Positions 1-64,000 of a stretch of DNA of 64,000 bases are shown in pieces. The notes beneath the pieces are model-generated. The model was given only the letters and a program-made list of their open reading frames with translations, had not been told where the DNA came from and made no database searches. The stretch is from contig CALUVW010000003.1 of NCBI GenBank assembly GCA_944324315.1, positions 1 to 64,000 on the forward strand, read 5' to 3'. A program made the translations under genes and the position numbers. The DNA comes from Candidatus Gastranaerophilales bacterium. GTDB taxonomy: Bacteria > Cyanobacteriota > Vampirovibrionia > Gastranaerophilales > Gastranaerophilaceae. Numbering within the stretch: position 1 is the first letter of the stretch; every line of letters starts with the position of its first letter.

Positions 1-31
1 GCTTTATTTGATAAATGCACTCGGGTACGTC

Positions 32-52
32 ATCCTGAACTTGTTTCAGGAT
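32..52. repeat. Dispersed palindromic repeat
   Basis: Perfect 8-bp arms ATCCTGAA and TTCAGGAT surround the loop CTTGT. Related palindromes occur at 1101-1121, 26023-26043, 26052-26087 and 51168-51188, some with paired base changes. The following word CTTATCCCTCGCA (60-72) recurs at 45300-45312. An 11-bp match to a MITE terminus (TAGTATAAACT, 97-107) suggests that positions 1-110 are a decayed copy of the element at 1057-1291. Confidence 0.7.
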
Positions 53-182
53 CTCAAAACTTATCCCTCGCATCTCTCTTGCCTTACATAAATTTATAGT
101 ATAAACTAAAATAGTAGCGCAGTCGCTCAAGTATTTCTAAGCTGACGAAAAAATTTATTTACACATTTTCAGGTAGAACAAA

Positions 183-764
183 ATGAACAATAATTTATTT
201 CAAACAAATTTTAATAAAAGGTTAAACGATTATGATTTGAATATTTTAAATGATAATTCTTTTAAAGATCTTGATGACAAAACCTTGAAACTTGAATGCC
301 TGATAGCAGAAAAAGAAGAAGCTCTTGATGCATTAAATACTAAAATTAAAGGAGCAGAGTTACTCGGCAAACTTCTTGATGTTATGGAGTTAAAAATTCA
401 GGCAAAACAACTTGAAAATGAACTTGTTGACTTGAAAGAGCAATATTCAAAACGAAATGTTGTAGAAAAGATAACTGATGCTGTTTATATAAAGAAACCA
501 AAAATTAAACTATCGCCAATTGATAGATTAGCAAGATTTGTATCCAGAAAGATTTATCCTAAACTGTCTAAAAAGGTAAAATCCATTATAGATTTGGGAG
601 AATCTCTTGAAACTCTTTTGAGTATAAATGAGAATATTGATGAACTTATGACAATAAAAGCTCCATACGGCGAAAACAAAGCAAATTATGAAAAACTCAC
701 TAACTATCTTTACCGAGCAAACAGAATTCATTCCCAGATTAATAAGAAGATGCAGAAACTGTAA
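183..764 (+). CDS. Hypothetical coiled-coil protein
   Basis: A 193-residue protein I do not recognise. It has no signal peptide or membrane segment. Residues about 30-90 are rich in Glu, Lys and Leu with heptad-like spacing and probably form a coiled coil. The middle (about 110-130) is basic, and a second helical segment closes the protein. The start lies only a few bases after AGGTAGAAC, a weak ribosome site. Codon use matches neighbouring genes, so the gene is probably real. A cytoplasmic structural or scaffolding role is possible, but nothing in the context supports a specific function. Confidence 0.6.
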   Translation: MNNNLFQTNFNKRLNDYDLNILNDNSFKDLDDKTLKLECLIAEKEEALDALNTKIKGAELLGKLLDVMELKIQAKQLENELVDLKEQYSKRNVVEKITDAVYIKKPKIKLSPIDRLARFVSRKIYPKLSKKVKSIIDLGESLETLLSINENIDELMTIKAPYGENKANYEKLTNYLYRANRIHSQINKKMQKL

Positions 765-882
765 ATTTTAATAATATTGCGTTATTTTAGAATTTATTAT
801 ATAATTTATTTTGTAGGGTGCACATACTTACCCCTGTCACACACAATTTACGTAGAAATTGGATAGGAAGGAGGTATTTGCT

Positions 883-957
883 ATGATTGACAAAATAATA
901 ATGCTACTAATTGCATTTGATATACTCTTAGTAGCACTAAAATTGTTCAAATCATAG
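883..957 (+). CDS. 24-residue holin-like membrane micropeptide
   Basis: A very short ORF encodes MIDKIIMLLIAFDI followed by LLVALKLFKS: one hydrophobic helix with a basic tail. It has a near-perfect ribosome site, AAGGAGG at 868-874, eight bases before the ATG. The pattern MLxIAF-then-leucine-rich resembles the small putative holin-like toxins of Firmicutes (recalled pattern, not a search). A long imperfect hairpin begins at its stop codon (955-1008). A type I toxin is one reading; a small membrane regulator is another. Confidence 0.45.
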   Translation: MIDKIIMLLIAFDILLVALKLFKS

Positions 958-1008
958 GGTGCGTAGAAGCTCTTAACACCACGCTTAAATTGTTAAGGGC
1001 TCACCCTA
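955..1008 (+). terminator. Long hairpin at the end of the micropeptide gene
   Basis: TAGGGTG (955-961) pairs with CACCCTA (1002-1008). AGCTCTTAACA (968-978) pairs with TGTTAAGGGCT (991-1001) with one G-U pair. Six bases bulge on the left arm. No long U tract follows, so it may be a structured mRNA 3' end rather than a classical terminator. GTAGGGTG also occurs at 813-820, offering an alternative partner for CACCCTAC. Confidence 0.5.
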
Positions 1009-1056
1009 CAGATATATTATTTACGATTTTTTACAATTTGTCAAGTGTCAAAACAC

Positions 1057-1291
1057 GGTATTTATATCGCAGTTTATACTAAATATGGGAAAAAAGCGTC
1101 ACCCTGAACTTGTTTCAGGGTCTAAATAATATGAGATTCCGCACTTCGTAAGGACAGGTTCACTCAAAATTTTTGTCATCCTGAAATAAGTTCTGGATGA
1201 CAAAAATTTTGGTTCGCTTTGTCAAACAAGTTCGGAATGACAGTATGCACGTGTTTTGAATATATTTAGTGTAAACTGCGATATAAGTCCC
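1057..1291. mobile_element. MITE-like element with 30-bp inverted ends and 8-bp direct flanks
   Basis: The first 30 and last 30 bases (1057-1086, 1262-1291) are inverted copies with three mismatches; both start with GG, and 25 bases of each (1062-1086, 1262-1286) differ at only one position. The element is flanked directly by CAAAACAC at 1049-1056 and 1292-1299, an apparent 8-bp target duplication. Inside are a palindrome (1101-1121) and a 16-bp perfect-arm hairpin (1166-1181 with 1195-1210). It has no transposase gene. GG-starting ends and 8-bp duplications are typical of the ISL3 family, so an ISL3-type transposase could have mobilised it. Confidence 0.75.
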
Positions 1292-1369
1292 CAAAACACC
1301 GCTTGCTAAACTCTTATTTTTGTCATAAAATTTTCCTATAATAAAAATGAATAGCTTTAAGGAGATAAT

Positions 1370-2833
1370 ATGAACGAGCTTTTAAAAAAATCAGCAGCCG
1401 AACAGAGCAAAGCTTTAAAAAATAAAGAAATTTCAGCCGTGGAACTAACAAATGCGGCATTTGAAAGAATTGAAGAAGTTGACGGTAAATTAGGCGCATT
1501 TAATTCTTTAACAAAAGATATTGCACTTGAAACAGCTAAAAAAGTTGATGAAAAAATAGCTAGAGGAGAAGAATTACCGCTTCTTGCAGGTGTTCCGCTG
1601 GCACTGAAAGATAACATGAATTTGAAAGGCTCTAAAACAACTGCTTCTTCAAAAATTCTTGAAAACTTTGTTTCTCCTTTCAACGCAACAATAAGCGACA
1701 AATTGTTAAACAACCTTGTTCCTATTGTCGGAAAAGCTAATTTGGATGAATTTGCAATGGGTTCGTCAAATGAAAACTCAGCTTTCAAAAAAGTTCATAA
1801 CCCGTGGGATTTGAACAAAGTTCCCGGCGGTTCGTCAGGCGGTTCTGCAGCTTCCGTTGCAGCATGCGAAGCTACTCTTGCACTCGGTTCTGATACCGGC
1901 GGTTCAATCAGGCTTCCTGCATCTTTCTGCGGAATTGTCGGGATGAAACCAACTTACGGACGTGTATCCAGATACGGTCTAATTGCATTTGCATCATCAC
2001 TAGATCAAATTGGGCCTTTTGCAAGAACTGTTGAAGATGCGGCAAACCTTCTTGAAGTTATTTCAGGACATGACCCAAAAGACAGTACATCTTTAAATCT
2101 GCCTGTAGAACATTACGCAGCACATCTTAATGATGATATAAAAGGTATGAAAGTCGGCGTTATAAAAGAACTTATGACTGATGCTTTGTCGGAAGATGTT
2201 CAAAAAGCCGTTCAAAAAGCAATTGAAGACTATAAAAAATTAGGATGTGAAATTGTTGAGATTTCATTACCTAACTTGAAACACTCAATCGGAATTTATT
2301 ATATTCTGGCAACTGCTGAATGTTCTTCAAACTTAGCACGTTTTGACGGAGTAAAATACGGTTATCGAACACCTGATGCCAAAAATCTTCTTGAAATGTA
2401 TACAAAAACCCGTGCAGAAGGTTTCGGCCCTGAAGTTAAACGCCGTATAATGCTCGGGACTTATGCTTTATCATCCGGCTATTATGATGCATACTACAAA
2501 AAAGCACAGCAGATGAGAGCCTTAGTAACCCAAGACTTCATTGAAGCTTTCAAAAAAGCTGATATTTTAATCTCTCCAACTTGTCCGAATACTGCATTTG
2601 AACTCGGAGCAAAAGCTTCTGATCCTCTTGCAATGTATTTGACAGATATTGCAACGATTTCCGCTAACCTCGCAGGCATTCCGGGGTTGAGTGTTCCTGC
2701 TGGCTTTGACCGCGATGGTATGCCGATAGGCTTGCAAATCCTTGCTCCGCAACTGCAGGAAAGCAGACTATTTAATGCGGCTCACAAATTTGAAAGAGCT
2801 AACGATTATTATCTAAAGTTGGCAAAAATATAG
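1370..2833 (+). CDS. gatA: Aspartyl/glutamyl-tRNA amidotransferase subunit A
   Basis: GatA is the amidase subunit of GatCAB: it releases ammonia from glutamine so that Glu-tRNA(Gln) or Asp-tRNA(Asn) can be amidated. The 487 residues are normal length. The amidase signature PGGSSGGSAAS and the Ser-cisSer-Lys triad are present as Lys80, Ser155 and Ser179 (in DTGGSIRLP). The start follows AAGGAGATAAT. gatB and gatC are not in the window, so the genes are dispersed. The next gene (hepT) begins 53 bases later on the same strand, but its role is unrelated. Confidence 0.97.
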   Translation: MNELLKKSAAEQSKALKNKEISAVELTNAAFERIEEVDGKLGAFNSLTKDIALETAKKVDEKIARGEELPLLAGVPLALKDNMNLKGSKTTASSKILENFVSPFNATISDKLLNNLVPIVGKANLDEFAMGSSNENSAFKKVHNPWDLNKVPGGSSGGSAASVAACEATLALGSDTGGSIRLPASFCGIVGMKPTYGRVSRYGLIAFASSLDQIGPFARTVEDAANLLEVISGHDPKDSTSLNLPVEHYAAHLNDDIKGMKVGVIKELMTDALSEDVQKAVQKAIEDYKKLGCEIVEISLPNLKHSIGIYYILATAECSSNLARFDGVKYGYRTPDAKNLLEMYTKTRAEGFGPEVKRRIMLGTYALSSGYYDAYYKKAQQMRALVTQDFIEAFKKADILISPTCPNTAFELGAKASDPLAMYLTDIATISANLAGIPGLSVPAGFDRDGMPIGLQILAPQLQESRLFNAAHKFERANDYYLKLAKI

Positions 2834-2886
2834 CAAACCTGCCTCTCTTGCACAGGGAAAGGAAGAACAAAACGGTGGAGGGATAT

Positions 2887-3297
2887 ATGCTTAACACCGA
2901 ATATCTTGAAAAAGATATTGCAATACTTGAGAAATCTTATACTTGTATAAAATCGGCAGAAGAAGGTTCCATTGACTATGAAATGTACAGGAATTCTCTT
3001 GTAAAAAGTTTTGAAATGACGCTTGAACAAAGCGGAAAACTTTTAAGAAAAAAACTGACTCCCTATTTTGCAAGTAAAAAAGCTGTAGATTTGTTAACTT
3101 TCAAAGATTTATTCAGAGAAGCTTTGAAACATTCATTACTGAATGAAGATGAAGTAAATCGTTGGTTCAAATACAGAGATAACAGAAATAATACGGCACA
3201 TGATTACGGCAGGGCTTTTGCAGAAGAAACTTTGTTTTTGATTGACGATTTTTTGAAAGATGTTAAGCATTTGAAAGAAGTTATTGAAAATGAGTGA
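2887..3297 (+). CDS. hepT: HepT-like HEPN toxin (HI0074 family)
   Basis: Predicted HEPN-domain RNase toxin of the HEPN/MNT toxin-antitoxin type, 136 residues and all-helical. The family motif RX4HXY is exact: Arg100, His105, Tyr107 in RNNTAHDY. In studied systems the partner nucleotidyltransferase adds AMP to this Tyr and silences the toxin. I chose ATG 2887 because GGAGGG lies four bases before it; an upstream in-frame TTG at 2848 has no ribosome site. The gene overlaps mntA by eight bases, indicating translational coupling. The alternative name is nucleotidyltransferase substrate-binding protein. Confidence 0.88.
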   Translation: MLNTEYLEKDIAILEKSYTCIKSAEEGSIDYEMYRNSLVKSFEMTLEQSGKLLRKKLTPYFASKKAVDLLTFKDLFREALKHSLLNEDEVNRWFKYRDNRNNTAHDYGRAFAEETLFLIDDFLKDVKHLKEVIENE

Positions 3298-3583
3298 ACT
3301 CTTCATAAAACCTGAACATCTTAAAATGTTAAAAGATATTTTTGGCTCTTACTGCCCTGATGCTGAAATTTGGGCATACGGGAGCAGACTGACAGGTGAT
3401 GCCCATGAAGGAAGCGATTTAGACTTAGTTGTTAAAGATTTCCATCGCGAAAATGCAAGCCTTTATGAACTCAAAAATTTACTGTCTGAAAGCAATATCC
3501 CGTTTATTGTCGATATCCACGAATTTGCCAACCTCCCAAAATCTTTTCAGGATGAGATTTTAAAAAATTATATTGTGATTTAA
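3290..3583 (+). CDS. mntA: MntA-like minimal nucleotidyltransferase antitoxin
   Basis: A 97-residue nucleotidyltransferase of the MNT family. The GSX10DXD motif is present: Gly31-Ser32, then Asp43 and Asp45, with a likely third carboxylate at Asp75 in IVDIHEF. It therefore keeps the residues needed to AMPylate HepT. ATG 3290 lies inside the end of hepT (stop 3295-3297). A bidirectional terminator follows at 3646-3677, so hepT-mntA can form a two-gene unit, possibly co-transcribed from gatA. Confidence 0.88.
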   Translation: MSELFIKPEHLKMLKDIFGSYCPDAEIWAYGSRLTGDAHEGSDLDLVVKDFHRENASLYELKNLLSESNIPFIVDIHEFANLPKSFQDEILKNYIVI

Positions 3584-3645
3584 AATAGTTTATTAAATTA
3601 AATGTAGTGTGGGATAAACAACGTGTTCGCGCTTGTTCTTTAATA

Positions 3646-3677
3646 AAAAAGACGGACTAAGTTTAGTCCGTCTTTTT
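3646..3677. terminator. Bidirectional terminator between mntA and dnaK
   Basis: A stem with AAAAAGACGGACTAA on the left and its complement on the right. The A run and T run serve both convergent genes. Confidence 0.9.
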
Positions 3678-3704
3678 AAGGTGTTTAGATTATAAGAATT
3701 ATAC

Positions 3705-6275
<2,571 letters not shown>

Positions 6276-6307
6276 AAAAACAGACGGTGGATAAACCGTC
6301 TGTTTTT
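6276..6307. terminator. Terminator of the rubrerythrin gene
   Basis: AAAAACAGACGGT pairs with ACCGTCTGTTTTT around a six-base loop (6289-6294), just beyond the minus-strand stop. Confidence 0.88.
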
Positions 6308-6327
6308 GTGTTTGATTATGACATCAA

Positions 6328-6870
6328 TTATGAAAAATATCTTTTCAAAAGTCCGTCAAAACCTCTACCGTGGCGAGCTTCGTCTTTAGCCATTTCATGA
6401 ACTGTGTCATGAATAGCGTCATAGCCTAATTGTTTTGCACGTGCAGCAATTGCAAGTTTGCCCTCACATGCTCCCTGTTCAGCTTCTGCTCTCATTTCAA
6501 GGTTTTTCTTAGTTGAATCTGTTACAACTTCGCCTAACAATTCAGCAAATTTTGCTGCGTGTTCAGCTTCTTCAAAAGCATATCTTTTATATGCTTCTGC
6601 AACTTCAGGATAGCCTTCTCTTTCAGCAACTCTTGACATTGCAAGATACATCCCTACTTCTGTACATTCTCCTGTAAAATGTGCTCTCAAGCCATCCATA
6701 ACTTCTTTGTCTTCAACTTTACCGTCGCCTACTTTGTGTTCACAGGCATAAACTTTGCCTTCTGCTGTATTTATTTCTTTAAATGTAGTTGCGCCGCAAA
6801 GAGGACATCTTTCAGGAGCTTTATCAGCCTCTGTTGACCAGCCGCATACAGTACATACAAATTTTGCCAT
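6328..6870 (-). CDS. Reverse-type rubrerythrin
   Basis: Non-haem iron peroxidase protecting anaerobes from peroxide and oxygen, 180 residues. The rubredoxin-like domain comes first (CTVC near residue 6, CPLC near 22), followed by the ferritin-like di-iron domain with EEAEHA and KDEARHG. This order is the reverse of classical rubrerythrin and matches the clostridial revRbr type. The ribosome site AGAAAGGTGG precedes the ATG. It is a single-gene unit with a strong promoter (6921-6949) and its own terminator (6276-6307). Confidence 0.92.
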
Positions 6871-6920
6871 TTTTTACCACCTTTCTTAATACAAAAATTA
6901 GCCTCTTTTTTACATGACTT

Positions 6921-6949
6921 ATCATACAACATAAAGTTTTATTTGTAAA
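6921..6949 (-). promoter_or_regulatory. Sigma-70-type promoter of rubrerythrin
   Basis: On the minus strand, TTTACA (6944-6949), a 17-base spacer, then TATGAT (6921-6926), about 50 bases before the start codon. No obvious PerR-like operator is seen. Confidence 0.75.
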
Positions 6950-7125
6950 GTAGGAATTATTCTCATTTTATAATTATGTATTTTATATGATGCAAGGGGG
7001 GATATTTCTAAACTAGTTTGGAATGACAGTAATACTCGGGAGTATTAGCCAGCGTTATTGTGAATATTGTTTATTTTGACCAAAGTGACTTAGATATCGT
7101 CATAAGACACGTCAAGAGGAGCGGC

Positions 7126-7191
7126 ATGCTTTTCAAAAAAAAGACCTTGTATTTATCAAGGTCAAGGTTGGTTATTTTGGTTATGTTATAG
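7126..7191 (+). CDS. Possible 21-residue peptide
   Basis: A short ORF starts MLFKKKTLYLSRSR and ends in a hydrophobic VILVML. AGAGGAG lies five bases upstream. The coding span contains the hairpin 7143-7163. It could be a regulatory leader peptide, a tiny membrane peptide or chance; the basis is weak. Confidence 0.22.
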   Translation: MLFKKKTLYLSRSRLVILVML

Positions 7192-7280
7192 TAAATATGA
7201 TTATATTTGTTTTGTACATTTTATAATTCCTCTCAAGCTCAAGTTTTGCTATATGTATTTTAAAACTTTACAAAACTTTA

Positions 7281-7289
7281 TGTTATTAT
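7281..7289 (+). promoter_or_regulatory. Extended -10 with leaderless start spacing
   Basis: TGT-TATTAT ends six bases before ATG 7296, and no ribosome site lies between. The same geometry recurs at other genes in the window. Confidence 0.5.
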
Positions 7290-7295
7290 ATTAGT

Positions 7296-7712
7296 ATGTT
7301 TGAAAAATTGAAAAAATTTTTTCTGTCAAAGATATTGCGGCGTAAGTATTACCGGACAGGGAAATGCAAAGCTTGCGGTAAATGCTGTACTCAGATTTAT
7401 GTTAAACATTACAAACATGTTGTACAGGATGAAAAAGAATTTGAAAAACTGCAATATCTTCATAGATTTTATACATATTTAAAAGTTATAGGTAAAGATG
7501 ACATTGGTTTGATTTTTGAATGCCGGAACTTAGACCCTGTAACGCATAAATGCAAAATTCACAAAACCCGTCCGGGGATTTGCAGGCGTTATCCGCAGGA
7601 AGAGCTTTTCTCTATGGGCGGTGCATTGTCTGATGATTGCGGCTACAAAATGGAGCCTATTATTTCGTTTTCAGAGGTACTTGCAAAAGAAAGCAAAAAA
7701 AATTTTAAATAG
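7296..7712 (+). CDS. YkgJ-type cysteine-cluster protein
   Basis: A 138-residue protein of the UPF0153/YkgJ family, thought to bind zinc or an Fe-S cluster. Conserved cysteines appear as CKACGKCC near residue 24, then an ECRNLDPVTHKCKIHKTRP segment, then GICRRYP. The specific function is unknown. The start has no Shine-Dalgarno sequence and sits where transcription should begin (see 7281-7289), so the message may be leaderless. There is no operon partner. Confidence 0.85.
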   Translation: MFEKLKKFFLSKILRRKYYRTGKCKACGKCCTQIYVKHYKHVVQDEKEFEKLQYLHRFYTYLKVIGKDDIGLIFECRNLDPVTHKCKIHKTRPGICRRYPQEELFSMGGALSDDCGYKMEPIISFSEVLAKESKKNFK

Positions 7713-7804
7713 ACATAAGTTTAAGAATTAAACTTTTCGGTAATGAAAAATTCTGCATTGTCGTTTAAGCTGATAATGTGGAATAATTTGAAAGGCTGAA
7801 AAAG

Positions 7805-8122
7805 ATGAAAAAATATATATTAATACTAATGATGTTTTCTGTAACTTCGCCTGTTTTTGCTGTTTGCAGTATAACAGGCGGGGCATGTACGGCGACATCA
7901 AACTGGGAATCAAAACCTCTAGAACAAAGACTTATACCTGATAATTTGCAAGATCTTAAAAGGACAGATGCATTCCAACCTTCTTATAGAAAGCCATATT
8001 ACGACATGCTGATAAACACCGAAGAAGAATCCGCTTTGCCTCCTGAAAATAATTATGATTCAAATTGTCAATTTGGGGTATGTCTGCCCGGAGTTGAACC
8101 CGGGGAAGATGTCTTGGAATAG
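7805..8122 (+). CDS. Small secreted Cys-containing hypothetical protein
   Basis: A 105-residue protein with an N-terminal signal peptide (MKKYILILMMFSVTSPVFA, cleavage after Ala about 19). The mature part is polar, with four Cys (CSITGGAC near the start, CQFGVC near the end), consistent with two disulfides in the envelope. No known domain is recognised. It is followed at once by a terminator. Confidence 0.7.
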   Translation: MKKYILILMMFSVTSPVFAVCSITGGACTATSNWESKPLEQRLIPDNLQDLKRTDAFQPSYRKPYYDMLINTEEESALPPENNYDSNCQFGVCLPGVEPGEDVLE

Positions 8123-8125
8123 CAC

Positions 8126-8153
8126 AAAAGACGGGGAAATTCCCGTCTTTTTT
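8126..8153. terminator. Bidirectional terminator
   Basis: AAAAGACGGG pairs with CCCGTCTTTT (8142-8151). It ends the plus-strand secreted gene and abuts the 3' end of the minus-strand pilin-like gene. Confidence 0.85.
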
Positions 8154-8866
8154 AAAGTGATGACCAATAATTTTTATCAGACAGAGCTGTGCTTGTACAG
8201 GCTATACCATTAAGATCCGACTTTCCAGTTTTTGAACAGTATGTTTCTTTGTCAAAAAGAGTTCCGTCAGCACCCATTGGCAAAAGCTTTCCGTCATACA
8301 TTAGCTGAAATGTAAAAAGATCATGCCCCCATTTATTTGGTTTCTTTTTATAACCGTTTACATCTATGCTTATAAGAATATAATTGGTATCATTATTTTC
8401 TAAAAACATGTTCATACCATCTGCAATAATAAATTGTCCGTCATCCAATAGTGTCAACCTGATATTACTATTATTTGTATAATTTTTATATACGGATGAA
8501 CCGCTGGAATTATTTGGAACACAGGCATCAATATCATAGCTGGAACCATCAGCACAATCTCTTATTATTTTAAAATATTTTGTGAATTCATACTTAAATG
8601 TCCTTGTTGCTATATAATTTTCTGTCACTGGGCCACCATTATCGTAATTCATTTGCAGCACAGCTTGTTGCAACACAGAATAGCCTTTTTTAAGAGCTGT
8701 TTTTAATTGTTCATTTTGAGTTTTGTTAATTAAGACCGGTAAAGTTAAAGCAGCAACTACACCTATAATTCCTAATGTGATAAGCACTTCTGCAAGAGTA
8801 AAACCATTTAAACCCTTGCTATACTTGATTTTTCGGGGGGGGGCACTTAATAGCTTTATTTAACAT
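8152..8866 (-). CDS. Pilin-like secreted protein, out of frame at a C9/G9 tract
   Basis: Type IV pilin-like protein with a prepilin cleavage/methylation leader: GFTLAEVLITLGIIGVVAAL then a globular domain containing DVNGYKKKPNKWGHD. The strand-correct start is ATG at 8866-8864, preceded by AAGGAGG. Eight codons later lies a run of nine C (8835-8843). As written, translation stops after 15 codons. With eight C the frame joins the pilin leader and gives 237 residues; with ten it also stops. No alternative start lies between the tract and the leader. The gene is either phase-variable and OFF here, or the tract length is a sequencing error. Confidence 0.75.
8835..8843. repeat. G9 homopolymer in a pilin-like gene
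   Basis: Nine consecutive G on the plus strand (C on the coding strand) inside the first codons of the pilin-like gene. Such runs are very unusual in this AT-rich sequence; the only comparable one (51091-51100) is also beside a pilin-like gene. Confidence 0.95.
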
Positions 8867-9004
8867 AAATTATATTACCTCCTTTTTTCTAATTTTACTA
8901 TTATTTGAATTAATTTGTCAAATTTGTTGTAGGAGCTAGTTTATAGATGCTGAAATAAGTTCAACAGACAATCTTTAGTTGGTCTGGTGTAAGCTTGTAT
9001 ATCC

Positions 9005-9457
9005 TTATCTTCTGTGAATATCTATATTATTTTCATATAAAAGCTGTTTACGTTTAAGTCTGTATAACTCATTTTTTTGATTTTCAATGTTTTTCAGTTC
9101 TTCATAACAAGCTGCTTTTGCAGAATTGTCAAGTGCATTGCAGCTTTTCAGATAACTTTCAAAACTCACACGTCTTTCAGCCCAGTAGTTTTTTTTAACT
9201 CTTTCAGATTTTACGAAACTAAAAATATTAAAAATGTCGCGACTGTCTTTATAAACAGCATTTTCGTAGCCTGTTTCACAAAAATCTGTCCATTTAGGAG
9301 GGATTATTAATGGTTTTTCTTCATTTACATTCATTTCCCTTGTTTGATTTTGTTCAAGCGGAACAGGGAGTGTCTCTGTTTGTTCCTCATCAGACAAAAC
9401 AGGAATCGTAGCTGCAAATAGCAGTAATAGTGAAATTAATAATATTTTTTGTTTCAT
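9005..9457 (-). CDS. Secreted hypothetical protein, Glu/Lys-rich
   Basis: A 150-residue protein with a signal peptide (MKQKILLISLLLLFAATIPV, cleavage near 22). An acidic, Pro-containing linker precedes a helical C-terminal half with three to four Cys and a charged coiled-coil-like end (ELKNIENQKNELYRLKRKQ). The start follows GGAGATATC. No family is recognised. It is likely periplasmic or surface-exposed. Confidence 0.65.
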   Translation of the reverse strand: MKQKILLISLLLLFAATIPVLSDEEQTETLPVPLEQNQTREMNVNEEKPLIIPPKWTDFCETGYENAVYKDSRDIFNIFSFVKSERVKKNYWAERRVSFESYLKSCNALDNSAKAACYEELKNIENQKNELYRLKRKQLLYENNIDIHRR

Positions 9458-9580
9458 GATATCTCCGCTGGTTTTTCAATTATTTTTTCTTATATTACCA
9501 GCTACTTTTTTTGTAGTCAAATAATATAAATTTGTTTGTATTATAATTGTGTGAGTAGTATAAATAGCAGGAATTTTAAT

Positions 9581-10912
9581 ATGAAATATGTATATATTGA
9601 CACAATGGGCTGCCAGATGAATAAATCCGACACTGAAAGAATGCTCGGAATGCTCTCCCATTTCGGATACGAGGAAACTCATGAGCCTGAAAAAGCTGAT
9701 TTATTAATGGTTAATACTTGTTCAATCAGACAATTATCAGAAGATAAAGCATTTAGTGCAGTCGGAACATGGGGGAAGTGGAAAAAAGAGGAAAATAAAA
9801 ATATAAAAATTGGTTTTTGCGGGTGTGTTGCACAGCAAAAAGCTGAACAAATTTTTAAACGTGCACCTTACGTTGATTTTGTGCTTGGAACACATAAGAT
9901 TTACGCTTTACCTGAGATAATAGAACGAATAAATAGGGGTGAAAGAGTTTGTGAATGTACTGAAACAAATAAGACAGAAGATGATGTGTCTGATAAGTAT
10001 GAAATTCAAAGGGTAAAAGGAGTTAACGCCTGGATTCCGATAACCGAAGGATGTAACAATTTTTGTACATATTGTATTGTTCCGTATACACGCGGACGTG
10101 AACGTTCAAGGCTCCCCGAAATTATTATTAAAGAGGCTAAAGATGCACTCAATGCAGGTTTTAAAGAAATTACGCTGTTGGGTCAAAACGTCGACAGCTA
10201 CGGGAAAGATTTTAAGGATAGAAATTACAGACTTGCAGATCTTTTAAGAGAACTTAATGCAATTGAAGGAAAATTCAGAATCCGTTTTGTAACATCATAT
10301 CCTACGGACATAACTGATGAGCTTATAAAAACTGTTGTTGAACTTGATAAGGTTTGTGAATACTTTCATATTCCTATGCAGTCAGGAAGTTCCCAAGTTT
10401 TAAAAGCAATGAACAGGCGTTATGATAGAGAAACTTATGCAAAAATTGTTAAAAAAGTGCGTGATATGGTTCCTGATGTTACAATAACAAGTGATTTTAT
10501 AGCAGGTTTCCCTGGGGAAACAGAGGAACAATTTGAAGAAACTCTTTCTGCAATTGACGAATTTGCGCTTGATTATTCAAATCTTGCCTCTTATTCTCCG
10601 CGTGAAAAAACAGTTGCTGCAAAGTGGGTTGATAAATTTATTCCGGAAAACATAAAAGATGAAAGATTCCAGCGTTTAAACAAAAAAATTCAGGAGAATT
10701 GTCTTAAGTCGAATTTGAAATATGTCGGGCGGGAAATGGAAGTTCTTGTTGAAAGTTTTTATGAACACAAAGGACAGATGATAAATTCAGGTAAAACAAG
10801 GAATTTCAAAACAGTTCATATTCCTTATGATAAAGATTTGACCGGAAAATTTATTAATGTAAAAATAACAGATGCAAAAACCTGGTATTTAAAAGGTGAG
10901 ATAGTGCCGTAA
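9581..10912 (+). CDS. miaB: tRNA-2-methylthio-N6-dimethylallyladenosine synthase MiaB
   Basis: Radical-SAM methylthiotransferase that thiomethylates i6A37 in tRNAs, 443 residues. The N-terminal domain carries the second cluster's Cys11, Cys47 and Cys82; the radical-SAM CxxxCxxC is Cys159, Cys163 and Cys166 (CNNFCTYC); a TRAM domain closes the protein. I chose ATG 9581 (MKYVYIDTMGCQMN) with CAGGA eight bases before it; a further-upstream TTG at 9536 has no support. MtaB and RimO are less likely because the Cys spacing and start match MiaB. Confidence 0.95.
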   Translation: MKYVYIDTMGCQMNKSDTERMLGMLSHFGYEETHEPEKADLLMVNTCSIRQLSEDKAFSAVGTWGKWKKEENKNIKIGFCGCVAQQKAEQIFKRAPYVDFVLGTHKIYALPEIIERINRGERVCECTETNKTEDDVSDKYEIQRVKGVNAWIPITEGCNNFCTYCIVPYTRGRERSRLPEIIIKEAKDALNAGFKEITLLGQNVDSYGKDFKDRNYRLADLLRELNAIEGKFRIRFVTSYPTDITDELIKTVVELDKVCEYFHIPMQSGSSQVLKAMNRRYDRETYAKIVKKVRDMVPDVTITSDFIAGFPGETEEQFEETLSAIDEFALDYSNLASYSPREKTVAAKWVDKFIPENIKDERFQRLNKKIQENCLKSNLKYVGREMEVLVESFYEHKGQMINSGKTRNFKTVHIPYDKDLTGKFINVKITDAKTWYLKGEIVP

Positions 10913-11005
10913 TAATTTAAGCATCTTGACTATATTATATATCAATAGGTCGGTTTTAGCCCAACTAATTAGATATAGAATCGTAAACGGTATCTGGTTG
11001 AGCTG

Positions 11006-11209
11006 TTACGCTCCTTCTGCAACAATAGTTGCTATTAATTCTCCGTAGCTGTTCATTGAACCGTCAGTTTCTTCTACTACGTAAGAATAACCTTCTTTGC
11101 CTTCAACTGCTTTTTCTGCTTTTTGCAGTGCTTCATCATAATCTTTTGTTTCACATACTAATGTCTTTGAAAATTCAGAATGATTTTTTAATGTGTAAAC
11201 GTGATACAT
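11006..11209 (-). CDS. Small hypothetical protein
   Basis: A 67-residue acidic protein starting MYHVYTLKNHSEFSK. It looks like a compact alpha/beta fold (strand-helix-strand: KTLVCETKDYDEALQKAEKA, then YSYVVEE). I chose the internal ATG 11209 because GGAAAGGG precedes it; the longer version from 11260 would add a hydrophobic stretch that includes this ribosome site. It lies upstream of nothing and 58 bases after cysE on the same strand. Function unknown. Confidence 0.6.
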   Translation of the reverse strand: MYHVYTLKNHSEFSKTLVCETKDYDEALQKAEKAVEGKEGYSYVVEETDGSMNSYGELIATIVAEGA

Positions 11210-11259
11210 ATTTTTACCCTTTCCAGTAAAGAGAAGAATTAACAATGATGGAACAACCA

Positions 11260-11287
11260 TTCACGTTTCACTCTTCATGCTTCACTT
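11260..11287. repeat. Heptamer tandem array at the 3' end of cysE
   Basis: Four 7-bp units of the TTCACTC type. It encodes the last residues (KVKHEE) and stop of CysE. Related arrays lie at 11959-11986 (opposite orientation) and 12093-12106. Confidence 0.75.
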
Positions 11288-11930
11288 TTTCTATTTTTTC
11301 TTTTAACTCCATAACTTCATATTTAAGTCTGTTCAATTCGCATTTAACAGGGTCGGGAATTCTGTTGTGCATAAGAACGCCGTTTTTATCTTTGATTTTT
11401 CTTCTGACAATTCTTCCGGGAATCCCGACTACTGTTGAATATTCAGGAACATCTTCCACTACAACGGAGCCTGCGCCGACTCTGACGTAATCTCCGAGAG
11501 TGATATTTCCGAGAACTTTTGCTCCGGCGCCGACAATTACTCCGTGGCCTAGTGTCGGGTGGCGTTTGCCGTGTTCTTTACCTGTTCCGCCGAGTGTTAC
11601 CTGCTGATAAATCAGAACATCGTCGCCAATTTCTGTTGTCGCACCGATTACAACACCTTCGCCGTGGTCGATAAAAAATCTTCTGCCGATTTTAGCAGCA
11701 GGATGAATTTCAATCCCTGTAATAATTCTTGTTATATAAGATATTACACGCGGAATTAAGGGAATATGCCATTTATAGAGCCTGTGTGCAAAGCGGTATG
11801 CAATCAGCGCATGAAGTCCCGGGTAACAAAGTATTACCTCAAGCAGATTTTCTGCTGCCGGGTCTTTGTCGTAGATTACCTGAATATCTTCTTTTACTTT
11901 TGTTATTCCGCGTTTTAAGATTTTAAACAT
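11268..11930 (-). CDS. cysE: Serine O-acetyltransferase
   Basis: Acetylates L-serine with acetyl-CoA, the first step of cysteine synthesis; 220 residues, a short-type CysE. A helical N-terminal domain is followed by a left-handed beta-helix of hexapeptide repeats. IDHGEGVVIG and GKRHPTLGHGV carry the catalytic histidines. The C-terminal tail is charged and partly encoded by the heptamer array, suggesting the original end was altered by a repeat. No cysK is adjacent. Confidence 0.93.
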   Translation of the reverse strand: MFKILKRGITKVKEDIQVIYDKDPAAENLLEVILCYPGLHALIAYRFAHRLYKWHIPLIPRVISYITRIITGIEIHPAAKIGRRFFIDHGEGVVIGATTEIGDDVLIYQQVTLGGTGKEHGKRHPTLGHGVIVGAGAKVLGNITLGDYVRVGAGSVVVEDVPEYSTVVGIPGRIVRRKIKDKNGVLMHNRIPDPVKCELNRLKYEVMELKEKIEKVKHEE

Positions 11931-12082
11931 AATTTTTTGGCCTTTTGATTAAGATTTAGTGAAGAGTGAAGCGTGAAGTGTGAAGTGATTTTATTATGTT
12001 GAGGAAAGTTTTGAGTTATTCTGTATATTTCTGTAATAAATTTTGTTGCTTCTTTCCAAGCTTCTAAGTTTTTATGATCCAT
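11915..12082 (-). pseudogene. Truncated four-helix-bundle (23S rRNA intervening-sequence-type) protein
   Basis: A 55-codon ORF starts MDHKNLEAWKEATKFITEIY and continues to NFP, which matches the beginning of the four-helix-bundle/23S-rRNA-IVP family (typically about 115-120 residues). After about 30 residues the sequence runs into the GTGAAG heptamer array and loses resemblance. GGGG lies before the ATG. Tandem heptamers in opposite orientation flank the fragment (12093-12106 and 11959-11986). I read it as a gene remnant cut short by a repeat or by deletion. Confidence 0.6.
11959..11986. repeat. Heptamer tandem array (GTGAAGN x4)
   Basis: Units GTGAAGA, GTGAAGC, GTGAAGT, GTGAAGT in direct tandem. 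It truncates the four-helix-bundle remnant and is inverted relative to the arrays at 11260 and 12093. Confidence 0.85.
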
Positions 12083-12092
12083 TGAATTTCCC

Positions 12093-12106
12093 CTTCACTC
12101 TTCACT
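12093..12106. repeat. Heptamer tandem array (CTTCACT x2)
   Basis: Two units directly abutting the tyrS stop codon, inverted with respect to 11959-11986. Confidence 0.75.
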
Positions 12107-13323
12107 CAGATCAATTTTGCAAACTTACGTTTTCCTGCCTGCAATACTACACTCCCTGAAAAGTTTAGTACATAAGCCGTGTCGGTAATTTTTTCTCCGT
12201 CAATTTTTACGCCCCCGCCTTGGATTAAGCGTTTTGCTTCCCCTTTGCTTGTGGTGAATTTAAGTTCTACAAGTGCATCAAGTATTCCTTTGCCGTTCAT
12301 CCCTGAAACTTCTTCAATATCGTCAGGAATTCCTTTATTTGAAACTACATTTATAAATGCATCCTGTCCGCGTTTTGCGCCGTCTTCTCCATGATATTCC
12401 GCTGTAATTGTGTATGCAAGTTTCATTTTGATATCGCGCGGGTTGACAGAGCCTTCTGCTATTTGTTTATCAATTGTTTCAAGTTCGTCTTTGGTTGCAT
12501 CAGTGAGCAGGCTGAAGTATCTTGAAATCATATTATCAGGAATACTCATTAATTTTCCGAACATATCAACTTCGCTGTCTGTAAGAGAAATACAGTGTTC
12601 AGGATAAGTTTTTGACATTTTGACAACGCCGTCTGTGCCTTCAAGAAGCGGCAGAAGCATTACAAGCTGCGGATATTTTTTGCCGTAAGCTGCTTGAATA
12701 TCACGGCCTAAAAGCGTGTTAAATCTTTGATCAGTTCCGCCAAGTTCTATATCAGAATCAATTTCAACAGAATCATATGCCTGCATTAAAGGATAGAAAA
12801 ATTCGTGGATTGCGATTGGTTTTCCTTCTGCGTAACGTTTTGCAAAATCGTCGCGTGTCATCATCTGTGCAACTGTAACCTGAGAAGCAAGTTTTAGAAG
12901 GTCAGTAAAGTTCATTTTGTGAAGCCAGTCAGCATTGTTAACAACTTCGGCTTGCGAAACATCAAGAACTTTTGACATCTGTTCAAAATAAGTTTTAGCA
13001 TTTGCTTCAACCTGTTCTTTGGTTAATGCGGGACGGGTTTCTGATTTGCCGGAGGGATCGCCGACCATTGCTGTTGCACCGCCAACGATTAAGACAATTT
13101 TATGTCCGAGGTTTTGAAATTCTTTTAATTTTCTCATAACAACGGTATGCCCTAGATGCAGGTCAGGACGTGTCGGGTCCATTCCAAGTTTTATTCTTAA
13201 CGGAGTATTTGTATCATGTGAATACTGTAATTTTGCTGCTAATTCTTCAATGCCACCGGGCAATACTTCTGCGTTACGCGTCAAATGTTTTGCTTGTTGT
13301 ATAAATTCTTCTCTTATATCCAT
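12106..13323 (-). CDS. tyrS: Tyrosyl-tRNA synthetase
   Basis: Charges tRNA(Tyr), 405 residues. The class I signatures are HLGH at 56-59 and VKMSK near 235; a C-terminal S4-like RNA-binding domain (GEAKRLIQGGGVKIDG) ends the protein. The sequence type (KMSK, S4) resembles the TyrZ-like form found in many diderms. The start follows GGAGAAAATTT. It stands alone on the minus strand. Confidence 0.97.
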   Translation of the reverse strand: MDIREEFIQQAKHLTRNAEVLPGGIEELAAKLQYSHDTNTPLRIKLGMDPTRPDLHLGHTVVMRKLKEFQNLGHKIVLIVGGATAMVGDPSGKSETRPALTKEQVEANAKTYFEQMSKVLDVSQAEVVNNADWLHKMNFTDLLKLASQVTVAQMMTRDDFAKRYAEGKPIAIHEFFYPLMQAYDSVEIDSDIELGGTDQRFNTLLGRDIQAAYGKKYPQLVMLLPLLEGTDGVVKMSKTYPEHCISLTDSEVDMFGKLMSIPDNMISRYFSLLTDATKDELETIDKQIAEGSVNPRDIKMKLAYTITAEYHGEDGAKRGQDAFINVVSNKGIPDDIEEVSGMNGKGILDALVELKFTTSKGEAKRLIQGGGVKIDGEKITDTAYVLNFSGSVVLQAGKRKFAKLI

Positions 13324-13404
13324 AAATTTTCTCCAATAATTATTAATTTCTGTAAAATTATTATATCATACGCAAAAAAATTTTTTACGGGTTTTAATCA
13401 GTAT

Positions 13405-13959
13405 ATGGATAACAAAATTAATAATATAAGTTTTACAGGTATTAGAAACATAAGTTTTTTCCCGTTTGTTGCTCGAAACTCAGACGGACCATCTTTGAAT
13501 AAAAGTTTAACAATGGTGTTAAGTGATGATTTGAAAGGAAATGATTTAACGGAATTTCGTGAAGCGGTGAAAAAAATAAATAAGAAACGTATAAATTTTA
13601 ATAATTCAGTTTCAGGTGATATTTTAAACGTTACCGGCTATGAGGATCGAAGAGGTAAGATGCTTTTTGTAAATAATTGTTATATTCATGAAAATGACAG
13701 TTATTTACCTATGTTTTCTTATATCGCCAAGTTAACAAAAAAAATATGTGCGATGAATCATAAGGATATGATAGTCGATAATGATTATATTGATAATATC
13801 GCCGGTGATGTAATAATTCGAGATATGAAAATTCCCGAGGACATAAAGGAAAGATGTCCTTTGTATGCTTGTTTTAATCGTGATTTAGTAAAACTCGGGG
13901 CAGAGGACATAAATAATTTTATTCAGAGTATTATGAATAATTATTTCGGGATAAAATAG
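13405..13959 (+). CDS. Hypothetical protein with N-terminal F-x-G motif
   Basis: A 184-residue protein starting MDNKINNISFTGIRNISFFP. No membrane segment or known domain is recognised; it is mixed alpha/beta with many Asp, Asn and Lys. The ATG at 13405 is preferred over an upstream frame that would extend into the tyrS promoter. No ribosome site precedes it; TTTAAT lies six bases upstream, so it may be leaderless. The [IN]xFxG N-terminus recurs in the proteins at 33978 and 39827. Confidence 0.65.
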   Translation: MDNKINNISFTGIRNISFFPFVARNSDGPSLNKSLTMVLSDDLKGNDLTEFREAVKKINKKRINFNNSVSGDILNVTGYEDRRGKMLFVNNCYIHENDSYLPMFSYIAKLTKKICAMNHKDMIVDNDYIDNIAGDVIIRDMKIPEDIKERCPLYACFNRDLVKLGAEDINNFIQSIMNNYFGIK

Positions 13960-13964
13960 ATATA

Positions 13965-13991
13965 AAAAAACGGCTTTAAAAGCCGTTTTTT
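13965..13991. terminator. Bidirectional terminator
   Basis: AAAAAACGGCTTT pairs with AAAGCCGTTTTTT; it serves the plus-strand gene ending at 13959 and the minus-strand gene ending at 13992. Confidence 0.9.
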
Positions 13992-14402
13992 CTATGTGTC
14001 AAGCTCACTTAATTCATTTCTAAGTGATATAATCTGCGTATTGTAATATTCAAGCCAGGTTGTGTCCTCATCTTTTAAAGCAGGCTCGGCAAGTGCTCTG
14101 ATCCGTTTTTTATCTAAATCTTCTAATTCATTTTGAATTTCTTTTTTTCGCAGCGCGGATTGAATATTTAGTTGTTTAATATTTACCTCTTTCTCACTAA
14201 GTTTTTTCCATGTCCCGTTTTCGTTTGAATATTCTGTTTCATTAACGGCTATAACATTTCCGTTGAAAGGGATGATAATTTTACCGTTACTTTGCTGCTT
14301 TAACAATTCCATCCAGTATTCATCCGTAATTTCAATTGCATTCTCAAAATTTTGTTCGTAAAAACCGTAATCTTTATTATTTTTTGTACCGTAATATTTC
14401 AT
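13992..14402 (-). CDS. Phage tail-fibre-assembly-like protein
   Basis: A 136-residue protein. The segment TDEYWMELLKQQSNGKIIIP, followed by a short beta region and a long C-terminal helix rich in Glu, Lys and Leu, resembles tail fibre assembly chaperones of tailed phages. This is architecture-level recognition, not a search. It lies 13 bases downstream of the tail-fibre-like gene on the same strand, the usual order. No other phage genes are nearby. Confidence 0.55.
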   Translation of the reverse strand: MKYYGTKNNKDYGFYEQNFENAIEITDEYWMELLKQQSNGKIIIPFNGNVIAVNETEYSNENGTWKKLSEKEVNIKQLNIQSALRKKEIQNELEDLDKKRIRALAEPALKDEDTTWLEYYNTQIISLRNELSELDT

Positions 14403-14415
14403 TTTTATTTCCTCC

Positions 14416-15105
14416 TTAGTATCCGAATACTATCCAATTCATGTGTGTGAATGAGCCTGAAGAGCCTATTGAAAATCCTGTAAGGCTTTGTGTTGTAAAA
14501 CCTGTATCACTTCTTGTCGCACTGGCGTTATAACCCTGTTTTGTTATGACAGGACAGGCTAATGTAGTATAGGCTATAGGATAAGTCGCAACAGAACCTG
14601 TCTGTCCTCCCCATTGGAGTAATAAACCGTTCGGAAGTTTTAAATATCCGGGGTTTTCCATATCTATTTTACCTGTTGTTGATGACCATTCTTCCCATTC
14701 ATTTGACTCAAAATTTCTTGTAAAAATTTCAGGATTTTCTTCATCAGTGTACCATGTCTGCTTAATTACCGATGATTCCAATCCGGTTACAATAAGTATG
14801 CCGGCATTGCCTTTTGGGATATTGGTTGGAGTATAAACCGATGAAAATATGTATGTTCCTTTTGTCTTGTAATTATCTAAATCAGTGTCTGATTCATCTA
14901 CGGTAAATTCATTTATCAGTTCTGTTTTATCTGCTTTTGTTGAGGAGATTTCATCAATAGTTTCATTTACATCTTCTATGTCGGCTGCTGCAGAAGATTT
15001 GTTTTGTTCTATATAATTTGCTAAAGACACAAAGTTTGCATTCACTTCGGAAGCTTTCGCCTTTGTGCCCGGTATAAATGAATACGGTATCATTGAATTA
15101 GTCAT
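14416..15105 (-). CDS. Phage tail-fibre-like protein (gp53-like C-terminus)
   Basis: A 229-residue protein. The N-terminus has IPYSFIPGTKAKASEVNANF, a phrase common in phage structural proteins, then a coiled-coil region (about 30-65). The C-terminus has GYLKLPNGLLLQWGGQTGS and ends in MNWIVFGY, as in gp53-like tail-fibre C-terminal domains. The start follows AGAAAGGGAATTT. It probably forms a fibre or adhesin with its downstream chaperone. It may be a prophage remnant or a domesticated adhesin. Confidence 0.65.
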   Translation of the reverse strand: MTNSMIPYSFIPGTKAKASEVNANFVSLANYIEQNKSSAAADIEDVNETIDEISSTKADKTELINEFTVDESDTDLDNYKTKGTYIFSSVYTPTNIPKGNAGILIVTGLESSVIKQTWYTDEENPEIFTRNFESNEWEEWSSTTGKIDMENPGYLKLPNGLLLQWGGQTGSVATYPIAYTTLACPVITKQGYNASATRSDTGFTTQSLTGFSIGSSGSFTHMNWIVFGY

Positions 15106-15179
15106 AAATTCCCTTTCTGACTAATTTAATGAATTTGTATATTTAAAAAGGCGTTTGAATAATCAATTATACCACGTGT

Positions 15180-15209
15180 TTGCAAAATCCGTCAATGTTG
15201 TGATAAAAT
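15180..15209 (+). promoter_or_regulatory. Promoter with leaderless spacing for acpS
   Basis: TTGCAA (15180-15185) and an extended -10 TGA-TAAAAT (-10 at 15204-15209). The -10 ends six bases before ATG 15216, with no Shine-Dalgarno sequence. Confidence 0.55.
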
Positions 15210-15215
15210 TTTTCT

Positions 15216-15560
15216 ATGGCTATCGGTGTTGATATTGAAGATATAGAAAGATTTAAAGGGAAATCAGATGATTTTCTTCATAGAGTTTTTACTGATGCGG
15301 AATTAGAATACTCTTTAAAGTTTTCAAAACCGGAAAGTCATCTGGCTGCCCGTTTTTGTGCAAAAGAAGCTGTGATTAAAGCTTTAACGGCTTTAGATAT
15401 TGACGGAGTATCATATAATGACATTGAAGTTTTTCATAACGAAAAAAAATGCCCTCAAATACGAATTTTGAAACCTGTTGAAAAAAATATTATTTTTCAA
15501 TTAACTCTTTCTCATGACAGAACAAAGGCAATAGCGTTTGTTATTGCTGAAGAACAATAG
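15216..15560 (+). CDS. acpS: Holo-[acyl-carrier-protein] synthase
   Basis: Transfers 4'-phosphopantetheine from CoA to acyl carrier protein for fatty-acid synthesis; 114 residues, typical of AcpS. Metal-binding residues are Asp6 in GVDIEDIERF and Glu51 in FCAKEAVIKAL; LSHDRTKAIAFVI closes the fold. The message is probably leaderless. Its 3' end overlaps the convergent pheA by 20 bases, leaving no room for a terminator between them. Confidence 0.93.
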   Translation: MAIGVDIEDIERFKGKSDDFLHRVFTDAELEYSLKFSKPESHLAARFCAKEAVIKALTALDIDGVSYNDIEVFHNEKKCPQIRILKPVEKNIIFQLTLSHDRTKAIAFVIAEEQ

Positions 15561-16413
15561 CTTTACTCTTTTTATAAGAGCCTAAAAATCTTATATATGT
15601 AGTCTTTTCTTTAATTTGTTGTATTGTATGCATAATTTTCTGGTCATGAATGTGTCCGTCAAAGTTGACTATAAAAATATAGTCGCCGAATTTATGTTTT
15701 GACGGTCGTGATGCGATATATGAAAGATTTATGTGATTTTCCATAAATATTTCTAAAACGTTTAAAAGTGCACCTGGTCTGTTTTCTGTGGAGAAAGCCA
15801 TGGAAGTTTTGTCATTTCCTGTTTCTTCCGTCTCAAAATCTCCTATAAGTACAAATCTTGTCTGGTTTGTTTTGTCATCGTTAATATTTTCACGCAGAAT
15901 ATTCAAATTGTATGTTTCCGCTGTTTTTTTACTTCCTATTGCGGCATACGTAAGATTATAATTTTGTAGACTTCTTGCAGCTTCTGCAGTACTCGGCGCT
16001 TCTATAATATTAACATTAAAGGGTAATTCGTTGTGAATAAAGTTCTGGCATTGTGCGAGTGCCTGTGGATGTGAAATTACCCCCGTTATTGATGAAAATT
16101 CCGTTGTTCGAGCCAAAAGACAGTGGTTAATCGGAAGATAACATTCCGATAATATTTTTATGTTTGGATTTTTTGTAACCATAAGGTTGTCCATTGATTC
16201 CCTGACAGCTCCTTCTATTGAATTTTCAACAGCCAGAACCCCAAGTGAATCCGGTGTGTCATCCACGTATTCAACAACCTGCCTGATTGTCTGCAAAGGA
16301 GTCGGGTAAGCACTTATATTAAATCGTTTACAAAATTCATCTTTTGCCATTTCTGTAAATGAAGCCTGAGGACCAAGATAAGCTATTGTTTTAACCGTTT
16401 CTAAATTTAACAT
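15541..16413 (-). CDS. pheA: Prephenate dehydratase
   Basis: Converts prephenate to phenylpyruvate in phenylalanine synthesis; 290 residues, monofunctional (no chorismate mutase domain). The catalytic domain starts TIAYLGPQASFTEMA and contains NSIEGAV and the catalytic TRF (NQTRFVLI). A C-terminal ACT domain (ENRPGALLNVLEIF) should give feedback control by phenylalanine. ATG 16413 is preceded by AAGGAG; upstream in-frame codons overlap the divergent phosphohexomutase gene and are not used. Confidence 0.94.
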   Translation of the reverse strand: MLNLETVKTIAYLGPQASFTEMAKDEFCKRFNISAYPTPLQTIRQVVEYVDDTPDSLGVLAVENSIEGAVRESMDNLMVTKNPNIKILSECYLPINHCLLARTTEFSSITGVISHPQALAQCQNFIHNELPFNVNIIEAPSTAEAARSLQNYNLTYAAIGSKKTAETYNLNILRENINDDKTNQTRFVLIGDFETEETGNDKTSMAFSTENRPGALLNVLEIFMENHINLSYIASRPSKHKFGDYIFIVNFDGHIHDQKIMHTIQQIKEKTTYIRFLGSYKKSKAIVLQQ

Positions 16414-16473
16414 TTGCGATAACTCCTTATTTTTAATATTATTATAGCAGAGAGGAAACTTTGAGGCAAGATA

Positions 16474-17847
16474 ATGGAAAATATAAAATTCGGAACAGAC
16501 GGCTGGAGAGCTGTTGTAGGAAAAGACTTTAATAAAGAGAATGTTCAAACAGTTACAAAAGCAATCGGGAAATATGTTTTTGACAACTTTGGGACGCATA
16601 AAAAAATAATCGTCGGATTTGATCCGAGAAATATGGCGGAAGAATTTGCCCTGCAAACTGCTAATCAGCTTGCAGGATATGGTTTTAATGTTTTATTGAG
16701 TGATAAGGTTATTCCGACTCCTGTACTTGCATACAGCGCAAAATACTTAAATGCGTGTGCGGTTATGTTTACGGCATCACACAATCCGCCTGAATATCTC
16801 GGTATTAAATTTATTCCTGATTATGCCGGACCTGCAACATCAGAAATTACCGATGAATTGATGATTAATCTGCATATTCCTTTCCGTGAAACAGGCAGAG
16901 GCAGTGTTGAGAGATATAATTTTAGACCGGACTATTTCAATCATATAGAAAAACTTATTGATTTTGAAAGAATAAAGACTCTGGATAAAAATATAATTTT
17001 TGACGGGCTTTATGCTGCAAGTATCGGTTATTTTGATAAAATTCTTGATACATACGGCATAAAATATGATAGTCTGCACATGTTCCATGATATAAATTTT
17101 GGCGGCGGAATGCCTGAACCAAAACCTAAATATCTGAAAGAATTAATAGAAAAAGTTAAAACTACTCCAAATTCTGTCGGTTTGGCAAATGACGGAGATT
17201 CTGACAGATTTGGAGTCATAAATGAACATGGCGAATATGTTTCCCCGAATGAAATTATAGCTATACTTTTAATTCATTTAACAAAAAATAAAGGGCTTAA
17301 AGGTGCTCTTGTAAAAACAGTCGGAGCAAGTCTATTATTGAATAAAACTGCTGAAAAACTCGGGGTTGAAGTAATAGAAACGGCCGTTGGGTTTAAGCAT
17401 GTAGGTGAAGCTATGCGCAAATATAATCCGGTTATCGGAGGAGAAGAGTCTGGCGGTTTGAGTATACAGGGACATATTCCTGAAAAAGACGGAATTCTTG
17501 CAAACTTATTGATACTTGAAGCTATGGCTTATGAAAATAAATCACTTGTTGAACTTCAAAAAGATTTGTACGATTTTGTCGGATGTAAATTCTACAATGA
17601 TAGAATTGACAGACGTCTTGAAAATTTTGACGAGATAAAACCGCTTCTTGAAGAATATAAAAACAAAACTTATATCGGCGGTTTTAAGGTTAAAAATATA
17701 GATACAAAAGACGGAGTAAAACTCTATTTTGATGACAATTCAAGCTGGATGCTTGTGCGTCCGAGCGGAACAGAGCCGTTATTACGAATTTATTTTGAAA
17801 GTGACAGCTTTGCAAAACTGGAAGAATTAAAAAAACAAATCAAATAA
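16474..17847 (+). CDS. Phosphohexomutase (phosphoglucomutase/phosphomannomutase family)
   Basis: Interconverts hexose 1- and 6-phosphates, feeding nucleotide-sugar synthesis; 457 residues. The phosphoserine loop is TASHNP with Ser102; the metal loop is DGDSDR at 240-245; the sugar loop is GEESGG at 323-328; the phosphate loop RPSGTEP lies near 435. The N-terminus KFGTDGWRA is also seen in GlmM, so glucosamine is a possible substrate, but the overall form fits PGM/PMM. It overlaps the convergent zinc-finger gene by 21 bases. Confidence 0.9.
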   Translation: MENIKFGTDGWRAVVGKDFNKENVQTVTKAIGKYVFDNFGTHKKIIVGFDPRNMAEEFALQTANQLAGYGFNVLLSDKVIPTPVLAYSAKYLNACAVMFTASHNPPEYLGIKFIPDYAGPATSEITDELMINLHIPFRETGRGSVERYNFRPDYFNHIEKLIDFERIKTLDKNIIFDGLYAASIGYFDKILDTYGIKYDSLHMFHDINFGGGMPEPKPKYLKELIEKVKTTPNSVGLANDGDSDRFGVINEHGEYVSPNEIIAILLIHLTKNKGLKGALVKTVGASLLLNKTAEKLGVEVIETAVGFKHVGEAMRKYNPVIGGEESGGLSIQGHIPEKDGILANLLILEAMAYENKSLVELQKDLYDFVGCKFYNDRIDRRLENFDEIKPLLEEYKNKTYIGGFKVKNIDTKDGVKLYFDDNSSWMLVRPSGTEPLLRIYFESDSFAKLEELKKQIK

Positions 17848-18372
17848 TAGACGAAGCGGACTTCTGTGTCGTCTGTATCTATACCTGTATAATTTATCTG
17901 CTATATATTCATAATCATCCATTCTTCTTTCATCAGCCTGAGCTTCTCTATAAAACTCTTCGAGATTAATATTGCTGTTTTTTATATCTAAAGGTTTAAC
18001 TTTTTGACGTTTTTTGAATTTTGACCTGACAAGTTCAAATTCTCCGTTATCAAGAAAAATTCCACCGCACTTGTAGCATGTATCAATTTCTATACCCAGT
18101 GCTTTGGTCTTTGCCATAGGAGTTCCGCAGGACGGACAAATTCTTGTTTTTGAAGTATCGACAGGCATAAAATTTTTCCCTTCAAGAATTTTTTTTATTT
18201 CCGATATATCATCATTTGTGCCGCTAAATTCTTGAATTTCCGTATTATCAAAATATATTCCTCCGCAGCTTTGCGAGCAGATATCTATATTAATACCCTT
18301 TTCAGGAATAAATATTTTAGTCATTGCTGCTCCGCAGGCAGGGCAGATTATTTCATTTTGTGTATCTGTCAT
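17827..18372 (-). CDS. Protein with two TFIIB-type zinc ribbons
   Basis: A 181-residue protein with two copies of the zf-TFIIB motif: ICPACGAAM with CSQSCGGIYFDN, and ICPSCGTPM with CYKCGGIFLDN. The C-terminal half is basic and Arg/Tyr-rich (YRYRYRRHRSPLR). Proteins like this are common but uncharacterised; nucleic-acid or protein binding is an inference. A terminator separates it from the upstream M48-like gene, so it has its own transcript. Confidence 0.82.
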   Translation of the reverse strand: MTDTQNEIICPACGAAMTKIFIPEKGINIDICSQSCGGIYFDNTEIQEFSGTNDDISEIKKILEGKNFMPVDTSKTRICPSCGTPMAKTKALGIEIDTCYKCGGIFLDNGEFELVRSKFKKRQKVKPLDIKNSNINLEEFYREAQADERRMDDYEYIADKLYRYRYRRHRSPLRLLFDLFF

Positions 18373-18418
18373 TATTTTGTCTCCGTTTTTATATGCAGTA
18401 TAACATATTTTACAATTT

Positions 18419-18447
18419 AAAAAACCTCCTTATAAAGGAGGTTTTTT
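18419..18447. terminator. Terminator after the M48-like gene
   Basis: AAAAAACCTCCTT pairs with AAGGAGGTTTTTT around a three-base loop. Confidence 0.9.
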
Positions 18448-18453
18448 AATAAC

Positions 18454-19290
18454 TTATTTTGTTTCTGCATTTTCTGAAAGATTTTTGAGAATTGTATATG
18501 ATGCATCCCAGCCGTTTAAGCCTCCGGTTGCTTTATATTTGGCTATTTGTTTTGCTCTTTCTTTCTTCAATTTTGCCTGTTCTTTTTCCCATTTTGCTAA
18601 TTTTTTTGCATCGGCATTTCTCTCATCTATATCAGGCTGAATAAATGCAATAAAGTTTTTGTATTCCTGACAATTGTATCCTGCTTTAACTTTTGACGGA
18701 TAGTTATAGGCAAGATAATCATAGATATACATAGTACGTTTAAAGTTATTTGGCTGGCTTTTTAATAAATCCATAGTTGAACCAGGCATTTTACCGAGAA
18801 CAACAATCATGGCAAGCGGATTGTAACCTGCCTGAATCATTAAATCAACACCTGTAATATCAGCATTCATCTGATCTTTTTCGGACATGTTATTCAAAGT
18901 AATTTCATTTGCAGCAAGTGCTGTTGTTTCAAGTGAAGTATCAATAAAACTGCCGGCTATGGCTGATGTAATATTTGATACGAGTTTCTTTTTTGATGCA
19001 TTTGCATTTATTAAAGCACCTATTTCTTGAGATATTACTGCTGCAACTTCATTGTCATTTCCGGTATAGCTCAGGCTATCTTTGCTGATATAAAATTCAT
19101 TGTTTGCATTAGAGGTACTGTTTCCTACTTCTGTTTCAGTAACAACGAATTTTGTTGCTGATGGAAGTCCGTTTTTGCTTATAACCTGTTTCCCTACAGC
19201 AGGTACTCTGTCAACGGCACTCCAAGTTGCAGCAAATGTCGGGACTGCAAGTGATGCTGCCAGAAATAATGATAAAATAATCTTTTTCAT
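18454..19290 (-). CDS. Exported M48-like pseudopeptidase
   Basis: A 278-residue protein with a signal peptide (MKKIILSLFLAASLAVPTFA). The core follows the M48 metallopeptidase layout, but the HExxH site reads QEIGA (88-92) in NEVAAVISQEIGAL, and the third-ligand ExAD region reads NAD (142-144) before ITGVDLMIQAGYNPLA. Thus all three zinc ligands are replaced while the surrounding framework is kept. It is probably a non-catalytic envelope protein. The C-terminal tail is rich in Lys and Glu. It sits 20 bases after the GT2 gene on the same strand. Confidence 0.7.
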   Translation of the reverse strand: MKKIILSLFLAASLAVPTFAATWSAVDRVPAVGKQVISKNGLPSATKFVVTETEVGNSTSNANNEFYISKDSLSYTGNDNEVAAVISQEIGALINANASKKKLVSNITSAIAGSFIDTSLETTALAANEITLNNMSEKDQMNADITGVDLMIQAGYNPLAMIVVLGKMPGSTMDLLKSQPNNFKRTMYIYDYLAYNYPSKVKAGYNCQEYKNFIAFIQPDIDERNADAKKLAKWEKEQAKLKKERAKQIAKYKATGGLNGWDASYTILKNLSENAETK

Positions 19291-19310
19291 TTTTTTTCTC
19301 CCTATATTTT

Positions 19311-20000
19311 TTAATCTACAAACCTGTATTTGACCAGTGCAATAATTGCATGAATCCCGTCTTTCCAGGTAATTTTTTTGCCTTCTGCAAATTCTCTGCC
19401 ATAGTAAGAAACCGGAAGTTCATACAATCTTGCACCTCGTTTCAATACTTTTGCCGTAATTTCAGGCTCAAAATCAAATCGGTTTGACTTAATTTCAATT
19501 CCTTTAATAAATTCAGCCCTGAAAGCTTTATAACAGGTTTCCATGTCGGTTAAAGTCGAACCGTAAAGAACGTTTGTAAGAAGCGACAAAAATTTGTTCC
19601 CCAGAAGATGATGGAACATAAAAGATCTTGACGGTTTGCCTCCTGAAAGTCTTGAACCGTAGCATACATCTGCTTTCCCGTCAATAATTAGCTTTATCAA
19701 AGGTTCATAATCAACAGGATCGTATTCTAAATCCGCATCTTGAATAACTATGATATCGCCTGTTGCTTCCTTAAAACCTGTTCTCAGTGCTGCACCTTTG
19801 CCCTGATTATATTCATGATACAAAACTTTATAAGGATATTTTGAATATAAATCTCTTGTGCCGTCTGTTGAATAGTCGTCTATCAAAATAATTTCCTTTT
19901 CAAGACCGCAAAAATTAGCTTCTTTCACTTTTTGTAAGATTTTATCAAGTGTTGCAGCCTCATTATAAACCGGAATAAGTATTGTGACTTTGTTCATCAT
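19311..20000 (-). CDS. GT2 glycosyltransferase, polyprenyl-phosphate mannosyltransferase type
   Basis: A 229-residue family 2 glycosyltransferase. Motifs TILIPVYNEAATL, IDDYSTDGT and the metal-binding IQDADLEYDP are present. The size and lack of membrane helices match DPM1-like enzymes that charge polyprenyl phosphate with a hexose. The start follows AGAAGG; either of the first two Met codons is possible. It probably supplies a lipid-linked sugar to an envelope pathway, but the acceptor is unknown. Confidence 0.88.
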   Translation of the reverse strand: MMNKVTILIPVYNEAATLDKILQKVKEANFCGLEKEIILIDDYSTDGTRDLYSKYPYKVLYHEYNQGKGAALRTGFKEATGDIIVIQDADLEYDPVDYEPLIKLIIDGKADVCYGSRLSGGKPSRSFMFHHLLGNKFLSLLTNVLYGSTLTDMETCYKAFRAEFIKGIEIKSNRFDFEPEITAKVLKRGARLYELPVSYYGREFAEGKKITWKDGIHAIIALVKYRFVD

Positions 20001-20072
20001 TAACCTTCTCTAAAAAACATTTGTAATATTCTTAAAAATATTGTACAATAAAAACATAGAGTTGTAAATTAT

Positions 20073-21809
20073 ATGGTAGTTAATGGATTAAGAAAAATGA
20101 GTGAGTGTAATAAAGAAATTATTAAAAAAGGTTTATCTCTTTTAGAGGACAAAAATTATGAAGAGGCATTGAATATCTTTACAGATGCTGAAAAATTATA
20201 TAGTGAGCAAAAATCTGATGAAAATCTTTCAATTGCATTAAGTTTTTGTGGTATGACTAAATATCTTTTAGATAAGTCAAATTATAAAGATGCTTTGAAA
20301 ATTTTAAATGATGCTGCTTATATGGCTCAATACAGCAAAAATGCAACTGCAAAATTTGTTAATGAATTTGCCTGCGGGACAGTTTATTTTGGAGAAGGTT
20401 TAAATGACCTTGCAATGCTGCATTATAACAATGCAAAAAATATTTCTATAGAAAGCGGTGATGAGCTATCGCTTATGGGATATGTTTTGACAAGAATAAA
20501 ACAGCTGAGAAGCGGACTTGATTTTACAACTCCTGTTTCAAGTGATCCTCTTGTTTCTCTTGTAAAAATAGGACGTTCAATCAGTGCTGTAACAGATATT
20601 GATGTTTTATTAAAAGTTATCGCAGAAGAAACGCGTATTGCTATTCAGGCAGACAGGTGTACTGTATTTCTCCTTGATAAAGAAAAAGACGAACTCTGGA
20701 GTAAAGTTGCTTTAGGAATGGACAGTCAAGAAATAAGATTTCCGGCAGATAAAGGGCTTGCGGGATATGTTGTTAAAACCGGCGAACCTTTGAATATCCC
20801 TGATGCTTATAAAGATTCCAGATTTAATCCTGATGTTGACAAAGAAACCGGATATAAAACAAAAACGATTCTTTGTTTGCCTATCAAAAACAATAATAAA
20901 GAAATTATAGGTGCTTTTCAGGTATTAAATAAAAAAGGCGGAGTGTTTACAAAAAGTGATGAAGATTTACTTGTTGCAATCGGAGGAAGTGCTTCTATTG
21001 CGTTAGAAAATGCCCAGCTTTTTGAACAACAGAAAGAACTTTATAAAGAGCAGAAAGCACTATTTGAAAGTTTTATAGATACACTTGCAACATCAATTGA
21101 TGCCCGTGATAAAATCACCGCCGGTCATTCAAGCAGAGTGAAACTTTATTCAATGCTTCTTGTGGATGAACTTGGCTGTGACAGTAAGTTTAAAGAACTT
21201 GTTGAAAAAGCAGCAATTCTTCATGATATCGGCAAAATTGGTATCAGAGATACTGTTTTGCAAAAAGAAGGGAAACTTACTCCTGAAGAATATAAGCATA
21301 TTCAAGAGCATGTAAGAATTACTCATAATATCCTTGAAAAAATTTATATGTCTGAAGATTTTAAGATAATAACTGAAATAGCTTGCTCGCATCATGAAAA
21401 GTATGACGGTACCGGCTATTACAGACATTTGCAAGGTGAAGAGATCCCATACGGCGGCAGAATCCTTGCTGTTGCGGATGTGTTTGATGCAATTACTTCA
21501 AAACGTCACTATCGTGACAAGATGCCTATTCAGAATGTCATTAATATTTTACTTGAAGGTAAAAATAAGCATTTTGACGGTAATCTTGTTGATGCGTTTT
21601 TAAGAATTTCGGTTGATAAAATAATAAAAGTATTTTTGACTGAAAATCATCATCAGTTTAAACAGGAAGATTGTGAAACATTAAGCCATTATAATCTTTT
21701 GAATATCTATGAATATATGGTTAATGAAAATGCAACAGATGAGCAAAAGCATATTGCGAATTTGTTTAATTTCTATTATTCTGGGAATAAAGAAAATAGT
21801 GAGGGTTAG
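20073..21809 (+). CDS. TPR-GAF-HD-GYP signalling protein
   Basis: A 578-residue cytoplasmic protein, likely a cyclic-di-GMP phosphodiesterase. Residues 10-145 form TPR-like helices, about 165-315 a GAF sensor domain (ADRCTVFLLDKEKDELW, PDAYKDSRFNPD), and 330-510 the HD-GYP domain with LHDIGKIGI (HD at 384-385) and HHEKYDGTGYY (440-450). The GYP triplet itself is GYY, a variation seen in the family. It has no ribosome site; ATG 20097 is an alternative start. It opens a five-gene same-strand cluster through 25186. Confidence 0.9.
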   Translation: MVVNGLRKMSECNKEIIKKGLSLLEDKNYEEALNIFTDAEKLYSEQKSDENLSIALSFCGMTKYLLDKSNYKDALKILNDAAYMAQYSKNATAKFVNEFACGTVYFGEGLNDLAMLHYNNAKNISIESGDELSLMGYVLTRIKQLRSGLDFTTPVSSDPLVSLVKIGRSISAVTDIDVLLKVIAEETRIAIQADRCTVFLLDKEKDELWSKVALGMDSQEIRFPADKGLAGYVVKTGEPLNIPDAYKDSRFNPDVDKETGYKTKTILCLPIKNNNKEIIGAFQVLNKKGGVFTKSDEDLLVAIGGSASIALENAQLFEQQKELYKEQKALFESFIDTLATSIDARDKITAGHSSRVKLYSMLLVDELGCDSKFKELVEKAAILHDIGKIGIRDTVLQKEGKLTPEEYKHIQEHVRITHNILEKIYMSEDFKIITEIACSHHEKYDGTGYYRHLQGEEIPYGGRILAVADVFDAITSKRHYRDKMPIQNVINILLEGKNKHFDGNLVDAFLRISVDKIIKVFLTENHHQFKQEDCETLSHYNLLNIYEYMVNENATDEQKHIANLFNFYYSGNKENSEG

Positions 21810-21819
21810 AAATTTATTG

Positions 21820-23352
21820 ATGCATAAGTTTTTATCAACATTTTTTATTACAATATTTACATTTACGCCTGTATTCGCCGATGGGTTTGACAATATTCAG
21901 CCGGCGAATCCTTTTGCACCAAAACCTTCTTATCAAAATACTATTGCATTACCGGTAAAAAAAGCAACTTTGACTCATAATAGTGTTCATAATCAGTATG
22001 TAATTGCATTTGACAGATTTGTTCAGAGTAATGTAAAGTCTGCCTATGCTGATTTTAAACTTCTTATAGAAACAATGACACCGAATGATTATGCGTATTT
22101 GAAAATGGCTGAAAATATGGCTGAAATTGGTTTTTTCAATCTTTCAGAGTTTGCGGTGTCAAAAATTGATGATAATTCACTGTCTGACTTTTTAACAGAG
22201 GATATAAAAATCTACTATTCCCCGTCAAAAAAGTTAAAGACAGATGATGAAATTTATCTTGGAGAAGTATTTTCTAATATAATTTATAACGATCAGAGCA
22301 GGGAAGCAACCTCGGAACTTGTAAAAAATACAACTTTGCTTGCAGAATCGGATTATGCAAATTATATAGCCGCACTTGGATATTTAAAATCAAATGATAT
22401 AAAAAATGCCGGAATTTATATAGATAATGCAATAAAGAAAAATCCGCAAAATATAAATTATAAAAAATTAAAAGCAGAAATATTATCTCAGGGTAAAAAA
22501 CCTAAAGATGCAATAAAGATGGTTGATTATATAAAATCTCAGAAGCTTTATTCTTATGATTTTACAAGAAAAGTCAGCTCATTGGAGCAATATGTTTTGT
22601 ATAAGTCAAAGAAAAATTATTATGAAAAAATGTATCATCTGGGATATTACTATTATTATGAAAATGAGCTTGTAAAATCAATCAGAACTTTGCAAAGTGC
22701 CTTAACTACAAAGAAAAAACATAATAAAGATGTTTACGCTTTAATGTCGAGAGTTTATTTTGATATGCAGGATTATGAAAAAGCTCAGGATAATGCATTG
22801 AAAGCTCATAAACTTGATGGTAATAATTCAATTGCTTTGATGGTGCTCGGTGATTTGAGTTATAGAACGGCAGACTATAAAGCAGCTTTAAAATATTATC
22901 GTGATGCAGAATCCCATGATAAAAATTCATGGCTTTGTTCCGTTAAAGTGGCACAAACTTACGAACAGCTTGATAAAGAAAAAAAAGCTGTTGAAATTTA
23001 TGAAAAAATATTGAAAACGTATGCAGATTCATACATAGCATATTATAAAATTGCACTGAAAGATAAATCTAAAGAACTTGCATATTTGAAAAAGGCAGTT
23101 GCTATAAATTTGAATTATAAAGATGCTTGGATTGATTTAGGACGTTATGAAATTCAGCGCCAAAATTTCTTTGATGCAAAAAAATATTTAGCTGTTGCAA
23201 ATTATATTGACGAAAATGATTTTAGATATTATTATTATCAAGGATTGATTGCAAAAAATCAGGGCATGAAACAAGATGCCGCGTCATATTTTAAAAAGTC
23301 ACTGCTTTTAAATCCGAATTATCAACCGGCTAAACAGGAGTTAAGTCTATGA
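21820..23352 (+). CDS. Secreted TPR-repeat protein
   Basis: A 510-residue protein with a signal peptide (MHKFLSTFFITIFTFTPVFA) and many tetratricopeptide repeats, clearest in the C-terminal half (for example DVYALMSRVYFDMQDYEKAQ). ATG 21820 lies ten bases after the HD-GYP stop; a GTG at 21799 is possible. Its stop overlaps the next start as ATGA. It is likely a periplasmic or surface scaffold that could sense or organise partners for the signalling genes around it. Confidence 0.82.
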   Translation: MHKFLSTFFITIFTFTPVFADGFDNIQPANPFAPKPSYQNTIALPVKKATLTHNSVHNQYVIAFDRFVQSNVKSAYADFKLLIETMTPNDYAYLKMAENMAEIGFFNLSEFAVSKIDDNSLSDFLTEDIKIYYSPSKKLKTDDEIYLGEVFSNIIYNDQSREATSELVKNTTLLAESDYANYIAALGYLKSNDIKNAGIYIDNAIKKNPQNINYKKLKAEILSQGKKPKDAIKMVDYIKSQKLYSYDFTRKVSSLEQYVLYKSKKNYYEKMYHLGYYYYYENELVKSIRTLQSALTTKKKHNKDVYALMSRVYFDMQDYEKAQDNALKAHKLDGNNSIALMVLGDLSYRTADYKAALKYYRDAESHDKNSWLCSVKVAQTYEQLDKEKKAVEIYEKILKTYADSYIAYYKIALKDKSKELAYLKKAVAINLNYKDAWIDLGRYEIQRQNFFDAKKYLAVANYIDENDFRYYYYQGLIAKNQGMKQDAASYFKKSLLLNPNYQPAKQELSL

Positions 23353-23996
23353 AATATAACATTCTTATTGTAGAAGATCATGAATTAACAAGATTTGGTT
23401 TAAGAACAACCTTTGAGGGTGTTGATTATATTGAAAGTATATATGAGGCTGATTCTGCTGAAAATGCTATTCAAATTTTTAATAACAATAAGATTGATAT
23501 AATTATTATGGACTTAGGACTTCCTAATATGAACGGTATTGAGGCAACCAAGCAGATTCGTTCATCAAATAAGGATGTAAAAATAATTATTTTGACATCT
23601 CATAATGACGAAAAAGAAGTTCTTAACAGTCTTAAAGCAGGTGCAAATGCTTATTGTTCAAAAGAGATAAATCCTCAACGGCTGATTGAAGTTGTACGCT
23701 CGGTTGCAGACGGTGCAGCATGGTTTGATCCGAGTATTGCGCATATTGTCTTAAAAGCAAGTGCAAATTCCCCCGATTTGGATAATGAAAATAACAGAAA
23801 AGATTATGATTTAACCTCGCGTGAAGCTCAAATTTTGAAACTTATGACAGAAGGTTACAGCAATATGGAAATTGCGCAGATTTTATTTATCAGTATAAAT
23901 ACTACAAAAGCTCATGTTGCTAATATTTTGCAAAAGTTAGAAGTTGATGACAGATTACAGGCAGCTTTAAAAGCTCTCAAAAATAAGATAGTTTAA
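23349..23996 (+). CDS. NarL/FixJ-type response regulator
   Basis: A 215-residue DNA-binding response regulator. The receiver domain has the acidic pair Glu9/Asp10, phosphoacceptor Asp55 (IIMDLGLPNMNG), Thr82 and Lys104. The C-terminal LuxR-type HTH contains LTSREAQILKLMTEGYSNME. It is translationally coupled to the TPR gene by ATGA. No histidine kinase is present in the cluster. Confidence 0.93.
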   Translation: MKYNILIVEDHELTRFGLRTTFEGVDYIESIYEADSAENAIQIFNNNKIDIIIMDLGLPNMNGIEATKQIRSSNKDVKIIILTSHNDEKEVLNSLKAGANAYCSKEINPQRLIEVVRSVADGAAWFDPSIAHIVLKASANSPDLDNENNRKDYDLTSREAQILKLMTEGYSNMEIAQILFISINTTKAHVANILQKLEVDDRLQAALKALKNKIV

Positions 23997-24016
23997 GTTT
24001 AAAAGGAATATGATTA

Positions 24017-24631
24017 ATGTCAAAATTGACAAATGTTCTGTTAGTTGATGACAATTCCAAATATTTAAAAGATGCCCTTCCGTTTTACGGGTATGAAGTT
24101 TGTGTTGCCCGTGACGGGGTTGAAGCACTAAAAGAACTTGCTTCAAAAAATAATAAATTTGACATTGTGCTTCTTGATGTTATGATGCCTAATATGAACG
24201 GATGGGAAACTTTAAAAGCCATTCGCAGAAATGAAGATACAAAACATTTGCCCGTGATAATGTTAACAGCCGTTAATGAAGATCAAAAGATGGTTTCAGG
24301 GCTAAAGATCGGCGCAGATGATTATATCGTCAAACCTTTTATTCTTCCGAATCTTCTTGCCAGAATGGAAGCAGTATTGAGACGTTCCGGCTGGAGCAGA
24401 GAGAATAATAATATACAGACAAATAAGCAGATTACGTCTGAATTAACAGCAAAAGAAAAAGAAGTGTTACAAATGGCAGCAAAAGGGGCAAGTAATAAAC
24501 AGATATCCGAAAAATTGTTTGTTAAAGAAGTCACCGTAAAAAGTCATTTAAACAGTATTTTTAAAAAATTACATGTAGAAAACAGAACCCAGGCAGTATT
24601 ACTGGCAATACAATCAGATTTATTGAAATAA
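24017..24631 (+). CDS. Response regulator with LuxR-type HTH
   Basis: A 204-residue response regulator. Its receiver resembles the OmpR/PhoB type (Asp11/Asp12, phosphoacceptor Asp54 in LLDVMMPNMNGW, Thr84, Lys106 in IVKPF), but the output is a LuxR-type HTH (LTAKEKEVLQMAAKGASNKQ). The start is preceded by AAAAGGAATATGATTA. It is the second regulator in the same cluster. Confidence 0.93.
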   Translation: MSKLTNVLLVDDNSKYLKDALPFYGYEVCVARDGVEALKELASKNNKFDIVLLDVMMPNMNGWETLKAIRRNEDTKHLPVIMLTAVNEDQKMVSGLKIGADDYIVKPFILPNLLARMEAVLRRSGWSRENNNIQTNKQITSELTAKEKEVLQMAAKGASNKQISEKLFVKEVTVKSHLNSIFKKLHVENRTQAVLLAIQSDLLK

Positions 24632-24652
24632 CATTTAAAGGAGATATATTAA

Positions 24653-25186
24653 ATGATAGATTATACAAAAGAGGAATTAGTAGAACTGTTAAGGAAAAAT
24701 CCTGATAGATTTAATGAATGGAAAGTTGAACAGGAAGAAGTGGATTTGTCGGAAGTAGATTTTTCAGGCATAAATCTTGCTGAAATAGATTTTTCTGATG
24801 TTGACTTAAATTCAAGCTCTTTTGCAGATTGCAGTTTGTCTTTTGTAAATTTTACAAATGCAGATTTGACATCAGTAGATTTTACACGTGCAAGAGTTTT
24901 GGAATGTGATTTTACGGATGCCCTGTTAACAGGTGCAGATTGTAGTTATGCTTCAATGACTTACTGCAATTTTTCCGATTCTGATATGGCAGGATGTATT
25001 TTATCTGAAACGGACTTATCAAATTCTGATTTGTCCGCAAGCCAGAATTTGAATTCAAGCAGGTTTGACGACGATACTGTATGGCCTGATGATGATATGC
25101 TGCCGGAAGATTTTGACGGCACAGGACATAAAGATTTATCTGCCCTGCAAGATGAAGAAGACGATATGGTTTCATCAGACTGGTAA
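24653..25186 (+). CDS. Acidic pentapeptide-repeat protein
   Basis: A 177-residue protein. Residues about 28-135 are pentapeptide repeats of the A(D/N)Lxx type (VDLSE VDFSG INLAE IDFSD), predicted to form a right-handed quadrilateral helix. The C-terminal tail is very acidic (QDEEDDMVSSDW). The ribosome site AAAGGAGATATATTAA is strong. As the last gene of the signalling cluster it could be a protein-binding effector or DNA mimic; function unproven. Confidence 0.85.
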   Translation: MIDYTKEELVELLRKNPDRFNEWKVEQEEVDLSEVDFSGINLAEIDFSDVDLNSSSFADCSLSFVNFTNADLTSVDFTRARVLECDFTDALLTGADCSYASMTYCNFSDSDMAGCILSETDLSNSDLSASQNLNSSRFDDDTVWPDDDMLPEDFDGTGHKDLSALQDEEDDMVSSDW

Positions 25187-25204
25187 ATGTTTTTTTAAGA
25201 TTAT

Positions 25205-25237
25205 AAAAAGCGGAAAAGTTTACTTCTCCGCTTTTTT
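25205..25237 (+). terminator. Terminator of the signalling cluster
   Basis: AAAAAGCGGA pairs with TCCGCTTTTT, followed by further T. Confidence 0.85.
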
Positions 25238-25249
25238 GTTATCTAAATC

Positions 25250-25287
25250 TTGACTGGCTCCTTTCAGCAGATACAATAGTATTGTAT
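25250..25287 (+). promoter_or_regulatory. Promoter and inverted repeat before the NifU-like/GGGtGRT genes
   Basis: TTGACT (25250-25255), 16-base spacer, TACAAT (25272-25277). The -10 lies in a perfect inverted repeat ATACAAT-AGT-ATTGTAT (25271-25287), a candidate repressor site. GGGAG precedes the ATG at 25310. Confidence 0.7.
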
Positions 25288-25309
25288 ATAACCGAAGGGA
25301 GTATAGAAA

Positions 25310-26014
25310 ATGTTGGATCGTATACAAATTACAAAAGAAGTAGAAGAAATGTGCTGCGTAAAACGCGGCGTTAAAGGCGAGCCTGCTCCAATCCCTCAAG
25401 AAGGTGATTGGACAAAAGTTAAAGAAATTAAAGAAATTTCAGGCTTGACTCATGGTTGCGGATGCTGTGCTCCGCAGCAAGGTACCTGCAAATTAACTCT
25501 TAATGTTAAAGACGGTATCATTCAAGAAGCACTTGTAGAAACTCTGGGCTGTTCAGGAATGACACATTCTGCTGCTATGGCAGGTGAAATCCTTCCGGGT
25601 AAAACAATCCTTGAAGCCTTGAATACAGACCTTGTTTGCGACGCTATTAACGTTGCTATGAGAGAATTGTTCTTACAAATTGTTTATGGTAGAACTCAAA
25701 CAGCTTTTTCTGATAACGGATTGCCTGTAGGTGCAGGTCTTGAAGATTTAGGAAAGGGTTTACGTTCACAGGTTGGTACTATTTATTCAACTAAACAAAA
25801 AGGCCCAAGATATCTTGAACTTGCAGAAGGATACGTTCTTGAGCTAGGTCTTGACAAAAATAACGAAATTATCGGATACAAATTTGTTCATATGGGCAAA
25901 TTTATGGACGCCGTAAAAAAAGGAATGGATCCGAAAGAAGCTCTTGAAAAATTCACAAGCACTTACGGCAGATTTGCTGAAGCTGTGAAAAAAATTGACC
26001 CGAGAGTGGAATAG
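25310..26014 (+). CDS. NifU/IscU-like protein associated with GGGtGRT family
   Basis: A 234-residue protein with an IscU/NifU-like N-terminal domain: HGCGCC (48-53), Cys60, GCSGMTHSAAMAGE (Cys81) and Cys110, plus an extra CC at 15-16. An additional C-terminal region includes a YVLELGLDKNNEIIGYKF strand pair. It is longer than IscU (about 130), so it is not a standard scaffold. Its partner gene 110 bases downstream encodes a GGGtGRT protein, an arrangement I recall from many anaerobes. Handling of an Fe-S cluster is inferred. Confidence 0.82.
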   Translation: MLDRIQITKEVEEMCCVKRGVKGEPAPIPQEGDWTKVKEIKEISGLTHGCGCCAPQQGTCKLTLNVKDGIIQEALVETLGCSGMTHSAAMAGEILPGKTILEALNTDLVCDAINVAMRELFLQIVYGRTQTAFSDNGLPVGAGLEDLGKGLRSQVGTIYSTKQKGPRYLELAEGYVLELGLDKNNEIIGYKFVHMGKFMDAVKKGMDPKEALEKFTSTYGRFAEAVKKIDPRVE

Positions 26015-26022
26015 TAAAGGAG

Positions 26023-26087
26023 ATTCCGAAATAAATTCGGAATGACATGTCATCCTGAATGTCGGATTGACCTCCGTGTTTCAGGAT
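26023..26087. repeat. Two dispersed palindromes inside an operon
   Basis: ATTCCGAA-ATAAA-TTCGGAAT (26023-26043), then ATCCTGAA (26052-26059) paired with TTCAGGAT (26080-26087). They lie between the NifU-like and GGGtGRT genes, where they could tune expression of the second gene. Confidence 0.75.
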
Positions 26088-26124
26088 CTCAGTAATAAAA
26101 TATAAAAATTAAGAGGAAAATAAA

Positions 26125-27129
26125 ATGACAGTAAAATTTGAAGGACAAGACAGACGTCAGGCTAAATTGAATAAATTGTTACCTGAATACGGCTTCAAAT
26201 CTTTAGAAGAAGCTCAGGAACTCTGCAAATCAAACGGTATTGACGTTGAAGCTATTGTTAAAGGAATTCAGCCTATCGCGTTTGAAAATGCTGTTTGGGC
26301 TTATACTTTAGGTGCTGCTATTGCACTTAAAAAACAGGCTAAAGACGCAGCAGAAGCTGCAAGTTTGATTGGTGAAGGTTTGCAAGCTTTTTGTGTACCT
26401 GGTTCTGTAGGCGATACAAGAAAAGTTGGTATCGGCCACGGTAATTTGGCTGCAATGCTTTTGAGAGAAGAAACTCAATGTTTCTGCTTCTTAGCAGGCC
26501 ACGAATCTTTCGCAGCTGCTGAAGGTGCTATAGGTATTGCAAGAAACGCTAATAAAGTAAGAAAAAATCCTTTGAGAGTTATCTTGAACGGTTTAGGCAA
26601 AGACGCTGCTTACTTAATCTCTAGAATTAACGGCTTTACATCTGTTGAAACAAAATATGATTACAAAACAGGTGAATTAAAAGTAGTTAAAGAACAGAGA
26701 TTTTCAGAAGGTGAAAGAGGTGAAATCAGATGCTACGGTGCTGATGATGTATCAGAAGGCGTTGCAATTATGATTAAAGAAGGTGTTGACGTTTCTATTA
26801 CAGGTAACTCAACTAACCCGACAAGATTCCAACACCCTGTAGCAGGTACTTACAAAAAATGGTGCTGGGAAAATGGAAGAAAATACTTCTCAGTAGCGTC
26901 AGGCGGCGGTACAGGAAGAACATTGCACCCTGATAACGTTGCAGCAGGCCCTGCTTCTTACGGTATGACAGATACTATGGGAAGAATGCACGGAGATGCT
27001 CAATTTGCAGGTTCTTCATCAGTTCCTGCGCACGTAGAAATGATGGGCATCATCGGTATGGGCAACAATCCGATGGTAGGTGCAACAGTAGCTGTTGCAG
27101 TAGCAGTAGACGGTGCGCTTCGCAAATAG
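26125..27129 (+). CDS. GGGtGRT family protein
   Basis: A 334-residue protein with the name-giving motif GGGTGRT at 260-266 (SGGGTGRTLHPDN). Gly/Ala-rich segments (GIGHGNLAAMLLREETQCF; MMGIIGMGNNPMVGATVAVA) suggest a compact enzyme-like fold without membrane segments or a signal peptide. The family is known but its function is not. Its pairing with a NifU-like protein suggests Fe-S or thiol chemistry. AAGAGGAAAATAAA precedes the ATG; a terminator follows. Confidence 0.85.
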   Translation: MTVKFEGQDRRQAKLNKLLPEYGFKSLEEAQELCKSNGIDVEAIVKGIQPIAFENAVWAYTLGAAIALKKQAKDAAEAASLIGEGLQAFCVPGSVGDTRKVGIGHGNLAAMLLREETQCFCFLAGHESFAAAEGAIGIARNANKVRKNPLRVILNGLGKDAAYLISRINGFTSVETKYDYKTGELKVVKEQRFSEGERGEIRCYGADDVSEGVAIMIKEGVDVSITGNSTNPTRFQHPVAGTYKKWCWENGRKYFSVASGGGTGRTLHPDNVAAGPASYGMTDTMGRMHGDAQFAGSSSVPAHVEMMGIIGMGNNPMVGATVAVAVAVDGALRK

Positions 27130-27149
27130 TAAATTATACATACAAAAAT

Positions 27150-27182
27150 AAAAATTCCCGCTTGAATAGAGCGGGAATTTTT
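27150..27182 (+). terminator. Terminator after the GGGtGRT gene
   Basis: AAAAATTCCCGCT pairs with AGCGGGAATTTTT around a seven-base loop. Confidence 0.9.
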
Positions 27183-27305
27183 TATAACTCTAACCCCGAT
27201 CCCTTGTCCTTTTTCACTTTCTGCAACAATTGATGTAAAGAACTGTCAACAATTGTTTCGTGGAAAGGAGAAAAATGAAATAAATTAGTGTTGCATATTT
27301 TAGAT

Positions 27306-30272
27306 TTATAAGTTTATACAATTAATGCGGCAGAAAGATTTAAGAACTCCTTTGGCTTTTTGAAGGTCACTGTTAACGGATTTATTTTCGGTTGTTTTGA
27401 TAAGATGTTCTGCCATTTTATACATTTTGTCCGCTGAGTGTAAATATTCAATTTGCTGCGGTGTTTTTGTAAGTCCAAGCTCCTGGAAATATTTTCCATA
27501 GAGGATATAAAGCCTTGAGAGTATATCCTGCAAATTGAATTTTTTAGCTAAGAACACCGCGTTATCAAGATGCATTTTTGCTGTTTCAAAATCTGATAAT
27601 GTAATGCAGCACTTAATTATAACAATTTTCAGCAAAATAGAGAAGAAATAATTGTCAATTTTAGGGTTTTGAGCTACTTCAAGTGCTTGTTCGGCTATGT
27701 CAAGAGCGTTTTGCGGACCTTCGGTAATAAGCGTTGCGTCTGCTATTAAGTACCAGGTTAGTAACGCTCCGAGTGCCATTTTTTCTTTTGCAAAATAGGC
27801 TATTTGATCATTATATATTTCCATTGCCTGTTTTGTGTTGTCATTATCTTTGAACATTTTGCCCAGAAGCGTTTTTAATATGTTTTTGGTAAAATTATCA
27901 CCATTATTATTTGCAAAAGTTACTATTTGGAACAGATCTTCCTGCATGCCGTCGTATTGCTTGCGGAAGAAATTATTGATTATATTGATAAAATTCCATC
28001 TGATAATCGTTTCATTATCCATTATGTTTGTGTGGTATGATTTTAGAACTTCTTCAAGCATTTGTTCGGAAGATTTAAAGTTGCCTTTAACAGTATTTGC
28101 AAATGCCAGAGAAAGTTTACATTTACAGATAAATAATTCATCCTGAATCTGGTTTCTATCAATAATGTCAAAAAGGATTGTAAGAATTTCGAAAGACCTG
28201 TCATTTCCTTGCATAACAAGTGCATTTGCAAGTATAAGATAAGTTTTTAACCAGGTTTCATACATAAATGCGAAGTCAGGAGCATTTATGTTGCGATGAT
28301 TAGCAAAGTAAGAATCAAGGACAGGCATGATTTCATTGTCAATCATATTGATGATTTGTCCGCAATTCCCAATATTCAGCAGAGAATTTAATTTTGTTGT
28401 TTTTAAAAGTGCCACATCAATAATATTCTCAGGTTTTACTTTTTTCAAAACCGAATCTACACATTCAACTTCTCCGAAATAATTTCCAGTCTTACGGCAG
28501 CAAGATGCAAGATAAGCAAGAAGTTCAATTTCTTTAGGGCTGTTTCCGACAGCCTGAGCATTCGATATAGCATCGGGCAAGTATTCTATTGCATCCGCAG
28601 GATTTGAATTTGCAAGGAGTTTGCCGAGTCGTTCAGAAATATTATAACGAATTTTTAAAGTATCTTTTTCATCAAATTCATTTATCAATGCAAGAGACTG
28701 TTTCTGCGATATCGCATAAAGATTAAGATCACCGGTATAAGAAGCAAGTCTTGTATTTTTACTCCAAATTTCAAGTGCAAGTTCAGGCTCTTTAAGGTTT
28801 TGTGCGATAATTCCTAAGATTGCATGAGAATTTAGCGTAAAATCTTTAAGATATTCAAATATTTTTTTATTTATTGAATTATAATTTTGTCCGTTTTTGG
28901 CGGTTTTGAGTATTGTCTCCCAGAGCAGAAGCGAGCTGAACTCAAAATATATTTCATTAACAGGAGAAATATAATCCATTTTTTTCAGATATATCATTAT
29001 ATCTCTGAAAGTTTTGTCATCAATTCCAAATATTTCTTTTACAAGGTTTAAATTGATTTTATCTCCTATGATTGCCGAACCCACAAGCAGATCGTAAGCT
29101 ATCGGGTTTAAATGTTCCAGAAGTGCAAGTCTAAATTCAAGCAGACCTTTAAAAGATGTTGAAAGTTCAAACTCCTGATTACATAACTGACAGTCAAAAC
29201 ATAAATCAAGTGCTTGGTTTATGTAAGAGGGATTTCCGTTACTAATTTTATATATTTCCTGTAATTCCGGTTTTGAGAATTGCGGAAATCCTTCAATTTT
29301 TTTTGTCTTTTGTTCAACGAGCGTGTAGATTTGTTTAAATTCAAGCGGAGCAATTCCAACATCAAGATAAATTCTTTCATCTTGTTGTGCCGGGAAATAA
29401 AAATAACCTTTTGACGGTTTAAATTCATTGTAAATAAGCATAAATTTTAAATTGTTCCAAACATTTTCTTTTTGTATAAATCTGCTTAAAAATTCATAAG
29501 AGAAACCGTCTATAAAATCAAAATTATCAATAACTATGATAAATTTATCCGTTGAAACGAATTTATCAAAGATTTTATTAAGAATGTCAAATGTGTTTTT
29601 TTTGTTTGAAACAATTTCTTCAAACATGCCTTCTTTATGCGGATATAGAAAATTGATAAGATCAAAAATTTCATTATTTCCAAGTTCCGGAAATTCATTT
29701 TTGAAAAATTTTGATGCATCTTTTTTAAATTGCAAATTGTTAAGACAGAAATTCGGCAGGTTAAAAATATTTAAAAGAATATCCTGAATCAGGCCGCCAG
29801 GGGTAATTTGAGTAATTGGAGTGCATTTCCCGTATATCCATGAAAAATTATACTTTTTCAAATCATGCATAATTGCTTTAAGGACTACACTTTTCCCGAT
29901 ACCTTTTTCTCCGCTCAGTGAGAATATTTTTTTATCATTTGATAATATCCCCTTAGAAAGTATATTTTTTGCACTCAACTGTGATACCAGATTTGCGGGA
30001 TATTCAATTTTTGTTATTTTTTCTTCTTGCTGTTGTTCGGCAATCTTTTTAAAAGAATAACCGCATTTTCTGCATTTATCAACATTAGGAAGGTTTACAC
30101 CGTTGCAGTTAGGACAAAGTTTTAATATTTCTTGGCCGCATTTTTTACAGGTAAAATCAAATATGGAATTAACCGTATTGCAATTTTTACATATTAAACC
30201 TGTTCTTGCCTTACAATAAGGACATTTTAATGCATTGTCAGGAATTGTTTTTTTACATATCGGACATTTCAT
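27306..30272 (-). CDS. Zinc-ribbon P-loop ATPase with TPR-like C-terminus
   Basis: A 988-residue cytoplasmic protein. Residues 1-70 carry six CxxC knuckles (CPIC, CPYC, CKNC, CKKC, CPNC, CRKC), i.e. three zinc ribbons. An AAA/STAND-type ATPase follows, with Walker A GEKGIGKS at 121-128 and a Walker B-like FIIVIDNFDF near 245. The long C-terminal part is helical with TPR-like repeats. The layout is that of STAND signal ATPases, which assemble upon ligand binding. It starts ten bases after the sigma-factor stop, so the two are co-transcribed. Confidence 0.85.
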   Translation of the reverse strand: MKCPICKKTIPDNALKCPYCKARTGLICKNCNTVNSIFDFTCKKCGQEILKLCPNCNGVNLPNVDKCRKCGYSFKKIAEQQQEEKITKIEYPANLVSQLSAKNILSKGILSNDKKIFSLSGEKGIGKSVVLKAIMHDLKKYNFSWIYGKCTPITQITPGGLIQDILLNIFNLPNFCLNNLQFKKDASKFFKNEFPELGNNEIFDLINFLYPHKEGMFEEIVSNKKNTFDILNKIFDKFVSTDKFIIVIDNFDFIDGFSYEFLSRFIQKENVWNNLKFMLIYNEFKPSKGYFYFPAQQDERIYLDVGIAPLEFKQIYTLVEQKTKKIEGFPQFSKPELQEIYKISNGNPSYINQALDLCFDCQLCNQEFELSTSFKGLLEFRLALLEHLNPIAYDLLVGSAIIGDKINLNLVKEIFGIDDKTFRDIMIYLKKMDYISPVNEIYFEFSSLLLWETILKTAKNGQNYNSINKKIFEYLKDFTLNSHAILGIIAQNLKEPELALEIWSKNTRLASYTGDLNLYAISQKQSLALINEFDEKDTLKIRYNISERLGKLLANSNPADAIEYLPDAISNAQAVGNSPKEIELLAYLASCCRKTGNYFGEVECVDSVLKKVKPENIIDVALLKTTKLNSLLNIGNCGQIINMIDNEIMPVLDSYFANHRNINAPDFAFMYETWLKTYLILANALVMQGNDRSFEILTILFDIIDRNQIQDELFICKCKLSLAFANTVKGNFKSSEQMLEEVLKSYHTNIMDNETIIRWNFINIINNFFRKQYDGMQEDLFQIVTFANNNGDNFTKNILKTLLGKMFKDNDNTKQAMEIYNDQIAYFAKEKMALGALLTWYLIADATLITEGPQNALDIAEQALEVAQNPKIDNYFFSILLKIVIIKCCITLSDFETAKMHLDNAVFLAKKFNLQDILSRLYILYGKYFQELGLTKTPQQIEYLHSADKMYKMAEHLIKTTENKSVNSDLQKAKGVLKSFCRINCINL

Positions 30273-30282
30273 TATAAAAAAC

Positions 30283-30852
30283 CTAGTTAAACGCCTGTTT
30301 AACTTTTTCCATCAATTTAAAAAGTCTTTTAGAAACTTCGGATTGAGACAAATTTAATTCTTCAGCTATTTCTTTCTGAGTCATACCTTTTTCAAATCTG
30401 AGATCGTAAATTGCCAAATATTTTTTGTCTGAATCATTTTTATCAATTTCATAAACTGCATCAACAATTTTTTGCAAAACTTCTTTTTTTATAGCAAGAT
30501 CTTCCGGAGTTTCCTTTATGTCAACAGGTTCATATTTGACAGTAATATTCGAATAGTCAGGCAAGTCGGTTTGAACAGCAGATTCTATCGGAACTTCATG
30601 TGTTGACATATATCCGCTTCTGGTTCTTCTTAATCTGCCTTCATTTTTTAGAACATTCAAAATTGATGTTGTGGCGATTTTGCGTAAGTAAGCTTCCAGC
30701 GTAGCATCAGAGCTTACTGTTTTTACAATAAGACAAGAGCGTTTGCAAGTTTCATTGAAGAAGTCATCATATAAATCTTCATTATTAGCAAATTTTCTAT
30801 CACTTTTTATAATTTTTTCTATTAAATCTATTTTATCTTGAGCTAATTCCAC
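30283..30852 (-). CDS. Sigma-70-like RNA polymerase sigma factor
   Basis: A 189-residue protein. The C-terminal region is a clear sigma region 4 HTH (LRFEKGMTQKEIAEELNLSQ, then SEVSKRLFKLMEKVKQ). The N-terminal half is divergent but keeps a region-2-like helical stretch (LEAYLRKIATTSILNVLKN). It is an alternative, ECF-like sigma factor. It lies between the DUF1822-like/TonB-C protein gene (38 bases upstream) and the ATPase gene, suggesting that one or both control it. Confidence 0.85.
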   Translation of the reverse strand: MELAQDKIDLIEKIIKSDRKFANNEDLYDDFFNETCKRSCLIVKTVSSDATLEAYLRKIATTSILNVLKNEGRLRRTRSGYMSTHEVPIESAVQTDLPDYSNITVKYEPVDIKETPEDLAIKKEVLQKIVDAVYEIDKNDSDKKYLAIYDLRFEKGMTQKEIAEELNLSQSEVSKRLFKLMEKVKQAFN

Positions 30853-30890
30853 TTTTTGAGTTTCCTTGTTCTTACCACATTATAGCATAA

Positions 30891-33803
30891 TTAAAAATAT
30901 ATGATAAGACTCAAATTGAAATCAGGGGTCTTAATCTCGTCTGCAGGCGGTTTTACGACGTTTAATGTATCTTTAACAGATTGTAACACAATTTCATCAA
31001 TCTGGGTAGAACCGCTGCTTGATGCTATAGTTGCTTCTTGAACGGAGCCTGTATTCGATAATTTAACGTTTACTTTTACCTGATTTGTGTACGCATATTC
31101 AGTTGCAAGCAGTAAATCAGCAGACAGCGTTAATTTTATACTTTTACCTGCAGATCTTAAATAGCTTTGCATTCTAGGACTGTACGACAAAGTATCTGGT
31201 ACATCCCAAACAAGTCTGTTTACAGATAAAGTTGAGTCAGATGCTGCCGGTTTTGTTTTAGCCGGAGTGCTCTTTAATTCTTTAACAGTTTTTTTCTCGG
31301 TAGTATTTGTGTTATTAATGCTGGGAGCATTATTTGCAAGGATATTTTCCTGTGATTCCGGTTTTTTGCTGTCATTGGCTGCCGGAATGTTTTCCGGTTG
31401 TGCTGTTGTAATAGGTTCTAAATCGGAAATGTTATCATCTTTAGGTTTTAATAAAACAACAGCTGATGCAGCTGCAAGAACTGTTACAACAGCTGCAGCC
31501 GCAATAATAAGTTTCTTGTTGGAAGAAGATTTTTTATTATATAAAGCTGCTCCGGGAATTGCTGTTTGTCTCGGTTCTTCATATTCCGGTTCAAAAGATT
31601 CTTCCGGTAAATCATCAAGTTCTGTATCTGATACAGGGTCTGTATCATTGAAAAGCATTCCTATTTTGTCATTTTCGTTTTCATCATTATTTTCACTATT
31701 GTTATTAGCTAAATTTAGAAGGTCATCAATTGATGAATCCGGTATATCTTCATACAAGCCGGTTTCATTTTCGGCTTGCTGGTTTTCTATCGGAGAAGAA
31801 TTGTCCAAGCCTAATTCATCTATTTCTGGAATTGAATCTAAATCTTCAGGAATTTTTGGAAGAGTATTTTCTTCAACGGTATTTTGTTCAACAGTTTGAG
31901 TATTATCTTCATTGATAGTTGGTGTATTTTCATCTGGTTGTGTTTCTGTAGATGCATTTAATATATCGTCAATTTGTGAAAGCAGGTCATTTGAGGAAAT
32001 ATCCTGTGCTTGATCTGTAAGGCTGTTTTCATCAGCAGGAATATTTTCGATAGTTATATCATCAAGATTTTCGGAGTTTAAATTTTCAAGAAGATTTTTC
32101 CCGAAACCTTCATTTTTTTCTTCTTCAAGTGTGGTATCAACAGTATCCGGCGGAATTGGTGTTTCCGGCTGTTCATCTTGAGTTTGCGAAGTCTCTTGAG
32201 GTATTGCAATATTATCAAATATACTGTCATCATCAGGAATATTACCAGAATTAACTGCCTCTGTGTTATCAGCTGAATCTATAGTCTGTGCATCATCAAG
32301 CATTTCTTCAATACTGTTATCCAGAGACATTTCATTGTCCATAAAGTCATCAATATTGGCTGAGTCAGTTTGTAGAGGTGTTTCAGCAAAATCATCAACC
32401 GAAACTTTGCCTGAAAGAGGCGTCTCCGCAACATTATTATTAATATCATCAAGTGAAACAATGTCGCTATCAAAATTTTTGTCAGTATTATCCGATTCCA
32501 GATTTTCATTAATACTTAAATCATCAAGTGATACAGGTTTTTCATTCAAATCCGGAGAAGGTTCTTCATTAAGCGGCTCAACGGTTACATTATCAAACGA
32601 TATTGTGTTATCTATCCGATCTATATAATCTGTATTTTCGTTAATTTCCGGTAATTCAATGTTGTCAAGCGATATTGTTTCTTCTGTTTCAGGTACGTCT
32701 ATTGTTTTTTCTAGTTTATCTATATTTGTGGTATCAACATCATCAAGTGAAATAATATCAGGAGTATCCGAATAATCAGTATTTATAAGATTGTCATCAA
32801 ATTTAATTTCAGAATCAACAATATCCAGTGAGGTATCAATATTATCTGTCGGGATTTCATCAATTGTATTTTCAGTTACAACCGGTGTTTCCTGTTCAAC
32901 TTCTTCTCCAGTATCTGATAGAGTATTAAGAGTGTCTAAATCTGTTAATGGTTCTGTGTTTTCATTTCGCGAATTAATATTTAATTCATCAATATTTGTA
33001 TTTGTTTCTTCAAGTGTTTCAAGATTTACCAGAGGTGCAGGTGTTTCTTCTTCCGCATTGTCTATAATAGTTTCTTCTGTTGGTTCTACGGGTTTTTCTC
33101 TGTGAATTTGAGGATCAACAGCTGCTTTATAAGACAGAGTTTCAAAATTTTCGTATTCAATAAATTTATCTCTCAGCTCTGCACTTTTTGTAAGCTGTTT
33201 AATCAGGTATTTTTTGTCATTATCAGATATATCATTATCTGCCATAGCAATAATAATACGTTCGGAATTTGACAAATCGTCTTGAGATAGTTGTTCACGA
33301 GTATTGCCATGAAAATTTTCAATAAAATGTTTCAATTCAGTAGCAGGACTTAGTTTTTCTTTTTCAATAAAATAGTAATCTTTATTTGCATTACTTTTGT
33401 TAATCAGTTTTGGCTCAAAAAAGCCCATAAATTTTACATGGGAAAAATCTTTTGCAAGATTAAAGACAAGATAAATATCAGGAACAAGATTAAACTCAAA
33501 ATGAGATTTGGGAATAAATATAATATTTTCATCAAAAATAACTCTTACATCTATATGAATATTCGGCAGCATAATATCTGATATATCTAATTCTTCAAGA
33601 ATTTTTTTGATTGAATGAATATTGTAGACATTAGAAATATCTATATTTTCAGAGGCAAGATATTTCATTGCAAGATCTGCGCCTAGAGTATTTATGTAAG
33701 CTCTGTTTTTGACATCTTTGTGTGCAAATGCATTAGCTGCCGCACTCGCATCATGTTTATCTTTTTCATCAATATAAATTAAAGTATCTTGTTGTGTTCC
33801 CAT
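30891..33803 (-). CDS. DUF1822-like / acidic linker / transmembrane / TonB-C protein
   Basis: A 970-residue protein. Residues about 5-165 resemble the cyanobacterial DUF1822 domain (RAYINTLGADLAMKYL, DISDIMLPNIHIDVRVIF, FMGFFEP). A very acidic, probably disordered linker of about 500 residues repeats a short S-[LFV]-D-[DN] motif. One membrane helix (LIIAAAAVVTVLAAASAVVL) lies near 765-785. A TonB-C-like domain closes the protein (VNVKLSNTGSVQEATIASSS). Predicted topology is cytoplasmic N-terminus and periplasmic C-terminus. ATG 33803 follows AGGAGAAAATAGC; an upstream in-frame extension lacks support. Confidence 0.8.
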   Translation of the reverse strand: MGTQQDTLIYIDEKDKHDASAAANAFAHKDVKNRAYINTLGADLAMKYLASENIDISNVYNIHSIKKILEELDISDIMLPNIHIDVRVIFDENIIFIPKSHFEFNLVPDIYLVFNLAKDFSHVKFMGFFEPKLINKSNANKDYYFIEKEKLSPATELKHFIENFHGNTREQLSQDDLSNSERIIIAMADNDISDNDKKYLIKQLTKSAELRDKFIEYENFETLSYKAAVDPQIHREKPVEPTEETIIDNAEEETPAPLVNLETLEETNTNIDELNINSRNENTEPLTDLDTLNTLSDTGEEVEQETPVVTENTIDEIPTDNIDTSLDIVDSEIKFDDNLINTDYSDTPDIISLDDVDTTNIDKLEKTIDVPETEETISLDNIELPEINENTDYIDRIDNTISFDNVTVEPLNEEPSPDLNEKPVSLDDLSINENLESDNTDKNFDSDIVSLDDINNNVAETPLSGKVSVDDFAETPLQTDSANIDDFMDNEMSLDNSIEEMLDDAQTIDSADNTEAVNSGNIPDDDSIFDNIAIPQETSQTQDEQPETPIPPDTVDTTLEEEKNEGFGKNLLENLNSENLDDITIENIPADENSLTDQAQDISSNDLLSQIDDILNASTETQPDENTPTINEDNTQTVEQNTVEENTLPKIPEDLDSIPEIDELGLDNSSPIENQQAENETGLYEDIPDSSIDDLLNLANNNSENNDENENDKIGMLFNDTDPVSDTELDDLPEESFEPEYEEPRQTAIPGAALYNKKSSSNKKLIIAAAAVVTVLAAASAVVLLKPKDDNISDLEPITTAQPENIPAANDSKKPESQENILANNAPSINNTNTTEKKTVKELKSTPAKTKPAASDSTLSVNRLVWDVPDTLSYSPRMQSYLRSAGKSIKLTLSADLLLATEYAYTNQVKVNVKLSNTGSVQEATIASSSGSTQIDEIVLQSVKDTLNVVKPPADEIKTPDFNLSLIIYF

Positions 33804-33871
33804 GCTATTTTCTCCTATTCTATTCAATAAGATGACACTCAAAAAAAAAATATTCCAATTTTTCTGTAAAT

Positions 33872-33886
33872 TTTTGTAACAAATGT
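33872..33886 (+). promoter_or_regulatory. 15-base motif shared with 48808-48822
   Basis: TTTTGTAACAAATGT occurs 92 bases before the 33978 gene and again 81 bases before the 48903 gene, on the same strand relative to each. It may be a regulatory site. Confidence 0.3.
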
Positions 33887-33977
33887 TGAAAATTTTACGT
33901 ATTTTGGTCAAAATTAGTTTATCAGTCGTTTTATATTGCTAGAAAAAGAATTTGTGTGTAATTAAAAGGAGGTTTTC

Positions 33978-34580
33978 ATGATAAGTTCTGTTTCCAATAT
34001 TAATTTCCGCGGTGAGTCTGTACCTGTAAACCCTCAGGATTTAATAAATCAGCCGGGAAAATTTACAACTACGGCACCTGCTGCAGACGCAGCAAAGGCA
34101 GAAGCGCCAGCTGATTCTTTTGAAAAAGAAGGTGCGCCTGTAGATGGTGAACAAAAATCAAAAAGTCATGCAGCTGCTATTATCGGAACAGTTGTAGGTT
34201 TGTTGGCATTAGCATATATAGGATTGGGCGTCGCTGTTGGTAAAGAAAAATTGGTAAAAGTGCCTGAAATAAAAGGTCAGCCACTGAAATTTAAAGAAAA
34301 ATTACAAAACTTCTTCTATGCAATTGGTGACAGCGGTAGAAATCTCTGGAATAAAATCAGAGGCAAAAAGGTTGAAGATATTGAAAATAAAAAGCAGTCT
34401 GATAACGTATCTCCAGAAGGTAATAAAGTTCCAGAAGGCGAAAGTAAACCTGTGGAAACTAAAGCTCCGGAAGAAAACAAAGTTCCAGAAGGTGAAAACA
34501 AACCTGCGGAAACTAAAGCTCCGGAAGAAAACAAAGCTCCAGAAGGTGAAAATAAACCTGCGGAAGGTGAAAACAAATAA
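33978..34580 (+). CDS. Single-pass membrane protein with Pro/Glu/Lys tandem repeats
   Basis: A 200-residue protein starting MISSVSNINFRGES, with the N-terminal F-x-G motif also seen at 13405 and 39827. A membrane helix lies near 68-87 (AAIIGTVVGLLALAYIGLGV), then a basic segment, then a tail made of 18-residue repeats (KVPEGENKPAETKAPEEN) encoded by 54-bp tandem DNA repeats. AAAAGGAGG precedes the ATG. The low-complexity tail could be an extracytoplasmic spacer. Function unknown. Confidence 0.7.
   Translation: MISSVSNINFRGESVPVNPQDLINQPGKFTTTAPAADAAKAEAPADSFEKEGAPVDGEQKSKSHAAAIIGTVVGLLALAYIGLGVAVGKEKLVKVPEIKGQPLKFKEKLQNFFYAIGDSGRNLWNKIRGKKVEDIENKKQSDNVSPEGNKVPEGESKPVETKAPEENKVPEGENKPAETKAPEENKAPEGENKPAEGENK
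34425..34577 (+). repeat. 54-bp in-frame tandem repeat
   Basis: Two 54-bp units and one shortened 45-bp unit encode the Pro/Glu/Lys repeat tail of the 33978 gene. Length variation between strains is expected. Confidence 0.9.
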
Positions 34581-34602
34581 AATTAAAAATATATATAAAT
34601 AT

Positions 34603-34627
34603 AAAGCCCGTACAAACGGGCTTTTTT
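34603..34627. terminator. Terminator between 33978 gene and hemW
   Basis: AAAGCCCGT pairs with ACGGGCTTT around ACAA, followed by T. Confidence 0.88.
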
Positions 34628-35714
34628 ATTCTAAAAATTCAGCTAATATTGTATTGCTGACCAGAATACCGTCGTTAGTAAGCCTAAAACCTGTATTAGT
34701 TTCTTCAAGAAACTTATAGGAAATATACTTATCTATAATATTTCTGTACTTTTTCAGGAAATTAATATTAAATTTTTGATTTATTGTTTCTATATTAATT
34801 CCTTCCATTTTACGAAATCCTAAGAATATTTCTTCCTCCAATTGTTCTTGAGAAGTCAATTTGCGGGAATTTTTATGAATTGTCGGATTATTTATATATT
34901 CTTTCAGGTTTGATGTATTAGAATAACGTGTGCAAACTTCATAACCGTGTGCCGCAACTCCAAAACCATAGTATGTATTATTATCCCAGTAATTCAGATT
35001 ATGTTTTGAGGAAAAACCGTCTTTACAAAAATTACTGATTTCATAGTGCTTAAAGCCTTTTTGTGTAAGAATTTCAACTGCTTTCAAGTACATTTCAGCC
35101 TGTATATCTTCATCAGGAAGATTCCCAGGCAAATGTCTCTCAAAGTAGCAACCTTTTTCTATTTTGAGACCATAAAGAGAAATGTGTTGAATGTTAAGTC
35201 CTGCGGCTTTAATCAAATCATCTTTAAAATCATCTGTTGTTTGTTCCGGCAGACCATAGATAAAATCAAGGCTTATATTATTAAAACCGGTTTCTTTTGA
35301 ATAATTTAAGGCATTTATTACATCTGTTGAATTGTGCCTTCTGCCTATAAGTTTTAAAATTTTGTCGTTAAAAGTTTGGCAGCCAAAACTAAGTCTGTTA
35401 ACTCCTGTTGTTTTTATTCCGGCAAGATAAGCTTCTGTTATCCCATCAGGATTTATTTCTGCTGTTATTTCGGTGTTTTTGCCAATATTAAAAAGTTCAA
35501 TAATTTGTTTAAACTCTCTTGATGTTAAAATTGATGGCGTTCCGCCGCCAAAATATAGTGTTTTAATGTGTTCATTATTATAAAAATATTTAATTTCTTT
35601 TATCAGTGCTTCAATATACTTTTCTTTTAAATCAATATCAGTGTATGAAATGAAGGAACAATACCTGCATTTTGATTTACAAAACGGAATATGTATATAA
35701 ACATTGTTCGGCAT
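34626..35714 (-). CDS. hemW: HemW-like radical SAM protein (haem chaperone family)
   Basis: A 362-residue radical SAM protein of the HemN/HemW family. The cluster motif CKSKCRYC (Cys12, Cys16, Cys19) lacks the extra Cys of true HemN, so a haem-chaperone type is more likely than coproporphyrinogen dehydrogenase. YFGGGTPS, RLSFGCQTFND and DFIYGLPEQT are typical. There is no Shine-Dalgarno sequence; TGA-TATAAA/TAAAAT (35721-35731) lies just upstream, so the message may be leaderless. Confidence 0.88.
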   Translation of the reverse strand: MPNNVYIHIPFCKSKCRYCSFISYTDIDLKEKYIEALIKEIKYFYNNEHIKTLYFGGGTPSILTSREFKQIIELFNIGKNTEITAEINPDGITEAYLAGIKTTGVNRLSFGCQTFNDKILKLIGRRHNSTDVINALNYSKETGFNNISLDFIYGLPEQTTDDFKDDLIKAAGLNIQHISLYGLKIEKGCYFERHLPGNLPDEDIQAEMYLKAVEILTQKGFKHYEISNFCKDGFSSKHNLNYWDNNTYYGFGVAAHGYEVCTRYSNTSNLKEYINNPTIHKNSRKLTSQEQLEEEIFLGFRKMEGINIETINQKFNINFLKKYRNIIDKYISYKFLEETNTGFRLTNDGILVSNTILAEFLE

Positions 35715-35846
35715 AAAAATATTTTATATCAAACTTGATTTTATAAAAATATCCATTAAATGATTGATGTGAAGTTTGTCGGAATATTCTATTGTATTTA
35801 TGGGGAAAACTCATTATTACAGACTTAAGGGATAGGCAGTCAGCGT

Positions 35847-37043
35847 ATGGTAAACGTACACAGCAATTCAATAGATTATAAAGAACTGTACTCGCAGTAT
35901 AGCTGGTTTTCTTCGTCCTATCCGTCTGCAGTACAGGAAGCAAGTGATGAATTTTTCTCACCTGATTTCAAATTTATTCTGCTTGGTATTAGTAAAAACA
36001 TTAATACATTAATGGATAAAGATGCCTATTTTGTTACAAAAATCCGTGTAGATAAACAGCATGATGTTTTTTTTAGAACTTCAGAAAAAGCTGTAGGTTT
36101 GATTCTTGATAGAGTTCTGGGGAAATCTAATTCAAAATTTAACTTAAATAAACTGACTGATTTGGAAGCTAAAATTATAACTGCCTTTAATGATTATATA
36201 TATAATGCTACGTCAAAATTTCTTGTACCGCCGCCCCCGACTTTAAAACGTACAAATTTTGATGTGGTTCATTTAACCTTTTTGATAAAAGATCTTACTA
36301 ACGATTTAACTGCAAAATTTGTTATTACGCTGCCGGAAGTTCTGCTTAACCCTGAAGCTGTTCATTCTGCCGGCAATAAGTTTGATTATGGAGATTTTTC
36401 ATCAAGTATTATAGATGTCGGAGTAAAAATAGGTTCAACAAAGTTTAAACTTTATGATGTAAAACATATTGAAACTGATGACATTGTAGTTTTTGATAAC
36501 AGTGATATAAATCATATGGTATTACAATTTAAGGATTATGAGAAAGATATTAAAATTAATCCGAATTTAGGTCTTGTTATGCCTGTGGATAATGATGGAG
36601 GAGAAGATAATATGGCAGATGAGAATACTAATCTGTGGGACAGCATAGAAGTTGAAATGGAGGCTAAATTTGATACTGTCAAAATTACTCTCGGTGAATT
36701 AAAAAATATTGAGGAAGGTTTAGTTGTTGATTTGACTTCAATTTACGAAAATAAAGTTACTTTAAGTGTTGAGGATAAACCTATTGCCCGAGGAGAGCTT
36801 GTTATTGTTAATGACAGATATGGAGTAAAAATTGATGAGGTTATGGCAGTAACTTCAAAGTCTGAAATTCAAGAACCTTCTGTTGTTGAAAATAATGGCT
36901 TAGAATCAGAACTTAATGATGATGAAATGAATTTGGATAATAATTCTTCTATTGAAGAACCGCAAGCCGGTGACGTTCAAAATAACAATGAGGAAGATGA
37001 ATTTGATTACAGTGACTTTGAGTTAGAGGATGAAGATATATAA
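35847..37043 (+). CDS. FliM/FliN-like switch protein with two SpoA domains
   Basis: A 398-residue protein. The N-terminal half is FliM-like; two SpoA (FliMN C-terminal) domains lie near 188-250 and 264-333 (LWDSIEVEMEAKFDTVKITL, then RGELVIVNDRYGVKIDEV). The last 60 residues are acidic. It is likely the rotor/C-ring component, combining FliM and FliN features as SctQ does in type III secretion. It starts the fliO-fliP-fliQ-fliR cluster, so a flagellar role is favoured. Confidence 0.8.
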   Translation: MVNVHSNSIDYKELYSQYSWFSSSYPSAVQEASDEFFSPDFKFILLGISKNINTLMDKDAYFVTKIRVDKQHDVFFRTSEKAVGLILDRVLGKSNSKFNLNKLTDLEAKIITAFNDYIYNATSKFLVPPPPTLKRTNFDVVHLTFLIKDLTNDLTAKFVITLPEVLLNPEAVHSAGNKFDYGDFSSSIIDVGVKIGSTKFKLYDVKHIETDDIVVFDNSDINHMVLQFKDYEKDIKINPNLGLVMPVDNDGGEDNMADENTNLWDSIEVEMEAKFDTVKITLGELKNIEEGLVVDLTSIYENKVTLSVEDKPIARGELVIVNDRYGVKIDEVMAVTSKSEIQEPSVVENNGLESELNDDEMNLDNNSSIEEPQAGDVQNNNEEDEFDYSDFELEDEDI

Positions 37044-37090
37044 AAAGCAACAGCTTTAACAGTTCGGTTTTGCCGGAAGAAAGGAATAAA

Positions 37091-37471
37091 ATGGGCGGAT
37101 ACCTGATTAACTTTATTGTTTATACAACTGCAATGGTAGGGATTATTTTTCTTGCCGTATTTGTTTATAAGAAATTTTCTTGTACCGTCGAGTCAAAATC
37201 AAAATTTTTAAATGTTGAGGATTGCATAAGCCTTGCTCCGCGCAAAAATCTTTATGTTGTAAGAGCAGGCAAAGAGCGTTTTTTGATAGCTTCAGACATT
37301 GATAAAACCTCTTTAATCTCAAAACTTGATGAAAATGTACAAAATTCTTTTATAAAAGAAGAAAAAAAATGCAGTGTAGATGAACTACCAAGCATTGTAG
37401 ATTTCCCGCGCAGTTCTTCTCAGGGACATAACAACAAAAAAGTTTTTAAAAACATAATAAATAATATATAA
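37091..37471 (+). CDS. fliO: FliO-like flagellar biosynthesis protein
   Basis: A 126-residue protein with one N-terminal membrane helix (INFIVYTTAMVGIIFLAVFV) and a FliO-like beta domain (FLNVEDCISLAPRKNLYVVR). FliO assists assembly of the FliP ring of the export gate. ATG 37091 follows AAAGGAATAAA; a TTG seven codons upstream is not used. It lies 13 bases before fliP. Confidence 0.8.
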   Translation: MGGYLINFIVYTTAMVGIIFLAVFVYKKFSCTVESKSKFLNVEDCISLAPRKNLYVVRAGKERFLIASDIDKTSLISKLDENVQNSFIKEEKKCSVDELPSIVDFPRSSSQGHNNKKVFKNIINNI

Positions 37472-37484
37472 AGGACATAAAATA

Positions 37485-38126
37485 ATGGATACGATATTAA
37501 AAGATATGAATCCCGTATTACAGATGCTGATATTGATGACTTTGTTCTCGCTTCTGCCTCTTGTATTTTGCTGTATGACAAGTTTTTTAAGGTTTGTCAT
37601 TGTTTTTTCAATGCTTAAAACAGCTATGGGTACTCAGCAGGTTCCGCCTTCTATTGTTATTATCGGTCTTGCAATGATTTTAACGTTTTATACAATGGGC
37701 GGAACTTTCCAGAAGATGTATGAGATGGGTTCTGTTCCTTATCATAAAAACCAAAATATTATAGAAGCTGTTAATGAAGGTTCAAAACCTTTAAAGGAAT
37801 TTATGATGAAGCAGACAAGAGAAAGTGATCTGGCATTTTTTATAGAGGCATCAAAGGGACAGCCGCCGAAAAGTCCTGACGAAATTACCGTATGGCAGGT
37901 TGCACCGGCTTTTATTATAAGTGAATTGAAAACATCTTTTGAAATCGGATTTATAATTTTTGTTCCGTTTATTGTTCTTGACCTTGTAGTAGCAAATATT
38001 TTACTGGCTTTAGGTATGTTTATGTTATCACCTACGATTATATCCTTACCGTTTAAATTATTGATATTTATTGCTGTGGACGGATGGGCTTTGATTGTTC
38101 AGGGACTGGTTACAAGTTACAATTAA
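37485..38126 (+). CDS. fliP: Flagellar export-gate protein FliP
   Basis: A 213-residue membrane protein of the FliP/SctR family. Conserved stretches are TSFLRFVIVFSMLKTAMGTQ, AFIISELKTSFEIGF and the C-terminal DGWALIVQGL. It lacks the cleaved signal peptide of some flagellar FliP proteins. With FliQ and FliR it forms the inner-membrane export gate. The cluster order is the usual fliO-fliP-fliQ. Confidence 0.95.
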   Translation: MDTILKDMNPVLQMLILMTLFSLLPLVFCCMTSFLRFVIVFSMLKTAMGTQQVPPSIVIIGLAMILTFYTMGGTFQKMYEMGSVPYHKNQNIIEAVNEGSKPLKEFMMKQTRESDLAFFIEASKGQPPKSPDEITVWQVAPAFIISELKTSFEIGFIIFVPFIVLDLVVANILLALGMFMLSPTIISLPFKLLIFIAVDGWALIVQGLVTSYN

Positions 38127-38154
38127 AAGGCATTATTACAGAAAGGTATAAAAA

Positions 38155-38643
38155 ATGGAAGTTTTAGTTGAATACTTAGCAAAAGGATTTTTAATAATGC
38201 TGGCGATTTCTATGCCATGTGTACTTGTGGCAGCCGGTATCGGGCTTGTTGTCGGTATTTTGCAAGCTGTTACCCAGGTTCAGGAACAAACAATTGCTGC
38301 TGCTCCGAAAATTCTTGGAGTCTTTCTCGTTATTGTAATCGGCGGTATAGGTTATATAAATATGTTAAAAAATTTTGTTACAGATGGTATGGCAATGGCG
38401 TTTAATCTTGTTTCAAAAAATGATGCTTATGTTTTACCTGCTGATTATTTTAAATATACAACACCTTTTGAGCATGAAATGAATGATAAATTCAAAAATC
38501 AACCTTCTATGGAAGAAATTATGAAAAATCCGGGGAAGGTGCCTTTTATAGATCAACAGCAAAAAACAAAATATTTCTCAAGTCCGCAGACACCTATGCC
38601 TAAACCTAATTTTGTAGAAACCAATACAATTATGGGAAGATAG
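38155..38643 (+). CDS. fliQ: Export-gate protein FliQ with long C-terminal extension
   Basis: The first 85 residues are FliQ: two membrane helices with VVGILQAVTQVQEQTIAAAP. The family is normally about 89 residues, yet this protein has 162. The extra 77 residues are polar, with Pro, Lys and Asn (EEIMKNPGKVPFIDQQQKTK), and probably cytoplasmic or partly disordered. AGAAAGGTATAAAA precedes the ATG. The stop is four bases before the next gene. Confidence 0.9.
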   Translation: MEVLVEYLAKGFLIMLAISMPCVLVAAGIGLVVGILQAVTQVQEQTIAAAPKILGVFLVIVIGGIGYINMLKNFVTDGMAMAFNLVSKNDAYVLPADYFKYTTPFEHEMNDKFKNQPSMEEIMKNPGKVPFIDQQQKTKYFSSPQTPMPKPNFVETNTIMGR

Positions 38644-38646
38644 TTA

Positions 38647-39054
38647 ATGAAAAAATTCTTGATTTTAACAGCTTTTATAATATTTTCACTTCAAGCACAG
38701 GCTTATGATGATTATATAATGACATCTGACAAGCCTGTAAAATCCGTTAAATCAAGTGATGAATCCGTTGTGAAGATAAGACCTGTTTTTACAATTGATA
38801 ATAATAAACAAACTATTATTATTACTCCTCAAAAAAAAGGAAAAGCAGAAATTACTGTTAATCTTGTTGATAAAGATGTCACTGTGATTGTTGAAATAAC
38901 ACAGGAACAGACAATTTTTAAAGCAGATAATGATTTTGCGTTTTTCCCTATGGATATTCCCGATGAAGCCATAGAAGTATTACCTCCGCCTGATATCAGA
39001 GAAAATTCTTCTATGGATGATGCAGATAAGTCTCAAAAAAAAGGAGCTGAATAA
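38647..39054 (+). CDS. Secreted protein with pilus-formation-like N-terminal domain
   Basis: A 135-residue protein with a signal peptide (MKKFLILTAFIIFSLQAQA). The segment SDKPVKSVKSSDESVVKIRP then IIITPQKKGKAEITVNLVDK resembles the small beta domains found at the N-terminus of CpaC/RcpA-type secretins and Ig-like proteins. The tail is acidic with PPPDIRENSS. It sits tightly between fliQ and fliR, so it may be an envelope accessory of the export apparatus. Confidence 0.65.
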   Translation: MKKFLILTAFIIFSLQAQAYDDYIMTSDKPVKSVKSSDESVVKIRPVFTIDNNKQTIIITPQKKGKAEITVNLVDKDVTVIVEITQEQTIFKADNDFAFFPMDIPDEAIEVLPPPDIRENSSMDDADKSQKKGAE

Positions 39055-39834
39055 GTGGAACAGATTATTTCAGAATTAATGAAAATGTTTCCTATGCTGA
39101 ATGCTTATCTTGCTGCAGGTATTTTTATCTTTTCAAGATTACTCGGTTTTTTCAGACTTGCTCCGGTTTTTAACAGAAAAGAAATTCCCGGTATGGTAAA
39201 ATTGAGTTTGATATTGCTTTTGACGATAATACTTACATCAATTGCCAAACCTGATGTGCATATTATTAAAGAATCTTTTGTTCTTTCAATTCTTTTGAAT
39301 ATTGTTGTCGGGGCTATGATTGGTTATATAGCGCAATTGATTTTACTTGCAGTTGACGCAGGGGGTGATATGGTTAACATGCAAATGGGTTTGTCCTCTG
39401 CTATGGTATTGGACCCTACAACTTCTTCACAGGTGTCTATTGTCGGCAAATGTTTTCAGTTGCTCGGGCTTATAATTTTTATTCAACTTGGAGGTATATA
39501 CTGGCTTTTAACTGCATTAACAAGGAGTTTTGAGATATTTCCTCTTGATGCAACATTAATTCCTTTGCAACAGCTTGTAAATATGGATTATATGGTTGAG
39601 CTGTCGTCAAATGTTTTATTTATGGGACTACAGATAGCATCTCCGATACTTCTTGCAACTCTTGCACAGGATATTATACTGGGTGTAATTTCAAAAACTG
39701 CTCCACAGGTCAATGTTTTTCAGCTCAGTTTTTTGTTTAAGCCTGTATTAGGAGCTGCAATTATGGTTTGGATTTTACCAATGCTTGTAAATGTAATATC
39801 AGACTATTTTATTTCATTTTCACATATTATATAA
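39055..39834 (+). CDS. fliR: Export-gate protein FliR
   Basis: A 259-residue multi-pass membrane protein of the FliR/SctT family (FIFSRLLGFFRLAPVFNRKE; VDAGGDMVNMQMGLSSAMVL). GTG 39055 starts directly after the preceding stop (TAA-GTG), with AAGGAG eight bases upstream. The last eight bases overlap the convergent gene at 39827. flhB and flhA are not in the window. Confidence 0.93.
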   Translation: MEQIISELMKMFPMLNAYLAAGIFIFSRLLGFFRLAPVFNRKEIPGMVKLSLILLLTIILTSIAKPDVHIIKESFVLSILLNIVVGAMIGYIAQLILLAVDAGGDMVNMQMGLSSAMVLDPTTSSQVSIVGKCFQLLGLIIFIQLGGIYWLLTALTRSFEIFPLDATLIPLQQLVNMDYMVELSSNVLFMGLQIASPILLATLAQDIILGVISKTAPQVNVFQLSFLFKPVLGAAIMVWILPMLVNVISDYFISFSHII

Positions 39835-40222
39835 TTTTGTTAAAAGCTTTTTTAAAATAGTTTGTATCAATATATTCTGCTTCATTTACAAGGTCTTCTG
39901 TAATAATTTTATTTATTTCTTCTGGATGTTTATGTAGACCTAAATCAAGAGCAAATTCAGAGGTTGTTTCTGCCAGAATACGGAATTTATTGTTAAAAAG
40001 ATTAGGAACAATTTCAGCTATTTTAAAATTCAGACCATATTCAAGTACATCGCCGAAATCTTCTTTAACTTTTCTTTTGTATTGTTTAATATAAACGTCA
40101 TATCTTTTCCCAAGGTTCTGAATTACAGGTGATTGTTTTAATGCATCTGTTACTTCTGGCGACACTCTTTTAAAATATAATCCGTTAAAATTTTGTTTGT
40201 TTTGAATGTTTTCTATTTTCAT
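39827..40222 (-). CDS. Hypothetical protein with N-terminal F-x-G motif
   Basis: A 131-residue, mainly helical protein starting MKIENIQNKQNFNGLYFKRV. It carries the same N-terminal pattern (QNFNGLYF) as the proteins at 13405 and 33978. It has no signal peptide or membrane segment. No ribosome site precedes the ATG; TGT-TTTAAA lies six bases upstream, a weak leaderless candidate. Function unknown. Confidence 0.6.
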   Translation of the reverse strand: MKIENIQNKQNFNGLYFKRVSPEVTDALKQSPVIQNLGKRYDVYIKQYKRKVKEDFGDVLEYGLNFKIAEIVPNLFNNKFRILAETTSEFALDLGLHKHPEEINKIITEDLVNEAEYIDTNYFKKAFNKII

Positions 40223-40255
40223 AATTTGTTTAAAACACTGACAAAAAATTTTTTG

Positions 40256-41368
40256 TTATTTATTCAAATTTTTTACAAAATCTCCGATTGCAAAAGCATC
40301 AACAGTACCTATAACTATTTCAAAATCTTTAATTTCTTCCTGTAGTTCATCTTTCATGTGGGCTAAAAGACCGGGGATTATTATTTTTCTATTTTTTACT
40401 TTACCGGCTAAATCAAATTTCTTTAATGTATTTGCAACCATTTTCGCAGTAAATTTTTCCGCTGACCAAGCAGTCAGAACACTCATCCCTTCAGCAGGAG
40501 TCACAATTAAATATGACGGTACCGGTAAACTTTCCAGTTCATTTGCAACTGCAAAAAATGTAAGTGCAAAATTTGTGGTCATAAATATGAGTGAATTTTC
40601 ATCAGGATTATTAAATTCGTAAATTTTTGATTCTACCTGCAAAGGCTTTTGCGGATCTGTAAAAATATTCTGCCTCAATGTCATTAAAGCTGTTACCAAG
40701 TTTTCATCAAAATCCTCAAATACAAGCATATTAGCATATTTACAAATATAGAAAGATGCTCTGGCACAAAGTGTATTTATATCATCAGTGTGGTTAAAAT
40801 AGACATAAACAGGATACGAAAATTTTTCATCCTTTTCAATAACGGCTTTTTTTCGTATTTCAATAAGTTCGTTTGCGGTTTTTGCAAAATCTTCGTCAAC
40901 GATTTCTTTCAGAGGAAGTTTTTTGAAATCCTCATAAGTTATACATTCCGGTAAGTTGCCGTTTTTTGTAATTATCAAATCAATTTTTAAATGTTCATTA
41001 ACCCGTGTAATTTCAAAATTTTTAACCCGTTCATATTTTTCTTTCCAGCCGGGTTTTGATAAGTCAATTAAAATTGCAATTGCAGTTTTGTTTACAAATG
41101 TTTTTTCGTGTCTGTATAAAACATTTTCACCGCCTATTTTAATACCGTTTATTTCGACTGTTTTTTGTGGTTCTTTTGAATTTTGTTCATAAAGTATTTT
41201 TAAATCATCAGGTATATACTTACATTTGTTTATATCAATATTATGTTTGGCAAGTTTAAGTGCAAATGCCATACAGGTAGGACAGCCGCATTCTTTACAG
41301 TTTGTATGTTCGGCTTTTTTTGCCGCAGGAAGGTATCTAAATATCTGTAATCCCGAAAGTTCTGTCAT
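40256..41368 (-). CDS. Corrinoid iron-sulfur protein large-subunit-like (AcsC)
   Basis: A 370-residue protein like AcsC/CdhE, the CFeSP subunit that carries methylcobamide and a 4Fe-4S cluster. The cluster motif CX2CX4CX16C is exact: Cys24, Cys27, Cys32, Cys49. A TIM-barrel-like middle follows; the cobamide-binding C-terminus begins YLIVTPAEGMSVLTAWSAEK. It is shorter than typical AcsC (about 440). It overlaps the small-subunit gene by ATGA. No CODH/ACS gene is nearby, so another methyl acceptor is likely. Confidence 0.85.
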   Translation of the reverse strand: MTELSGLQIFRYLPAAKKAEHTNCKECGCPTCMAFALKLAKHNIDINKCKYIPDDLKILYEQNSKEPQKTVEINGIKIGGENVLYRHEKTFVNKTAIAILIDLSKPGWKEKYERVKNFEITRVNEHLKIDLIITKNGNLPECITYEDFKKLPLKEIVDEDFAKTANELIEIRKKAVIEKDEKFSYPVYVYFNHTDDINTLCARASFYICKYANMLVFEDFDENLVTALMTLRQNIFTDPQKPLQVESKIYEFNNPDENSLIFMTTNFALTFFAVANELESLPVPSYLIVTPAEGMSVLTAWSAEKFTAKMVANTLKKFDLAGKVKNRKIIIPGLLAHMKDELQEEIKDFEIVIGTVDAFAIGDFVKNLNK

Positions 41369-42054
41369 GCAAGTCCTTTCATTACTTTTACAGCTTCCGC
41401 TTTAGTGAGAATTATGTAATCTGCTCCGGCTGCTAAAACACCGGAAGCAGTAGAAACTTCAAGATATAACGCTAAATTTTCGTCTTTTGCTTCTTTTGTT
41501 TTTGCGGTTTCTTCAGTTGCAAATGATATTATAGGCATATTCAGGTATTTATCTCCTTTTTTGTTAACAGAGTCTGAACCTTCGAGTTTAATTTTTTCCA
41601 TAATACTATAACCGTATTCAAAGCCGTAGCCTAGACCGCCTATATCAGTATCTATCAATATTTTATCTAAATCTAACCCCATATCAGAAGTTAAAATATT
41701 CATTTCCTTTGCGAGGTTAATATCAATCGGTGTGCGGATTATAAGTTTGTGTCCCCCTTCAATCACTGCAGGTACAATGCTTTTATAATTATTTTCATTT
41801 GCAATTCCGATTATACATTCCCTGTCAAGCATTTTTGTTATTTCAGGCAGAAATTCCGAATCGGTTGTATTATCTCCGCATCCTACAAGCATTAACGGCT
41901 TTTTAATACGAGGAAGAAGCTTTTTAAAAGCTTCTATCTCTTTTATATCTCCTGTAAATTTTAGACCTAAAATGTCACAGTCTTTATCTAAATTTTCTTC
42001 TGCCTTTTCAAATGGCATCTCCAGAATATATTTAACTTTGTCTTTCACTTTCAA
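41365..42054 (-). CDS. Corrinoid iron-sulfur protein small-subunit-like (AcsD), short form
   Basis: A 229-residue TIM-barrel protein like the CFeSP small subunit (AcsD/CdhD; usually more than 300). Features are [39 protein letters not shown] and [20 protein letters not shown]. It lacks the N-terminal extension of the classical form. Its start lies 23 bases inside the end of ftsH and its stop overlaps the large subunit's start, so ftsH, AcsD and AcsC are coupled. Confidence 0.8.
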
Positions 42055-43930
42055 CTCTATTCATAATCTCCTGGAATTCATCGGCATCAATTGTTTCTTT
42101 ATCAAGAAGTTCTTTTGAAATAGCCTCAAGCATATCTCTGTTTTCATTAAGCAATTTTTTTGCTTCTTCATATTTAGTGTCAACAATGCGCTTCATTTCT
42201 TCATCAATTTCAAACGCTACCTGTTCCGAATAGTCTCTTTGATGTCCAAAATCTCTGCCCATAAAGACATTTTCTTGATTTTTGCCGTATGCCATATTGC
42301 CTAATCTGTCTGACATGCCCCATGCAGTAACCATTTTCCTTGCAATATTTGTAACGTTTACGAGGTCTTGAGATGCGCCCGTACTTACTCTGTCTTTGCC
42401 ATAAACGATTTCTTCCGCAGCTCTGCCGCCTAATGATACAGTAATTTGTGCAAGCAGTTTTGCTTTGTTTGTATGTACTTTTTCGTCTTTTGGTTTGGTC
42501 CATGTTACACCAAGTGCATATCCGCGGGGAATAATTGAAACTTTATGAAGTTCATCAGCATCGTTCAAGAGTTTTGCAAGAAGTGCATGACCTACTTCGT
42601 GATATGATGTTAATTCTTTATCTTCGTCAGTCATAACTTTACTTTTCTTTTCAATCCCTGCAATTACTCTGTCAATAGAATTGTCAATGTCCTCCATTGA
42701 AATTTTATCTTTATTGTGGCGTGCAGCAAGAAGTGCAGCCTCATTCAAAAGATTTTGTAAATCAGCCCCTGTAAAACCGGGTGTTCGTTTTGCAAGTGTC
42801 TTTAAATCAACTTCAGGTTCAAGCTGTTTATTTTTTGCATGTACTTTCAAAATTTGTTCTCTGCCTCTGACGTCCGGTGCATTAATATAAATTTGTCTGT
42901 CAAATCTGCCCGGTCTTAATAAGGCATTATCCAAAATGTCAGGTCTGTTTGTTGCTGCAATTACGATAATATTTGTATTTTCATCGAAACCATCCATCTC
43001 AACCAGCAGCTGGTTTAATGTCTGTTCACGTTCATCGTGTCCGCCTCCCATACCGGCGCCTCTTTGTCTGCCAACAGCATCAATTTCGTCTATAAATATA
43101 ATACACGGCTGGTGCTTTTTGGCCTGTTCAAACAAATCACGTACTCGGCTTGCACCTACACCTACGAACATTTCCACGAAATCAGAGCCGCTTATTGAAA
43201 AGAATGGCACACCTGCTTCTCCAGCAACTGCTTTTGCCATTAAAGTTTTACCTGTCCCCGGAGGTCCGACAAGTAAAACACCTTTTGGTATTCTGGCTCC
43301 GAGTTTTATATATTTATCACCGTTTTTCAAAAAGTCAACTATTTCTTCAAGTTCTTTTTTCTCCTCATCAATGCCTGCTACGTCTTTGAATGTAGTTTTT
43401 ACTTTGCTGTCAAGAAGCATTTTAGCTTTACTTTTACCAAAAGACATTGCCTGAGAACCGCCTGCCTGAATACTTTTTGCCATAACGGCGAGAAATACAA
43501 GAAACAGTACAGGAAGCAACAGATAGCTCAAAATGTTGCCCCAGGTTTTTGATGATTCTGATGCTCTTGTTATTTGGATTTCTGCATCTGATGCATCAAG
43601 TTTTCTCATCAAGTCAGGATCAAACGCAGGAGTTAATACTTTATATTTTAATGTAGGAGTTTTTGTTTCCGCTATTCCAAACGGATTATCCATCGTTGGT
43701 GCAATATTTTTAGCTGGTTCTGCCTCTGGTTGAACTTTTGGAATAGCCAGCAAAAAGTCATCTGATTTTTCAATTTTTTTAAATTCACCTTTATCAAGTC
43801 TCTCTAAAAAGTTTGAGTAAGAAATTTCTGACACTTTAGTTGTAGGACCTGACAAAAAGACTGATGAAACAAACAATAGTACAACTATTGCCAGTACGAT
43901 ATACATTCCTGCAGATTGACTTTTATTCAT
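42032..43930 (-). CDS. ftsH: ATP-dependent zinc metalloprotease FtsH
   Basis: Membrane-anchored AAA+ protease for membrane and regulatory protein turnover, 632 residues. Two membrane helices (about 10-28, 133-152) flank a periplasmic part. Walker A GPPGTGKT is at 222-229; Walker [16 protein letters not shown] follows; the zinc site HEVGH is at 444-448. An unusual overlap places the corrinoid-protein genes directly downstream, so the three are probably transcribed together. Confidence 0.97.
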
Positions 43931-44146
43931 TAAAATACCTCATTATTCTCTTCTTTTTTATTTTTGTTTATATGAAAAAACAAAAATTCCCTTTTGTTAC
44001 TTATTATAACGCAAAAACAGAAAAATTAAAACATACCTGATTTAATATTGAAAAATTAAAAAAGTAAAGATTTGTAACTGTTTTTTTATATTATGAAATT
44101 TGTCGTTAAGCGCTGTTTTTTATTATTTAGAGAGAGAGAATAAAAA

Positions 44147-44323
44147 ATGAAGATAGATAAATTTGAATCAATAAAAGAGAAGATAAACAAATTAGATTCA
44201 ATGGCAAAGTCTGATCCGGCAAAAATTCATACTATTTTTAAAGCTAAGCAGAGTCATACTGTTTCAGATCGTATGAAAATATTTTTTTCAGTTGCTGACG
44301 GTGATATGTCATTTAAGATTTAA
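44147..44323 (+). CDS. Small hypothetical protein, 58 residues
   Basis: An ORF starting MKIDKFESIKEKINKLDSMA and ending GDMSFKI, rich in Lys, Ser and Asp, probably helical. AGAGAGAG lies about 14 bases upstream, a weak ribosome site. It fills the interval between the divergent ftsH promoter region and exbD, overlapping the exbD end by four bases. Codon use is normal, so it may be real; function unknown. Confidence 0.5.
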   Translation: MKIDKFESIKEKINKLDSMAKSDPAKIHTIFKAKQSHTVSDRMKIFFSVADGDMSFKI

Positions 44324-44712
44324 AGCTGATCCACTGAAATACTTGTAATTCCGGAATTTCTGGCACTGTCCATAACTTTTACCATAGCCCCATGAGATGA
44401 ATCGGCATCTGTTTTAATTAAAAGTCCGTCAGGGTAATTTGCGGCCTGAGATTTAATAGCTTTTTCAAGATTGTTTCCGGAAATCTGCTCTCCGTCTAAA
44501 TAAAAATTATCACCTGAGTCAACCATTATTGTCATAATCTTGGTTTCTTTATTTTGTACTTGTTCTTCGGCAACATTTTCAGGCACAGTCAAATTTAGTC
44601 CCTGTTGATCAAGCATGGGAGCTATAACCATCATAATGATTAACAGTACCAGAAAGATATCTGTTAAAGGTGTAATATTTATTTCGTTAAATGTATCTCG
44701 ATTTCTGCTCAT
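44320..44712 (-). CDS. exbD: ExbD/TolR family protein (second copy)
   Basis: A 130-residue protein with one membrane helix containing the proton-path Asp18 (INITPLTDIFLVLLIIMMV) and a periplasmic alpha/beta domain. It is the last gene of the tonB-exbB-exbD-exbD cluster, 21 bases after the first exbD. Two ExbD paralogues in tandem suggest a heterodimeric stator. Confidence 0.92.
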   Translation of the reverse strand: MSRNRDTFNEINITPLTDIFLVLLIIMMVIAPMLDQQGLNLTVPENVAEEQVQNKETKIMTIMVDSGDNFYLDGEQISGNNLEKAIKSQAANYPDGLLIKTDADSSHGAMVKVMDSARNSGITSISVDQL

Positions 44713-44733
44713 TTTTTTACCTATATTAACTTC

Positions 44734-45186
44734 TTAGCCGTCTATCTCTTTGTTTTTTAGTTCTTTCTGTTCCTTTTTGCTCAAAGGTTCTCCTGCCACT
44801 ATAAGTTTTTTGTACTCAGCATCCTGTGCAGCATTCATAATTTCCATTATTTTGGCACTTTTAACTTTTTCATCAGCCTTTACAACAAGTTCCGGTTTTT
44901 CAAGCTGTGATTTTAAAGCTATAAGTTCATTTGTGAGATTGTCTTCTGTTACGGGGTTTCCGTTCAGGTACATTTTACCTTCTTTTGTGACTGAAACAGT
45001 TGCATTTCGCTGTTCAATAGAGATACCGCTGTTAATTTCAGGTATTGTAATTGAGGTGTCGTTTGACTGAAAAGTCGGAGCAACAACCATCATAATAATT
45101 AACAGCACAAGAAAGATATCTGTCAAAGGTGTAATATTTATTTCAGTGAACAGGGCTTCTTTACCCTTATTAGTTTTCATTGCCAT
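44734..45186 (-). CDS. exbD: ExbD/TolR family protein (first copy)
   Basis: A 150-residue protein sharing INITPLTDIFLVLLIIMMV with the next gene, with Asp23 as the proton-path residue. The periplasmic domain is followed by a Lys/Glu-rich tail (KKEQKELKNKEIDG). No clear ribosome site precedes ATG. It is separated from exbB by 177 bases that include a decayed repeat. Confidence 0.92.
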   Translation of the reverse strand: MAMKTNKGKEALFTEINITPLTDIFLVLLIIMMVVAPTFQSNDTSITIPEINSGISIEQRNATVSVTKEGKMYLNGNPVTEDNLTNELIALKSQLEKPELVVKADEKVKSAKIMEIMNAAQDAEYKKLIVAGEPLSKKEQKELKNKEIDG

Positions 45187-45363
45187 TTTTTTACCATAGC
45201 TTACGACATTCTAAGAGGCGCTTTTTTATAATTTTGCATTAACTTGTATTAGTCAATGCGCTCTGGTATTTTTGTTATTGCGCAGTGGTTTCGGAATCTC
45301 TTATCCCTCGCACCTGTTTTTTAGAAAGCTTCGTAATTCCCTTTCTTTTTTGTGTTTGTGACT
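45187..45363. repeat. Spacer with decayed dispersed repeat
   Basis: TTTCGGAATCTC (45289-45300) followed by CTTATCCCTCGCA (45300-45312), also found at 60-72. It lies within the tonB operon between exbB and exbD; no gene is seen. Confidence 0.6.
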
Positions 45364-46014
45364 TTATGACAGCGAGATGTTTGCATTACTCGGTGTTGTT
45401 GACTCGTCATTAGAATCTACAAAACTTAAGAACAATAATTTGATTAGCTGGAAGTCATCTTCGTAGCGTTTAACAATTGACTGGAATGAGTTATAGAAAA
45501 TAACCGCAACAATTGCAACTCCAAGACCAAATGCTGTAGCAATCAATGCTGATGCTATACCTGAAGCTACAGCTGCTGATTGATTCCCTTGAGATGCCAG
45601 ATCTTGAAATGTGAAAAGTATTCTGACAACAGTACCAAACAAACCTAAAAACGGTGCAACACCGCCAATTGTACCAAGGATTGTTAAATGACTTTCAAGT
45701 TTTCTTGATGCCAGCGATGCTGCAATATCAAAAGAACGTGAAAATCCGTTTTTCTGTTCGGAAAAAATTCTTACAGCTTCTTCTGTTACTTCTCCGATAA
45801 CACCTCCGCATTGTACGGCTAAATTTTGTGCTCCGTCAAGATTGTTTTTTACCAGTTCTTTTTGCAAACGCGGAATAAGCAAAACAACATCTCTTTTGTT
45901 TTTCTTGTAAAAACTGAATCTGTTGATGACAACGGCAACTACGAGTATTGAGCATATCAATATCGGTAATAATACCGGCCAGTCAATTGCAATTGAATGT
46001 AATAATAGTTCCAT
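45364..46014 (-). CDS. exbB: ExbB/TolQ/MotA family proton channel
   Basis: A 216-residue membrane protein with three helices (PVLLPILICSILVVAVVINR near the N-terminus; GGVAPFLGLFGTVVRILFTF; ASALIATAFGLGVAIVAVIF). The GLFGTV segment is typical of the family. With the ExbD proteins it forms the proton-driven motor that energises TonB. GAGAGGATAAAT precedes the ATG. Confidence 0.92.
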   Translation of the reverse strand: MELLLHSIAIDWPVLLPILICSILVVAVVINRFSFYKKNKRDVVLLIPRLQKELVKNNLDGAQNLAVQCGGVIGEVTEEAVRIFSEQKNGFSRSFDIAASLASRKLESHLTILGTIGGVAPFLGLFGTVVRILFTFQDLASQGNQSAAVASGIASALIATAFGLGVAIVAVIFYNSFQSIVKRYEDDFQLIKLLFLSFVDSNDESTTPSNANISLS

Positions 46015-46070
46015 ATTTATCCTCTCTTTTTTTTATAACATAGCTTATGATTGCGTAGGAGTCACTTTTT

Positions 46071-47258
46071 CTAATTGTATCCAGACGCCCCAAACACGTT
46101 GTAATCAAACGTAAATTGAATGTCAATGCTTGAGCCTCTAAATTCGGCAGGCAGCGGTCTGAAAGGTGCTGTTGCCTGTACCGCATTAATTGCAGCCTTA
46201 TCAGCACTCGGCAGCCCTGATGATTTGAAAACGCTGCATGAAAGTAATCTTCCGTCTTTTGCTATTTTGAAAAGCAGAACTACACGTTTACTTTCGTTAC
46301 CTTTAGGAGGATCCCAATTCATCTTTATGCGTCTTTGGAGTTCTCTCATATAGGGACCGAAATCAGGTTCTCTGATTGCATCAATTCCCGGGCGTCCATT
46401 GGGATTTCCAGGGCCCGGATTACCGTAACCTCCGGTTCCGCCACCGCCACCTTTGGCTAATTTATTGCCTGAACCTCCTGTAGGTGCAAGAGATGGGGCA
46501 GGAGCATATTTCCCCTGACCGGAAGTACTTCCGCCTCCACCGCCTCCTTTAGCAGAAGTGCCTGAGCCGCTTATAGGACCTGTTGTGTATCTCCCTGAGC
46601 CTGTTCCTCCTTTAGGTACCGGAACAGTGAAGGATGAAGATGGTTTTGCAACAGGTTTAGGTGTCGTTGGCGGTTTTAATGATGGTCTGGCTGTTGGCGG
46701 AGCAGGTTTTGCCGTTTCAGGTTTTTTAGGACCTGCGGCCGGTTGTTTTGCAGCTTGCTTCGGTGCGGGTGTCTGTTGCACCTGCTGCGTAACCTGTTTA
46801 ACTATTTTTTGTAACGGATTTTGTGCAGGAGCAGGTTTAGCAGCTGATTGTTTCGCCGGTTTTGATGCCTGTTTAGGTGCGCCCGGAGCAGGTGACGGCA
46901 TTGAAACTTTTCTGGTCGGATCATGGTGACCGCCCGCACGTGAATTTATATCCGCACGATAAGGTGTTTTTTTGTTGATTGGTGTTTCTTCTTTATCAAC
47001 AAGAACAAATTCAATATCATTAACTTTAGGTTTTGGTTTGTCAAAGATAGTGAATGTAATTCCCATTAATGCAAGAAGAAAGACAATAAGCCATGCTACA
47101 CCGGCTGCTGTCGGGTGAAGTATGGCTGAAATTATAATAGATTTTTTTAAGCTCAATTCTTCATCGTCTTTTAAAACAGCAGGTGTACGGTAGCCTGTGT
47201 TATTGTCAAATTTTTCTTCTTCTATAAAATTATCAATATATTTTCCAAGTAGTGACAT
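46071..47258 (-). CDS. tonB: TonB-like energy transducer with Gly/Pro-rich linker
   Basis: A 395-residue protein. A cytoplasmic N-terminus of about 45 residues precedes the membrane helix (AAGVAWLIVFLLALMGITFT). A long Ala/Pro/Lys then Gly/Ser-rich periplasmic linker follows. The C-terminal TonB domain contains YMRELQRRIKMNWDPPKG and VFKSSGLPSADKAAINAV. It transmits energy from ExbBD to outer-membrane receptors. No Shine-Dalgarno sequence is seen; TATAAG lies seven bases before ATG, a weak leaderless candidate. TolA is a less likely identity. Confidence 0.88.
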   Translation of the reverse strand: MSLLGKYIDNFIEEEKFDNNTGYRTPAVLKDDEELSLKKSIIISAILHPTAAGVAWLIVFLLALMGITFTIFDKPKPKVNDIEFVLVDKEETPINKKTPYRADINSRAGGHHDPTRKVSMPSPAPGAPKQASKPAKQSAAKPAPAQNPLQKIVKQVTQQVQQTPAPKQAAKQPAAGPKKPETAKPAPPTARPSLKPPTTPKPVAKPSSSFTVPVPKGGTGSGRYTTGPISGSGTSAKGGGGGGSTSGQGKYAPAPSLAPTGGSGNKLAKGGGGGTGGYGNPGPGNPNGRPGIDAIREPDFGPYMRELQRRIKMNWDPPKGNESKRVVLLFKIAKDGRLLSCSVFKSSGLPSADKAAINAVQATAPFRPLPAEFRGSSIDIQFTFDYNVFGASGYN

Positions 47259-47359
47259 TTTCTAACTTATACAGTATTTTAGCTGTATTGCTCCCCTATC
47301 TTTATCTGTTTGCTATATAATTTTATTTTAAAACAAAAATAAAATTATTGCCCGGTTAT

Positions 47360-48103
47360 CTAATAATTGTTATTAAATATTGCGGGGTTTACGGTAATAG
47401 GCTGGGTAAGTATCAGTTGAATAGCTGAATTGGCCGGTATTTCAACATCGTTACCTTTATCCCAAATTGATTTCACAAGCCCGCCTCCAGCTCCGACTGC
47501 TGTCGCAAGGGCAGTACCTTTACCGATATTACCTCCGGCAAGAGGCGATATGATAACGCCTGCAAGTGCACCCGCACCAGCTCCAACGGCAAGATCTTTA
47601 CCGTAATCTTTTGCGACATCCATTTTTGTACCGCCGACTAACACACCTGTATTATCAGTTGTTTTTACAACTGCCGAAATAGGTATTTGAACTCCATAAG
47701 GTGTAACTATCTGTGTAAATCTCAATAATAATTTACCGTTTAAGCTTCCATGTTTAGCTTTTGACACTTCTAATACAGTGCCTGTGACAGAGCTGCCTGC
47801 CGGTGCTATTAAATTATTATTATAATAAAAATCTGAACCTAAGGCCAAAGTTACTGTTTGTCCCAGAGTTAAGTTTGCGGAACTTAAAGGAGTTGTAACT
47901 ACTGCTGAAACACTTTGTCCTGCAGGTACCGTAACAACACTGCCTTTTAAGGTTTGGTTACCGCTGACTGTTTGAGTCGGGTAATAATTTTGTTGATACA
48001 AAGGTACAGGATTATTTTGGTTATAATCGAAATTCGGTCCTGCAAATGCAACACCCGAAGTCAGTATTAATGCTGTTAATGCTAATCCGAGTTTTTTGTT
48101 CAT
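47360..48103 (-). CDS. Secreted beta-rich protein, VirB10/TrbI-like C-terminal fold
   Basis: A 247-residue protein with a signal peptide (MNKKLGLALTALILTSGVAFA). The core has strand-rich phrases (VPAGQSVSAVVTTPL; IAPAGSSVTGTVLEVSKAK; VTPYGVQIPISAV), a Gly/Ala-rich helix (VGAGAGALAGVIISPLAGG) and VEIPANSAIQLILTQPITV. This pattern resembles the VirB10/TrbI beta-barrel domain and related cell-envelope proteins. Its neighbour at 48153 has a related layout. Function unknown. Confidence 0.7.
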   Translation of the reverse strand: MNKKLGLALTALILTSGVAFAGPNFDYNQNNPVPLYQQNYYPTQTVSGNQTLKGSVVTVPAGQSVSAVVTTPLSSANLTLGQTVTLALGSDFYYNNNLIAPAGSSVTGTVLEVSKAKHGSLNGKLLLRFTQIVTPYGVQIPISAVVKTTDNTGVLVGGTKMDVAKDYGKDLAVGAGAGALAGVIISPLAGGNIGKGTALATAVGAGGGLVKSIWDKGNDVEIPANSAIQLILTQPITVNPAIFNNNY

Positions 48104-48152
48104 AATTAACCTTCCTTTTTTATAAATATTTTATTTGATTATTTTATTTTAG

Positions 48153-48740
48153 TCAATTTATTAAGGTATGTGTTATTTCTACAGGATCTGTAAGCATAAT
48201 AATCTCATTTGAGCCTGAAGGAATTACAGTATGTGTTCCCATTTTTCTTTCTTTGCCGGGTCTTAGTTGAAGGGTAGTTTTCTTTACACTTACCTGTCTT
48301 TGTGCCATTTTTATGTATTTAACCGGTTCTGACATTCCGCCGCCGAAGATGTTATTGTTTGATGTATATAAATATCCTCTCATAGGAACTTCATAACCGT
48401 CTTGATAAATCATTTTCGTTATTTTAATTTTCATAGCGGCATTTGTACCGACAACCGGTGCGTTTATTTTTTCTATATATCCGTAAAATTCAGTTCCTCT
48501 CGGTATAATATTGGTTTCATGCAAAAATAGATCATTTGTTGATATAAATTTAACTTTATAACCCTCTGGACAGTATTGCGTTGAAATTTCCTGAATGTTC
48601 ATAACTGGAATAAATGTTCCTGCAGGAACCTGAACTCCGGCATAATCCCGTATATCAAGCTGAATATCCGGCAAGGTTGTTGCTTGAACATTTAATATTG
48701 ATATCAATAAAAAGAATATTACTATTATTAATTTTTTCAT
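48153..48740 (-). CDS. Secreted protein related to the 47360 gene
   Basis: A 195-residue protein with a signal peptide (MKKLIIVIFFLLISILNVQA). The VPAGTFIPVMNIQE, IIPRGTEFYGYIEKINAP and VIPSGSNEIIMLTDPVEI phrases parallel those of the next gene, so the two are probably distant paralogues acting in the periplasm. The start lacks a ribosome site and lies seven bases after an extended -10, suggesting a leaderless message. Confidence 0.65.
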   Translation of the reverse strand: MKKLIIVIFFLLISILNVQATTLPDIQLDIRDYAGVQVPAGTFIPVMNIQEISTQYCPEGYKVKFISTNDLFLHETNIIPRGTEFYGYIEKINAPVVGTNAAMKIKITKMIYQDGYEVPMRGYLYTSNNNIFGGGMSEPVKYIKMAQRQVSVKKTTLQLRPGKERKMGTHTVIPSGSNEIIMLTDPVEITHTLIN

Positions 48741-48747
48741 AATTTAT

Positions 48748-48775
48748 ATTATAACAGTTTTTTCTCTGTTATCAA
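48748..48775 (-). promoter_or_regulatory. Promoter with spanning inverted repeat
   Basis: Minus strand: TTGATA (48770-48775), 16-base spacer, TATAAT (48748-48753). ATAACAG (48751-48757) and CTGTTAT (48766-48772) form an inverted repeat between the two boxes. ATG follows seven bases after the -10. Confidence 0.6.
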
Positions 48776-48807
48776 TAGAACGAATTAATATTTTTTTTGT
48801 TCATTAA

Positions 48808-48822
48808 TTTTGTAACAAATGT
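48808..48822 (+). promoter_or_regulatory. 15-base motif shared with 33872-33886
   Basis: TTTTGTAACAAATGT, 81 bases before the start at 48903. Confidence 0.3.
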
Positions 48823-48902
48823 AAATTTTATATTTTTTAAAGCAATTTCTGTGCAAAAAAATACTTTATATAAATGTAGTGTAGCAAAAAAGGCAGGTTA
48901 TT

Positions 48903-49535
48903 GTGTTCAGTGCTGTAGCATCAGGAATATTTGCAGTCAGAAATGCGGATAAAGCTAAAAATGGCGATATCGGCAGAGGTGCTGTTACTGTAGGGCAGAC
49001 TGCAGGATTGGTGCAGGAAGCTGCAAAATGCGAGAGTGTTTTCTCTGGCACAGTAAGAGGTACGCTAAGTGGACTTTCAAACCTTGCAAAAGAATATAAA
49101 GCTGTTGATTACGCAGGCAAAGCAATTAAATTTGCTGCAGATAATGTCAATCCGCTTATTTGTGCATCAGGTGTGTTAAAAACTGCGATGTCTGATGATA
49201 AAGTCGGAACAGGTATAACTGAAACTGCTGCTCTTGCAACCATGTTTGCGGGAGAAGGTCTTGTTAAATTAAATTATGACAAGCTTATTGAATCAAAACA
49301 ATTTAAAGATTTATTAGAAAAAGCTTCCAAAACAAAAAATCTTGAACCTGTTTTTAAATATCTGGAAAAACATAATCTTAAAGGAAAATTAGGTACAATA
49401 ATAAAAGGTCTTGTATTTGTCGGCGGCTCAATGGGTTCTTATGCTATAGGGCAGGCATTGGGAGATGATATTGCCGACAGGGTAAAAGCCAATCTTAACT
49501 TGAAAGAACATGAGAAAATCAATCACATGGCTTAA
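48903..49535 (+). CDS. Hypothetical Ala/Gly-rich helical protein
   Basis: A 210-residue protein starting at GTG (AGGCAGG five bases upstream). Small-residue helices such as GTGITETAALATMFAGEGLV and KGLVFVGGSMGSYAIGQALG could insert into membranes, separated by charged parts. No signal peptide or family is recognised. It shares an upstream 15-base motif with the 33978 gene. Confidence 0.6.
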   Translation: MFSAVASGIFAVRNADKAKNGDIGRGAVTVGQTAGLVQEAAKCESVFSGTVRGTLSGLSNLAKEYKAVDYAGKAIKFAADNVNPLICASGVLKTAMSDDKVGTGITETAALATMFAGEGLVKLNYDKLIESKQFKDLLEKASKTKNLEPVFKYLEKHNLKGKLGTIIKGLVFVGGSMGSYAIGQALGDDIADRVKANLNLKEHEKINHMA

Positions 49536-49554
49536 TAACATTTACTGATATGTG

Positions 49555-49563
49555 TGTTATAAT
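49555..49563 (+). promoter_or_regulatory. Extended -10 with leaderless start
   Basis: TGT-TATAAT ends six bases before GTG 49570; no ribosome site intervenes. Confidence 0.6.
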
Positions 49564-49569
49564 AAGTAT

Positions 49570-50442
49570 GTGAAAAAGATTTTACTTATACTTTCTATAA
49601 TTTTAGTTAATATATTTATGGCAAGTCCATGTTTTGCCATAAAAATTGGACTGCAAACCGCTGTAGATTCTTCTGCTATAGGAACATCGGTTAAAGGTAC
49701 GATTATTGATGCTAACACAAATCATACTATTTGTGATCTTGATGCTATGAAAGGCTATGAGATAAAACCTTATCATAATCTTATGGCTATTTTATATAAC
49801 GGAACTTATTATAAAATTAATTCTGATAATATTGTTATAAAGCCTGTAGGAGCAGGTTTTGTAAGTGCCAAAGGCAAATGGTACCGCGGAATTATTATGA
49901 TCCAGAATAAAAACGGGAAATTGACAGTAATAAATAATGTCCCGTTAGAAGATTATATAAGAGGGGTTGTACCTTCCGAAATGCCATCTGGTTGGGAAAC
50001 TGAAGCTCATAAAGCTCAGGCAATTGCAGCAAGAAGTTATGCTCTTGCCAATCTAGGTAAACGTGCTAAATTTGGTTATGATCTTAAAGATACTCCGGAA
50101 GATCAGGCCTATGGCGGAGCTTCCAAAGAAACCGCCGATACAAATTATGCGGTGGATGAAACAAAAGGAATTGTACTTACATATAATATGAAAGTGATAA
50201 ATGCCTATTATTCAGCATCTGCAGGCGGTCAAACTACTGCAGGCGGCTGGGGGGCAGATTTACCTTATCTGCGTTCTGTTCCTTCTTTTGATGAAAATAT
50301 CAAAAAAAACGGGCATGGTGTCGGAATGTCACAGCATGGTGCAAATAATTTAGCAAAACAAGGATATAATGCATATCAAATTTTGCAATATTTTTATAAA
50401 GATGTGAAATTTGCAAAAGTTAATCCGCAATCGTATAATTAA
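49570..50442 (+). CDS. SpoIID/LytB-domain protein
   Basis: A 290-residue exported protein with a signal peptide (start KKILLILSIILVNIFM, cleavage after CFA). The SpoIID domain has VPLEDYIRGVVPSEMPSGW, HKAQAIAARSYALANLG and the C-terminal GHGVGMSQHGANNLAKQGY. SpoIID proteins are lytic transglycosylases of denuded peptidoglycan; the cyanobacterial-type relatives act in cell-wall remodelling. GTG 49570 is preferred over GTG 49552 because it fits both the signal peptide and the -10 spacing. Confidence 0.88.
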   Translation: MKKILLILSIILVNIFMASPCFAIKIGLQTAVDSSAIGTSVKGTIIDANTNHTICDLDAMKGYEIKPYHNLMAILYNGTYYKINSDNIVIKPVGAGFVSAKGKWYRGIIMIQNKNGKLTVINNVPLEDYIRGVVPSEMPSGWETEAHKAQAIAARSYALANLGKRAKFGYDLKDTPEDQAYGGASKETADTNYAVDETKGIVLTYNMKVINAYYSASAGGQTTAGGWGADLPYLRSVPSFDENIKKNGHGVGMSQHGANNLAKQGYNAYQILQYFYKDVKFAKVNPQSYN

Positions 50443-50534
50443 CCAAATTCCTTTTGAACTGCGGATTTTTAACGGTTTAAAATGCTGAAATTCAATGTAT
50501 GATAATAATAATAAAAATTTTTTTTGAAAAACAC

Positions 50535-50562
50535 TTGCCAAATTTCAATAAAATGCTATAAT
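50535..50562 (+). promoter_or_regulatory. Promoter of the HU gene
   Basis: TTGCCA (50535-50540), 16-base spacer, TATAAT (50557-50562). It gives a 5' leader of about 70 bases before ATG 50640. Confidence 0.75.
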
Positions 50563-50639
50563 AATTTTTGTCGAGACACAAGCATGCGGAGAGAGAATGG
50601 TTTCAATTACTGTATGCACAAGGTAAAAGGAGGTTCATA

Positions 50640-50912
50640 ATGAACAAAGAAGAATTAGTAAAAGAAGTATCAAAGAAAGCAAAAGTTTCTCAAAAAGCTA
50701 CTGCTGACATTATTGCAGCTACTTTAGAAACTATTGAAAAAACTGTATCAAAAGGTAAAAAAGTAACATTGGTTGGTTTTGGTACATTTGAACCGCGTAA
50801 AAGAGCTGCTAGAACAGGAAGAAATCCTCAAACAGGTGCTCCTTTGAAAATAGCTGCTAAAACTGTTCCTGCATTTTCAGCAGGTAAAAAATTCAAAGAA
50901 CTTGTTAAATAG
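50640..50912 (+). CDS. hup: DNA-binding protein HU
   Basis: A 90-residue HU/IHF family protein that bends and compacts DNA. MNKEELVKEVSKKAKVSQ and VTLVGFGTFEPRKRAARTGR are diagnostic, with the Pro of the intercalating arm in GRNPQTG. ATG 50640 is preceded by AAAAGGAGG six bases away, while the frame upstream is untranslated leader. A terminator follows. Confidence 0.96.
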   Translation: MNKEELVKEVSKKAKVSQKATADIIAATLETIEKTVSKGKKVTLVGFGTFEPRKRAARTGRNPQTGAPLKIAAKTVPAFSAGKKFKELVK

Positions 50913-50950
50913 TTATTTTTTCAAACAAATCTTTGAAATATAAAGTAAAA

Positions 50951-50986
50951 AATATGCAGATGTCGCACAACATCTGCATATTTTTT
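50951..50986 (+). terminator. Terminator of the HU gene
   Basis: AATATGCAGATGT pairs with ACATCTGCATATT, followed by a T run. Confidence 0.9.
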
Positions 50987-50997
50987 GTGTATATCTC

Positions 50998-51026
50998 TTG
51001 TAAAATATGATTAAATTTGTTATAAT
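50998..51026 (+). promoter_or_regulatory. Strong promoter before the G10 locus
   Basis: TTGTAA (50998-51003), 17-base spacer, extended -10 TGT-TATAAT (-10 at 51021-51026). AGAGGAG (51047-51053) and ATG 51061 follow, so a translated transcript is expected. Confidence 0.75.
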
Positions 51027-51060
51027 TAAAATTGTAATATTAAGATAGAGGAGTAAGAAT

Positions 51061-51114
51061 ATGAGAGAATTATTAAGAACTGTAAACCTCGGGGGGGGGG
51101 CGATTTTGAGCTAA
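51061..51114 (+). CDS. 17-codon ORF with G10 tract; possible phase-variable start of the pilin-like locus
   Basis: ATG 51061 has a strong promoter and the ribosome site AGAGGAG seven bases upstream. The ORF reads MRELLRTVNLGGG and stops at 51112. It includes ten G (51091-51100). With eleven G, the frame would stay open through 52343, joining the pilin-like gene and giving about 427 residues; with nine or twelve it stops within a few codons. Either a phase-variable N-terminal extension or a short leader peptide is possible. Confidence 0.5.
   Translation: MRELLRTVNLGGGAILS
51091..51100. repeat. G10 homopolymer
   Basis: Ten consecutive G, ten codons into the ORF at 51061. Both this and the G9 at 8835 are preceded by TC on the plus strand (TCGGGG). 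Confidence 0.95.
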
Positions 51115-51167
51115 TTAGAGGCCAAGAAGCCCGGAGGTCAAGAAGTCAAGCAAGTTTACAAAATGTC

Positions 51168-51188
51168 ATCCTTAATTTATTTCAGGAT
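51168..51188. repeat. Dispersed palindromic repeat, imperfect copy
   Basis: ATCCTTAA-TTTAT-TTCAGGAT, one mismatch in the stem. It lies between the G10 tract and the pilin-like gene. Confidence 0.6.
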
Positions 51189-51412
51189 CTGTTCTTCCTT
51201 CCCTTATTAGGGAAGGATAAGAGGATGGGTAACAATTTCGGACGCATAGACGCCAAGAAGCATAGAAGCGAAGTCTTTAACGTAGAAAAGATAAACAATT
51301 TAAGTATTTTGTATGGAACGGCTACGTTCCCCCCTGTCTTCTCCCAAATCATGGAGGGGAAATCAGATACTCTCCCTTCACTCAAACATATAGCAAAAAC
51401 TATTCTAAGGGG

Positions 51413-51440
51413 TTGCAAAGGTCAAAAAATCTGTCATAAT
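51413..51440 (+). promoter_or_regulatory. Promoter immediately before the pilin-like gene
   Basis: TTGCAA (51413-51418), 16-base spacer, CATAAT (51435-51440). It allows expression independent of the upstream G10 locus. Confidence 0.55.
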
Positions 51441-51476
51441 AGTGATATATATCATCACAATTATAATGGAGAGTTT

Positions 51477-52343
51477 ATGAAAAAAATATTCGGATTTACA
51501 CGTTCAGAGAACGCAGCACATGTTGATACCAGTAACAAGAAACGTAAAGCCGCTTTCACTCTTGCCGAGGTCTTAATTACGCTTGGCATCATTGGCGTAG
51601 TTGCTGCTTTGACAATGCCTTCACTTATCGCTAAATTTCAGCATAAAGCATTGGAAAGTCAGTTTAAAAAATCTGTATCTGTTGTATCGCAGGTTATTTT
51701 GAAAACTAAAACAGATATGGGGCTTGATAATCTTTATTCGTATTGCACAGCCTATAGTTCAGCAGATGATCATTATTATAATGATGCTGAATGTTATAAA
51801 TATATGTATAAAAATTTGTTGGTTATAGAGTCACCTTATGCGGCAACTCCTGTAAATCCGCAAGATGCAATTTCAAAAAGTAATATAAAAAGAGAGGAAG
51901 GATCTATAAGAACATATAACGGCAAACAAACCGTTACGTCAGATGCTCTTGCAGCATCGGGTTATCCGATATTTTCAACTAATTTAATGCCCGATGGCAG
52001 TTTTGTTGATATTCAAATTAGAGAAAGAAACTTTATTGTTGGTGTCGATGTTAACGGGGAAAAAGGACCGAATAAGCTTGGTCATGATGTTTTTTTATTT
52101 ACACTCAGTAATAAGGACTTTTTAACTTATTTTGGAAAACCTGATAATAGTGTAACTGATGAAAAAGTTGAAGAAGATATTGCTAACGGTTCTTATCCTC
52201 AAGGATGGCAAGCAGAACGTGCAGGAAATCCATGTAATTTGGAATCAACACGTAAAGCAAACGGCGTCGGGTGTACGTATTATGCATTGAGAAATCAATG
52301 CCCTTATGATTCTTCAAAAAGTTATTTTGAATGTCTGCCTTAA
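51477..52343 (+). CDS. Type IV pilin-like secreted protein
   Basis: A 288-residue protein. A basic leader (MKKIFGFTRSENAAHVDTSN then KKRKA) precedes the prepilin motif AFTLAEVLITLGIIGVVAAL, so a prepilin peptidase should cut before Phe. The globular part has Cys pairs and the phrase VDVNGEKGPNKLGHDVFLF, shared with the gene at 8152. GGAGAG precedes ATG 51477. The frame is open upstream to 51101, so an N-terminally extended product is possible if the G10 tract shifts. Confidence 0.85.
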   Translation: MKKIFGFTRSENAAHVDTSNKKRKAAFTLAEVLITLGIIGVVAALTMPSLIAKFQHKALESQFKKSVSVVSQVILKTKTDMGLDNLYSYCTAYSSADDHYYNDAECYKYMYKNLLVIESPYAATPVNPQDAISKSNIKREEGSIRTYNGKQTVTSDALAASGYPIFSTNLMPDGSFVDIQIRERNFIVGVDVNGEKGPNKLGHDVFLFTLSNKDFLTYFGKPDNSVTDEKVEEDIANGSYPQGWQAERAGNPCNLESTRKANGVGCTYYALRNQCPYDSSKSYFECLP

Positions 52344-52345
52344 AT

Positions 52346-52864
52346 CTAATTAATTTGCAGAAAAGTAATCAATTTATCACCGTATTTTTTCTGTTTTAAG
52401 GGGATAAATCCTTGAAAATCAATCTCATTAACATGTTCCAGAATAACTATATTGTCTGCAATGTCTTTTACGGCTTGCAGACTTTTTTCATAAATTCCCG
52501 AAAAGTATGGAGGATCAATATAAATCACATCAAAAGTTTTTCCCAGTTCAGGTGCTATTTTCAGGCTGTCACCGCTCAAAAGTGCAGGTGACGGATTAAA
52601 TTTTTTAAAATTTGTTTTAATTATTTGTATTGCCCTTGGATGTTTTTCAATTGAAACGGCATAACTAAATCCTCTCGATAGTGCCTCAAGCCCCATAATT
52701 CCTGAACCTGCGTACATATCGAGAAAGGAAGCACCTTCAAAATCAATTAACGATTGCAAAGTATTAAAAATACCCATTCTGACCTTTGAAAGAGTTGGTC
52801 TTGTTATATTTTCATCTGGTGCTGTAATTTTTTGTCCTTTGAATTTACCTGCGGTTATAATCAT
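52346..52864 (-). CDS. rsmD: 16S rRNA (guanine966-N2)-methyltransferase RsmD
   Basis: A 172-residue SAM-dependent methyltransferase. The N-terminus IITAGKFKGQKITAP and RPTLSKVRMGIFNTL, SAM loop FLDMYAGSGIMGLEALSRG, and the N6/N2-type catalytic motif DPPY are all present. It modifies G966 of 16S rRNA. It converges with the pilin-like gene, leaving two bases between stops. Confidence 0.93.
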   Translation of the reverse strand: MIITAGKFKGQKITAPDENITRPTLSKVRMGIFNTLQSLIDFEGASFLDMYAGSGIMGLEALSRGFSYAVSIEKHPRAIQIIKTNFKKFNPSPALLSGDSLKIAPELGKTFDVIYIDPPYFSGIYEKSLQAVKDIADNIVILEHVNEIDFQGFIPLKQKKYGDKLITFLQIN

Positions 52865-52934
52865 ATTAACTATTTTACAATGAATAAAATTTGATGTATA
52901 TTAATATTGTAATTATTGTAAGGCGGATTCTGTG

Positions 52935-54242
52935 ATGATGGAGCAAGAAGAAAATAAAACGGATGTTATAGTTGTTGGCGGCGGTCCTGCCGGTATATCA
53001 TGTGCAATTACGATTGCAAAAGCAGGAAAGCAGGTTGTTCTAATTGAAAGAGGGAAATTCTCAGGCAGCAAAAATGTTTTTGGCGGTGCGATTTATGCTC
53101 AGCCAACGCGCCAGATTTTTCCGGATTTTGAAAAATCTGCTCCGATTGAAAGAAAAACCGTAGAGCACAAATATGCAATCCTCGGAGAAAAAGATGCAAC
53201 GGTTATTTCATATAAAAATAAATCGGAAGAGAATGTTAGCTACTCTGTTATAAGAGGTAAATTTGACAGATGGATGGCTCAAGAGGCAGAAAAAGAGGGA
53301 GTTATATTAGTTGAAGAAACCGTAGTAAGAGAGCTAATTGTTGAAAATGGATGTGTAAAGGGGGTGAGAACTGAATTAGAGGATTATTACGCAAATATTG
53401 TGGTATTAGCAGACGGTGTAAATTCTCTTCTTGCAAGACAGATAGGTCTCAGGGGCAAATTATCACCCAAAGATGTAGCACTTAGTGTCAAAGAAGTTAT
53501 TAAACTACCTCAGGAAATTATAAACGAGCGTTTTCATGTAAATAATGATGAGGGCTGTATATATCAAATTTTTGGAGGCCCTATGCTTGGAATGCTCGGG
53601 CTTGGTTTTATGTATACAAATAAAAGTTCTGTGAGCATAGGGCTTGGAGTTACTCTTAGTGAATTGTCAGAAAAAAGAATAAAACCTTATGAGCTTCTTG
53701 AAGAATTAAAAAAGCATCCGGAAATTGCCCCTTTAATTAAAGATGGAGAGTTGCTTGAATACTCTGCACACTTAATTCCCGAAGGCGGTTATAAAAAAGT
53801 GCCTTTACTTTTTGGCTCTGGTGTTATGGTTTGCGGGGATGCTGCCAGTTTTGTTAATAATCTTCACTGGGAAGGAACTAATCTTGCTATGATTTCAGGT
53901 AAAATAGCAGGTGAAACGGCTGTAATTGCTTTGGGAAAACAGGATTTTTCCGAACAAGCACTTGCTCGTTATCAGGATGAGCTTGAAGATTCCTTTATTT
54001 TAAAGGATTTGCGTACATATAAGGATTTGATGGATGGTATGGAGGAAAGAGCCAGTGAATTTCTCGGATATTATCCTAAAAAAATTAATTCATTCTTCAA
54101 TATGTTTACAACAACTGATAGTGTTCCAAAGCATGACAAATACTGGACTTTTATAAAAAGCTTTTTTAAAGATCGCAGTATTATAGAACCGTTTAAGGAT
54201 TTGTGGACTGTGCTTAAATTACTATGGAGTATATTAAAATGA
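52935..54242 (+). CDS. fixC: FixC-type electron-transfer flavoprotein dehydrogenase
   Basis: A 435-residue FAD-dependent oxidoreductase. The N-terminal Rossmann motif VIVVGGGPAGISCAITIAKA, the FixC-type KNVFGGAIYA and the C-terminal VCGDAASFVNNLHWEGTNLA are diagnostic. FixC passes electrons between ETF (FixAB) and quinone or ferredoxin. fixAB is absent here. AAGGCGG precedes the start; GTG 52932 or ATG 52938 are alternatives. It overlaps fixX by ATGA. Confidence 0.92.
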   Translation: MMEQEENKTDVIVVGGGPAGISCAITIAKAGKQVVLIERGKFSGSKNVFGGAIYAQPTRQIFPDFEKSAPIERKTVEHKYAILGEKDATVISYKNKSEENVSYSVIRGKFDRWMAQEAEKEGVILVEETVVRELIVENGCVKGVRTELEDYYANIVVLADGVNSLLARQIGLRGKLSPKDVALSVKEVIKLPQEIINERFHVNNDEGCIYQIFGGPMLGMLGLGFMYTNKSSVSIGLGVTLSELSEKRIKPYELLEELKKHPEIAPLIKDGELLEYSAHLIPEGGYKKVPLLFGSGVMVCGDAASFVNNLHWEGTNLAMISGKIAGETAVIALGKQDFSEQALARYQDELEDSFILKDLRTYKDLMDGMEERASEFLGYYPKKINSFFNMFTTTDSVPKHDKYWTFIKSFFKDRSIIEPFKDLWTVLKLLWSILK

Positions 54243-54517
54243 GCGATTTGGAAGATAAATTATATACCGTAAAATACACACCTGATTCAAATTCACATTT
54301 ACAGCCCCTACAAGAATGCTGTCGGCTTTGTAAATCTAAAATTTGTACAATAATTTGTCCTGCAGGAGTTTACGAATGGGATGAAATTAATCATAAACTT
54401 ATTGTGAATTTTGAAAATTGTCTGGAATGCGGAGCCTGCAGAATTGCTTGCGAGAGTTGTTCGCTCGGCTGGGAGTATCCAAAAGGTACGAAAGGCGTAA
54501 CGTTTAAGCAGGGGTAA
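54239..54517 (+). CDS. fixX: FixX-type ferredoxin
   Basis: A 92-residue ferredoxin-like partner of FixC. Cys-rich segments CCRLCKSKICTIICPAGVY and CLECGACRIACESCSLGWEY bind Fe-S cluster(s). ATG 54239 overlaps the fixC stop and has GGAG nine bases upstream; a start at 54224 would place that site inside the gene. With FixC it forms a compact electron-transfer pair. Confidence 0.92.
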   Translation: MSDLEDKLYTVKYTPDSNSHLQPLQECCRLCKSKICTIICPAGVYEWDEINHKLIVNFENCLECGACRIACESCSLGWEYPKGTKGVTFKQG

Positions 54518-54520
54518 CTC

Positions 54521-54549
54521 TTGACATATTGTTGAAAAACATTCATAAT
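54521..54549 (+). promoter_or_regulatory. Consensus-like promoter
   Basis: TTGACA (54521-54526), 17-base spacer, CATAAT (54544-54549), before the 54582 gene. Confidence 0.8.
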
Positions 54550-54581
54550 AATTTTATTCGTAAAAGAAAAGGAGAGGCATT

Positions 54582-54971
54582 ATGAAGGAAGAATATACTA
54601 ATCAGCAGAGACGCTGGTATGATAAAGATCCTGTATTATCTCAGGCTGTGAATACTCTGGAACATTCTGACGACGAAACCCAGATAAAAATAGCTTTAAA
54701 TTTAATTAAAATCATAATTGAGCATAATATAGAAAATGAAAAATTCGAAGCTGTAGAAGATATAATAAATGCTGTCGGATCAGGACTTGATGATAACAGA
54801 AAAGGCCGCTGGTATGATATTGATTCGACGTTGAGAACCGCTATGAATATGTTACAGAATTGTCCTGCAACAACCCAGCATATTATTGCTAAAGAAATGG
54901 CGAAACTTGTTGTTGATAGTATTAAAAAAGAGGAAAATACAGATGATTTAACGGATGAGGAATTGAATTAA
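54582..54971 (+). CDS. Hypothetical protein with duplicated RWYD module
   Basis: A 129-residue cytoplasmic protein. Two gapless repeats are offset by exactly 65 residues: RWYDKDPVLSQAVNTLE (11-27) and RWYDIDSTLRTAMNMLQ (76-92), with matching TQ (33-34 and 98-99) and following helix. The tail is acidic. AAAGGAGAGGCATT precedes ATG, and the promoter is near consensus, so it is probably well expressed. I know no function. It overlaps the convergent regulator gene by four bases. Confidence 0.7.
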   Translation: MKEEYTNQQRRWYDKDPVLSQAVNTLEHSDDETQIKIALNLIKIIIEHNIENEKFEAVEDIINAVGSGLDDNRKGRWYDIDSTLRTAMNMLQNCPATTQHIIAKEMAKLVVDSIKKEENTDDLTDEELN

Positions 54972-55285
54972 TAAATGATATCTTTTACTATTTTATAGAT
55001 TAATTCTATTTTTTCATCATTTGCAATTTTGAGGAGCTCATTTATTTCCGTAATGAGCTTTTCTTTATTTTGTTTGTGCTCATAAAGAAACAGGTTGTGA
55101 ATTTCTGTGTCAAACACTTTTGCGATTTTTTCTAATGTATCAAACGTTGTAAAACAAACCCCGTTTTCAATTCTACAAATTTGTTTGGGGTCTAAGTCTA
55201 CAAGTTCTGCAAGTTGTTCTTGTGTATATTTATTTAATCTTCTCAAATCTTTAAGTCTTTTTCCAAAAAGCCGCAATGTATTCAT
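54968..55285 (-). CDS. XRE-family transcriptional regulator
   Basis: A 105-residue protein with an N-terminal XRE HTH (LKDLRRLNKYTQEQLAELVD then PKQICRIENGVCF) and a helical C-terminus that may dimerise. The 168 bases upstream are very AT-rich and include TTTAATGTTAAA (55372-55383), a possible operator shared with the divergent GT4 gene. Confidence 0.88.
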   Translation of the reverse strand: MNTLRLFGKRLKDLRRLNKYTQEQLAELVDLDPKQICRIENGVCFTTFDTLEKIAKVFDTEIHNLFLYEHKQNKEKLITEINELLKIANDEKIELIYKIVKDIIY

Positions 55286-55453
55286 AGTGACTCCATAGTT
55301 TTGTTATTATAGATTATTAATTTGATTAATTTAACACCTTTATATGTCAACAAAAGTTTGACTATTTACTATTTAATGTTAAACTATTTATATTAAATGG
55401 TATAAAATTGCTAAAAATATAGCTTTAAATGTAATATTTTTACCGGAGACATT

Positions 55454-56674
55454 ATGAAGAAGATAAAATTGTTATATGATGCAACAGCAATTTGCAGCAT
55501 TTTTGAAAAAAACGTCTGCAGGGGCGGAATATTTTTTGCTGCATATAATCTTCTTCTTGAATTTTTAAAGCGTAAAGAATTTGATGTTTATCTTTATGCT
55601 GATAGCCCTTGTAATTTAATAAATATGATTGAAAGTTTTTCAGAATTTAAAAATTGTAAAATTTATGAATTTTCGTTGCTGGATAACATTTCTGTTTGTT
55701 TTTGGAATTTAAAACAAAAAAATGAAGATAAAAAATGCAATGATATTTTAAGTGCTATTATTTTATTTTTTTCATATTTTATAGAAAAGTTAAATAAATT
55801 TTACTTAAATTATTTTGCAGATTTAAGAGAAATAGATATTTATTTCTCAATAGCAAATATTGTACCTGATTTTATTCAAAAACGAGGTTATATAAAAAAA
55901 TATTTGATGCCGTATGGCATAATTCCTGCATTAAATCAGGTGAATAAATATTTGTTAAATTCTGATTATACAAAACAGGAATTTATTAAAAAATTTCCGG
56001 ACATAAGCCCTGATAATATTCTTGTAGTGCCATTAGCTCCAGGCAGAGGATATTTTCGCATTAAAGATTATTATTATATCAATCAAATTAAACGTAAATA
56101 CGGTATTCCCACTGATAAAAAATATGTTTTTAATCTTTGTAATCTTGAACCTCATAAGAATTTAATATTTTCAATAAGAAATTTTTTACGTTTTGTGACT
56201 AAAAATAATCTTGAGGATTTTATTTTCGTTATTGGCGGATGTTCTTTAGAAAACTACGAAAAATTTATTAGAGAAAACTATGAAATGCCGGAGACAGAAA
56301 AATCAAAGATATTTTGTGCAGGTTATATAGATGATGAAGATATGTCAGCTTTATACAGCGGAGCTGAGATGTTTTTATATCCGTCATTTTATGAAAGTTT
56401 CGGGATGGCTGTTTTGGAAGCGATGAAGTGCGGTCTGCCGGTAATTTGTTCCAATACCTCATCTTTATCAGAAATTGTAGGAGAATGCGGTATAAAAATT
56501 AATCCGGCATCTGATAATGAATTAATTTCAGCACTTGAAAAAATGTATTATCAGATAGATTTTAAGGAGCAGTGTATTAAAAAAGGTGTTGAAAGAGCTA
56601 AATTATTCAGTTGGAAAAGAGCCGCGGATATAATTACTAATGATATGTATAAGGACTTACAAATTAATATTTAA
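55454..56674 (+). CDS. GT4-family glycosyltransferase
   Basis: A 406-residue family 4 glycosyltransferase (GT-B fold). The N-terminal domain is divergent (LLYDATAICSIFEKN), the C-terminal sugar-nucleotide domain typical: FNLCNLEPHKNL, FLYPSFYESFGMAVLEAMKC and GLPVICSNTSSLSEIVGECG. It likely adds a sugar to an envelope polymer or glycan. It stands alone with its own terminator; the acceptor cannot be predicted. Confidence 0.88.
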   Translation: MKKIKLLYDATAICSIFEKNVCRGGIFFAAYNLLLEFLKRKEFDVYLYADSPCNLINMIESFSEFKNCKIYEFSLLDNISVCFWNLKQKNEDKKCNDILSAIILFFSYFIEKLNKFYLNYFADLREIDIYFSIANIVPDFIQKRGYIKKYLMPYGIIPALNQVNKYLLNSDYTKQEFIKKFPDISPDNILVVPLAPGRGYFRIKDYYYINQIKRKYGIPTDKKYVFNLCNLEPHKNLIFSIRNFLRFVTKNNLEDFIFVIGGCSLENYEKFIRENYEMPETEKSKIFCAGYIDDEDMSALYSGAEMFLYPSFYESFGMAVLEAMKCGLPVICSNTSSLSEIVGECGIKINPASDNELISALEKMYYQIDFKEQCIKKGVERAKLFSWKRAADIITNDMYKDLQINI

Positions 56675-56697
56675 AATTTTATTATCATATACTCTTT

Positions 56698-56725
56698 GCG
56701 GTAATCATAGATTACCGCTTTTTTT
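56698..56725. terminator. Terminator of the GT4 gene
   Basis: GCGGTAATC pairs with GATTACCGC around ATA, followed by seven T. It overlaps the end of the convergent 56724 gene. Confidence 0.9.
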
Positions 56726-57287
56726 ATAATGCTATGGTTCGTAATATCATGTAATATCTGTAATTTCCCCAGTAAATTATAATTGATATAAAATGGTTCT
56801 CGAGATCTGTCGCTTCAAGATAGGTGTTTGGCGCAGGTTTGCGTTGTGAACTTTTTACATATTTACCCACGAAATCAAAAAATTTAATATGGAATTTTTG
56901 AGATGGAGTCAGTTTAGGTTTTGGAAGATTTGCCTCGTAAAATCCCATGGGAACAATCTCTCTGTTATAGGCAGGGATTATGTATTTTACCTGACCTGCT
57001 TCTTTAAATAAAATGTACCAATTCCCTTTATGTTCTCTGGGAGTTAGAAGATAATATCCGGGTTCAATTGTTATATTTTTAAAAAACAAAGGAGATGTCA
57101 GCCTGAATAACGGATATGGTGACCAAGAAGTATTTTGTGTATCATACATTTCTCCGGGATCAACATTATGGATATACGAAAAATCAGGAACTTCAAGCTC
57201 TCTATATATTTGTTCAAAATCAGTTTTTTCCGCATGAACAGATAGTCCTATTAATAGTATTAATATAATTAAACAAAGTTTTTTCAT
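56724..57287 (-). CDS. Secreted hypothetical protein
   Basis: A 187-residue protein with a signal peptide (MKKLCLIILILLIGLSVHA). The mature part is rich in aromatic residues and Pro (SYIHNVDPGEMYDTQ; FRLTSPLFFKNITIEPGYYL), suggesting a beta-rich periplasmic or outer-membrane-associated domain. No family is recognised. It has no operon partner. Confidence 0.68.
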   Translation of the reverse strand: MKKLCLIILILLIGLSVHAEKTDFEQIYRELEVPDFSYIHNVDPGEMYDTQNTSWSPYPLFRLTSPLFFKNITIEPGYYLLTPREHKGNWYILFKEAGQVKYIIPAYNREIVPMGFYEANLPKPKLTPSQKFHIKFFDFVGKYVKSSQRKPAPNTYLEATDLENHFISIIIYWGNYRYYMILRTIAL

Positions 57288-57419
57288 ACTTTTATTTTAA
57301 TGATTTAGTTGAAAAAAGCAAGTTGTTCAAACTTTATAATTGGTGCTCTCTTCTTCTTGTTCCGTTCCCTCTTTAATCATCTGTTTATTTCTTTTTCAAA
57401 TTTATTATATCATAATTTT

Positions 57420-57448
57420 TTGAAAAATTTGATGTTTTATTGTACAAT
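57420..57448 (+). promoter_or_regulatory. Promoter of the agmatinase-ligA cluster
   Basis: TTGAAA (57420-57425), 17-base spacer, TACAAT (57443-57448). Confidence 0.75.
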
Positions 57449-57477
57449 TTTGTGTAAACAGAAAAAGGAGTGAAATA

Positions 57478-60317
<2,840 letters not shown>

Positions 60318-60329
60318 AAAGTAGGATTT

Positions 60330-60752
60330 ATGAGAAGAAAAACCAGAATAATACAAATATCCGGTTTACGCGGACTTTTATTTGCAGGATTTGTTGTCTG
60401 CTGTTTAGCGGCAGGTTTTATTGCGTTTCCTGCATTTGTGGCTATGCATATATGGAATTACTTTGGACAATTTATCGGATTGCCGGTGATAAACGCCTGG
60501 CAGGGATTAATGCTTTGGGCAATAACTGCAATTTCCGGATTTATCATAAATGACAGGAAAAAATTTCTCGTTGCATTAAAAGCTCCAGGACAGCTTAGCG
60601 AAGATGAAGTAAAGACAATTCTTGAGCGTGTAAAAATTCATTCGCAAGCACAGGCAATAAATTCTATGATTTTGAAATCAGGAGATGTTAAACCTGCTGA
60701 TAAAACTGAAAAGTCTGAAGAAACATCTGAAAAAGAAAAGGAGAACGTATGA
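60330..60752 (+). CDS. Two-helix membrane protein
   Basis: A 140-residue protein with two membrane helices (GLLFAGFVVCCLAAGFIAFP and WQGLMLWAITAISGFIINDR) and a charged cytoplasmic C-terminal tail ending KSEETSEKEKENV. AAAGTAGGATTT precedes the ATG. Its stop overlaps the next start as ATGA, so it is coupled to the SIMPL lipoprotein. Function unknown. Confidence 0.78.
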   Translation: MRRKTRIIQISGLRGLLFAGFVVCCLAAGFIAFPAFVAMHIWNYFGQFIGLPVINAWQGLMLWAITAISGFIINDRKKFLVALKAPGQLSEDEVKTILERVKIHSQAQAINSMILKSGDVKPADKTEKSEETSEKEKENV

Positions 60753-61492
60753 AAAAAGTTTTATTAACTACACTTGTTTTGGGCTTGTTAATAGGTTGTG
60801 CTCCAATGTCAACAAAAGCTGTTGCAGAAGCCGTAGAAAGAGGTTTTGTATCAGTTAGCACATCTGCCAACACAGAAATTGCTCCTGATGTTGCAGATAT
60901 TTCAATTGCAGTGCAGACTTATGATAACAAGTCACTCCAAAAAGCAACAACAGAAAATAAAGAGATTTCCGAAAAAGTTATTACAGCTTTGAAAGGTATG
61001 ATAAATACTTCAAACGGTGATTATGTAAAAACCATAAACTACAATGCATCACCGATTTATACATACTCAGGCAGCAAAAGAAACTTTGACAAATATCAAG
61101 TTTCTAATACTGTAGTTATTCATACAAAATCAATAGATAAAGTGGGAGCAATGATTGATAAAGCAATATCGTTAGGAGCTACAAATGTCGATAATCTTGC
61201 GCTTTCAGTTTCAAAATATGATGATGAATGCAATCAGCTGCTTGTAAAAGCAACCCAGAAAGCAAGAAGCAGAGCAGATTTGCTTGCAAAATCAGCATCA
61301 ACAAGTGTTACGGGCGTTCGTTCTTTGAATGTAAGCTGCAGTGCAAATAATTCAATAACTCCTCAATACCGTATGCTGGCTGCAAACATTGGGGGCGCTG
61401 ATATGGCAGAAGCAAAATCAGCTTCAACATCAATAGAAAAAGGTATTGTAAAAATTTATGCAACGGTTAATGCTACATTTTTTGTAAGATAA
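60749..61492 (+). CDS. SIMPL-domain (DUF541) lipoprotein
   Basis: A 247-residue exported protein with a lipobox LLIGC (lipidated Cys17). The SIMPL/DUF541 domain runs from about 32 to the end: SVSTSANTEIAPDVADISIA, YNASPIYTYSG, RADLLAKSASTSVTGVRSLN. Proteins of this family are periplasmic or membrane-bound with roles in stress resistance in some bacteria. It is coupled to the preceding membrane protein and overlaps the convergent small gene by 20 bases. Confidence 0.88.
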   Translation: MKKVLLTTLVLGLLIGCAPMSTKAVAEAVERGFVSVSTSANTEIAPDVADISIAVQTYDNKSLQKATTENKEISEKVITALKGMINTSNGDYVKTINYNASPIYTYSGSKRNFDKYQVSNTVVIHTKSIDKVGAMIDKAISLGATNVDNLALSVSKYDDECNQLLVKATQKARSRADLLAKSASTSVTGVRSLNVSCSANNSITPQYRMLAANIGGADMAEAKSASTSIEKGIVKIYATVNATFFVR

Positions 61493-61682
61493 TTTCAACA
61501 TATTCTTTATCAATATCTTTAAAAAGTTCGGTAAATTTTTTAGTAACGATATCAGAAAGGGCAAGTTGATAGTATCCGCTCATTCCTTCGTTCCAGTTAA
61601 AATTTATTGAATCATGTAAAATTAGTGAAAGCTCAAAAATATTTTTGAGCTTTTCTAATAATTTTTCATCTTTGATGTCCAT
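61473..61682 (-). CDS. Small acidic hypothetical protein
   Basis: A 69-residue helical protein starting MDIKDEKLLEKLKNIFELSL, with FNWNEGMSGYYQLALSDIV in the middle. AAAGGTAAACT precedes the ATG. It is divergent from the small HTH gene at 61791; the 108 bases between them contain repeated TGATAATA sites, suggesting joint control. Function unknown. Confidence 0.65.
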   Translation of the reverse strand: MDIKDEKLLEKLKNIFELSLILHDSINFNWNEGMSGYYQLALSDIVTKKFTELFKDIDKEYVEIILQKM

Positions 61683-61696
61683 AGTTTACCTTTCGT

Positions 61697-61784
61697 TATT
61701 ATTGATAATATTTTTATAAACTTGATAATAAATTTATAATCATGTTATACAATAATACACAAATGTTGTCAACTATATTATCAT
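61697..61784. promoter_or_regulatory. Divergent control region with TGATAATA half-sites
   Basis: A perfect palindrome TATTAT-TG-ATAATA (61697-61710), direct half-site TGATAATA at 61703-61710 and 61723-61730 (20 bp apart), and an inverted copy TATTATCA (61776-61783) overlapping the -10 TATCAT (61779-61784) of the HTH gene. Confidence 0.5.
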
Positions 61785-61790
61785 TATTAT

Positions 61791-62000
61791 ATGACTATAA
61801 AAGATGAAATTAAATCATTACTTGCACGAGAGGCAATGACAATGACTGAGGTTGCAAGTAAAATCTATAATACAGATAATAAACGTGCTGCAATGAGCAG
61901 CCTGTCTCAAAAACTCAAAAATGAAACAATACGTTTTCGTGAAGTACGTGAGATTGCCGATATTTTGGGCTATGATATAAAGTTTGAAAAACGGCATTAA
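61791..62000 (+). CDS. Small HTH-like regulatory protein
   Basis: A 69-residue protein, MTIKDEIKSLLAREAMTMTE followed by SSLSQKLKNETIRFREVREI and ADILGYDIKFEKRH. Its form matches a common family of small HTH proteins in gut bacteria. ATG lies six bases after TATCAT with no ribosome site, so it may be leaderless. The TGATAATA sites around its promoter suggest autoregulation. Confidence 0.75.
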   Translation: MTIKDEIKSLLAREAMTMTEVASKIYNTDNKRAAMSSLSQKLKNETIRFREVREIADILGYDIKFEKRH

Positions 62001-62002
62001 AT

Positions 62003-62806
62003 TTAGTTAACTATTAAAAACGATTTCAAACTTCTTCCGGCACCGTCTCCTACAGAGGTTACATTATATTTGTTCAGATAATTCATTGATGTTGAACTCC
62101 CGCCGTCAAATGCCATTGCTCTGTCCCAGCCGAGGCTTTTTACATACTCATGGACTTCATACATGTCCATAGGGTGTTTATCTGTAATTATTAAAATATG
62201 CGCGTCATCACCCTTCAGACCTATAATTGTTCTTGCGGTTTTATGAAGAACAGAACAGCTTTCTCTTACAACTTCGCCCTCTTTATTTTTAATTATAAAA
62301 GCTTCTTCTTCCAGTCTTAATTGCGGGTAAACAAGCGGTCCTCCTTGAGCGGATGTTATTAATGCACAGCCGAAATCAATCGAACTTTTATGCGGAACTA
62401 TTTCATAACGGTATTCGCCTCTGTCACATTCAACTACTCTAAATTCTGTTCGGTTAAGAATTTTGTCCATATTTCTTCGTAACACAGGATTATATAATAA
62501 AGTTTCATTAACCTGTGGGTCTTCCATCGTAACTCTGTCGCTTACAATATAAGACATTGATTTTTGATTTTCAGGATCAAAGTATCCAGCATTTACTGTC
62601 AATTTTGATTTAGCTCTTTGATGTGCTTCTTTATTCGTTATTAGGCTTTCGGAACTGATAAATTTTATATGTTTTTTTATCTTGTCGCCTTTAAGTACAA
62701 TGTGATAAATTCCGTCGTTGTATGTTACATCAATAGGCGGAACACCCGCTTTTACAAAGTTTGATGAAATAAGTAACACTAAAACCAAAAACAATATTTT
62801 TTTCAT
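62003..62806 (-). CDS. Exported phosphodiester glycosidase (NAGPA-like)
   Basis: A 267-residue exported protein with a signal peptide (MKKILFLVLVLLISSNFVKA). The NAGPA/phosphodiester glycosidase domain shows VNAGYFDPENQ, TARTIIGLKGDDAHILIITD and AFDGGSSTSMNYL. Such enzymes remove sugar residues linked through phosphodiesters or act in exopolysaccharide metabolism. ATG 62806, with AAAGGA eight bases before, starts two bases after the LptF/G stop; the pair is probably coupled. Confidence 0.85.
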   Translation of the reverse strand: MKKILFLVLVLLISSNFVKAGVPPIDVTYNDGIYHIVLKGDKIKKHIKFISSESLITNKEAHQRAKSKLTVNAGYFDPENQKSMSYIVSDRVTMEDPQVNETLLYNPVLRRNMDKILNRTEFRVVECDRGEYRYEIVPHKSSIDFGCALITSAQGGPLVYPQLRLEEEAFIIKNKEGEVVRESCSVLHKTARTIIGLKGDDAHILIITDKHPMDMYEVHEYVKSLGWDRAMAFDGGSSTSMNYLNKYNVTSVGDGAGRSLKSFLIVN

Positions 62807-62808
62807 AT

Positions 62809-63924
62809 TTATAAATCCTTTGACTTGTAAAATGCTACGATTGCGCAAAAGAATGCGAATGGCGGAAATACTGCCGTTATAAACGGATGCAATACGCCTT
62901 TTTCTGCCAGAAGATCAAAAAACGGCAGAGTTATATAGTATAAAAATATGCATCCTATTGCAATTGTAAACCCGACTAATCTTTGTTCTCTCGGTTTGCT
63001 GAAACCGAGTAATGCTCCCATTATCGCAAGAAGAACGCAAACAAACGGATGAAAAAATCTTTGCAGATATTTATTCAGCATATATCTGTATTCTTCATCA
63101 AGTCCTTCTTTTTTCAGCAGTTTGATATAATTATGAAGGTCATGGTTTGTAATTTCGCGTTCTTTTTTTACTGAATAGGTCATGAGAGTAAAAGCGTTTT
63201 TGGCTGATTCGCCTTCTAAAATGTCCATGCTCGGGAGTTTATCTATGTCTATAAAAATTCCGTCATTTGAAATTTTGTATTGCGTAATGTCATAAAGCTG
63301 CCATTTGTCAGGCAAATTTTTCCCTGTTTTTGCATAAAAAATATTTTGAAGCTGGTGTACATCCGAATATAATTTTTTTGAAAAATCCAGCACAATAACA
63401 TTATACATTGTATCTTTTGAAAATTTAGAAACAATAACAGCCATTGTCGGTACATTGTTTTTATCTTTTTGCGTATATATATACTGGGTTGAAATATATC
63501 CGCCTCTCAATGCTCCGGCTTTATTAACAGAATACGGAATAAGTTTGTCACAGGTTACAAAACACAGCCATGTTACAATAAGGCTGAGAACAATAATAGG
63601 TGCAATAATTCTCTGGAAAGACATTCCAACGGCTCTAAATATTGTAAGTTCAGAGTCTTTGCTCAATTTATCAAAAGTAAAAAGAGTACCCAGAAGTAAT
63701 CCTACAGGGAAGGCTTTCCCGAGAATTTTCGGCAGTTCATAAAAAATGACAAGTATCGCTGTTTTGATTCCGTAGGCACCTGCAAGAGTTTTTTTAATTG
63801 TATTCAAAAGCATTTCAGGGGCAATCCATACAACCGTAAAAAGCAATATCGCAACAAAAGTTGCCATCATTACCTGTGTAAAAATATATCTGTCATATAT
63901 AGTTATTTTCGGAAGTAATTTCAT
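62809..63924 (-). CDS. LptF/LptG permease of the LPS export system
   Basis: A 371-residue protein with six predicted membrane helices in two groups of three and a beta-jellyroll periplasmic part between (about 125-260), as in LptF and LptG. Typical stretches are DRYIFTQVMMATFVAILLFT and LTIFRAVGMSFQRIIAPIIV. With LptB it extracts LPS from the inner membrane. The start overlaps the lptB stop by one base (TAATG). Whether it is F or G cannot be told; only one is present here. Confidence 0.9.
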   Translation of the reverse strand: MKLLPKITIYDRYIFTQVMMATFVAILLFTVVWIAPEMLLNTIKKTLAGAYGIKTAILVIFYELPKILGKAFPVGLLLGTLFTFDKLSKDSELTIFRAVGMSFQRIIAPIIVLSLIVTWLCFVTCDKLIPYSVNKAGALRGGYISTQYIYTQKDKNNVPTMAVIVSKFSKDTMYNVIVLDFSKKLYSDVHQLQNIFYAKTGKNLPDKWQLYDITQYKISNDGIFIDIDKLPSMDILEGESAKNAFTLMTYSVKKEREITNHDLHNYIKLLKKEGLDEEYRYMLNKYLQRFFHPFVCVLLAIMGALLGFSKPREQRLVGFTIAIGCIFLYYITLPFFDLLAEKGVLHPFITAVFPPFAFFCAIVAFYKSKDL

Positions 63925-64000
63925 TAGAGAGCAAAATCCTTTCCTAAATAAAACTCTTTTGCAACAGGATCATTTGCGACATCAACACTTTTACCCTGAA
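63924..64000 (-). CDS. lptB: LptB, C-terminal end only
   Basis: The last 24 codons of a gene running off the window end: QGKSVDVANDPVAKEFYLGK then DFAL and stop. This matches the C-terminus of LPS-export ATPase LptB. The overlap with the LptF/G gene supports a lptB-lptF/G operon. Confidence 0.8.
   Translation of the reverse strand, partial: QGKSVDVANDPVAKEFYLGKDFAL

Follow-up and report, generated by a model that had tools for sequence, protein, structure and literature searches.

Short homopolymers that switch surface genes are known from the poly-G/C contingency loci of Campylobacter jejuni. There, as in the genes considered here, a G/C run near 10 bases long lies in the 5' part of surface genes, a change of one base moves the gene between full length and an early stop, the genome is AT-rich, and glycosyltransferases are among the targets (PMC6321876, PMC4965091). 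Within C. jejuni, 53% of such tracts are G9 and 26% are G10 (PMC6321876). A second and more distant precedent comes from yeast carrying a low-fidelity ligase, in which strand-biased +1 insertions arise in short G/C runs, subject to flanking rules, near inaccurately sealed Okazaki nicks (PMC11461686). Literature searches on phase variation or pili in Gastranaerophilales/Melainabacteria gave nothing relevant.

The window, by which we mean the whole 64,000-nucleotide stretch of a Candidatus Gastranaerophilales contig that was analysed, holds a prepilin gene interrupted by a C9 tract and a second tract gene in the opposite coding orientation (Table 1). At the first gene, the minus-strand ATG at 8866 is followed by 23 nt and then nine C, and its frame reads MLNKAIKCPPPKNQV and stops, giving 15 residues with the stop at codon 16, while the frame of the prepilin itself runs open from the tract onward. 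Coordinates and translation agree with the first-pass annotation, which had placed the C9 run out of frame with this start and its AAGGAGG, and reading the frames bears out its further claim that one C fewer yields 237 residues and one C more fails to join them. Two additional C, for a tract of 11, would also join the frames, and 11 is the in-frame length for almost all related genes. Use of a downstream start by the window prepilin was ruled out, as its frame contains no ATG, GTG or TTG between tract and cleavage motif. The promoter-like site TTGACA-N18-TAAAAT ends at 8892, just 5' of the Shine-Dalgarno (SD) sequence; as a class, promoter-like sites upstream of tract genes showed no enrichment over shuffles. 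C7 matches in the window number 7, against 0.67 expected from shuffles.

Table 1. Features of the two tract genes in the window.
Feature	Position	Strand	Basis or remark
C9 tract	8835..8843	-	flanks TG...GA; G9 on + is the G-rich leading strand
Shine-Dalgarno AAGGAGG	8878..8884	-	sequence
ATG start of tract-containing leader	8864..8866	-	sequence
AGCT box, first base at -12 from tract	8852..8855	-	sequence; motif established over 114 non-redundant flanks; constrained in 35 pairs
Sigma-70-like promoter TTGACA-N18-TAAAAT, upstream of prepilin start	8892..8921	-	11/12 matches
Prepilin frame, 227 codons + stop, out of frame with ATG; G↓FTLAEV cleavage motif	8152..8835	-	
ATG start of second tract gene, reads MRELLRTVNLGGGAILS stop	51061..51063	+	sequence
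G10 tract	51091..51100	+	same replication orientation as first tract, opposite coding orientation
AGCT box of second tract (AGCTCAAAATCG, 51101-51112)	51109..51112	-	sequence
Prepilin frame with long leader, 414 codons + stop, OFF at n=10	51099..52343	+	

The product of the first gene was described from its sequence as pilin-like, and this is consistent with a PF07963 prepilin methylation motif scoring 22.4 bits against the Pfam cut-off of 21.2 and with an AlphaFold2 model (mean pLDDT 90.6) that predicts a long helix at residues 4-56 followed by strands of a beta domain. A Foldseek search of solved structures (PDB) returned no significant fold match, and the C-terminal body is unmatched. The protein is type IV pilin-like with a lineage-specific body, and the products of tract genes more generally presumably function as pilins. 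Paralogues and orthologues of the window prepilin carry tracts at the equivalent place. The second gene (51061-52343, plus strand) has about 150 leader codons between its tract and the prepilin motif, and 25 codons 5' of that motif there is an internal ATG with GGAG.

The window genes belong to a large and stereotyped set. The 1.88 Mb genome contains 119 G/C runs of at least 8 bases, against roughly 2-3 expected by chance at 34% GC by our own estimate, which upholds the earlier remark that a G9 run is striking in so AT-rich a genome; the features that deserve the emphasis, though, are the AGCT box and the rule, valid genome-wide, that ties tracts to the replication strand (both considered below), not the run as such. 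Length is exactly 10 in 97 of 116 catalogued tracts, and in 103 of the 116 the run, read as the C strand, has G on both sides. The first-pass annotation had proposed counting tract lengths in related genomes, and across 33 genomes of the genus our sums of flanked tracts come to 53 C9, 1162 C10 and 79 C11, with in-frame alleles found at 11 and the reversed-flank pattern near zero. Most species of the genus share the flanked C10 set. Of 127 genomes of the order sampled outside the genus, only 17 have flanked tracts by our subset counts, with a maximum of 12 per genome. A stricter motif search of GTDB genomes gave only gut-type metagenome assemblies among the matches listed, and the labels of these were mostly Candidatus Gastranaerophilales or uncultured bacterium. 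One was labelled ‘Fusobacterium sp. CAG:439’, an assembly that we take GTDB to place in genus CAG-439, Gastranaerophilaceae.

About 80-100 genes, prepilin genes for the most part, carry the cassette within their first 10-30 codons, with the tract 18-87 nt after an SD-ATG. Less frequent targets are sugar-coat genes, namely glycosyltransferases and a polysaccharide pyruvyl transferase (L083:7538-8488:-, L040:2177-2998:-, L091:5325-5849:- and L077:879-2999:-), and non-pilin cassette genes are less uniform in register than the pilins. We also observe two pairs of sites with identical tract flanks about 11 kb apart on one contig (G000:C2 94036/105069, L016/L018, and 98891/109924, L017/L019), which suggests either that a segment with two tract genes was duplicated in tandem or that the assembly has duplicated it.

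The tract rules vary within the genus. Some species have few or zero flanked C10 tracts, and for most of the prepilins sampled in G006, G013, G021 and G027 a plain SD-ATG lies a few codons 5' of the motif. Another species, G002, has C12/G12 tracts with other flanks, ON and OFF genes mixed, and one contig on which tracts face both ways; because it differs in these ways, the strict rules are not universal. In this species (L338-L360) the G12 follows MKK...NPS within the flank AAAT-C12-GATGGG, and two opposite tracts lie 8 kb apart on contig C27. Prepilin repertoires, as gauged by matches to one pilin, can be very large, with 96 in G002 and 124 in G021, but 8-12 in G027 and G013.

Reading frames give the set its functional sense. 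From four species we scored 170 tracts preceded by an SD-start and followed by a frame of 150 codons or more; of these, 166 were OFF, leaving about 2% ON, and in 160 full length is reached only when n is 2 mod 3 (11 or 8). The distance from start to tract covers all residues mod 3, so that the codon register inside the tract varies while the overall register is constant. Among the 275 frames of a wider set, 268 run uninterrupted from tract to prepilin motif, some for more than 100 codons, and 256 of the 268 share the register. Open frames of this kind would be impossible by chance at 34% GC, and translation through the tract is therefore, on this sequence evidence, under selection despite the OFF state of the assemblies. 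Proportions of ON and OFF near those of free drift, which are typical but not strictly defining of SSR phase variation, are not what we find.

Natural alleles of the expected ON length do occur in other species. Twenty sites were fetched for a tract of 11, and 14 of the 18 that could be scored are ON and encode whole prepilins; among n=10 loci from GTDB contigs, 81 of 82 are OFF. A single-base change in length therefore toggles the gene between full length and early stop (166/170 OFF at n=10, 14/18 ON at n=11). The cleanest case is an orthologue pair from two species, L023 (G000, C10, OFF) and L192 (G020, C11, ON), whose leaders differ by one C alone, with two substitutions between tract and prepilin motif. 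A second pair also differs as 10 versus 11 and carries further changes beside the tract. Tract length is thus polymorphic among alleles of one gene, as seen between species with one genome per species, and the assemblies represent majority alleles. About 6% of tracts genus-wide have n=11, and if single cells resemble this sample of species, some 6% of tracts, a handful of genes, would be ON at once. The n=9 of the window prepilin is a minority OFF state of a cassette whose default is 10 and whose ON length is 11. With in-frame alleles at 11 and the one-C orthologue pair in hand, a phase-variable prepilin caught OFF in the assembly is the best-supported reading of the locus, as first suggested.

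Some pilins could also be made independently of the tract. The first-pass annotation had held that homologues starting downstream of the tract would count against its reading, and while the window gene offers no such start, across the genus 33 of 268 genes contain, before the motif, an internal ATG with its own SD, from which, judging by sequence, translation could begin. As a separate observation, TTGACA/TTGTCA-like and TGTTATAAT-like sequence (translated CYNSD) recurs in the long leaders of L100-L128, L039, L049 and many others, sometimes with an ATG directly before GFTLAEV. It is possible that this is an internal promoter, and it may provide a second, tract-independent start in such genes.

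Two further regularities concern the DNA rather than the protein. The first is orientation. Across four genomes, tract orientation switches in 5 of 216 neighbour pairs, where about 108 switches would be expected. In G007, which has long contigs, the switches fall only at the origin region, marked by dnaN and by a turn of GC skew to positive, and at a second point on contig 2 (581-638 kb), where the skew becomes weak and then turns and which we have taken as the terminus; G000, G004 and G032 each show one switch, in the terminus sense, in weak-skew regions. The G run lies on the leading strand, that is, on the lagging-strand template. The coding strand carries G in 67 genes and C in 34, so orientation is independent of the gene. 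Plain GC skew was rejected as the source of this pattern, as short G runs are only mildly strand-biased (858:589 for 3-mers and 156:89 for 4-mers) and 10-mers stand at 16:0.

The second regularity is the box. A GC dinucleotide starting between -14 and -10 is found in 91 of 114 non-redundant flanks, against 3-24 in equally wide control windows. Its commonest form is AGCT, which starts at -12 and shares the replication strand of the C run. Several species have the box, genes of either coding orientation carry it, and so do non-pilin genes, among them glycosyltransferases and a polysaccharide pyruvyl transferase. In 35 independent homologous pairs the box changes at 4.3%, against 9-14% nearby, and the bases touching the tract likewise change less than their neighbourhood. 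One pair had hinted at a hypermutable spacer between box and tract, and this was ruled out by the ordinary spacer divergence in the 35-pair profile. As the box is fixed relative to replication and not to transcription, it points to a probable DNA-level function.

We consider the best explanation, with a probability of about 70%, to be translational phase variation that is OFF by default and rarely ON, arising by replication slippage at a standard cassette. The cassette would consist of the AGCT box, about 8 nt, and YG-C10-GA; at the resting length of 10 the gene would be out of frame, and gain of one base, to 11, would give the full prepilin. Tract length would change when replication slips while the G run serves as lagging-strand template, and we propose that the cassette is locked to the replication strand because slippage is useful with G10 in that position. 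Each cell would then express few of its pilins, and we infer that switching is reversible within populations. The original suggestion of a slipped-strand mispairing site is thereby retained in kind, while the picture of a lone drifting repeat gives way to one copy of a standard cassette with a default of 10 and an ON length of 11.

Two counterpoints sit uneasily with free slippage: it predicts neither so sharp a length peak (at 10) nor so strict a single register, and an equal origin of 9 and 11 predicts ON-at-9 genes as common as ON-at-11 genes, whereas those at 9 are rarer. Loss of mismatch repair as a cause is contradicted by MutS, present in 32 of 33 species, and since MutS is present the slippage is not simply unrepaired. 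No genus-restricted trans factor was found, MutS being the one factor searched. A further, unlikely though testable, proposal is a dedicated replication-coupled mutation cassette, in which AGCT on the nascent lagging strand would fix the start of a primer of about 12 nt (or another nick-forming event), place the RNA-DNA junction at C10, and so program +1 insertions, locked to the strand, by which about 100 surface genes that are OFF by default would be switched singly. Given bacterial primer length, a primer ending at the run would start about 12 nt before it, which is the position of the box. That the box sets a lagging-strand primer or nick site, with the nick at the tract, is our conjecture.

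Other explanations account for part of the pattern. The very sharp length of 10, the single register and the open frames behind the tract would all follow if the DNA stayed at 10 and a fixed fraction of product were made at the RNA level, either through +1 slippage of RNA polymerase or through -1 ribosomal frameshifting on C10/G10, the register being fixed as the sole shift that pays. We think this quite unlikely, since such an RNA signal should be conserved relative to the coding strand, as is expected of programmed frameshifting or transcriptional slippage, and we find no such conservation; tract and box instead follow the replication strand while genes run both ways, and in-frame n=11 alleles exist. 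A recombination cassette, with tract and box as a homology or recombinase site exchanging pilin leaders and bodies, would use uniformity to keep recombinants in frame and to avoid inversions. It would fit the uniform register, motif and orientation and the long repeated leader segments common to many pilins, but is very unlikely, as it leaves the OFF default and the in-frame n=11 alleles unexplained and the motif also occurs in unrelated single genes such as glycosyltransferases.

It is highly improbable that the tracts are truly 11, and ON, and under-called as 10 by assembly or base-calling. Homopolymers are error-prone, and the relatives identified by name are metagenome assemblies; however, the same 10 comes from different assemblers and projects, the same genomes also contain called lengths of 9, 11 and 12 whose effects on the frame are as expected, and it is implausible that a single base was dropped at over 1000 sites with others spared. 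KOPS and Chi are polar G-rich motifs, and the replication polarity of the tracts would suit a chromosome-organising motif of this sort lying in gene starts by happenstance. We regard this as the least probable explanation of all, because a position 18-87 nt after an SD-ATG, a fixed register and open frames would have no role in it, and tract-free species occur in the same genus.

Default-OFF phase variation at these cassettes would amount to one of the largest homopolymer switch repertoires in a single genome, here in a gut lineage that is uncultured and related to cyanobacteria. The replication-locked orientation and the adjacent box make it testable how leading and lagging synthesis and flanking bases set homopolymer slippage. 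There is also a warning for annotation, in that some 80 genes or more per genome would be called pseudogenes, truncated or mis-started in such assemblies, when they are probably maintained and switchable.

Set beside known systems, the tract genes resemble type IV prepilins and pseudopilins (PF07963, with GspG/ComG-like N termini) in a motif above cut-off, a conserved G/A↓FTLAEVLITLGIIG and a predicted N-terminal helix and beta domain, and they differ in a C-terminal body without a Foldseek match to solved folds, in leaders that in many of them reach more than 100 residues, and in having dozens to more than 100 relatives per genome in several species. Neisseria pilE antigenic variation, with its G4 and silent loci, likewise joins pilin diversity to a G-rich DNA element (PMC3547852); here, unlike in pilE, start and tract come with every gene, and switching consists of shifting the frame by one base. 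The insertions at yeast Okazaki nicks, which were seen in mutants and in short runs, offer a mechanistic lead and not a homology. The evidence supports placing the tract system, in kind, with the homopolymer contingency loci, so that the phase-variation reading first given for a single gene holds, and is enlarged.
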